A stretch of 27,657 bases of DNA. Source: a virus. Numbering within the stretch: the first letter of the stretch is position 1; every line of letters starts with the position of its first letter. Below are positions 1 through 27,657 of this stretch, piece after piece. The notes beneath the pieces were generated by a model. That model was not told where the DNA came from. It saw only the letters and a list, made by a program, of their open reading frames with translations, and did no database searches. A program made the translations under genes and the position numbers. The stretch lies in IMG/VR virus record IMGVR_UViG_3300025601_000092, positions 1 to 27,657 of that record. One strand, 5' to 3'.

Positions 1-1601
1 CCCGGGTTTTCTGAAAAGGTAAAATACGGAGTAAGGTGAGTTTTCTGGACGCTGTACCACGAGTCATAGTCTGTGCTTTGGAATATAAAGTCTGGAAGAC
101 TTACTGTAGGAGAGGATAGGGCTAAGCCTGTCGTGTCCATGTTCTCAGAGATACCGTGCTCCCACTTGCCCATGTCTGGGTACTGGTAGTTATTAGTATA
201 GTCTGCAACAGAGTAATCTATGAATGCAGTACTTGCTCCAAAAGATTTGTTTGACCCATCTGGAGACTCTACAGCTTGACCAAATCCAAATCGTCTTTTT
301 GCTACGAGGGATGGGACTACGTATGGGTAGAATGCCGGACAATCTATCTCAACAACGGGTACATCTTCATAAGCATATACACCCCAGTAGTCTTCTCCAT
401 TTTCCAAGTCTTCAAAGACCAGATCCGAGGTATCATAAGTAATGTTTAAGACTTCTTCTCCGTTTATAAGAAGACTTGCAGAGTTTACGGCTATTCTGAT
501 GTCTACTAACATTGGGCGATACCACTCACCCACAAAGTATGAGCCGATCTCTTCCCCTATTTTAAATCTTAAGAATGGGCCATCGGAATACAGGCCATAG
601 TCTGAAGATGTTGGCCCCAAGATCTTTCTAGGCTGATCGGAACGAGAGTCTATCCTGAGCCAGGCCTCAAAGGTGTAGGGGTTGTATCTTCCGGAGTTAT
701 CTAGCATGCCCATTCCCGGCAAAAGCAGAGATGGCTTACCCTCTGTTTGATTTGGCTGGATTCTGGTAAGGTTTTCAGAACCATAGACCATGGGCATAGA
801 TGTGTTCTTAGCTAAAAGCTTGTTGTTCTTTACTAGATACTTTGCTTGGTCTCCGCCTAAACCGTACTGATACCCAGGGATAAAGGCTTCTGCTGAAAAC
901 TCTAGCTGATCAGCTGCTGACAAATCCACAGTATTCGTTACCCCCAAAGACTCTGCAGAGAACTGCTCCGCCCACTGCCCAGCAGCAAAACCATTAACAA
1001 CGTAGTCGTAACTGGATGGAGCGGAGGGGGACCCCGATTGATTCAAGTATACAAAGGATATGAATGGGTAAACATACTGATAAGGAGAGCTGGCTGGTAC
1101 CGAAAAAGTTGCAGAATACATCGACCACTCGTTCGCAACTGGGCTTGAAAATATTTGTTTTTCTTTGAACTCAAAGCTTGCTGGGTCGAAGGGGCTGTCT
1201 GAAAGGACATACCCCACCTCTACCCCTGTGGTAAAAGACTGAAGAGCCTTTACGTAAAAGCTAATTGCAAAAGTATTCAAAGTTACATTTAGAGAGCTAA
1301 CAGGGATTGGATCTGAAAGCCTTACGGACAAAGACTCTAGTGGGTTTGCCCCTGCCACGGATGATAGCTTTGCGTACGAGCTTTGAAAGAATGGTATCCC
1401 GTTCAGATCTTCCGCAGGTATGGATGCTGGATCGGTGGTAGAGTGGCTTGTGGTAGCATAGGGACTGTCTGTCCAGCTATTTACGTCCCTTGAAGAATCG
1501 GAAACCAGAGACAAGTAGTCGACAGTCTCATCCAGGGCCCATAGGGCGATTGGCTGCTCTGCAAAAACCTTCTCTGCATATAAATTTGATGGACTAGACA
1601 T
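1..1601 (-). CDS. LamG-like tail/adhesin protein, 3' end cut by window edge
   Basis: Open from an ATG at 1601 to the left edge (533 codons seen, no stop), so the C-terminus is missing. The start has a good ribosome site (AGGAG, 6 nt upstream) and an extended -10 box at 1617-1625. The opening (MSSPSNLYAEKVFAEQPIALWALDE) is of the kind seen in phage proteins that wrap a concanavalin-like fold. Around residues 330-430 the pattern PYTFEAWLRID, then DYGLY, FLRFKIG, and VDIRIAVNSASLLINGEEV is typical of a LamG/concanavalin A-like lectin domain. It probably binds a surface glycan or forms part of the tail tip. No catalytic motif is visible. It is the last gene of the minus-strand tail block seen here, after the broken unit at 1706-1963. 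The LamG fold is judged by eye. Confidence 0.75.
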   Translation of the reverse strand, partial: MSSPSNLYAEKVFAEQPIALWALDETVDYLSLVSDSSRDVNSWTDSPYATTSHSTTDPASIPAEDLNGIPFFQSSYAKLSSVAGANPLESLSVRLSDPIPVSSLNVTLNTFAISFYVKALQSFTTGVEVGYVLSDSPFDPASFEFKEKQIFSSPVANEWSMYSATFSVPASSPYQYVYPFISFVYLNQSGSPSAPSSYDYVVNGFAAGQWAEQFSAESLGVTNTVDLSAADQLEFSAEAFIPGYQYGLGGDQAKYLVKNNKLLAKNTSMPMVYGSENLTRIQPNQTEGKPSLLLPGMGMLDNSGRYNPYTFEAWLRIDSRSDQPRKILGPTSSDYGLYSDGPFLRFKIGEEIGSYFVGEWYRPMLVDIRIAVNSASLLINGEEVLNITYDTSDLVFEDLENGEDYWGVYAYEDVPVVEIDCPAFYPYVVPSLVAKRRFGFGQAVESPDGSNKSFGASTAFIDYSVADYTNNYQYPDMGKWEHGISENMDTTGLALSSPTVSLPDFIFQSTDYDSWYSVQKTHLTPYFTFSENP

Positions 1602-1616
1602 TTTTTCTCCTAGTCT

Positions 1617-1625
1617 ATTTTAGCA
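1617..1625 (-). promoter_or_regulatory. Extended -10 promoter of the LamG-like gene
   Basis: Read on the minus strand this is TGC-TAAAAT, preceded by TTATG. The -10 hexamer ends 15 nt before the ATG at 1601, leaving room for the AGGAG ribosome site, so this gene has a leader, unlike most other units on this strand. Confidence 0.5.
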
Positions 1626-1705
1626 CATAAGACATAATAATTCATCCTAAGGCTGATGCAAACTACCTGACTAAACCCGATCGGGGTGTTCAAGGTATTG
1701 GCTAT

Positions 1706-1963
1706 TTAGCTTTCTTCGACTAGTTCTGGCTCTTGGACAATCTCTACCCACTCTGAATTGTAGTAAAGGTAAAGTCGACTGTCAGAGGAGTCAAACCAGG
1801 TCTGTCCCTCGAGAGTGGAGCTTGGCTCACTGGCCGATATTATTTAATTAAGGGGTGTAACTGCTGAAACAATGTTCCAAGTGGTGCCGTCCCATTTCCA
1901 TGTACGGTCACCTGAGGTAAATTCATCTCCGGTTGACGGAGCATCTGGGAAATTAATAGCCAT
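1706..1963 (-). pseudogene. Tail-fibre N-terminal protein interrupted by an in-frame TAA
   Basis: From ATG 1963 the frame encodes MAINFPDAPSTGDEFTSGDR... and meets TAA at 1844-1846 (codon 40). The same frame then stays open to 1706 and continues with family-typical sequence: SEPSSTLEGQTWFDSSDSRLYLYYNSEWVEI. This EGxxWFDSxxxxLYxYYNxxWVE block occurs in intact form in the 900-aa and 423-aa fibre proteins here. The break is a single nonsense codon, not a frameshift; the local bases are CTTAATTAAATAATA. Either the gene is dead, or it makes a 39-aa peptide, or there is stop readthrough. It has its own leaderless-type promoter (1970-1978), so the unit is still potentially transcribed. Confidence 0.75.
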
Positions 1964-1969
1964 GAGTAT

Positions 1970-1978
1970 ATTGTATCA
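1970..1978 (-). promoter_or_regulatory. Leaderless extended -10 promoter (TGATACAAT)
   Basis: On the minus strand TGA-TACAAT is followed by exactly 6 nt and then ATG 1963. Transcription would start at or beside the start codon. The AT-rich upstream block shared by the other INFPDSP units is missing here. Confidence 0.5.
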
Positions 1979-2042
1979 GGTTGCTATCGGGTGCCATAGA
2001 GCATTTGGAGAGTGACCCTAGCGTGAGGCTCTGGGGATTCCA

Positions 2043-2354
2043 TTACTCAGGCGCTGGCTCTGGCTCTGGTTCTGGCTCTGGAATCACTAGCCAATCCAAT
2101 TCCGCTTCGTTCCAGTAATAATCACCATCTGGCTTAGGGGCAGGGGGTTCGTAATCAAACTTTGATTCGTTCCAAGTCCAGCTTTCAAAGACCTTTATTG
2201 GCTCAAACTTTTCACCGTTGAACCTAGCGCCAATCCAAGACTCACCAGTTATTTCACTGTCTGCAACTGGGTTGTCAAAAAGTGCATTAGCGACATCTTG
2301 CTCCGCCTCAATGACATTAGACACAATACCGTTTTCTATAATTGCAATTCGCAT
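2043..2354 (-). CDS. Adhesin-partner protein (tail-fibre assembly-like), acidic tail
   Basis: 103 aa, MRIAIIENGIVSNVIEAEQD..., ending in repeated Pro-Glu. The middle (WIGARFNGEKFEPIKVFESWTW... YYWNEAELDW) matches by eye the C-terminal pattern of the three MAH[FYW]A proteins at 4035, 6081 and 9058 (F/Y...W.L, then P.P, then Y-x-W-x-E-x2-x-W). Like them it lies directly downstream of a glycine-rich adhesin gene, here with a 2-nt gap. The ribosome site GAGGTGG overlaps the end of that gene. A role as dedicated chaperone or cap of the upstream adhesin, comparable to tail-fibre assembly proteins, is inference from position and family pattern. Confidence 0.7.
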   Translation of the reverse strand: MRIAIIENGIVSNVIEAEQDVANALFDNPVADSEITGESWIGARFNGEKFEPIKVFESWTWNESKFDYEPPAPKPDGDYYWNEAELDWLVIPEPEPEPEPAPE

Positions 2355-2356
2355 TT

Positions 2357-3685
2357 TTACGCCACCTCTACTAGAACGATTAGACCTGCTTGCCCAGTTC
2401 CGCCTGCGGCACTAGAGCCGTAGGTGTTCACGTCACCTTGTCCGCCACCCCCGCCAGCACCAAAACTAGTGCCATCAAGTCCTCTTGTGGCTCCACCCCA
2501 AGCACGCCCTCCTGTACCTCCCCTATAGAAACCAGCCGCTCCAGTTCCAGTGGCGGCGGCTGGACCGTAACCAAGAAGAAGGGTGTATAGATTGGAAACT
2601 AATGCAACTCCTGAACCATCTCCACCAGGACCACCACCGTCAGCGCCATTTCCCCCCCCCGGATTGATTGTACTGTTAGTGGTACCAGCACCGCCGCCAG
2701 AGCCACCATCTCCACCAGTTCCACCACTGTTGTAGGCACCACCGCCGCCGTTAGAGCCACCATCAGCCGTGAGTGAATCTATCGAAGTTGTCCCACCATT
2801 TGTCCCCCCAACGGTTGCGGTGTAAGTGCCAGCCTCAATTACTCCACTAGCAATGTAACCAGCTCCACCCCCCCCGCCGCCGCCAGCATAACTAGAACCA
2901 CCTTGTCCATTACCAGTCCCGCCCCGACCGCCGCCGCCGATTAGATAAGCCGTGTAACTGGAGTCAATCGTTACCGATTTAGTAGTGTCAATGTAAATAA
3001 CACCTTTAGTCTCTTCTGGTGTCGTTGGGATTATTTCAAAAAACGACACTTGAGCTGGCAAATCGCTAGTCGTTGACATGATAAGTTTTGCCGCATCCGC
3101 CGGCTGTTCAAGTAGATACTGGATAGTATCGCCTGATGGCAAGACACTAAGCTCATTATCGTCAGCATCAAAAATTCCTATTGTTAGACCAGTGCCGTAG
3201 TAAACAAATCCATAGGTTTTCTCTGACTCAAAGGGGTATTCATAGACAGCGATATTACCTGGCAAAACTTGGAATGTTGTAGGACCGCCCCCACCAGCCG
3301 CATCTGCCCAGGCAACTTCCCCAGCTACGACACTTAGAACTTGGTCGTCTGTTCCTACCCCTAAGCGAGTTACCGAACTAGCGCCGTCAGCGACTATTAG
3401 GTCTTGTGCTGTTGTCATTGGGTTTATTACAACTGTATTGTCTATTCCCACTGTACTAGTACCAGCATTATAGGTAAGAGGAGAGGTTGCAGTGACTACA
3501 CCGCTTGTGCCATCGTCACCCTTAATGCCACCATAGCCAAGAGAAGTCCACGCTGTCGATCCGTTACCAAGCTTAAATTTGTCCGTGTCGGTTTCGATGC
3601 CCATCTCGCCAGGAGCGAGTGTAGGGTTTGCCGAGGTCCAGTTTGAGGCTGTGTCGCGCCTTTGCTGTATTCTTACGATTGCCAT
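2357..3685 (-). CDS. Receptor-binding tail protein: Mtd-N-like domain plus Gly-rich domain
   Basis: 442 aa. Residues 4-52 (RIQQRRDTASNWTSANPTLA, then GEMGIETDTDKFKLGNGSTAW) fit the N-terminal domain of the Bordetella phage major tropism determinant, widespread in phage fibres. A middle beta-rich stretch (about 55-240) is followed from about residue 245 by a glycine-rich domain with G3-G7 runs and a terminal QAGLIVLVEVA strand, like the closing VVIVRY of the other adhesins. Glycine-rich fibre tips such as those of T-even gp38-type adhesins bind host receptors through loops between Gly-rich helices; whether this domain folds that way is inference. Its ATG is fused to the previous stop as TAATG, so translation is probably coupled. 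Confidence 0.85.
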   Translation of the reverse strand: MAIVRIQQRRDTASNWTSANPTLAPGEMGIETDTDKFKLGNGSTAWTSLGYGGIKGDDGTSGVVTATSPLTYNAGTSTVGIDNTVVINPMTTAQDLIVADGASSVTRLGVGTDDQVLSVVAGEVAWADAAGGGGPTTFQVLPGNIAVYEYPFESEKTYGFVYYGTGLTIGIFDADDNELSVLPSGDTIQYLLEQPADAAKLIMSTTSDLPAQVSFFEIIPTTPEETKGVIYIDTTKSVTIDSSYTAYLIGGGGRGGTGNGQGGSSYAGGGGGGGAGYIASGVIEAGTYTATVGGTNGGTTSIDSLTADGGSNGGGGAYNSGGTGGDGGSGGGAGTTNSTINPGGGNGADGGGPGGDGSGVALVSNLYTLLLGYGPAAATGTGAAGFYRGGTGGRAWGGATRGLDGTSFGAGGGGGQGDVNTYGSSAAGGTGQAGLIVLVEVA

Positions 3686-3966
3686 TAATTTACCGCGCTT
3701 CCACCGTCAGCGTAGACCCCGTCTAGGATTACTACGTTCGCATCCGAATTATCTATTTTTAAGTCTTTCCAAGTGTACCATGCTGTAGCAGATCCACCGT
3801 CGATATCATCGCCAGTAAGATCAACAATTGGCTTGTTGCTAACACCACCCCAAGCAATATTCCCAGCGGTATCGTTACTCCATGTTGTGCCGTTCCAAAC
3901 CCATGTGCGAGCACCCGAAGTAAAAGAATCACTCATAGTGGGGGAGTCCGGGAAGTTAATTGCCAT
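3685..3966 (-). CDS. INFPDSP-type tail-fibre N-terminal protein
   Basis: 93 aa. Begins MAINFPDSPTMSDSFTSGAR followed by TWVWNGTTW, the short domain that opens five intact or broken genes in this window and is common in phage fibre proteins. The rest (GNIAWGGVSNKPIVDLTGDDIDGG...) resembles fibre shaft sequence, and the protein ends where longer fibres would continue. The stop overlaps the next start (TAATG), so this may be the virion-attaching half of a two-gene fibre. Expressed from a leaderless promoter at 3973-3981. Confidence 0.8.
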   Translation of the reverse strand: MAINFPDSPTMSDSFTSGARTWVWNGTTWSNDTAGNIAWGGVSNKPIVDLTGDDIDGGSATAWYTWKDLKIDNSDANVVILDGVYADGGSAVN

Positions 3967-3968
3967 AG

Positions 3969-4102
3969 TAGTATTTTACCATACTTTTGTTTTTAAATTA
4001 TGAATGCCTTCATTTTTTATGTAATGGAATAGTTCTAGTTTACTTCGCCTTGTGTTTCAAACTCCGTTGCTTCCCAGTCAATTATTTCTTCGTTCCATGA
4101 AT
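3969..4102 (-). repeat. Promoter-plus-gene-end repeat, copy A
   Basis: About 130 bp, nearly the same as 8599-8731. It spans the AT-rich promoter, the intergenic spacer, and the last ~22 codons of the 130-aa-family gene (WNEEIIDWEATEFETQG). The two copies differ by scattered substitutions and small length changes in the T-run. Here the gene end belongs to an intact gene. Confidence 0.85.
3973..3981 (-). promoter_or_regulatory. Leaderless tail-unit promoter, copy 2
   Basis: TGG-TAAAAT on the minus strand, 6 nt before ATG 3966. It lies in the conserved AT-rich block that continues to about 4010 (see the repeat entries). Confidence 0.65.
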
Positions 4103-4406
4103 ACATCAAGCCATCCTCTGGGTATGGAACTGGTGCTTCCCATTGTGCGGTTTCTTCAACTAGCGCCCACGAATTGTAGGGCTTAGGTGAGATAAAGGCG
4201 TCACGATCTAAGTCGTAGGTAAACCCTGTACCTGCATAGTTCTTGCGAATGTTGCCGTTGTAAGAAGTGCGTACGCATACCTGCCCGCGAAACTCACCGT
4301 AGTAAGCTTCCCAGTCTGAGATGCCGTTAACAACTTCATCTTCATTGCGCCCGACTATTACCTCGGTGACAATGTTGTTGTCGTCTAAAAATGCGTAGTG
4401 AGCCAA
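4035..4406 (-). CDS. Adhesin-partner protein of the MAHFAELDENN family, TTG start
   Basis: 123 aa. The frame opens at TTG 4427 without a useful ribosome site, but TTG 4406 has AGGAAAGGA 8 nt upstream and gives the expected family N-terminus (M)AHYAFLDDNNIVTEVIVG, so 4406 is preferred. Conserved family blocks: an RTSYNGNIRKNYAGTGFTYD core, DAFI-x-PKPY-x-SW, and paired Trp near the end (YSWNEEIIDWEA). It follows the 310-aa glycine-rich adhesin with a 13-nt gap. I know of similar proteins in phage tail modules but no proven function; a fibre-assembly chaperone or minor structural role is inferred from invariant adjacency to adhesins. Confidence 0.75.
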   Translation of the reverse strand: MAHYAFLDDNNIVTEVIVGRNEDEVVNGISDWEAYYGEFRGQVCVRTSYNGNIRKNYAGTGFTYDLDRDAFISPKPYNSWALVEETAQWEAPVPYPEDGLMYSWNEEIIDWEATEFETQGEVN

Positions 4407-4419
4407 TTTATTTCCTTTC

Positions 4420-5352
4420 CTAAGCAAAACTAATCGTATCGGTGCCTGCTGTGAACGTTGTGACCTTGTAGCCGCCAGCGGTTGTTGTTGAAGATGTTAG
4501 CCCGCCACCGATTGTTAGTGCGTAGCTGTCTGGGTATTTTAGAATTACAACTCCCGAGCCACCAGCTTTCCCACCATAATTAGTAAGCCCACTGTGCCCT
4601 GCTCCACCAGAGCCACCACCAGTATTTATTTCGCCAGCGGTTGAGTCGTCGCTTGTCAGATTTCCACGACCGCCACCACCTGTGCCACCAGTGCCTCTTG
4701 TTGCTCCTACGCTAGTGTTTTTACCACCAGCGCCACCGCCAGCGTAGTATGAGTCATCTATCCACTGATAACCAGCGCCACCGTTGCCACCTCCGGCTGA
4801 GTTTCCTTGATTTCCTACGGCGGTTTTACCGCCGCCGCCGCCGCCGCCGTTTCCACCTGTATCGCCACCACCGTCGTTACCTTGCCCCGGTGTGCCTGAC
4901 CCACCGGTCACCTTATTACTGTTTCCCCTAGAACCGCCACCAGAGCCGCCGTCTTGAACAGTCTGTCCGCTAGTTCCAGCGCCGCCGCCAATCGAGGTAA
5001 AGCCAAGAGCCAACGAATTTACACCATTAGAAGCGACTGTAGTGGTACCAGTCGAAGCGCCAGCGCCACCAGCTCCAATTGTTATTGTGTAGTCTGTAGA
5101 GACAGAAGCCAAAAAAGAGTCATTTAGCAATCCACCCGCACCGCCACCGCCGCCATGACGAGAGCCGCCACCGCCGCCACCTGCAACAACAAGGTAATCA
5201 ACGGTTAGCGGAACCAGGTTGGCATAGAACTGTTTCCAAGCGCCACCGATTTTAGTATGGCCTTCTGTTACCTCTTTCCAAGTGCCGCCAACGCGACAAT
5301 GGATTGTAGCGACATCTTTCCAAGCGCCACCGATTTTTGTGTGCGCTGACAT
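4420..5352 (-). CDS. Glycine-rich adhesin with N-terminal KIGGAWK repeats
   Basis: 310 aa. The first ~43 residues hold three copies of a short unit: HTKIGGAWKDVATIH, CRVGGTWKEVTEG, HTKIGGAWKQFYA. Then comes VDYLVVAGGGGGG and a roughly 200-residue glycine-rich domain ending SGVVILKYPD, and a C-terminal tail (LTIGGGLTSSTTTAGGYK...TISFA). Low-complexity Gly runs with conserved hydrophobic edges resemble phage receptor-binding tips. The ATG directly abuts the upstream TAG, so translation is likely coupled to the 143-aa INFPDTP protein, which would anchor it. Confidence 0.85.
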   Translation of the reverse strand: MSAHTKIGGAWKDVATIHCRVGGTWKEVTEGHTKIGGAWKQFYANLVPLTVDYLVVAGGGGGGSRHGGGGGAGGLLNDSFLASVSTDYTITIGAGGAGASTGTTTVASNGVNSLALGFTSIGGGAGTSGQTVQDGGSGGGSRGNSNKVTGGSGTPGQGNDGGGDTGGNGGGGGGGKTAVGNQGNSAGGGNGGAGYQWIDDSYYAGGGAGGKNTSVGATRGTGGTGGGGRGNLTSDDSTAGEINTGGGSGGAGHSGLTNYGGKAGGSGVVILKYPDSYALTIGGGLTSSTTTAGGYKVTTFTAGTDTISFA

Positions 5353-5784
5353 CTAAGCCTCGTACACTAACCAAACGTCGCCGTCTGAACCGCTTGATGG
5401 TGCTGAGGTTGAGAGCGTGATGTTCCTGACTACATTAGAGCCGGTTGCGGCTGTAGTAACAGCGCCGTTAGTTTCTAGTACCCTAGCGTCTAGTTGCGTT
5501 TGTACCGCCGAGGTCACGCCATCTACATAGTTTAGTTCTGCGGTGGTTGCGGTTACTCCGTCAAGAATGTTTAGTTCTTCGGCTGTAGAAGTTAGGTCTG
5601 TGATCTCTGATATTACGTGATCGTGTGCACTAGGTGCAAACTCAGTTGGCTTGTTGGTCACTGAACTGTAAGAAATGTTGGAAGGTGAATTGTCAATCCA
5701 AGCTGATCCAGTCCACAAGTATTCTAGACTGCCAGTTGTAAAAATATCGTTTACTGATGGGGTATCCGGGAAGTTAATTGGCAT
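5353..5784 (-). CDS. INFPDTP-type tail-fibre protein with LDGV/YVDGV repeats
   Basis: 143 aa. The N-terminal MPINFPDTPSVNDIFTTGSL block is followed at about residues 60-105 by the fibre repeat TAEELNILDGVTATTAELNYVDGVTSAVQTQLDAR, characteristic of phage tail-fibre shafts (cyanophage and T4-like proteins carry long arrays of it). The C-terminus APSSGSDGDVWLVYEA is a common fibre element. First gene of a three-gene unit; leaderless promoter at 5791-5799. Confidence 0.85.
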   Translation of the reverse strand: MPINFPDTPSVNDIFTTGSLEYLWTGSAWIDNSPSNISYSSVTNKPTEFAPSAHDHVISEITDLTSTAEELNILDGVTATTAELNYVDGVTSAVQTQLDARVLETNGAVTTAATGSNVVRNITLSTSAPSSGSDGDVWLVYEA

Positions 5785-5790
5785 AAGAAT

Positions 5791-5799
5791 ATTTTACCA
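5791..5799 (-). promoter_or_regulatory. Leaderless tail-unit promoter, copy 3
   Basis: TGG-TAAAAT on the minus strand, 6 nt before ATG 5784, preceded by the same AT-rich block (to about 5824) as the copies at 3973 and 8603. Confidence 0.65.
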
Positions 5800-5876
5800 T
5801 ACTTTTATTTTTTAAATTATGAATATTTTCAAACTTTTAAGCAAAAGTCATAACCAAAGAACTGACCATCGCTAGA

Positions 5877-6077
5877 CTATACGGCAGACCATTTCCCTAG
5901 TGGGCAAGACGCATGGGGTAGCGTTGTCTTCAAATCCATAAAGCAACCACAGCTTCGACATCTTCGACTTTTAGATGCCCATTTTTCGCATCCCTCACAC
6001 AAAGCAATTCGCTCTCTTTTAACTTCATTCGAGACTCTTTCTGTTTTAAGAAGATCCCATGGCTTTGCCTCAGACAC
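5877..6077 (-). CDS. Small zinc-ribbon-like protein, copy 1 of 3
   Basis: 66 aa from a GTG start, 3 nt after the stop of the upstream gene, with GAGGAT as ribosome site. Cysteine pattern C-x2-C...C-x2-C-x-C-F-M-x-L-K...C-P-x-G-K-W: CEGC, then CRSCGCFMDLK, then CPLGKW. This small family is familiar from phage genomes and probably binds one or two metal ions; its function is not known to me. Paralogues lie at 17028-17288 and 22426-22632. It is the last gene of the 8596-5877 unit. Confidence 0.75.
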   Translation of the reverse strand: MSEAKPWDLLKTERVSNEVKRERIALCEGCEKWASKSRRCRSCGCFMDLKTTLPHASCPLGKWSAV

Positions 6078-6080
6078 GAT

Positions 6081-6443
6081 TTAATCCTCATCCATACTCA
6101 TTGCATCTGGAGCTTCTACCCAAGACATGATCTCCTCGTCCCAAAAATGTATTAGATCGCTTTCTGGGTGTGGTGTTGGTGATACCCACGTTGCAGTTTC
6201 TTCATCCAATATCCAGCTTTCAAAAGGCTTCATGGGTATGAAAGCATCGAGGCTCCTGTTGTACAGACACCCAATGCCTGCAAAGTTTTTCCGGATACTG
6301 CCATTATAGGATGTCTTAAGCCAAACCCCTCCAAGATTATCAATAAGCCAGGTATAGCCTTCGTCGTTGTTCGGATCATTATTGTCTCCTACCAAAACAC
6401 GAAGAACTATATCATTATCGTCAAGCTCTGCCCAATGTGCCAT
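6081..6443 (-). CDS. Adhesin-partner protein of the MAHFAELDENN family
   Basis: 120 aa, MAHWAELDDNDIVLRVLVGDNNDPN... with the family core LKTSYNGSIRKNFAGIGCLYN, DAFIPMKPFESW and a C-terminal FWDEEIMSWVEA. The ribosome site AAAGGAG lies 10 nt before ATG 6443. It sits 27 nt downstream of the 6471 glycine-rich adhesin, repeating the order seen in three other units. Function is inferred as for the 4035 gene. Confidence 0.75.
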   Translation of the reverse strand: MAHWAELDDNDIVLRVLVGDNNDPNNDEGYTWLIDNLGGVWLKTSYNGSIRKNFAGIGCLYNRSLDAFIPMKPFESWILDEETATWVSPTPHPESDLIHFWDEEIMSWVEAPDAMSMDED

Positions 6444-6470
6444 AGTTCATGTCTCCTTTTTTATAAATGT

Positions 6471-7325
6471 TTATCCGCCTACAAGGCTTCTTTCGTACCT
6501 AACGATTACTATTCCAGAAGCTCCTGCTCTTACTGTTCCGTAGCAGTTCATTCCTCCACCGCCTCCGCCGCCAGTATTCACAACCCCGTTTGAGGAAGAT
6601 ATTCCCTGATACCCTCCACCCTTGCCTCCGCCACCAAGGCCTGCATTAGAAACGCTATTGCTAAGGCAGTATCCACCGCCTCCACCACCTCCTGCGTACC
6701 TGCCAGTCACACCAGTAGATGTTGCAGTAGCCCAAGAAGAATACTGATCTGTGCCAGCTCCTCCATAGCTTGAACCGTTATTTCCAAAACCTGCTTGAGC
6801 AGAACCACCACCGCCGCCGCCAAGTTCACAATTACTGCCGCCGACACCTCCAGAAAATCCTTGGCCACTAACTGGAGCTCCACCAGGCCTCGTTCCACTG
6901 GTTGTTCCACCGCCTCCGCCGCCTGAGCCACCAGAGCTTCCCGATCCAGCGTTAGCCCCCCCCCCTCCAATAGCTGTAGCTATTGACGAAAATGAGGAAT
7001 TGTTTCCATTTGTGCTAGGCCCCGCTCCTCCTCCGACTAAGACTGCATAGCTTCCTACTGAAAGAACTTGCCCAAGAGGGCCAAGAAGTCCGCCGGCACC
7101 GCCACCGCCGCCGCCAAGGCATCCGAACGCTCCTCCAGAGCCACCGCCGCCGCCTGCAATAACTAGCAGGTCTGCAGAAATACCAACCTGAGAAACTGTC
7201 AGAGTTCCATTACCAGTAAAAGTTCTATAGTAGTATGTAGAGTCGGATGTCAAAACTCCTCCAGATATTACTGAAAGCAATTCTAGACCTGAAGAAGCTA
7301 CTATTCCCAGTGGAATTGAAGACAT
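6471..7325 (-). CDS. Glycine-rich adhesin
   Basis: 284 aa. An open frame extends to 7391, but ATG 7325 overlaps the upstream stop (TAATG, ribosome site GGAAAG) as in the other units and is preferred. The N-terminal region MSSIPLGIVASSGLELLSVISGG and a beta stretch (YYYRTFTGNGTLTVSQVG) lead into ADLLVIAGGGGGSGG and about 200 residues of Gly-rich sequence ending SGIVIVRYERS. The layout matches the adhesins at 4420 and 9393. Likely a virion receptor-binding tip. Confidence 0.85.
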   Translation of the reverse strand: MSSIPLGIVASSGLELLSVISGGVLTSDSTYYYRTFTGNGTLTVSQVGISADLLVIAGGGGGSGGAFGCLGGGGGGAGGLLGPLGQVLSVGSYAVLVGGGAGPSTNGNNSSFSSIATAIGGGGANAGSGSSGGSGGGGGGTTSGTRPGGAPVSGQGFSGGVGGSNCELGGGGGGSAQAGFGNNGSSYGGAGTDQYSSWATATSTGVTGRYAGGGGGGGYCLSNSVSNAGLGGGGKGGGYQGISSSNGVVNTGGGGGGGMNCYGTVRAGASGIVIVRYERSLVGG

Positions 7326-8596
7326 TATGCCAGCTTTCCAACCAATACGGCTGACGAGGAGCTTATAAAAAATAGGCTTGCTGCTGCCCATCGGGTATCA
7401 ATAGACAAAGCATCGTCAACAGAGTTTATTGTAACTCCAGATCCCAAAAATGTAATAGTTCCTGTTCCTATGTTCATAAAATCCACCTTGTCTCCCGTGC
7501 TAAATGTTGCGCCTGGGATGGTGATCGTAAAAGTTCCGGTTGCGGTTATTAGGCTTGCCTTGTCGCCAAGGACAAGAGTGTAAGCGGCAGTCTTGGATGA
7601 AACTGTAGAAGTTTTTGGAGTGTAATCCGATAGGTCAATACCGACAGTTTGTGTGCCGGCATCATAAGTAACTGGATGTGTTGCTGCTACCACACCCGTT
7701 GGGCCTAAATCAGAAACTATGATTAAGCCAGCCATCGAACTGTGATACTGGCATGCGTAGTAGAGATTGTCTGGGGCATCAAATGGGACTTCCCAAATAA
7801 TTGTTCCTGCCTCGGCGGCACCGTTTGTAACCCCACCCGAGTAAACGTCTCCAGAGCTATATGCCCCAGAAACTGTCTGAATCCAGAAGGGGTGGCCAGA
7901 AGCGTTCACGTTTAAAATGTACCTGTGGCCACGAATTACAGAAAGGGTTGGGTTGTCCGCGCCATTTATGTTGTATGCGCTAGCACCAGAGTTTGTTATT
8001 GTGTAGGTAATTCCGCCGCTGGCACCCTCCGGCCCAGGCACTATGGAATCTGGACCTATTGGACCAGCTGGCCCAATTTCGCCTGCAGGCCCTTCGGGCC
8101 CGACGGTCCCAACGACAGCCTGTACCCAAAAGTTGTCGTAAAAAATGTACAGTTTCCCTTCATCGGTGTCCCACCAGAGCGGCGTAGCTTCTGTGTCTGT
8201 TGGAGCGGTGCTACTAATTTCAACACCACCGCCACCCGAGGAATAACTAAGTGCCGTCCAAGTAGAAACTCCATCGCCAAGTTTTAGCTTGTTAGTATCT
8301 GACTCAAAACCCGGCTCGCCAGATGCTAAAATAGAGCTATCGGCAACCCATTGGGCTGCCGTGCTTCTCCTTAGATTGATAGAAGACTGGGGGGCAGCAG
8401 AAGTTCCACCGTCTATAACCAAGGCGTTTTGATCAATAGCTATCTGATTACCAATAAAGGTAATAGGTGAAGCGGCACTAACAATAGAGACGCTGGTCTC
8501 ATTGGCTAGCCAGGCTGTACCGTCCCAAGTCCAGGTACGTCCTTCTGCGGAGTACTCGTCATTGATGCTGGGGGAATCCGGGAAGTTAATTGGCAT
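7325..8596 (-). CDS. Mosaic tail fibre with Mtd-N, collagen-like and cupredoxin-like domains
   Basis: 423 aa. Order: INFPDSP domain (1-30); Mtd-N-like domain (about 73-118, INLRRSTAAQW...FESDTNKLKLGDG); EATPLWWDTDEGKLYIFYDNFW block (137-158); collagen-like GPEGPAGEIGPAGPIGP (166-182); a cupredoxin-like domain (about 195-295); then a beta domain (335-423) that shuts like other phage fibres. In the cupredoxin region GHPFWI supplies H235, and YYACQYHSSM supplies C282, H285 and M288, i.e. C-x2-H-x2-M as in amicyanin, with an upstream His: a full type 1 copper ligand set. Residues 73-170 are closely similar to 540-640 of the 900-aa protein, a sign of module exchange. Real copper binding is untested. 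Confidence 0.85.
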   Translation of the reverse strand: MPINFPDSPSINDEYSAEGRTWTWDGTAWLANETSVSIVSAASPITFIGNQIAIDQNALVIDGGTSAAPQSSINLRRSTAAQWVADSSILASGEPGFESDTNKLKLGDGVSTWTALSYSSGGGGVEISSTAPTDTEATPLWWDTDEGKLYIFYDNFWVQAVVGTVGPEGPAGEIGPAGPIGPDSIVPGPEGASGGITYTITNSGASAYNINGADNPTLSVIRGHRYILNVNASGHPFWIQTVSGAYSSGDVYSGGVTNGAAEAGTIIWEVPFDAPDNLYYACQYHSSMAGLIIVSDLGPTGVVAATHPVTYDAGTQTVGIDLSDYTPKTSTVSSKTAAYTLVLGDKASLITATGTFTITIPGATFSTGDKVDFMNIGTGTITFLGSGVTINSVDDALSIDTRWAAASLFFISSSSAVLVGKLA

Positions 8597-8598
8597 AA

Positions 8599-8731
8599 GA
8601 ATATTTTACCATACTTTTATTTTTTAAATTATGAATGCCTTCGTTTTTTACATAGTGGTATAGTTTTAGCTTATCCCGCCTTGCGTTTCAAACTCGGTTG
8701 CTTCCCAATCAATTATTTCTTCGTTCCACGC
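8599..8731 (-). repeat. Promoter-plus-gene-end repeat, copy B, with a gene remnant
   Basis: Duplicate of 3969-4102. It contains a decayed 3' end of a MAHFAELDENN-family gene: in one minus-strand frame at about 8668-8730 it still reads WNEEIIDWEATEFETQGGIS and stop, but the rest of that gene is absent. The remnant has been joined to a different small gene (8713-8829), which uses another frame across the join. Confidence 0.85.
8603..8611 (-). promoter_or_regulatory. Leaderless tail-unit promoter, copy 4
   Basis: TGG-TAAAAT on the minus strand, 6 nt before ATG 8596. The 6 nt and upstream AT-rich block are identical to the copy at 5791. Confidence 0.65.
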
Positions 8732-8829
8732 AGCTCGGCAAACATCTCGATTTGATTCTCATTCACTTCCATAAGCTTTTCATAAACCTGAAAGTTAGTA
8801 ATGCGTACGGATGTGCCTTCTTCAGCCAT
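8713..8829 (-). CDS. 38-aa protein ending in borrowed sequence
   Basis: ATG 8829 lies 2 nt after the stop of the 77-aa gene. The product is MAEEGTSVRITNFQVYEKLM followed by EVNENQIEMFAELRGTKK: a short charged helix with heptad-like spacing. The final codons (GGA ACG AAG AAA TAA) lie in the duplicated repeat copy B, read in a different frame from the relic there, so a longer protein was probably truncated when the repeat landed. Its function is unknown; the MAEEGTSVRITN opening looks conserved-phage-like, but I cannot assign a family. Confidence 0.55.
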   Translation of the reverse strand: MAEEGTSVRITNFQVYEKLMEVNENQIEMFAELRGTKK

Positions 8830-8831
8830 TG

Positions 8832-9065
8832 TTATGCGCCCGTGATTGCGGAGATTTCTTCAGCGGTCAACCCAAGCTCTGCAAGTTTTGCAACACCTGA
8901 AGCCTTGGCTTCTGCTTTTGCCTCAGACGCTTCTTCGTCTGCCACCCGGTCTGCCTCTGACTGAATTGCCATAGCTTCACGCTCATCTATCTCGGCTTGC
9001 GTCAATGGAATCTCCTCACGGGTTCCAGTCGAGCAGTTGATTACTATTTTAGTTGGATTAGACAT
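8832..9065 (-). CDS. Small tail-module protein, Ala/Glu-rich helix
   Basis: 77 aa. MSNPTKIVINCSTGTREEIPLT, then QAEIDERE, a long Ala/Glu-rich helix (about residues 30-60), and a C-terminal KLAELGLTAEEISAITG. The pattern (NC-x-TG...PLT-x-x-E...helix...LGLT-x-EE) recurs in small proteins next to phage tail-fibre genes; no function is established. It overlaps the end of the upstream gene by 8 nt. Confidence 0.75.
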   Translation of the reverse strand: MSNPTKIVINCSTGTREEIPLTQAEIDEREAMAIQSEADRVADEEASEAKAEAKASGVAKLAELGLTAEEISAITGA

Positions 9066-9393
9066 TATCTACTTCTTTCCATGTAAGGGTTTCTTCGTCC
9101 CATGTGTACATTTTATCATCTTCAGGATACGTAGAAGGGGCTTGCCATTGGCAAGTCTCGTCTAGCTCCCAAGAAGGGTAAGGCTGAGGCGCTATGAAAG
9201 CGTCTAGCTCTGAGTCGTAACTGAATCCGACACCTGCATAGTTGAACCGAATGGTTGCGTTGTAGCTGGTTTGAATCCAAGTGCCGCCGAGGTTGTCAAC
9301 CAACCAGTCGTAGCCCTCGTTAGGAAAAGCATTGTTAGTGACCAACACTCTAGTTACAATGTTGTTCTCGTCTAGTTCTGCAAAGTGTGCCAT
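9058..9393 (-). CDS. Adhesin-partner protein of the MAHFAELDENN family
   Basis: 111 aa, MAHFAELDENNIVTRVLVTN, with EGYDWLVDNLGG, a TSYNATIRFNYAGVGFSYD core, DAFIAPQPYPSW, and a C-terminal YTWDEETLTWKE. The DNLGG block is shared with the 6081 copy but not with 4035. Its start overlaps the stop of the 448-aa glycine-rich adhesin (TAATG), the tightest coupling of the four copies. See 4035 for the functional inference. Confidence 0.8.
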   Translation of the reverse strand: MAHFAELDENNIVTRVLVTNNAFPNEGYDWLVDNLGGTWIQTSYNATIRFNYAGVGFSYDSELDAFIAPQPYPSWELDETCQWQAPSTYPEDDKMYTWDEETLTWKEVDNV

Positions 9394-10739
9394 TATGCGC
9401 CATACCTAACTATTACAACACCTGAACCGCCAGCACCACCAGCAGCACCACCATCTCCACCACCACCGCCACCGCCGCCGGTGTTTACGGTTGCCGAAAC
9501 ACCAGTCGTGGTATTACCTGCCGGACCGCCTGCACCACCGCCAGAAGAAGCCGTTCCAGCTGTATACCCTGGTTGCCTGCTCCAACCACCGCCACCGCCA
9601 CCGCCTGCTCTTGAAATAGATGTCCCTGTTATTGAGCTTGCAACGCCGCCACCGCCATTTCCGCAAACAAACGAGTTTTGTCCATTACTACCAATCGCAC
9701 CAGCACCGCCACCGCCGCCACCTGAAAAAGAACTATCCGCTGTAAACCCAGTTCCGCCAGAGTAACCCTGATTGGTAGTTCCGCTACCTGCTCCACCTGT
9801 AGGTACATAGCCAGACTGACCACCACCGCTACCGCCTGAGCCTGCTGCAATTCCACCACTACCGCCGCCGCCGCCGTTAGCTCCCGATTGTGAAGTTATA
9901 GTGCTGAAAACAGAATTTGACCCGTTAGCTTCAGTTGCACCACCGGCACCAATTGTCACAGTGTAGTTTGTAGCTACTATAAGGGATAGTGCAGACTCAG
10001 CGCTTGCGCCACCACCAGAAGTTCCTGCGCTCGTTCTATAACCACCGCCGCCACCACCGCCGCCGTGATTATCCCCTGCGCCACCACCGCCTGCGATAAC
10101 TAGGTACTCACAAGTCAAGTCCTCGGTAGGTGTGAACGTGCCTGATGCTGTAAAGACGTGTACCCATTTGTTATTGGCTTTGTCATAGCTAATCATTCCG
10201 CCAGTTGCTTTTGGTGCGCCTGAGCCAGCGGTTGATTTTATTCCGTATAGGGTTGCGGTGCTGTGTTCTACAAAGTTTCCAGCCAGATTTTGCAACAAGA
10301 TGCTAGCGATTGCGTCTGTGCCGCTCCAATAATCAGCCCAGATAAACTGCAAAGCAGAAGTCGCATTGTTTTCTTCTACAGTTTCGGCGCTTGCGGTTTT
10401 AGCAACGCCTGAAACTGAATAGTTAGGAATGTAGATATTTGTTGAAGCAAAAGTGCTTGCGGTGTCATTTACAGAAGTTGAGCGCCCACATCTAAAACCA
10501 TTAGCGTTATTAGACACTGAATCGCTTTGTCCACTGCCCGAACCTTCGCCGTACAACCTACGCATTGAATAAGTGGCAGTTGATACGCCATTAAATTGAG
10601 CAAAAATGTCTTGCCTGTTGGAGTTGTCGCACCTTGCGCTTATAACCAACTTAAGGTCGGTATAGTCCGCTGGGATTGCCGAAAAAGTAATGCTCGACTG
10701 TCCACCTGAGCCGACTGTTACTGTCTGTATTGCTTGCAT
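9393..10739 (-). CDS. Adhesin: N-terminal beta domain plus Gly-rich domain
   Basis: 448 aa. Residues 1-165 (MQAIQTVTVGSGGQSSITFS...TLYGIKS) form the same beta domain as the whole 163-aa and 193-aa proteins upstream: a VTVGSG-ASSITF opening, DL-x-LVIS, an S/T-rich middle, and a TLYGI close. After a linker (NKWVHVFTASGTFTPTEDLTCEYLVIAGGGGAG) comes about 230 residues of Gly-rich sequence ending GGSGVVIVRYGA. It combines two surface modules found separately elsewhere in the unit and is likely a receptor-binding tip. Confidence 0.85.
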   Translation of the reverse strand: MQAIQTVTVGSGGQSSITFSAIPADYTDLKLVISARCDNSNRQDIFAQFNGVSTATYSMRRLYGEGSGSGQSDSVSNNANGFRCGRSTSVNDTASTFASTNIYIPNYSVSGVAKTASAETVEENNATSALQFIWADYWSGTDAIASILLQNLAGNFVEHSTATLYGIKSTAGSGAPKATGGMISYDKANNKWVHVFTASGTFTPTEDLTCEYLVIAGGGGAGDNHGGGGGGGGYRTSAGTSGGGASAESALSLIVATNYTVTIGAGGATEANGSNSVFSTITSQSGANGGGGGSGGIAAGSGGSGGGQSGYVPTGGAGSGTTNQGYSGGTGFTADSSFSGGGGGGAGAIGSNGQNSFVCGNGGGGVASSITGTSISRAGGGGGGGWSRQPGYTAGTASSGGGAGGPAGNTTTGVSATVNTGGGGGGGGDGGAAGGAGGSGVVIVRYGA

Positions 10740-10742
10740 TGT

Positions 10743-11153
10743 TTACGCCTTCTTCTTCTTGTAGTTTAGCCTAGACCTGATTCTGTTACACTCGGCACAT
10801 TCCCTCACACCGTTTTTGCGAGTCATAATGTTTTCCTGAACCATTGAGTGACCGCACTTGAAGCCGCCCTTAACATCTATTGCGTGCATTCCTGCCAAGG
10901 TGTTTTCTTTTGGCGTTGTAAGGCGCAAGTGATTTGGGTTGAAGCATCTGCGGTGGATGCACTTTCCTCCATCACATTCGCCTTTGGCTGCTGCCTCATT
11001 GTGGCACTGGTGGTCTATTACCTTGCCTTTTGGAATCTCTCCGTATAAGGCCATCCAAGCAACTCTGTGCGCAGCGTGGTTTTTACCATCCACAAAAGTC
11101 TGCCCATAGCCGTTTGGTCTAGTTGATTTTTCCCAGATTAGACATTCGTTCAT
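10743..11153 (-). CDS. HNH endonuclease inside the tail unit
   Basis: 136 aa. HNH-type core: an AHRVAWMALYGEIPKG lead-in, D47-H48 (VIDHQC), C50, C70 and N74-H75 (CFNPNHLRL), with extra Cys/His (C60, C65, H67). The C-terminal tail has a second metal-site pattern (FKCGH...ECAEC) and ends lysine-rich. Such small HNH enzymes are usually homing or free-standing mobile endonucleases in phages. It fits the unit exactly: its ATG overlaps the upstream stop (TGATG), and its stop lies 3 nt before the adhesin start, so it is co-translated with structural genes. Its target is unknown. Confidence 0.9.
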   Translation of the reverse strand: MNECLIWEKSTRPNGYGQTFVDGKNHAAHRVAWMALYGEIPKGKVIDHQCHNEAAAKGECDGGKCIHRRCFNPNHLRLTTPKENTLAGMHAIDVKGGFKCGHSMVQENIMTRKNGVRECAECNRIRSRLNYKKKKA

Positions 11154-11644
11154 CAGGAAGCAATTCCGTATATGGAGAAAACTGTGCCTGCATCAAAAGT
11201 TTGACCCGAAGCATCAGTTAGCGTAAGGCTGCTTATGGCAGTGGTGCTTGCCCATCTTGCTGCGCCTCCACGAACATCATCAGGGTTATTATCTCTAATA
11301 AGCATTGTTTTGTGTTTGTCTGTGGCGCTATAATCCATAAATTGAATTATCGAGCTTGAATTGTTTGCGGCTAGCACAAAGAAAATTCTTGAGGATGTGC
11401 TTGAAGATGCGGAACTGCCGTTTCCTTGCATCCAAACCAGTGACCCATTTGAGCTGTCCCCGTTTGGATAAATTTCTACGCTTACCGTACTGGGTGCTGA
11501 CACGCCGCCAGACACAACCAAAACTAAGTCCCGATAAGTCTGCGGAATACTCGCAAAGGTCACTGAGCTTGCAGACGAACCTAGCGTGATTGTTTGCAGT
11601 GGTATGTAGGTTGCTACAGGTGGGTCATAAACTGTTTGCGTCAT
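11153..11644 (-). CDS. Tail surface protein, single beta domain
   Basis: 163 aa. MTQTVYDPPVATYIPLQTIT, then LGSSASSVTFASIPQTYRDLVLVVSGG ... GTVFSIYGIAS. It matches the N-terminal domain of the 448-aa adhesin and the 193-aa protein (opening TITLGS-ASSVTF, closing F-S-x-YGI), a jelly-roll-like domain common in phage fibre modules. It has no Gly-rich extension. Probable virion decoration or fibre accessory protein. Confidence 0.75.
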   Translation of the reverse strand: MTQTVYDPPVATYIPLQTITLGSSASSVTFASIPQTYRDLVLVVSGGVSAPSTVSVEIYPNGDSSNGSLVWMQGNGSSASSSTSSRIFFVLAANNSSSIIQFMDYSATDKHKTMLIRDNNPDDVRGGAARWASTTAISSLTLTDASGQTFDAGTVFSIYGIAS

Positions 11645-11646
11645 TA

Positions 11647-12228
11647 TTACGCCGCCTTTCGTATGCCGTAGAGCGAGAAGCGAGAACCAGCCACGAAGCT
11701 GTTAGAGCTTTCGCCAAGAATAGTTACTGATGCAACTGCGTCTGTTGAGTTGTATAAGCCGGAACTAAAAACTAAATAATTGTTTGCTGCAACGGCTCCA
11801 CTGAATGAGCGAGTTGTAGTTGTCTTGCTAGTTGAGGCAAAGTCTAAAACATCAATTACTGTCGAACCAAATGCGCTTGATGGTGCATTTGCGGATGTAG
11901 TAACGCCGGCAATAATTGCGGAGGTTGAGGTGCTGGCATAGCTGTTTAACGAAGAAAGGCTGGCATAAAGCCTGTGATGTGCGTAGCTATTAGTTGTGAC
12001 TTCGTTTATTCGTAGCAAGAAGTTTGCGGTGGTATCGGATTTTGTATCTCTACTTGTCATTCTTATCTGCAAGTGCTGGTAATCTGCGCCATAAGTGCTT
12101 GTTAGGTTATCAAAAACTATAGAAGCTTGTGTGCCTGTCAGAATCTCAGTAGCTAGTAGGTCATAGCTGTCTAATGCGACTGGTGCTTCATAAGTGGATG
12201 CCCCAAGCAGGGCTAAGCTGAAAGCCAT
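11647..12228 (-). CDS. Tail surface protein, single beta domain
   Basis: 193 aa. MAFSLALLGASTYEAPVALD, then TEILTGTQASIVFDNL, YQHLQIRMTSRD and SRFSLYGIRKAA. It has the same domain layout as the 163-aa neighbour and the 448-aa N-terminus. The phrase HLQIR...SRFSLYGI is well known from phage tail proteins. Two single-domain paralogues followed by a domain-fused adhesin suggest local duplication. TAA-TA-ATG spacing links it to the next gene. Confidence 0.75.
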   Translation of the reverse strand: MAFSLALLGASTYEAPVALDSYDLLATEILTGTQASIVFDNLTSTYGADYQHLQIRMTSRDTKSDTTANFLLRINEVTTNSYAHHRLYASLSSLNSYASTSTSAIIAGVTTSANAPSSAFGSTVIDVLDFASTSKTTTTRSFSGAVAANNYLVFSSGLYNSTDAVASVTILGESSNSFVAGSRFSLYGIRKAA

Positions 12229-12230
12229 TA

Positions 12231-12740
12231 TTAAGCTCCCAGGTCACCGAGCAGTACATAGGTGTCTGTAGCAACACACTTTACGCCAGCTGGTGAGTAT
12301 TGAGCAGCGGTCTTCAAGTTTCCATCTGCGCCATTTAGTGTCTTCCCTGCACCAGCTGCAAAAGTAATTTGGCCAGCAACATTCTGGAGGAAGTCAACCT
12401 GCTGCCCTACTGCAAGTCCCTCAACTGTAATTGTAATTGCAGCTGAATTTAGGATTAGCTTGCCAGCATCACCGGAGACTATCGAGTAAGCACTCGACTT
12501 TGTTTCTATGGTCTGAGTTGAGCTAAAGGTTCCATCGGTACCATTTGTTCCATTGGTTCCATCAGCACCAGCTGGACCCTGAATGCCGCCGTATGCCAAT
12601 GAAGTCCACGCTGTAGCGCCGTCTCCAAGCTTAAACTTGTCAGTGTCTGTCTCAACGCCGAACTCTGCGACTGCAAGAGTCGGGTTTGCAGCGGTCCACT
12701 CGGAAGCTGTGCCCCTTCTGAATTGAATATTAATTGCCAT
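12231..12740 (-). CDS. Short tail fibre: Mtd-N, collagen-like linker, beta tip
   Basis: 169 aa. Residues 5-52 are the Mtd-N-like domain (FRRGTASEWTAANPTLAVAE, FGVETDTDKFKLGDGATAW). Residues 54-72 are collagen-like (GIQGPAGADGTNGTNGTDG). The remaining beta domain (SSAYSIVSGDAGKLILNSAAI...TDTYVLLGDLGA) closes like the 215-aa protein at 18389 (YLFGDLTA). It looks like a trimeric short fibre. The start is coupled to the upstream stop (TAATG). Confidence 0.85.
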   Translation of the reverse strand: MAINIQFRRGTASEWTAANPTLAVAEFGVETDTDKFKLGDGATAWTSLAYGGIQGPAGADGTNGTNGTDGTFSSTQTIETKSSAYSIVSGDAGKLILNSAAITITVEGLAVGQQVDFLQNVAGQITFAAGAGKTLNGADGNLKTAAQYSPAGVKCVATDTYVLLGDLGA

Positions 12741-12967
12741 TACACGCCTCCAGCGTCAATCGATGTTATTCCAGTATATACTGACAATGGCGTTCCGCCG
12801 TCAATGTTTGCCAATGTAGCCCCAGCTGCACCAGTCGCACCAGTGTTACCAGTTGGGCCTGTGGTACCCACTGATTCCCAAATAGATCCAGTCCAGCTCC
12901 ATGAACGATTTCCAACTGTATGGACATCACCAACTGTTGGTGAGTCAGGAAGATTAATGGTAGACAT
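12740..12967 (-). CDS. INLPDSP-type tail-fibre N-terminal protein with collagen-like segment
   Basis: 75 aa. MSTINLPDSPTVGDVHTVGN, then RSWSWTGSIWESVG, then GPTGNTGATGAAGATL. First gene of the nine-gene unit running to 8713; leaderless promoter at 12974-12982. Because the protein is so short it may act as an anchor for the fibre encoded next. Confidence 0.8.
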   Translation of the reverse strand: MSTINLPDSPTVGDVHTVGNRSWSWTGSIWESVGTTGPTGNTGATGAAGATLANIDGGTPLSVYTGITSIDAGGV

Positions 12968-12973
12968 GCTTAT

Positions 12974-12982
12974 ATTTTACCA
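12974..12982 (-). promoter_or_regulatory. Leaderless tail-unit promoter, copy 5
   Basis: TGG-TAAAAT on the minus strand, 6 nt before ATG 12967, within the shared AT-rich block (to about 13004). Confidence 0.65.
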
Positions 12983-13010
12983 TACTTTTGTTTTTAAATT
13001 ATGATGCTTT

Positions 13011-13049
13011 TTAGGTTTCGGACAGTGGGCTCTGGAAGTTAGTTGGCAT
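13011..13049 (-). pseudogene. 12-codon relic of an INFPDSP gene with intact promoter
   Basis: ATG 13049 opens MPTNFQSPLSET and stop: clearly the INFPDSP start (MPINFPDSPS) with small deletions and a frame change. Its promoter (TGG-TAAAAT at 13056-13064, exactly 6 nt before ATG) is still perfect. The relic lies immediately upstream of the 12974 unit promoter, so two tail-unit promoters stand in tandem. Confidence 0.65.
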
Positions 13050-13088
13050 AGGTATATTTTACCATGCCTAATTTATTTTTTTTGACCA

Positions 13089-13505
13089 CTAGGCGCTCCA
13101 TGAGATTACCACATGAGACCCTGCCCCACTACCAACGACTACTGGATAAGAGTTTCCTGGCGTTACTTGGCTAAAAAATTTAATGGACTCCGCGCCCTGC
13201 CCTGCAAATCCAAAACCAAAAGCAAATCCATAACCAACTTGCCGGGCTCCGTATCCTGACGGGTAATAGCTAGACCCTGAAGTGTTTTGCTTTTCGTCCT
13301 CAACTCTCGCATCTCCACCGGAGGCCGATACAGAGTTAAACGAAGAAGCCCCGCCAGAGCTAGCCCCACCGTTCCCACCACGAGCCAAAACTTCCACATT
13401 GGTAACATCGGCAGGGGCAGTGAACGTACCAGACGTCTTAAATACTTGGCTGGTGTTTAAAGGTGCTCCACCGCCGCCGCTAAGTCCTGCTAGTGAAATT
13501 GCCAT
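13089..13505 (-). CDS. Short Gly/Ser-rich tail protein
   Basis: 138 aa. The frame opens at 13520, but ATG 13505 overlaps the stop of the 900-aa fibre (TAATG) and gives MAISLAGLSGGGGAPLNTSQ. It has VFKTSGTFTAPADVTNVEVLARGGNGG, then a shortened Gly-rich part ending GSGAGSHVVISWSA, equivalent to the GVVIVRY edge of the larger adhesins. It is probably a reduced adhesin tip on the 900-aa fibre; no partner-family gene follows it. Confidence 0.75.
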   Translation of the reverse strand: MAISLAGLSGGGGAPLNTSQVFKTSGTFTAPADVTNVEVLARGGNGGASSGGASSFNSVSASGGDARVEDEKQNTSGSSYYPSGYGARQVGYGFAFGFGFAGQGAESIKFFSQVTPGNSYPVVVGSGAGSHVVISWSA

Positions 13506-16207
13506 TATCCTAATCTCCATCCAAATGTAGCGCCCGTGTAAATAAAGACAACTGCAAAGCCTGCAACGTCTAGGTCAGCATCTTCAGAGAGGCCGTTTAT
13601 GAGGTTGCCATTTCTGGAAACCAAAATTGATGTAGCTGCCCCCGTACCATCTAGGACCTGAACCTCATCGCCTGCTGAGGGGGACGCTGGAAGGGTGAGA
13701 GTAATTCCAGAAGTAACTGTAGTTATGTATCGATATCCAGCTACGCAGGAGGTATTGACACCGACTGAGGACACAACCTCGGTCTTTTTTTGACCAATTG
13801 AAGTGGCCACAGTGGTGGCAAAATTTTCGTCATTGCCCAATGCAGCTGCAAGCTCATTTAGCGTATCCAGAGTACCTGGAGCTGCGTCAACAATAGCGTT
13901 AATTTTGTCAGTAACCTCAGATGACGTGTCATAAGCAGAAAGATCAATACTCACGGTTTGTGTACCAGCGTTATAAGTAATTGGAGATGTCGCTGCAACT
14001 ACGCCAGTAGGCCCCACGATTGCAGAGCTTGACTCTAACCAGTAACTATCTATGTAAACAAGCATCTGACCTGTGGAAGAATCGTACCAGACGTCACCTT
14101 CTTCTGGAGAAGCAGGCTCAGTTTCTGAAACTAAAAAGCTTCCTGCTGCACCAGCTGCCCCCTTAAGGTTTGTTGCCGCTTCGACCCAGTAAGAGTCATA
14201 GTAAATAAAGAATCTTGCATTCGTGCTATTAAACCAGCCATCACCAGGCTCTGGACTATTGGGGGCTGTTTCTGACACAAGGAACTTACCCTGAGGCCCC
14301 GTTGGTCCAACCATTACAGAGACGGCCTCTACCCAAAAGTTATCATAATAGATATAAAGAACGCCTTCATCGGAGTTCCACCAAAGTGTGTTTGGCTCTG
14401 CCTCGGATGGAGGGGTATCTCCAACCTCGACAGAAGCGCCTCCTGAGGCATAGCTAAGCAAATCCCAGGTGTCAATTCCATCACCAATTTTTAGTTTGTT
14501 AGTATCGGACTCAAAAGCAGCTTCTCCTAGTCCCAGAACGGGGTTTTCGGATAACCACTCTGCAGCTGTGCTTCTTCTTAAGTTTATGGAAGACTGTGGA
14601 ACATCTGAGGTTCCGCCGTCTACGACTAAAGAGTCATAATCGAGAGAGATCGTTGAGCTAGCTGAATCATAATCTATGGGGGATGTAGTCTGAAGGGCTC
14701 CAATGTTACCAGTATCTCCCTTTGGAATAACAAAATCAAATACTGCACTTCCTGTGGTCCCAACGTTTGTGACAACAACATCGTCCTGTGGGGCACCTGT
14801 AGTTACAGTTCCGACCGATATGGTAGCAGCCTCACCCTGAATACCTTGCGCACCCTGCAAAGCAAGTGGATACCAGTGAGCAGATGCGTTGTCGGGTATT
14901 TCTCCAACTACAGGATCTCCAGATGCAAACCAAGAGGCTGCTTCGTAAAATACTGCATCATTGTTTACGTAGTCCGTAGAAGCCTCCCAAGGCCCCTGCC
15001 AGGTTATACCAGTGGCACCAGTAGCTCCGATAGGCCCTTGAATACCAGTTAGTCCAGCTGGAATGGTAAAATCAAATACCGCTTCTTCTGCTGTGCCAGA
15101 ATTAACGACTGCTGCTAAGTTTCCTGTTGTTACCGTTGTTACAGTTCCTACTGAAAGGCTGGCTGCAAGACCTTGAGGAATCTCGAAGTCAAGGACAGCG
15201 TCTCCGGTTGTTCCAGAGTTAGCGACCGTTGCTGGATCTGAAGATGGCACGGTAGCTACCGACCCAACTTCAACTGTGGCTGCCTCTCCCTGAATACCTA
15301 CAGGAATAGTAAAGTCAAATACAGCGTTGGTTGTGTCTCCAGAGTTTGTTACAGAAGCGGGGGTTCCTACAGGGACCGTTGTTGTTGTTCCCGCAGTGGC
15401 AGATCCTGCGAGACCTTGTGGAATAACAAAATCAAAGGTCGCGTCTCCAGTTGTACCGGAGTTGGTAATCGTAGGCTGAGTTCCAGCATCGGATGCGGAA
15501 ACAGATCCTACAGCAATCGTTGCTGCTTCTCCCTGAATACCCTGAACTCCGGATGGAATAGTAAAATCAAAAACTGCAGCAATGTCTGTGCCAACATTCG
15601 TTACTAATGGTGGGTCTGTCGGTGCTCCGCTAGTAACGTCTCCAACCTCGATAGTTGCAGCTACAGCTCCAGCCGCAAAAAGCTCCCAGTCAGCCCCTGG
15701 CTGCGCTGGGGCATACCCAGAATCATAGTTTAAGTTTGGTCCGGTAGCATAATAGGTGCTACCTTCTAGCTCTACTAAATCATTTTCAGCATAGCTCTCA
15801 GCATTGTCATAAGCCCCGAGCCAGTTTATGGGCAATATTACGCCAGATACTGTTGCGGCAGAAAAGTCTACAGTTCCAGTAAAACTTGGGGAATCTATAT
15901 CTGCCTTATCGTCAAGAAGTCCAATGACCGTGCTTGCAAAGTTAGAATCGTCGTTTAAGGCCGCTGCCAATTCGTTTAGGGTATCTAGACTTGAGGGGGC
16001 AGAGTCAATTATTTGATTGGTTACCAGGGTATAGATACTGGATGAGGTTTCATAATATGGAAGAGCTGCCCAGTTAGAAGCTCCGTTTCCAATTTTAAAT
16101 TTAGTTGTGTCGGCCTCGAAGCCTATTTCTCCGGATGCCAGGATAGGATTAACAGAGGACCACTCTGGGGCAAGTCCCCTACGGTTTACAATTCTTGTGT
16201 ACGACAT
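13505..16207 (-). CDS. Large multi-repeat tail fibre (900 aa)
   Basis: Largest protein here. Residues 5-52: Mtd-N-like domain. 68-103 and 774-808: fibre repeat SLDTLNELAAAL-x-DD-x-NFA. 125-175: a WLGAYDNAESYAENDLVELEGSTYY module with a second version at 402-448. Six beta repeats of about 38 residues, pattern ATIxVGxV...VTNxGTTGxAVFDFxIPxGL, at about 182, 228, 273, 309, 350 and 459. A second Mtd-N-like domain at 540-588. Three EGDxWYDS...YIDSYWVE units at 598-725, separated by collagen-like GPTGPQG and GAAGAAG. The end (810-900) is a beta tip. It looks like a long trimeric side or tail fibre. Promoter at 16236-16244, ribosome site AGGAG. Confidence 0.9.
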   Translation of the reverse strand: MSYTRIVNRRGLAPEWSSVNPILASGEIGFEADTTKFKIGNGASNWAALPYYETSSSIYTLVTNQIIDSAPSSLDTLNELAAALNDDSNFASTVIGLLDDKADIDSPSFTGTVDFSAATVSGVILPINWLGAYDNAESYAENDLVELEGSTYYATGPNLNYDSGYAPAQPGADWELFAAGAVAATIEVGDVTSGAPTDPPLVTNVGTDIAAVFDFTIPSGVQGIQGEAATIAVGSVSASDAGTQPTITNSGTTGDATFDFVIPQGLAGSATAGTTTTVPVGTPASVTNSGDTTNAVFDFTIPVGIQGEAATVEVGSVATVPSSDPATVANSGTTGDAVLDFEIPQGLAASLSVGTVTTVTTGNLAAVVNSGTAEEAVFDFTIPAGLTGIQGPIGATGATGITWQGPWEASTDYVNNDAVFYEAASWFASGDPVVGEIPDNASAHWYPLALQGAQGIQGEAATISVGTVTTGAPQDDVVVTNVGTTGSAVFDFVIPKGDTGNIGALQTTSPIDYDSASSTISLDYDSLVVDGGTSDVPQSSINLRRSTAAEWLSENPVLGLGEAAFESDTNKLKIGDGIDTWDLLSYASGGASVEVGDTPPSEAEPNTLWWNSDEGVLYIYYDNFWVEAVSVMVGPTGPQGKFLVSETAPNSPEPGDGWFNSTNARFFIYYDSYWVEAATNLKGAAGAAGSFLVSETEPASPEEGDVWYDSSTGQMLVYIDSYWLESSSAIVGPTGVVAATSPITYNAGTQTVSIDLSAYDTSSEVTDKINAIVDAAPGTLDTLNELAAALGNDENFATTVATSIGQKKTEVVSSVGVNTSCVAGYRYITTVTSGITLTLPASPSAGDEVQVLDGTGAATSILVSRNGNLINGLSEDADLDVAGFAVVFIYTGATFGWRLG

Positions 16208-16235
16208 GAGCTATAACTCTCCTATTATACTTATC

Positions 16236-16244
16236 ATTATACCA
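16236..16244 (-). promoter_or_regulatory. Extended -10 promoter for the 900-aa fibre unit
   Basis: TGG-TATAAT on the minus strand, 28 nt before ATG 16207. The leader contains AGGAG, so this unit is conventionally translated. It is divergent from the lysin promoter about 120 bp away. Confidence 0.65.
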
Positions 16245-16339
16245 GATATTTGTTGTAAGGCACCCCAGGTAATCGGCTCTAACCTGCCTTTAAGTATTAC
16301 AAGATAAACAGTCTTTAACAAGTGTAACACATAGCAAAG

Positions 16340-16367
16340 TTGATTTTTAGCAATTTACTGCTATACT
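16340..16367 (+). promoter_or_regulatory. Lysin promoter (-35 TTGATT, extended -10 TGC-TATACT)
   Basis: TTGATT at 16340-16345, a 16-nt spacer ending TGC, and TATACT at 16362-16367. Expected start near 16374, giving a leader of about 50 nt before the lysin ATG. Confidence 0.65.
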
Positions 16368-16384
16368 GGTATAACGAAAACCGG

Positions 16385-16412
16385 ACACCCTTAAAAAAGG
16401 TGTTTTTTTATT
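16385..16412 (+). terminator. Terminator-like hairpin in the lysin leader (possible attenuator)
   Basis: ACACC at 16385-16389 pairs with GGTGT at 16399-16403. With one bulged C the stem extends to seven pairs with an A-rich loop. Seven T follow at once. It lies between the lysin promoter and the AGGAGG ribosome site, so it would cut most transcripts short unless bypassed. Confidence 0.6.
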
Positions 16413-16423
16413 AGGAGGGGCAA

Positions 16424-17047
16424 ATGAATAAAAACCATATTGCTATACTGGGAACCGCAACCATAATACTCGTGAGCTGTGCAGGCTCTGCTGTCAAGCA
16501 AGACAGCGTCTTTGCAGGCAGCCCTGCCAATACTGTACTAGAGACTTCCTCTGGGATTATGAAACACATGGTGTCTTCCGCTCAAGAAAAGCAAATTGCT
16601 CAGCAAATAGTTTACGAAAGCAAGGCTCTAACCTTACCTCAGGGAACTTACCAGGAAGCCTTAGATGTTAGTCTTCCCGAAGATACCCGTAAGGGGCAGC
16701 CTCTTTCTGATAACCAACTTGTACAGGTTTTAAAGGAAGCGGGTTTCTCTGGAAATGGTTTAAGAATGGCTTGGGCGATTGTTATAAAAGAATCTACCTC
16801 TAATCCTGACGCTCACAATCAGAACAGATCTACGGGGGATAACTCTTATGGTCTGTTTCAAATTAACATGATCGATGGACTAGGTCCCGCTAGGTTGAAG
16901 AAACATTCACTGAATAGCAATGAGGATCTTTTTGACCCCCGAGAAAATGCCAGAGTTGCCTTTACCATTTCTGATGGGGGAACTTCTTGGAAAGCATGGA
17001 CAACCTATAAAGATGCAAAGAATCTAGCTAAACAGTTTCCTGGCTAA
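16424..17047 (+). CDS. Lipoprotein lytic transglycosylase / lysozyme-like lysin
   Basis: 207 aa. Signal peptide 1-18 with lipobox L16-V-S-C19, so predicted to be lipid-anchored outside the cell membrane. A linker (20-95) precedes a lysozyme-like domain: LKEAGFSGNGLRMAWAIVIK with probable catalytic Glu123 (KES), then GDNSYGLFQINM (138-149), NSNEDLFDPRENARVAF and GTSWKAWTTY. This order (E...SYGLFQINM...NA-x-VA...W-x-W) is that of transglycosylase/lysozyme-like domains in actinobacterial phages and Rpf-type hydrolases. Ribosome site AGGAGG. It is the only plus-strand gene in a 20-kb minus-strand block. A lipobox is unusual for an endolysin: it could be a secreted lysin, a late lysis factor, or a surface protein modifying the wall of infected cells. 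Its 3' end overlaps the convergent 17028 gene by 20 nt. Confidence 0.8.
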   Translation: MNKNHIAILGTATIILVSCAGSAVKQDSVFAGSPANTVLETSSGIMKHMVSSAQEKQIAQQIVYESKALTLPQGTYQEALDVSLPEDTRKGQPLSDNQLVQVLKEAGFSGNGLRMAWAIVIKESTSNPDAHNQNRSTGDNSYGLFQINMIDGLGPARLKKHSLNSNEDLFDPRENARVAFTISDGGTSWKAWTTYKDAKNLAKQFPG

Positions 17048-17288
17048 CCTTACCCCACTTGCCAATAGGGCACTCTGCATGAGCAAGCTTTACCTTTAGC
17101 TTCATAAAGCATCCGCACTTAGAACACTGACTTGTTGCTAGAAGAAACGGACATCCTTTGCAGATGTCGTATCTTTCTTGAGCCACATCTTTAGTGACCT
17201 TTTCTGTGTTGGGGTTTACAAAATCCCAAGGCCTTGCATCTCCTAGGTCTTTTTTCCATTGCTGATAAGCACTCAAGTCTTCTGACAT
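17028..17288 (-). CDS. Small zinc-ribbon-like protein, copy 2 of 3
   Basis: 86 aa. After a charged N-terminus (DLSAYQQWKKDLGDARPWDF) it has CKGC, CSKCGCFMKLK and CPIGKW, the same pattern as 5877 and 22426. The PWD[FL] lead is shared with 5877. Start overlaps the upstream stop. It is the last gene of the unit from 18378 and converges on the lysin with a 20-nt overlap. Confidence 0.75.
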   Translation of the reverse strand: MSEDLSAYQQWKKDLGDARPWDFVNPNTEKVTKDVAQERYDICKGCPFLLATSQCSKCGCFMKLKVKLAHAECPIGKWGKVSQETV

Positions 17289-17551
17289 TACTCAACCTCA
17301 TAATCATCGTCTGGGCCTTGCTCTGCAGGAACCCAACCTTCTTCTCTTCTAAACTCTTCTGCTTTTTCATCATATTTCCAGAAGGGGTAGTCCTGTAACC
17401 CCTCTACATCTGATGCATCTACTATTATTGGGCTAGACAGCATTCCTGCTATAAGCCCCTCGGTATTAGGGTTTTTCTCTATAGTCATAGTGTGAAAAAC
17501 TTCTCCGTTTATTATAAATGCAAATATTTTTTTATCGTTTTTTTCTGACAT
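17288..17551 (-). CDS. Conserved small phage protein (KIFAFIINGEV type)
   Basis: 87 aa. KKIFAFIINGEVFHTMTIEK, then EGLIAGMLSSPIIVD and a C-terminal YPFWKYDEKAEEFRREEGW with an acidic end. Proteins with this KxFAFIINxEV...GLIAGxxSxPxI pattern accompany tail genes in environmental phages; function unknown. Ribosome site AAGAAGGG lies 7 nt before ATG. Confidence 0.7.
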   Translation of the reverse strand: MSEKNDKKIFAFIINGEVFHTMTIEKNPNTEGLIAGMLSSPIIVDASDVEGLQDYPFWKYDEKAEEFRREEGWVPAEQGPDDDYEVE

Positions 17552-17577
17552 GTCTTGCCCTTCTTACTAATTTAATC

Positions 17578-18378
17578 CTATTGTGCCCCTGGCGGTGGCC
17601 CGCAGCTTGCATAAGAATTAGAAACCCAAGTTGCCCCAGTGCAGCTATTCCTGTATCTAACAGCAGATGCCCTGACGCCATTTACGCAAGATCCTGTCCA
17701 GCTACTAACAAATTGAGTGGTTGGGGTACAACAAGACTGAGATCCTGAGACTACATTTTCAGCCCCTGTGCAACTGTTTCTGTATCTAGTGGCCGTCAGC
17801 TGGCTTCCTCCGCTGCAAGATCCTGTCCAGCTACTTACTACACTAAAACTGGGCGAGCAGGGGACTGGGACTGGAGCTGATGGTGTTACATATCCACAAA
17901 CACCATCCCTCTGAGCGTTTGAACCAGTGTAGTATGGAATTTGGTCGGAGACGTTTACGATATAATTTCCAGTTGGCGATCCGTTTAGGTAATAATTTGT
18001 CCTATACTCTCGTTTTTCAAAAGGAACACTCCAGCCTCCGGTGGAGCATTCAAAACCTGTTTCTATAATCACAAGATATGTTCCACCAGACAAATATGGA
18101 GTGGGAGCCGGTGGGTCAGATGGGGCAGCTGGTGCAGTATAAATATAGTAGCTATAATCTATCTGCGTTTCATAGTCAACCAATGCCCCTGCAGAAACAC
18201 TTTGTCCAAAAGTTTTATTGCTTAAAGATGAATTTGATGTTCCGGATGAGCCAAGAGACTTTCTGAGCAGTCCAGCTTGTATTAAAAGGCTAAAAGCTTC
18301 TTCTGGAGTCCTGTTAGATAAGTCTGGCATTGCTACCATACCCTTTGAGCCCGTAAACTTTCCTCCGATTCCTAGCAC
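17578..18378 (-). CDS. PASTA-domain protein with C-terminal Cys-rich repeats
   Basis: 266 aa from GTG 18378, 10 nt after the upstream stop (ATG 18339 is an alternative). Residues about 14-80 (MVAMPDLSNRTPEEAFSLLI, AGLLRKS, QSVSAGALVDYETQID) follow the PASTA pattern: P-x-L/V...EA-x-x-L...AGL...QS-x-x-AG-x-x-V. PASTA domains bind peptidoglycan stems in actinobacterial and firmicute kinases and penicillin-binding proteins. The C-terminal third has two repeats of SSWTGSC...RYRNSCTGA...SC, four Cys each with some spacing differences. It probably sits on the tail and touches the cell wall; that placement is inference. Confidence 0.7.
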   Translation of the reverse strand: MLGIGGKFTGSKGMVAMPDLSNRTPEEAFSLLIQAGLLRKSLGSSGTSNSSLSNKTFGQSVSAGALVDYETQIDYSYYIYTAPAAPSDPPAPTPYLSGGTYLVIIETGFECSTGGWSVPFEKREYRTNYYLNGSPTGNYIVNVSDQIPYYTGSNAQRDGVCGYVTPSAPVPVPCSPSFSVVSSWTGSCSGGSQLTATRYRNSCTGAENVVSGSQSCCTPTTQFVSSWTGSCVNGVRASAVRYRNSCTGATWVSNSYASCGPPPGAQ

Positions 18379-18388
18379 AGCTTTTGCC

Positions 18389-19036
18389 TTACGCCGTTAG
18401 GTCGCCGAATAGGTACCACGTATTTTCTGCTTTTTTTACAAGCAAGGATTGAGTGAACTGGGCGGAAGTCTTTTTGTTATTGTTCTTGCTGTTTATAATA
18501 ACGGATGTCGGGACTCCAGCTTCCCCAACAAAACTGATTTGACCAGCAGCTGACTGAATAAAAGCTATTTGAGATCCAATGGGAAACTCCACATTAGAGT
18601 TCTTTGGAACTGTTATCACTACTGAGTTGGGAGAGGTTATATCTATGGTCTTTCCCGCGTCTGATATCTGCAAAGTGTGAGAGGCTGATCTCTCTACTAA
18701 AAAGGCATTGCTTCCAAACAGCCGCCATTGACCGTTATAATAATACTGTGGCTGCACGGCATTAATACCTACAACCATCGCAAACTTACCGTTGCTAGTA
18801 CTTGTTAAGACCGTGTCTCTTTGTGCTTCAGATGTAAAGAAGTTTAAGGATCCATTAAGCAAGGAGTTTCCGGTTATGTCAAAGGAGTTGTCGACAGAGA
18901 CGGCCCCGGAAAATGAGTGATCTCCTGTCCAATAAAAGTCTGAAGAAGAGTCTGTCATTCCTGCCACTGGGTGCCAGGTGTCTGAGGCTGCATCGTACAC
19001 GTATGCTATTTTTCCGATATTGCTAATGGTTGACAT
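18389..19036 (-). CDS. Tail-fibre-like protein
   Basis: 215 aa. The N-terminal AYVYDAASDTWHPVAG unit is shared with the end of the upstream protein (MYVYDADTQSWKAIGS). The middle FFTSEAQRDTVLTSTSNGKFAMVVG...PQYYYNGQWRLFG and the C-terminal domain KTIDITSPNSVVITVPKNSN, then IAFIQSAAGQISFVGEAG, ENTWYLFGDLTA are recognisable fibre-tip elements (compare the end of the 169-aa fibre at 12231). Start coupled by TAATG. Confidence 0.8.
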   Translation of the reverse strand: MSTISNIGKIAYVYDAASDTWHPVAGMTDSSSDFYWTGDHSFSGAVSVDNSFDITGNSLLNGSLNFFTSEAQRDTVLTSTSNGKFAMVVGINAVQPQYYYNGQWRLFGSNAFLVERSASHTLQISDAGKTIDITSPNSVVITVPKNSNVEFPIGSQIAFIQSAAGQISFVGEAGVPTSVIINSKNNNKKTSAQFTQSLLVKKAENTWYLFGDLTA

Positions 19037-19479
19037 TATGAACCTATTGCCTTCCAGGATTGAGTGTCTGCGTCATATACGTACATTGTTAAAGGAGATG
19101 AGTCCTTATCTACCCAGATATTACCATCTACAAAAACTCCAACGGGGGTATCATTTTGATAAATGGCAACCGTGCCTAAAAGAACAGAAGCCGAAGAAGA
19201 TCCATCCATCCAGATAGAGCCGTCTTCTGGATCTGCTGGCTGTGTTACAGAGTAAGAAGACCCAATCCCAAAATCATTAATTTCTGATTGCAGATTATTT
19301 AAATAACTAGCAATAGACTCTGACCTAATTGGGTTTGCCGAATCGTCAGGAATGGTCCCGTCTGGGGTTCCATAGTGATACATCCTTAAAGCTTCTTGGA
19401 TGTTTGCATCATCAGTTAGGCTAGGAATAATCGTATTATAAAATATTGGTGTTGGGTTTGGTTTAATTGGCTCAGACAT
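19036..19479 (-). CDS. Tail-fibre-like protein
   Basis: 147 aa, with IPSLTDDANIQEALRMYHYG, TPDGTIPDDSANP and ESIASYLNNLQSEI, a short helical base seen in phage fibre attachment proteins, followed by a QPADPEDGSIWMDGSSS block and a terminal YVYDADTQSWKAIGS. Overlaps its upstream neighbour by 8 nt. Confidence 0.75.
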   Translation of the reverse strand: MSEPIKPNPTPIFYNTIIPSLTDDANIQEALRMYHYGTPDGTIPDDSANPIRSESIASYLNNLQSEINDFGIGSSYSVTQPADPEDGSIWMDGSSSASVLLGTVAIYQNDTPVGVFVDGNIWVDKDSSPLTMYVYDADTQSWKAIGS

Positions 19480-20497
19480 TTATCTCTACGCCTCCTAGGT
19501 CTATTATTGAGTGGGTCTTGACAAGTGTGTCATCCGTGAATACCACTGGGTTTACCCCGTCGGGGCTCAGGACTACAGTGCTGTCTTCCACGTAGGCAAC
19601 AAAATACTCTGTGCCAGTATCGAGACCGACAATTTCAGTATTATTGTTTGCCAAATAAACGATCTTATCTCCATATACCAGGGTGTTACGTGGAACAGTT
19701 ATTCCACCGGGGAATGGCACTGTGGATCCTGCTATAATAATTGCGTCGGCGGGGTCTGCGCTGTATACCTGAACCTCTGATATGTCTATTACGACTTCTG
19801 TACGTCCTCCGACTGTTGCAAGAAAGTCTACCTTTCGGTATCCATTTACAAGCTCAACGGCTGACGTGCCTGCGTTAAATTCTGCTATTGTCAATCTAGC
19901 TAACAAGTATCTTTGGTTTAGGGCTACAGTCTGGTCCTGAACAACAGATCCGGTGTTTGCAACAATATAAGTTACACCAGTAAATGTTGTATTTATGTCT
20001 TCTATGATAAAAGTTGACATAACTGGTGAATCTCCGTTTACCCTCATCTGGATATTCAAATCTCTAGCGTCTAGAGTTTCCAATTGCTCATTCTCTAGAC
20101 CACCTGCAAACAAGGAAAAAATAACCCCTCTAATAAAAAGCAAGGTGTTGTTCAAGAGAACGGGGGTATAGGCTTCGCCATTTATAAACTTGAAAAATGG
20201 ATTAAACAAAACTGTATTAGGAACAAGCCTAAGAACCTTTGCCCAGGTTATTACTCCGTTAACAATCTTGTACTGATAAAGAAAAAGATATTCATCGTCT
20301 GAGGGGTTTATGTTTATGTACAAGTCTCCAACAAGTGGCAGGGGAGACAAAGATATCTGATCGCTAGTTGGCTTTCCGACATCTGTAAAGATGTAACTTC
20401 CTCTAGTACCAGTGGCCCCAACGTCTAGATCTAAGCTAATGGATGCTGGACCACCTAAAACAACCAAGTCATCTGTACTGATGACAACTTCGGGCAT
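19472..20497 (-). CDS. Tail/baseplate structural protein, unassigned family
   Basis: 341 aa. VVISTDDLVVLGGPASISLD opens a mostly beta protein. Segments such as GARGTRGSYIF-like GATGTRGSYIFTDVGKP, PLVGDLYININPSDDEYLFLY and YQYKIVNGVITW resemble the interface found at the base of phage fibres, and a VYGDKIVYLANNNTEIVGLD-type middle is followed by EYFVAYVEDS. No enzyme motif. Its position between baseplate-like 128-aa proteins and fibres suggests an adaptor. Confidence 0.6.
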   Translation of the reverse strand: MPEVVISTDDLVVLGGPASISLDLDVGATGTRGSYIFTDVGKPTSDQISLSPLPLVGDLYININPSDDEYLFLYQYKIVNGVITWAKVLRLVPNTVLFNPFFKFINGEAYTPVLLNNTLLFIRGVIFSLFAGGLENEQLETLDARDLNIQMRVNGDSPVMSTFIIEDINTTFTGVTYIVANTGSVVQDQTVALNQRYLLARLTIAEFNAGTSAVELVNGYRKVDFLATVGGRTEVVIDISEVQVYSADPADAIIIAGSTVPFPGGITVPRNTLVYGDKIVYLANNNTEIVGLDTGTEYFVAYVEDSTVVLSPDGVNPVVFTDDTLVKTHSIIDLGGVEINV

Positions 20498-20883
20498 TAG
20501 GCTGTCGCTCCTGATACCTGGTCTGTTACAGAAATATTACCAGTTAGCAAAGTAAAGACTGTCCCACCACTCCCCTTACTTATTTCAACGTCGTAAACGT
20601 AAGAAGTGTTGGCGTTCATTTGATTTCCCAAGGCTGGGGATATGGTGCAGGTTATAGAGTTATCTGCCAAAGAAATGGTGGCAACGCAAGTAATTTTTGC
20701 TCCAACTCCGGTGGAACCCCTAGAGGTTGAAATCACAAAATTTGCACCGTCGCCAGGAATGATATTACCTAGGTCATAAGTTGATAAGTCATAGGCGCTG
20801 CGATTACTGTTCTTGGGGTATATCTTAAATTCAAAGGTATCGCCCTTGTAATATGAAAAGTTGTATGTTCCCGGGAATGACAT
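20497..20883 (-). CDS. Baseplate upper-protein-like beta domain
   Basis: 128 aa. TYNFSYYKGDTFEFKIYPKN, SAYDLSTYDL, then SYVYDVEISKGSGGTVFTLL and TGNISVTD. The layout (YxGDTF...YDLT...YxYDV...L-x-G-x-I-x-V) is that of small Ig-like domains found at the start of phage baseplate upper proteins. A paralogue lies at 21114. Leaderless-type promoter 7 nt upstream (20891-20899). Confidence 0.65.
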   Translation of the reverse strand: MSFPGTYNFSYYKGDTFEFKIYPKNSNRSAYDLSTYDLGNIIPGDGANFVISTSRGSTGVGAKITCVATISLADNSITCTISPALGNQMNANTSYVYDVEISKGSGGTVFTLLTGNISVTDQVSGATA

Positions 20884-20890
20884 ACTTACT

Positions 20891-20899
20891 ATTATAGCA
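20891..20899 (-). promoter_or_regulatory. Leaderless extended -10 promoter (TGC-TATAAT)
   Basis: Minus-strand TGC-TATAAT with 7 nt to ATG 20883 and no ribosome site in between. Confidence 0.6.
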
Positions 20900-20922
20900 C
20901 GTTACTAAATAGAAAGAATAGA

Positions 20923-21114
20923 TTAAGACTGCTCTATTACCGAAAGCCTAGCGGCTATCTGGTCAAGTGCACTCGCAATGGTTTCTGGTTGGGGGCTTTG
21001 CCAGTCTGAAGACTCAGATGGTGTGTACGGGGAGTTAACGCTACCGTCTGCCCCAGCCTGACCCTGTGCCCCTACTGGGCCTGGGGCTGGTATAATCTTT
21101 ATTGTTGCACCCAT
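20923..21114 (-). CDS. Small collagen-like tail protein
   Basis: 63 aa: MGATIKIIPAPGPVGAQGQA, GADGS, then a helical C-terminus ETIASALDQIAARLSVIEQS. A short collagen-like stretch joined to a coiled-coil-like helix suggests a trimeric connector. Coupled to the previous gene by TAATG. Confidence 0.7.
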   Translation of the reverse strand: MGATIKIIPAPGPVGAQGQAGADGSVNSPYTPSESSDWQSPQPETIASALDQIAARLSVIEQS

Positions 21115-21500
21115 TAGACGCCGCTCCCTGTGACATCTCCGATGACTGATATCGTTCCAATTACGGGTGTCCAGATTACCTCTGTGTCTATGGTAACTTG
21201 TATATCGAAGGGTAACTCTGCAACAATTTTATTGTAACCCGCTCCCCACGCTGAAGTAACAGCGGCAGATGCAGTGATCTCTATGTATCCTTCTCCAACA
21301 ACAACGTCTAGCTCATTTAAGACTTCGCCCTTTTGGTCATATGCGGATGCTTTGTAAGTCCATCCAGTCATGTCGTAGGGGGTAGCCTCGTCAGCTTCAT
21401 AGAATTCAATTCTTAGAGGAGATGTATCTCCCCTAACGACACTCCAATTAAGAAACGCTGGATTAGCGCCTAGCATTTCGGGAGAATAGATTGATGACAT
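21114..21500 (-). CDS. Baseplate upper-protein-like beta domain
   Basis: 128 aa. NWSVVRGDTSPLRIEFYEAD and TPYDMTGWTYKASAYDQKGE show the same GDT...YD-[LM]-[TS]-GWTY layout as 20497. First gene of the minus-strand unit that flows down to 20923. The extended -10 (TGT-TATAAT, 21510-21518) leaves only 9 nt before ATG. Confidence 0.7.
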   Translation of the reverse strand: MSSIYSPEMLGANPAFLNWSVVRGDTSPLRIEFYEADEATPYDMTGWTYKASAYDQKGEVLNELDVVVGEGYIEITASAAVTSAWGAGYNKIVAELPFDIQVTIDTEVIWTPVIGTISVIGDVTGSGV

Positions 21501-21509
21501 AATAGTTAC

Positions 21510-21518
21510 ATTATAACA
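21510..21518 (-). promoter_or_regulatory. Near-leaderless extended -10 promoter (TGT-TATAAT)
   Basis: Minus strand, 9 nt before ATG 21500. Expected leader is only 2-3 nt. Confidence 0.55.
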
Positions 21519-21535
21519 CGATTAATTAAAAATAG

Positions 21536-21607
21536 TTGGCTCTTATATCGAGATAAAGACTGATACCTAGAAGGGTGGGTATGAGAGACATCCTAGGTAC
21601 CAGCCAA
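21536..21607. ncRNA. Possible structured RNA (nested inverted repeats)
   Basis: TTGGCT (21536-21541) pairs with AGCCAA (21602-21607). Inside it TACCTAG (21564-21570) pairs with CTAGGTA (21593-21599), and a weak TTAT/ATAA hairpin sits on the left arm. The result is a closed three-way shape of about 72 nt. The strand is undecided and no terminator follows. It could also be a protein-binding DNA site. Confidence 0.3.
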
Positions 21608-21929
21608 TATTAAGTATACCATAGGTAATTGAAGAATCAACTTGTTATCTAGCTTTTTGTAGAATATTATTCAATAAATAATCAAGGAATAGAACTTTAT
21701 TCGATATTCTTCTATGTAACATAAATCGTTATAATATTGTTATTAAAAAAAGACTTGACAAGGTATCAAAGTGTGCTACCATATAAAAGGTTGTTGTTTG
21801 TTATTATATATATTAATTCTTATTAACTATTATATAGTTTATTGAATTTATCTATATATAGTTTATATATAGATATATATATTATAGTATTATAGTAATA
21901 AAGTAAATATAAATATATAAAATCGAACT
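21608..21929. other. Very AT-rich non-coding region
   Basis: No coding frame is convincing. From about 21800 to 21910 the sequence is almost pure A/T with palindromic runs such as CTATATATAG and a TCTATATA/TATATAGA hairpin. It separates leftward structural genes from rightward early genes and would melt easily. A replication origin or transcription-start switch is possible, but no DnaA-box series was seen. Confidence 0.5.
21755..21782 (+). promoter_or_regulatory. Sigma70-type promoter, TTGACA / TACCAT
   Basis: TTGACA at 21755-21760, 16-nt spacer ending TGC, TACCAT at 21777-21782. It points rightward into the AT-rich region and runs antisense to the holin-like gene before reaching 22426. Its product is unknown: a leader of the early transcript or a small RNA. 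Confidence 0.55.
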
Positions 21930-22226
21930 TTATCTTTTATTTCCCAGATATGTGATTAGTTTGTCATAAAGCTTGTCAACTTGTTTCTCCAAGTGATCTA
22001 CCTTTTTATAGGTTTCTGCTTCCAGGCTTTCCTGGTTATCTTGCCGCGCTTCGAGTCTATTCAGCTGATCCTTTATGGACGTACCGCCGTTTGTCTTTAA
22101 CTCGTGCTTGATCTCTTGAAAATAGTGTTTTACCAACCAACGGACCCCGAGACCAAAAGCGGTAAGAATTGTGGATACTGATACTACTAGTGTTAGCCAC
22201 ATAGCTGCTGTCTCGGAAACATTCAT
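21930..22226 (-). CDS. Holin-like membrane protein with coiled coil
   Basis: 98 aa from ATG 22226; the open frame reaches 22319 but that extension lacks family character. One membrane span (about residues 8-30, AMWLTLVVSVSTILTAFGLGV), a basic edge, then HELKTNGGTSIKDQLNRLEA and a charged coiled coil to the end (KKVDHLEKQVDKLYDKL). The NGG-[ST]S-x-[KR]-D motif after a single span is familiar from small lysis-region membrane proteins of actinophages. A role as holin or holin partner of the 16424 lysin is inference. TATAAT at 22236-22241 ends 9 nt before ATG, again near-leaderless. Confidence 0.7.
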   Translation of the reverse strand: MNVSETAAMWLTLVVSVSTILTAFGLGVRWLVKHYFQEIKHELKTNGGTSIKDQLNRLEARQDNQESLEAETYKKVDHLEKQVDKLYDKLITYLGNKR

Positions 22227-22393
22227 AATACAACAATTATAGCTCGCGTTTTTTAATTTTTTGGTATTCAGTTCGGCGCGATAAGAGACACCCAACCCCA
22301 ACATACGTATGATAAACACTGGCTTACGCCTGTGAGCAAATACGATACGGGGTTAATATCTCAAAAGCTTTTTATAATAGCAACTATCCCTGA

Positions 22394-22399
22394 TATAAT
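22394..22399 (+). promoter_or_regulatory. Extended -10 promoter for the 22426 gene
   Basis: TGA-TATAAT (22391-22399), 26 nt before the TTG start at 22426. Confidence 0.5.
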
Positions 22400-22425
22400 G
22401 GATATATAGAAGAATTGAGAACCTA

Positions 22426-22632
22426 TTGAAAGACAATGGCGACGTAGAATTTAGTGACATCTTTGATCCCAGACAACCTCGAAGTGACAAAGCTTTGATA
22501 GAAGAACGTTTGGCCATATGCAATGGTTGTCCATGGTTTAATAAGAGATTAGCTAAGTGTAAGAAGTGTGGTTGTTTTATGAAACTTAAGAGTAGTTTAA
22601 AGCAAGCTAGTTGTCCTATAGGTAAATGGTGA
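22426..22632 (+). CDS. Small zinc-ribbon-like protein, copy 3 of 3 (TTG start)
   Basis: 68 aa: FSDIFDPRQPRSDKALIEER, CNGC, CKKCGCFMKLK, CPIGKW. It is the only copy in the early region and the only one on the plus strand. The start is TTG; the upstream AGAAG is a weak ribosome site about 12 nt away, so the exact start is uncertain. Likely a metal-binding protein; its role is unknown. Confidence 0.7.
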   Translation: MKDNGDVEFSDIFDPRQPRSDKALIEERLAICNGCPWFNKRLAKCKKCGCFMKLKSSLKQASCPIGKW

Positions 22633-22692
22633 TTGATGCTTAAGCCATCAGAGATGACTTTGTACCTGAAAAAATAAAAAATTAGGTTGTGC

Positions 22693-22721
22693 TTGACTTA
22701 TATATGCTTATGGTCTATAAT
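22693..22721 (+). promoter_or_regulatory. Sigma70-type promoter, TTGACT / TATAAT
   Basis: TTGACT 22693-22698, 17-nt spacer, TATAAT 22716-22721: near-consensus. The transcript enters the early leader region and would be antisense to the 19-codon frame. Confidence 0.65.
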
Positions 22722-22748
22722 ATTAAGATAAGGTTTACTTATATTAGA

Positions 22749-22808
22749 TTATAATCCATAATCACATTCACAAGGCTTTCCTTTTATTCCACATCCTTGA
22801 CATTTCAT
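22749..22808 (-). CDS. 19-aa Cys-rich peptide (tentative)
   Basis: ATG 22808 encodes MKCQGCGIKGKPCECDYGL: C-x2-C...C-x-C in 19 residues, a mini zinc-knuckle. An extended -10 (TGA-TATAAT, 22814-22822) ends 5 nt before the ATG, matching the leaderless rule of the other genes. It is too short for certainty; the support is the four cysteines plus the promoter geometry. Confidence 0.35.
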   Translation of the reverse strand: MKCQGCGIKGKPCECDYGL

Positions 22809-22887
22809 AGCTAATTATATCAGATCAAGGTTGTGTACCTTGCATTATATGTCTATGTTATAAGATTGTTATTAAATATACCCAATC

Positions 22888-22969
22888 GTTACCAAAACGT
22901 TACCATATATGTCATTTCGTTACCAAATTGTTATAATATATATCATTTCGTTATCAAATTGTTATAATA
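22888..22969 (+). repeat. Tandem 31-bp repeats carrying GTTACC direct repeats and -10 boxes
   Basis: Two near-identical units (22909-22938 and 22940-22969) each contain CATTTCGTTA[CT]CAAATTG followed by TTATAATA. A partial third precedes at 22888-22904 (GTTACC-N5-GTTACC). Each full unit includes TGT-TATAAT. Every GTTA pair is spaced 11 bp, one helical turn. Likely a cluster of operator sites over promoters. Confidence 0.7.
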
Positions 22970-22975
22970 CAAATA

Positions 22976-23004
22976 TTGACAGATCTGAATATGTATGATA
23001 TAAG
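22976..23004 (+). promoter_or_regulatory. Sigma70-type promoter, TTGACA / TATAAG
   Basis: TTGACA 22976-22981, 17-nt spacer ending TGA, TATAAG 22999-23004. It lies directly after the tandem repeats. Confidence 0.6.
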
Positions 23005-23165
23005 GCAAAATCTGAAAAAATCTATATTTAGCAAAATCTGAATATTTCTTATTGTTGTATGATACACACTCACAGCAAAATATTCCCGATTGTTAGTCCG
23101 CACACCTCTGGCGTCATGAAAACAATTGACCCGTACGCCCTATAAAGTAATGCACCCCTGCCAGG

Positions 23166-23217
23166 TTGTAGAAAACCTACAAAGGAATGGCTAAAACTTT
23201 GTAGGATAAATCTTTTT
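23166..23217 (+). terminator. Attenuator-like pair of competing hairpins
   Basis: Arm 1 TTGTAG (23166-23171), arm 2 CCTACAAAG (23176-23184), arm 3 CTTTGTAGG (23197-23205). Arms 2 and 3 pair over 9 bp and are followed 7 nt later by a T5 run (23213-23217). Arms 1 and 2 can pair instead (6 bp). The two folds exclude each other, as in attenuators and riboswitch expression platforms. Confidence 0.45.
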
Positions 23218-23223
23218 GTTTAT

Positions 23224-23264
23224 CGGCGTGTCGACTTGACTTTTTGAGGTTTAGGGTATAGCCT
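23224..23264 (+). promoter_or_regulatory. Early promoter A with CGGCGTGTCG element
   Basis: CGGCGTGTCGACTTGAC at 23224-23240 covers the -35 TTGACT (23236-23241); -10 region TATAGCCT at 23257-23264. It drives the 23301 gene with a leader of about 30 nt containing AGAAAGGA. Confidence 0.65.
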
Positions 23265-23300
23265 TTAGGTATAGATAAAGAAACATAGAAAGGATAAAAA

Positions 23301-23435
23301 ATGTTTTTAGATTCAATTTCAACCTTAGTAGGTTTCTGCGAGATTTGCTCCAATGGAACACCACAAGTGTTCGTTGAGGAATTCGGACAGGAATGTTGCG
23401 AAATCTGCTACATCGCTTACGGCGAATGTAACTAG
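23301..23435 (+). CDS. 44-aa zinc-ribbon-like early protein
   Basis: Ribosome site AGAAAGGATAAAAA before ATG 23301. The product has FCEICSNGTPQVFVEEFGQE followed by CCEICYIAYGECN: two CxxC knuckles about 15 residues apart. It is paralogous to 24892-25002 (FCEICSN...TACVNCYEAYGEIN). Small zinc ribbons of early phage regions often touch host polymerase or nucleases, but nothing here decides the role. Confidence 0.7.
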   Translation: MFLDSISTLVGFCEICSNGTPQVFVEEFGQECCEICYIAYGECN

Positions 23436-23442
23436 ATAAAGT

Positions 23443-23464
23443 CTTACCCTAGTGGTAAGCTTTT
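23443..23464 (+). terminator. Weak intergenic hairpin
   Basis: CTTACC (23443-23448) pairs with GGTAAG (23454-23459) with a CTAGT loop, followed by C-TTTT. It sits between two genes without a new promoter, so it may only lower expression of the second or protect the first mRNA. Confidence 0.4.
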
Positions 23465-23489
23465 AGTATCTTAGAAAGGATAAAGTAAA

Positions 23490-23654
23490 ATGAATAGATT
23501 CAAAGAATTGGACACTCTGTCACTATCAGACATCGAGGTGGAAATTGAGACAATGCTGTCAGTTGTCAATGATACCCCTAGCGATAGTGAAATCAAATAC
23601 ATTAGCGGTCTAATGGTAATGGCTAACGCCCTAGGTTCAACGAGAGGTTGGTAA
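23490..23654 (+). CDS. 54-aa early protein
   Basis: Ribosome site AGAAAGGATAAA. MNRFKELDTLSLSDIEVEIE, a helical acidic protein with a second helix SDSEIKYISGLMVMANALGS. No family recognised. Followed after 4 nt by the next gene. Confidence 0.65.
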   Translation: MNRFKELDTLSLSDIEVEIETMLSVVNDTPSDSEIKYISGLMVMANALGSTRGW

Positions 23655-23658
23655 CATA

Positions 23659-23754
23659 ATGATAACGCTTACTTTTGATACTTGGGAAGAGTATGACAAT
23701 GCTATTGCTGGAATTGCTAGTGTTGTAACCGAAATGAATACCCCAGAAAAATAG
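23659..23754 (+). CDS. 31-aa early protein ending in a terminator
   Basis: MITLTFDTWEEYDNAIAGIA SVVTEMNTPEK. Its last codons and stop form the left arm and loop of the strong terminator at 23737-23768, tying translation of the end to termination. TFDTWEEYDNAIAGI looks like a beta-helix fragment; no family recognised. Confidence 0.55.
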   Translation: MITLTFDTWEEYDNAIAGIASVVTEMNTPEK

Positions 23755-23768
23755 GGGTATTTTTTTTT
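23737..23768 (+). terminator. Intrinsic terminator closing the first early unit
   Basis: AATACCCC (23737-23744) and GGGGTATT (23754-23761), 8 bp, loop of 9, then a T run to 23768. Strong. Confidence 0.85.
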
Positions 23769-23776
23769 CCATTCAT

Positions 23777-23793
23777 CGGCGTGTCGACTTGAC
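23777..23793 (+). promoter_or_regulatory. CGGCGTGTCG element B, orphan
   Basis: CGGCGTGTCGACTTGAC with a perfect TTGACA but no -10 box at 15-18 nt and no gene before element C. Downstream, 23818-23861 holds a direct repeat TAGTGGTCTA(A)TG flanking an ACTAC/GTAGT hairpin. Possible operator or start of an untranslated RNA. Confidence 0.6.
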
Positions 23794-23897
23794 AAATTTT
23801 CGATCGTGGGCGGGTCCTAGTGGTCTAATGCCCTTATGACTACTATATGTAGTGGTCTATGAACCCCTGGAGCGTTACCAAACTGTTACATAATACA

Positions 23898-23937
23898 CGG
23901 CGTGTCGGCTTGACTTTTCAACTGTAGGGTGTAGACT
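23898..23937 (+). promoter_or_regulatory. Early promoter C with CGGCGTGTCG element
   Basis: CGGCGTGTCGGCTTGAC at 23898-23914, -35 TTGACT 23910-23915, 16-nt spacer, -10 TAGACT 23932-23937. A GTTACC-N5-GTTACA site lies just upstream. Confidence 0.7.
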
Positions 23938-23970
23938 CTAACTATACAAAGAAAGATAAAGGATAAAGAA

Positions 23971-24111
23971 ATGAAGAAGATTTTTGTTAGCAAAGAGAAC
24001 GACCCAATGATTAGCTTTAGCGCAAGAGCGGATAATGTTGATAACGCTATCGCTAAGCTTGAGGGGATGGGCTACACCATCCTAATGGTAACTAGCAATG
24101 AGTCCATCTAA
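23971..24111 (+). CDS. 46-aa early protein
   Basis: Ribosome sites AGAAAGATAAAGGATAAAGAA. MKKIFVSKENDPMISFSARA DNVDNAIAKLEGMGYTILMV: a beta-alpha-beta outline. No family recognised. Confidence 0.65.
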   Translation: MKKIFVSKENDPMISFSARADNVDNAIAKLEGMGYTILMVTSNESI

Positions 24112-24135
24112 AATGTCAGACCCCTATGGTAAGGT
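24111..24135 (+). promoter_or_regulatory. Spacer-motif promoter a (leaderless)
   Basis: AAATGTCAGACCCC at 24111-24124, then TATGG-TAAGGT (-10 at 24130-24135) and 6 nt to ATG 24142. The promoter begins on the stop codon of the upstream gene. Confidence 0.65.
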
Positions 24136-24141
24136 AGAACT

Positions 24142-24276
24142 ATGAAGAAATCAAGAATGAATAAAGAAGAAAAAATGTTTTACTCAACAGTCCTAGCAGG
24201 CATCAAGTCTGGCAATAAGCCAGTAGGTGCAGCTTGGCTTAGGTGGATAGACTTGCAGCTCAGCAAGACATTCTAA
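24142..24276 (+). CDS. 44-aa basic early protein, leaderless
   Basis: MKKSRMNKEEKMFYSTVLAG IKSGNKPVGAAWLRWIDLQL: basic, helical. No ribosome site; -10 box 6 nt upstream. Family not recognised. Confidence 0.65.
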   Translation: MKKSRMNKEEKMFYSTVLAGIKSGNKPVGAAWLRWIDLQLSKTF

Positions 24277-24300
24277 ACTGTCTGACCCTAGTACTAAGAT
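24277..24300 (+). promoter_or_regulatory. Spacer-motif promoter b
   Basis: CTGTCTGACCCTAG then TAC-TAAGAT (-10 24295-24300). The leader carries AGAAAAGGATAA before ATG 24329. Confidence 0.6.
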
Positions 24301-24328
24301 AAACATACAACAAGAAAAGGATAAGCTA

Positions 24329-24469
24329 ATGATAGTAGAAATAGAATTGAATGACGGTACAACAATTACCCCTGCATACTCTCCAGAGCACTATGACAAT
24401 GTAGTTAACTGGTGTATTGACCAGTACATCAAGGGCGGTATCGTGTCTTGGATGGTAATCGATGGATAA
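24329..24469 (+). CDS. 46-aa early protein
   Basis: MIVEIELNDGTTITPAYSPE HYDNVVNWCIDQYIKGGIVS: a beta strand pair, a helix and a strand. Ribosome site AAAAGGATAA. No family recognised. Confidence 0.65.
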   Translation: MIVEIELNDGTTITPAYSPEHYDNVVNWCIDQYIKGGIVSWMVIDG

Positions 24470-24551
24470 CCTAACTATAGTGTCAATAGCTATAACTCTA
24501 GTGTCTATTGTATTGTTAGTAATGTTTGCTACCTGGCCTATAAAAAAATAG
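24462..24551 (+). CDS. 29-aa single-span membrane peptide
   Basis: Overlaps the previous gene by 8 nt. MDNLTIVSIAITLVSIVLLV MFATWPIKK: about 20 hydrophobic residues then a basic tail. It depends on coupled translation. Confidence 0.5.
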   Translation: MDNLTIVSIAITLVSIVLLVMFATWPIKK

Positions 24552-24592
24552 TGGCGTGTCGTGTTGATAATGTCTCACCTATGCACTATGCT
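24552..24592 (+). promoter_or_regulatory. Hybrid early promoter D
   Basis: TGGCGTGTCGTGTTGATA (-35 TTGATA 24564-24569), 17-nt spacer containing AATGTCTCACC, -10 TATGCT 24587-24592. It combines both early motif families. Confidence 0.65.
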
Positions 24593-24619
24593 ATAGATAT
24601 ACAAGCAAAGGATAAAGAA

Positions 24620-24769
24620 ATGACAAAGTCAAAAAGAATTAGCGTATACGCCATTTGCCTAGCAGGTACAGCTTACCTAGCCTACCTACTGCTTAGGGTT
24701 GCATCACTAGGCTACACTTGGAACTGGATCTGGAACGAAGACTTTGCAAGCCGTCTAGGTAGCCTATAA
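24620..24769 (+). CDS. 49-aa membrane-associated early protein
   Basis: Ribosome site AAAGGATAAAG. MTKSKRISVYAICLAGTAYL AYLLLRVASLGYTWNWIWNE: one membrane span (about 8-28) and an aromatic patch, then DFASRLGSL. A longer frame from 24551 runs through the promoter and is not used. Function unknown. Confidence 0.65.
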   Translation: MTKSKRISVYAICLAGTAYLAYLLLRVASLGYTWNWIWNEDFASRLGSL

Positions 24770-24806
24770 CCGTTACCGTTTTGTTATAAAAAACTTTCGC
24801 CAAACA

Positions 24807-24846
24807 CGGCGTGTCGACTTGACTTTTGGGAGATATGGTATAGACT
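24807..24846 (+). promoter_or_regulatory. Early promoter E with CGGCGTGTCG element
   Basis: CGGCGTGTCGACTTGAC 24807-24823, -35 TTGACT 24819-24824, 16-nt spacer, -10 TAGACT 24841-24846. A GTTACC-N5-GTTATA site lies upstream at 24772-24788. Confidence 0.7.
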
Positions 24847-24891
24847 AATAGTATAAATAAAGATAAAGAAATAAAAGAAAGGAAGTAAAAA

Positions 24892-25002
24892 ATGATTGAT
24901 TTCAAATTTTGCGAAATATGTTCAAACACTGTTCCAACTGTAGAGGTTGAAGGTGAAACCGCTTGCGTAAATTGCTACGAAGCGTATGGCGAGATAAACT
25001 AA
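24892..25002 (+). CDS. 36-aa zinc-ribbon-like early protein (paralogue of 23301)
   Basis: MIDFKFCEICSNTVPTVEVE, then GETACVNCYEAYGEIN. It shares FCEICSN, a V-x-VE strand and CYxAYGExN with the 23301 protein, and the same type of promoter, so gene and promoter were probably duplicated together. Ribosome site AGAAAGGAAG. Confidence 0.7.
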   Translation: MIDFKFCEICSNTVPTVEVEGETACVNCYEAYGEIN

Positions 25003-25018
25003 ATAGTTTATTTTTCCA

Positions 25019-25034
25019 CGGCGTGTCGCTTGAC
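25019..25034 (+). promoter_or_regulatory. CGGCGTGTCG element F, orphan
   Basis: CGGCGTGTCGCTTGAC, one base shorter than A, B, C and E; no -10 at the right distance. About 90 bp later promoter c starts the next gene. Confidence 0.55.
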
Positions 25035-25066
25035 ACCTGCCGTATTTTTTGCCGGGCACACTTTGA

Positions 25067-25144
25067 TCAAGAAAAAGCATTTAAGAAGAAGGTTAAGAAC
25101 ACCTACAAACTCTCCTACAAAATGTCAGACCCCTGTGCTAAGAT
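25067..25144 (+). promoter_or_regulatory. Spacer-motif promoter c with long upstream repeat
   Basis: AAATGTCAGACCCC, then TGTGC-TAAGAT (-10 25139-25144). The preceding ~55 bp (TTAAGAACACCTaCAAA... core) recur upstream of promoter e at about 26546-26588, so the duplicated unit is longer than the promoter. Confidence 0.65.
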
Positions 25145-25170
25145 AAACCTATAACCAGAAAAGGATAATA

Positions 25171-25302
25171 ATGAATTGTGGATTTTGTAAGTTTGCTAAG
25201 GCAACTGAGGCTGTATTGCTAATAGACGACACAGTGAACGCCCTGTGCCCAAAGTGTGCCTTTAGCGTTGAAGAATTTACTGTGAATGTGGGGTGTTTGT
25301 GA
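25171..25302 (+). CDS. 43-aa zinc-ribbon-like early protein
   Basis: MNCGFCKFAKATEAVLLIDD TVNALCPKCAFSVEEFTVNV: CxxC at residues 3-6 and CPKC at 26-29. Ribosome site AAAAGGATAA; this site has the longest match (12 nt) to the anti-SD loop at 26477-26488. Overlaps the next gene by GTGA. Confidence 0.7.
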   Translation: MNCGFCKFAKATEAVLLIDDTVNALCPKCAFSVEEFTVNVGCL

Positions 25303-25403
25303 GACACTACTTCAGTAACTTTCTAGATGATGACTGTATTCGCTGTGAGGAATGCGGAAGCAATTCCTATACCGCTCCAGTCGTGTGCCCTGGTAAAATG
25401 TAG
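25299..25403 (+). CDS. 34-aa Cys-rich early peptide, GTG start
   Basis: GTGA overlap with the upstream stop. Product (M)RHYFSNFLDDDCIRCEECGS NSYTAPVVCPGKM: C-x2-C-x2-C plus a fourth Cys, a minimal zinc ribbon. Two adjacent Cys-rich genes may encode partners. Confidence 0.55.
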   Translation: MRHYFSNFLDDDCIRCEECGSNSYTAPVVCPGKM

Positions 25404-25498
25404 CAGGTCGTATTCCAGAAATGGAATGCCGCCCGGGCGCCTTGTTGCCATAATAAAACGTTTAAGAACTAACCACTACGATCCTTGGATCTTTTTTT
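25404..25498 (+). ncRNA. Possible structured untranslated RNA ending in a terminator
   Basis: ATTCCA-GAAA-TGGAAT (25412-25427) is a perfect hairpin with a GNRA tetraloop. It is followed by the palindromic GCCCGGGC (25431-25438) and by GATCC-TT-GGATC plus T7 (25480-25498), a terminator. No frame here has a ribosome site. It may be a small RNA or a folded 3' end of the preceding mRNA. Confidence 0.4.
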
Positions 25499-25518
25499 GT
25501 AACAAAATGATAACGTTG

Positions 25519-25559
25519 CGGCGTGTCGCTTGCATAATGTCTGCCACCTGTGATAGGTT
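25519..25559 (+). promoter_or_regulatory. Hybrid early promoter G
   Basis: CGGCGTGTCGCTTGCAT (-35 TTGCAT 25530-25535), then spacer AATGTCTGCCACCTG and TGA-TAGGTT (-10 25554-25559, 18 nt). Both motif families are fused, showing how they align. A GTTATC-N5-GTTAC site in reverse orientation lies at 25499-25514. Confidence 0.6.
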
Positions 25560-25584
25560 ATACATATAACGCAAAGGATGACTA

Positions 25585-25779
25585 ATGACAAAAATGTATC
25601 GCAAGACCACCTGCAACGGCTGTGGATTTACTCAGACAGCTACCTTGTCTTACTACCTTGACGCTAAGGCGTGGAGGACTAGCCACACCCTAGCCGTTCA
25701 CAACGAGCTATGGGATAAGAAAAACGATTTGGCTAGGGGAGAGTTCTTAGACTTTCTTCTTGCTGGCAGAGTTGCCTAA
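25585..25779 (+). CDS. 64-aa zinc-finger-like early protein
   Basis: Ribosome site AAAGGATG. MTKMYRKTTCNGCGFTQTAT LSYYLDAKAWRTSHTLAVHN: C10-x2-C13-x20-H34-x4-H39, a CCHH finger layout, then a helical end (LDFLLAGRVA). DNA-, RNA- or protein-binding is all open. Confidence 0.7.
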   Translation: MTKMYRKTTCNGCGFTQTATLSYYLDAKAWRTSHTLAVHNELWDKKNDLARGEFLDFLLAGRVA

Positions 25780-25803
25780 AATGTCTGACCCCTATGTTAA
25801 GAT
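25778..25803 (+). promoter_or_regulatory. Spacer-motif promoter d
   Basis: AAAATGTCTGACCCC, TATGT-TAAGAT (-10 25798-25803); the leader contains AGAAAAGGATAA. It starts on the stop codon of the upstream gene. Confidence 0.65.
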
Positions 25804-25831
25804 AAGCTTACAAACAGAAAAGGATAAATGA

Positions 25832-26014
25832 ATGCCATACAACGCCAAAGGTTATGACCTCGCAGAAACCAGCTTGAAATTGCTAAAAGAGGAGTTCGGT
25901 CTAGCTCATTCTTACGCTAAAATGACTGGCTATCTTATTGCCAACGTTTCAGAATCAGACGCTGAAAGAATACTTGAAATAGTAAAGCAGTCAATTTCAG
26001 AGAGGGCTGAGTAA
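25832..26014 (+). CDS. 60-aa helical early protein
   Basis: MPYNAKGYDLAETSLKLLKE EFGLAHSYAKMTGYLIANVS, SESDAERILEIVKQSI. Two or three helices. No family recognised. Next ATG follows its stop directly. Confidence 0.65.
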   Translation: MPYNAKGYDLAETSLKLLKEEFGLAHSYAKMTGYLIANVSESDAERILEIVKQSISERAE

Positions 26015-26176
26015 ATGTCTGACCCAAAAGAAATAGAGTTTGACGAATTCCTAGACGAGCTTTTTCCACCTTATCAAATTGGAGGTTTTACATTCTATGC
26101 CTCACAGGTGCTAAAGACTCTTGACCCAATAGCCTACAGGATTTCCTTTTCAGAATACGAGAGCGATAATGACTAA
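26015..26176 (+). CDS. 53-aa acidic early protein starting inside a spacer motif
   Basis: MSDPKEIEFDEFLDELFPPY QIGGFTFYASQVLKTLDPIA, then YRISFSEYESDND. GGFTFYASQVLKTLDPIAYR looks like a conserved phage motif. Its first codons (AAATGTCTGACCC, 26013-26025) are identical to the spacer motif of the early promoters, here without a -10 box. Confidence 0.65.
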   Translation: MSDPKEIEFDEFLDELFPPYQIGGFTFYASQVLKTLDPIAYRISFSEYESDND

Positions 26177-26276
26177 GCAGATGACTACAGAAGAACTCGA
26201 ACAACTTATTTTCAAAATAGACTTGATGTTGTCAGATAATCCTGATAGACTATTTGTAACGAAAGAAGGTAGCTGA
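26169..26276 (+). CDS. 35-aa early peptide
   Basis: MTKQMTTEELEQLIFKIDLM LSDNPDRLFVTKEGS; overlaps the upstream gene by 8 nt and the next by TGATG. Helical, no family recognised. Confidence 0.5.
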   Translation: MTKQMTTEELEQLIFKIDLMLSDNPDRLFVTKEGS

Positions 26277-26407
26277 TGATTTTTTACAATGGTTTCAACT
26301 TGCTAGTAGACATAATCCTAGTATCTGCGGCAGTTCTTGTCACTCTTGGCTATGCTAAGCGTAAGTATTTCTCAACTAAGCGAGAAAGTTTTATTCCTCC
26401 TTTTTAG
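26276..26407 (+). CDS. 43-aa single-span membrane protein
   Basis: MIFYNGFNLLVDIILVSAAV LVTLGYAKRKYFSTKRES: one span (about 8-26) then a basic tail. TGATG coupling to the upstream gene. Confidence 0.55.
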   Translation: MIFYNGFNLLVDIILVSAAVLVTLGYAKRKYFSTKRESFIPPF

Positions 26408-26509
26408 GGGGTAATGAAGGGGTGAGGTCCTGAAACGATCTAACCAAGCCACCCAACAAAGATAGCACCTAGAGAGTTATTATCCTTTCGCTCTGGGTGC
26501 TATTTTTTT
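26408..26509 (+). ncRNA. Candidate regulatory RNA with anti-Shine-Dalgarno loop
   Basis: After the 26276 stop there is no gene for 200 nt. The stretch has a GGGTG/CACCC pair (about 26420-26455) and ends in the hairpin 26462-26509. That hairpin's 16-nt loop contains TTATTATCCTTT, the exact complement of AAAGGATAATAA. It could be a processed 3'-UTR RNA that occupies early-gene ribosome sites. No promoter of its own was seen. Confidence 0.45.
26462..26509 (+). terminator. Strong intrinsic terminator
   Basis: ATAGCACCTAGAG (26462-26474) pairs with CTCTGGGTGCTAT (26491-26503) over 13 positions with one U-G pair, followed by T7. It is the strongest terminator in the window. Confidence 0.9.
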
Positions 26510-26545
26510 CGCCCCCGGCCCCTTTTTATTCCTGGCAGAAAGTTT

Positions 26546-26610
26546 TTAAGAAGTCAATTAAGAACACCTCCAAAACCCCCTAGAAAAATGTCTTACCCCT
26601 GATGTATAGT
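26546..26610 (+). promoter_or_regulatory. Spacer-motif promoter e (leaderless) with long upstream repeat
   Basis: TTTTAAGAAG...TTAAGAACACCTCCAAAA, then AAAATGTCTTACCCC and TG-TATAGT (-10 26605-26610), 6 nt before ATG 26617. The upstream part repeats that of promoter c. Confidence 0.65.
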
Positions 26611-26616
26611 GTAACT

Positions 26617-26880
26617 ATGGAAGACGGAACTTACAGATACGAGAATGCAGCGTTCACACCTATCCAGGAAATTTTTGGGTATTGGGTTGCTAAAGAAGAG
26701 ATAGCCCGTGACGAAATAGAAGAGGGTATGACTATTGGTGTTTGGACTGATAAAGACGGCAGACTTTGGATAGATAGAAGTTATCATCTGTCTGACTTGG
26801 TGCCCGCAATCGCTCTAGCCCAAGCTTGGAATCAGAAAGCAATCTATGACATTGCCAAGAATGAAGTAATAAATGTCTGA
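26617..26880 (+). CDS. 87-aa early protein, leaderless
   Basis: An in-frame ATG at 26602 lies inside the promoter, so ATG 26617, 6 nt after TATAGT, is preferred. MEDGTYRYENAAFTPIQEIF GYWVAKEEIARDEIEEG, MTIGVWTDKDGRLWIDRSYH, then a helical end. A beta-rich fold with paired Trp; no family recognised. Confidence 0.65.
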   Translation: MEDGTYRYENAAFTPIQEIFGYWVAKEEIARDEIEEGMTIGVWTDKDGRLWIDRSYHLSDLVPAIALAQAWNQKAIYDIAKNEVINV

Positions 26881-26895
26881 CCCCTGTGCTATAGT
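26870..26895 (+). promoter_or_regulatory. Spacer-motif promoter f (leaderless)
   Basis: AAATGTCTGACCCC then TGTGC-TATAGT (-10 26890-26895), 6 nt to ATG 26902. It overlaps the upstream stop codon. Confidence 0.7.
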
Positions 26896-26901
26896 TTTAC
26901 T

Positions 26902-27069
26902 ATGAGCAAATTAGGAAGATACAACGAGGCAAGGCGCAAGGTTGAAAGCCAAGCGTTATTTTACAACATACTGAAGAACCCTCACCTAGTGGCGCAAGTT
27001 GATAAGTATAAGGGTTCAAGGCAGTCTAACAACTATAAAGCTATCAAAGAAAGCAGGAGTGATGACTGA
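26902..27069 (+). CDS. 55-aa basic early protein, leaderless
   Basis: MSKLGRYNEARRKVESQALF YNILKNPHLVAQVDKYKGSR: basic and helical, possibly nucleic-acid-binding. No ribosome site; -10 box 6 nt upstream. Confidence 0.65.
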   Translation: MSKLGRYNEARRKVESQALFYNILKNPHLVAQVDKYKGSRQSNNYKAIKESRSDD

Positions 27070-27262
27070 ATACAAGAGGGTATTGGTTGAATGGAAAGAT
27101 ACTCCAGGAGAGGGTTTTCTAGCTACCGTCGCTATTGATGCCGAGTGGACTGAGGGTGAGGATGATGACGGTATCTTCTTTTATTTTAGTAATCAAAATG
27201 AGTTTGAACACGCTCTCGCAGGTGGCGATGAGTATGACTTTACCCTAGAGGAGATAAAATGA
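27062..27262 (+). CDS. 66-aa acidic early protein
   Basis: ATG 27062 overlaps the upstream stop by 8 nt and is preferred to the 26999 start. MTEYKRVLVEWKDTPGEGFL ATVAIDAEWTEGEDDDGIFF: an acidic beta protein. No family recognised. Confidence 0.65.
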   Translation: MTEYKRVLVEWKDTPGEGFLATVAIDAEWTEGEDDDGIFFYFSNQNEFEHALAGGDEYDFTLEEIK

Positions 27263-27405
27263 GAGAAGAATTTTGGGAAATGTCACTTCCAATGAGTGAA
27301 GTGAAAGAAATGGATCGAGAACAGCGCGATGCGTTGATGGCGGATCTTCAGAAACTTGATGATGCTTTTGATAGGGTGCTCTTGAAATATGACCTAGAGT
27401 TCTAG
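27259..27405 (+). CDS. 48-aa helical early protein
   Basis: ATGA overlap. MREEFWEMSLPMSEVKEMDR EQRDALMADLQKLDDAFDRV: a long charged helix. Ribosome site is GAGGAG within the upstream gene. Confidence 0.6.
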   Translation: MREEFWEMSLPMSEVKEMDREQRDALMADLQKLDDAFDRVLLKYDLEF

Positions 27406-27407
27406 GT

Positions 27408-27433
27408 AAAATGTCTGACCCCTGATGTATGAT
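27408..27433 (+). promoter_or_regulatory. Spacer-motif promoter g
   Basis: AAAATGTCTGACCCC then TG-TATGAT (-10 27428-27433); leader with CGAAAGGATA before ATG 27459. Confidence 0.6.
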
Positions 27434-27458
27434 TATTTTATAACCGAAAGGATACAAA

Positions 27459-27653
27459 ATGGCAAAATACGATGTAGTAGTTCAACTAACAGGTCGTGAT
27501 GGAAACGCTTTTGCGGTAATGGGAGCGGTGAAGTCTGCACTAAAAAAGTCTGGAGCAACCGCTTCAGAAATTAGCGAGTATCTTTCTGCCAGTATGTCGG
27601 GAGACTACGACAACCTTTTGAGGGTTGCTATGGAATACGTGGAGGTAAAATAA
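27459..27653 (+). CDS. Conserved small phage protein (LTGxDGNAF type)
   Basis: 64 aa: MAKYDVVVQLTGRDGNAFAV MGAVKSALKKSGA, then a MSGDYDNLLRVAMEYVEV end. The QLTGxDGNAF...VxxALxxxG...SGDYDxLL...V pattern is a widespread small protein of phages and some bacteria; no function is known to me. Ribosome site CGAAAGGATA. Confidence 0.8.
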   Translation: MAKYDVVVQLTGRDGNAFAVMGAVKSALKKSGATASEISEYLSASMSGDYDNLLRVAMEYVEVK

Positions 27654-27657
27654 TGGG
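27653..27657 (+). CDS. Start of a further gene, cut by the window edge
   Basis: TAATG overlap with the previous stop gives ATG at 27653; only one codon is inside the window. The call rests on the recurring coupling pattern. Confidence 0.35.

Follow-up and report, generated by a model that had tools for sequence, protein, structure and literature searches.

Hairpin RNAs with loops matching the Shine-Dalgarno words of early gene blocks in uncultured actinobacterial phages: putative antisense regulators

Towards the end of the window, which is the whole stretch of DNA analysed here (an IMG/VR virus record of 27,657 bases from an uncultured actinobacterial phage), there is a hairpin whose loop is complementary to the ribosome sites of early genes. 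Is it a terminator with a fortuitous loop, or an RNA that acts on these sites? The hairpin, H2 ('site A', 26462..26503, plus strand), has a 13-bp stem with the arms ATAGCACCTAGAG (26462-26474) and CTCTGGGTGCTAT (26491-26503) and a 16-nt loop, AGTTATTATCCTTTCG (26475..26490, plus strand), with the conserved core UNAUCCUUUC, the complement of GAAAGGAUNA. Its RNA fold has an energy of -26.7 kcal/mol (z = -5.8) with the loop core unpaired in the structure prediction, and the chance of finding TTATCCTTT in a random 16-nt loop of the region's composition is about 4e-5. A U-run at 26504..26509 (plus strand) gives the window copy the look of a terminator and is not kept in most relatives. As in RNAs of the LhrC/RsaE kind, H2 is a stem-loop presenting a single-stranded anti-Shine-Dalgarno (anti-SD) sequence, as inferred from its sequence alone.

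Directly 5' of the site A hairpins lies a 43-aa gene (MIFYNGFNLLVD..., 26276..26407, plus strand). The upstream hairpin H1 (GGGTG/CACCC, 26420..26454, plus strand) presents AACCAAGC at 26442-26449 and is an accessory conserved element of site A. The complement of this word, GCTTGGTT, was not found anywhere in the window. Besides the window copy (26420-26454), hairpins with the AACCAAGC loop occur in L103 (minus strand, 6788) and L108 (6425), and in some phages such a hairpin stands without an adjoining anti-SD hairpin.

The loop of H2 is complementary to AAAGGATAA, the ribosome site of seven early genes. The window holds seven plus-strand copies of this word, each immediately 5' of an early ATG, and a single minus-strand copy, which is the H2 loop itself; 0.38 occurrences in total are expected from shuffles, none of which reached eight. 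On the plus strand, AAAGGATAA is found at 23289..23297, 23475..23483, 23958..23966, 24316..24324 and 24607..24615, before the early genes at 23301, 23490, 23971, 24329 and 24620, respectively, and at 25819..25827 before the gene at 25832, which is the first of the unit ending in H2. The SD AAAGGATAATAA (25160..25171, plus strand), before the ATG at 25171, matches the loop over 12 nt with a duplex energy of -13.7 kcal/mol. AAAGGATGA (25573..25581, plus strand) precedes the early gene at 25585, and CGAAAGGATAC (27445..27455, plus strand; duplex -15.0 kcal/mol), with CGAAAGGATA at 27445-27454, precedes the early gene at 27459. A preliminary description of the locus had reported the hairpin, its loop, the T-run to 26509 and the SDs at 25160-25171 and 27445-27454, all of which were confirmed at these positions; its claim that the loop is complementary to early-gene ribosome sites also held and was understated.

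Late genes of the window, on the minus strand, have AGGAG/GGAGG-type sites without AAAGGAT, whereas the early genes use AAAGGATAA. The median duplex energy of the loop is -10.1 kcal/mol with early leaders versus -5.95 kcal/mol with late leaders (p = 6e-4), and the mean duplex of the true loop with early leaders is stronger than those of 1000 out of 1000 shuffled loops. The 3' end of actinobacterial 16S rRNA contains UCCUUUC. This sequence is common to the loop, so the RNAs might mimic the 16S tail and mainly hit host mRNAs, in a host shut-off, rather than phage genes. However, the loop fit to the early SD word extends past the part common with 16S rRNA, from which the loop departs at UUA, where it fits the phage SD. 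Moreover, the 16S tail discriminates early from late leaders (-7.6 versus -6.9 kcal/mol) much less than the loop does (-9.6 versus -6.6 kcal/mol), and the loop type tracks the SD class of the phage, as described below. We regard host shut-off as very improbable. The earlier statement that the loop copies the anti-SD end of actinobacterial 16S RNA (UCCUUU) refers to this common part; the fit to the phage SD goes beyond it.

An early promoter cassette, AATGTCWGACCCCTRTG followed by TAAGAT/TATAGT, is repeated in the window at 24112, 24275, 25120, 25780, 26588, 26873 and 27410 and is widespread in IMG/VR. The genes at 24142, 26602 and 26902, driven by this cassette, look leaderless. A second promoter-like repeat, CGGCGTGTCGNCTTGAC, is found 5' of early genes between 23100 and 25000. 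The late genes at 12967, 8596, 5784 and 3966 (minus strand) have near-identical leaderless starts, AAAAGTATGGTAAAATA(T/C)NNNNATG, which is likely a late promoter motif. Near the start of the late operon (window ~21560-21610) there is a further conserved hairpin with the loop k-mers TCTCATACCCAC, which are some of the commonest loop words in relatives.

Relatives were retrieved blind to the loop, with the early-promoter motif and the 43-aa gene that precedes the hairpin as queries. Site A hairpins with different stems and the same loop were found in L096/L025 (loop UUUCUAAUCCUUUC), in L057, L097, L119 and L157 (loop UUUCUUAUCCUUUC) and in L044 (loop UUUUCUUAUCCUUUA). The hairpin follows the homologous 43-aa gene in several relatives, and a different gene in L097 and L119. 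Two further places with the same loop emerged when all relatives were scanned. Site B immediately follows the stop codon of a ~50-aa gene (LTVGSQFTTAKSGV...RWTTVK); upstream of it lies site C, an RNA of more complex structure. Up to three hairpins with the type-1 loop are present per phage.

In the 19 hairpins of sites A and B, 96.5% of the stem cells are paired and double-sided changes are found at 12 of the 12 stem pairs, with a covariation score of 0.884 compared to 0.26 for shuffled and 0.15-0.33 for slid controls. The loop, in contrast to the stem, is nearly invariant and stays UUAUCCUUUC. Because part of this hairpin set had been retrieved via the loop, a blind test was added: in 643 unique hairpins from loci not selected for their loop, UCCUUUC ranks first among the loop 7-mers, and hairpins with an anti-SD loop outnumber those with control 7-mers by 30 to 2. 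The thresholds for calling hairpins were chosen by hand. Further recurrent features are a 1x1 mismatch in the stem, a closing G-C pair and a pyrimidine-rich loop. By inference from these alignments, the RNA structure of the hairpin is under selection.

These data bear on the simplest explanation, an ordinary intrinsic terminator or 3'-stabilising hairpin with a chance loop match. In its favour, the window copy combines a strong stem with a T-run, and the hairpins are located in 3' untranslated regions (UTRs). However, the U-run is present only in the window and the near-identical pair L025/L096, and is absent from L057, L097, L119, L157, L044 and the site B copies. In addition, the stem sequence varies while the loop is kept, the reverse of what is seen in a terminator, and loop and SD switch together (see below). 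As the U-tail is usually lost and the loop rather than the stem sequence is conserved, the hairpin is not a conserved terminator and this explanation is all but ruled out. The label 'terminator' used in the preliminary description therefore fails as a conserved feature. The same description had named loss of the loop from a kept stem as a refutation; the opposite was found, with stems diverging compensatorily around a kept loop. It had also asked for conservation of loop and ribosome site with compensatory changes in relatives, which was found for the type-1 and type-2 loops.

Site C copies lie at 9178 in L057 (minus strand), 6656 in L084, 5224 in L141, 2403 in L196 (minus strand) and 9784 in L108. 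They form a multi-helix RNA with a AUCCUUUC loop, followed by a hairpin whose loop ends in ACGUAAAC; the copies scanned (L057, L108) have no Rfam match. A third conserved hairpin, with the loop CUUACUUCCUUUCU (complement AGAAAGGAAGUAAG) and no clear target of its own, is found in L236 (9479), L223 (10903), L219 (10113), L138 (11573) and L232 (10343).

If the loop reads an SD word, both should be found together across phages. For the first gene block the SD word is GAAAGGAUAA and the loop UUAUCCUUUC, and type-1 hairpins usually close a gene block with the GAAAGGAUAA site. In 13 records, AAAGGAT sites precede 64 of 167 genes before the hairpin and 6 of 82 genes after it (p = 8e-8). Among AAAGG leaders, AAAGGATA makes up 52% in phages with the hairpin versus 10% in phages without it (p = 1.5e-6), the latter sharing the same promoters. 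Likewise, at 80 loci retrieved by the site-B protein alone, blind to the loop, 60% of upstream leaders are AAAGGATA where the loop is present versus 8% where it is absent (p = 1e-9).

Furthermore, two records (L290 and L291, which are the same as L294 and L295) carry a homologous hairpin with a switched loop, UAUUCCUACUUUC, and their early SDs are GAAAGUAGG with no AAAGGATA. In L291, the SD GAAAGUAGGAAUA is the exact 13-nt complement of the loop UAUUCCUACUUUC. A search with this loop detected a further lineage, L296, with three GAAAGUAGG SDs and again no AAAGGATA, so there are three switched-loop lineages in total (L290, L291 and L296). L300 is near-identical to L291, and L298 lacks leaders of both classes over the short sequence available. 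Duplex energies agree, being strongest for T1 and for T2 loops when the leader is of the loop's own type. Loop type and SD word thus co-occur and co-switch in type-1 and type-2 phages, a conclusion inferred from the genomes compared. The related records do not count as independent, and the loop/SD statistics carry no correction by a tree; moreover, leaders and gene starts come from a simple script with a heuristic gene finder, so that spurious ORFs are included.

Alternatively, the loop could be bound by a protein of the phage or the host, its likeness to an SD complement being secondary. The pyrimidine-rich loop and the recurrent 1x1 mismatch and closing G-C pair would agree with this, but a protein site fails to predict that UUCCUACUUUC loops occur with GAAAGUAGG SDs and UUAUCCUUUC loops with GAAAGGAUAA. 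There is little to recommend this alternative over pairing of loop and SD.

Most type-1 phages examined carry a second hairpin further downstream, with the loop UUUCCUACUUUC. The SD of this second block is GAAAGUAG(GAAA), and the type-2 leader form is GAAAGUAGGAAA, the counterpart of the type-1 leader GAAAGGAUAA. On the map, class-1 SDs are followed by the type-1 hairpin, then class-2 SDs (GAAAGUAG) and finally the type-2 hairpin. Over ten records, class-1 and class-2 SDs stand at 34:10 upstream of the type-1 hairpin and at 4:37 downstream of it (p = 1.8e-10); past the type-2 hairpin there are almost no SDs of either class. The energy interaction was exceeded in none of 5000 within-record permutations. 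The SD words are thus segregated by block, as inferred from the order of sites in these records. With up to three same-loop hairpins per phage, a second loop type and a second block, the system is larger than had been claimed.

The pairing could also be real and act in cis, the 3' hairpin pairing with the SD of its own transcript and altering translation or decay. In the window, the hairpin indeed lies at the end of the site A unit, whose first gene has a AAAGGATAA leader at 25819. However, the gene before the site B hairpin has GGAAGC/GAAAGAAGC leaders without GGAU, so that a long read-through RNA would be needed there. As the gene preceding site B lacks a matching SD, the matching SDs are on other units, which favours action in trans and makes the cis reading unlikely.

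There are also observations that do not fit the pairing model. In the G002 phage (L025/L129/L206), both loops contain UAAUCC, yet there are no GGAUUA sites, and no covariation of this single loop base with the SDs was found. The variant loops T3-T9 showed no preference for their own leaders in duplex energies; this includes the seemingly compensatory ACCCUUG variant in L080, for which own-leader preference was not supported. L136/L235 (one record) has kept the site-B stem and lost the loop, records with site C alone have few GGAUA sites, and one matching SD in the window (gene 27459) lies 3' of the hairpin. Complementarity to SDs beyond chance, with compensatory change, is therefore shown for T1 and T2 loops and not for T3-T9.

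Database searches did not identify a known family. At the gathering score, Rfam 15 has no match in the window, L096, L057, L097, L119, L044 or L108, and a known RNA family for the hairpin was rejected; at a relaxed threshold, a single chance match (E~1) appeared elsewhere in L057. No DNA relative of the window was found in the cultured phage collection and no cultured relative of the site-B protein, and a search with the protein of the 92-aa gene at 26602 alone gave no match. Only distant actinophage similarity was detected (DUF932, SLT_3 and tail proteins), and the window proteins point to actinobacterial phages. The genome collection contained one exact loop match, in a Bacteroidaceae MAG, which is likely due to chance. 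Two search patterns were discarded: a stem-only terminator pattern, which returned unrelated hairpins with other loops, and H1 combined with the loop, which gave mostly chance matches beyond the known members.

Several known RNAs resemble the phage hairpins in part. LhrC1-5 of Listeria monocytogenes are a multicopy sRNA family whose loops, that of the terminator included, bear CU-rich motifs that block translation by pairing with the SD (PMC4132741). Like LhrC1-5, RsaE, FsrA and other C-rich-loop sRNAs, the phage hairpins exist in several copies with SD-complementary loops. In contrast, RNAs of the LhrC kind are bacterial genes with cellular mRNA targets and a general UCCC motif, without the block-specific SD word and co-switching second loop type of the phage hairpins. 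No sequence homology to LhrC/RsaE has been shown, the loci having no Rfam match at the gathering score. The c4 antisense RNA of phages P1 and P7 is likewise a phage RNA, with loops presumed to display sequences complementary to the ribosome-binding region of a phage mRNA (PMC12197685), but it controls an antirepressor mRNA for immunity, whereas the hairpin loop matches many early genes and the hairpins lie in 3' UTRs at block ends. RegA of phage T4, a translational repressor that acts on the initiation regions of about 30 mRNAs (PMC3014915), follows a similar logic of one factor and many mRNAs; it is a protein acting on sites without clear sequence conservation, while here the SD word would be read by an RNA. 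OOP, sar, aQ, PreS and VpdS are phage-encoded antisense or trans RNAs tuning phage or host expression (PMC12197685). OOP, sar and aQ each act on a single phage gene and PreS and VpdS work with Hfq; for none of the five has a loop been described that exists in several copies and fits a shared SD word. The open-access literature searched yielded no phage system in which block-specific SDs are read by hairpins with matching loops, in agreement with the preliminary description, although this absence is no proof of novelty.

The mechanism we propose is a family of phage antisense RNAs in the 3' UTRs of early genes. Each has a long stem, in most cases containing a 1x1 mismatch and closed by a G-C pair, and on it a loop of 12-15 nt that is the complement of the SD word of one early gene block. 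As the 3' RNA accumulates, the loop would pair with the SDs of the block's mRNAs and prevent 30S binding, and mRNA decay may add to the translation block. Each early block would be shut off as the next takes over, and late genes with their AGGAG/GGAGG-type sites would be spared. The RNA structure and the loop-site pairing are well supported, by inference from sequence. Because loop and SD word change together in relatives, it is likely that antisense RNAs from transcription-unit 3' ends switch off successive early blocks by SD pairing; RNA accumulation, action in trans, repression and timing are inferred, without transcript data. For the earlier proposal of a stable RNA silencing early genes in trans as a feedback timer, the pairing is thus supported, whereas the RNA, its trans action, repression and the timing during infection remain inferences. 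Its suggested trigger, full transcription of the operon, is not demonstrated, since many and indeed most early genes have their own promoter.

A bolder reading, which could as well be wrong as right, is a translational address code, with an SD word for each block and each block closed by a hairpin RNA that reads this word in its loop. Translation would be passed from block to block by antisense RNAs from the block ends without protein repressors, and phages would change the code by switching loop and SDs together.

Most knowledge of how phages shut down early expression concerns protein regulators in a handful of models. In the present case, sequence alone makes a plausible RNA circuit readable in many uncultured phage genomes. 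The circuit predicts that a loop swap changes the target set, and loops complementary to a genome's own class-specific SD offer a route to similar circuits. If true, the SD would serve not only as a generic ribosome signal, its usual interpretation, but also as the address of a gene group, with the loops as its matching keys.
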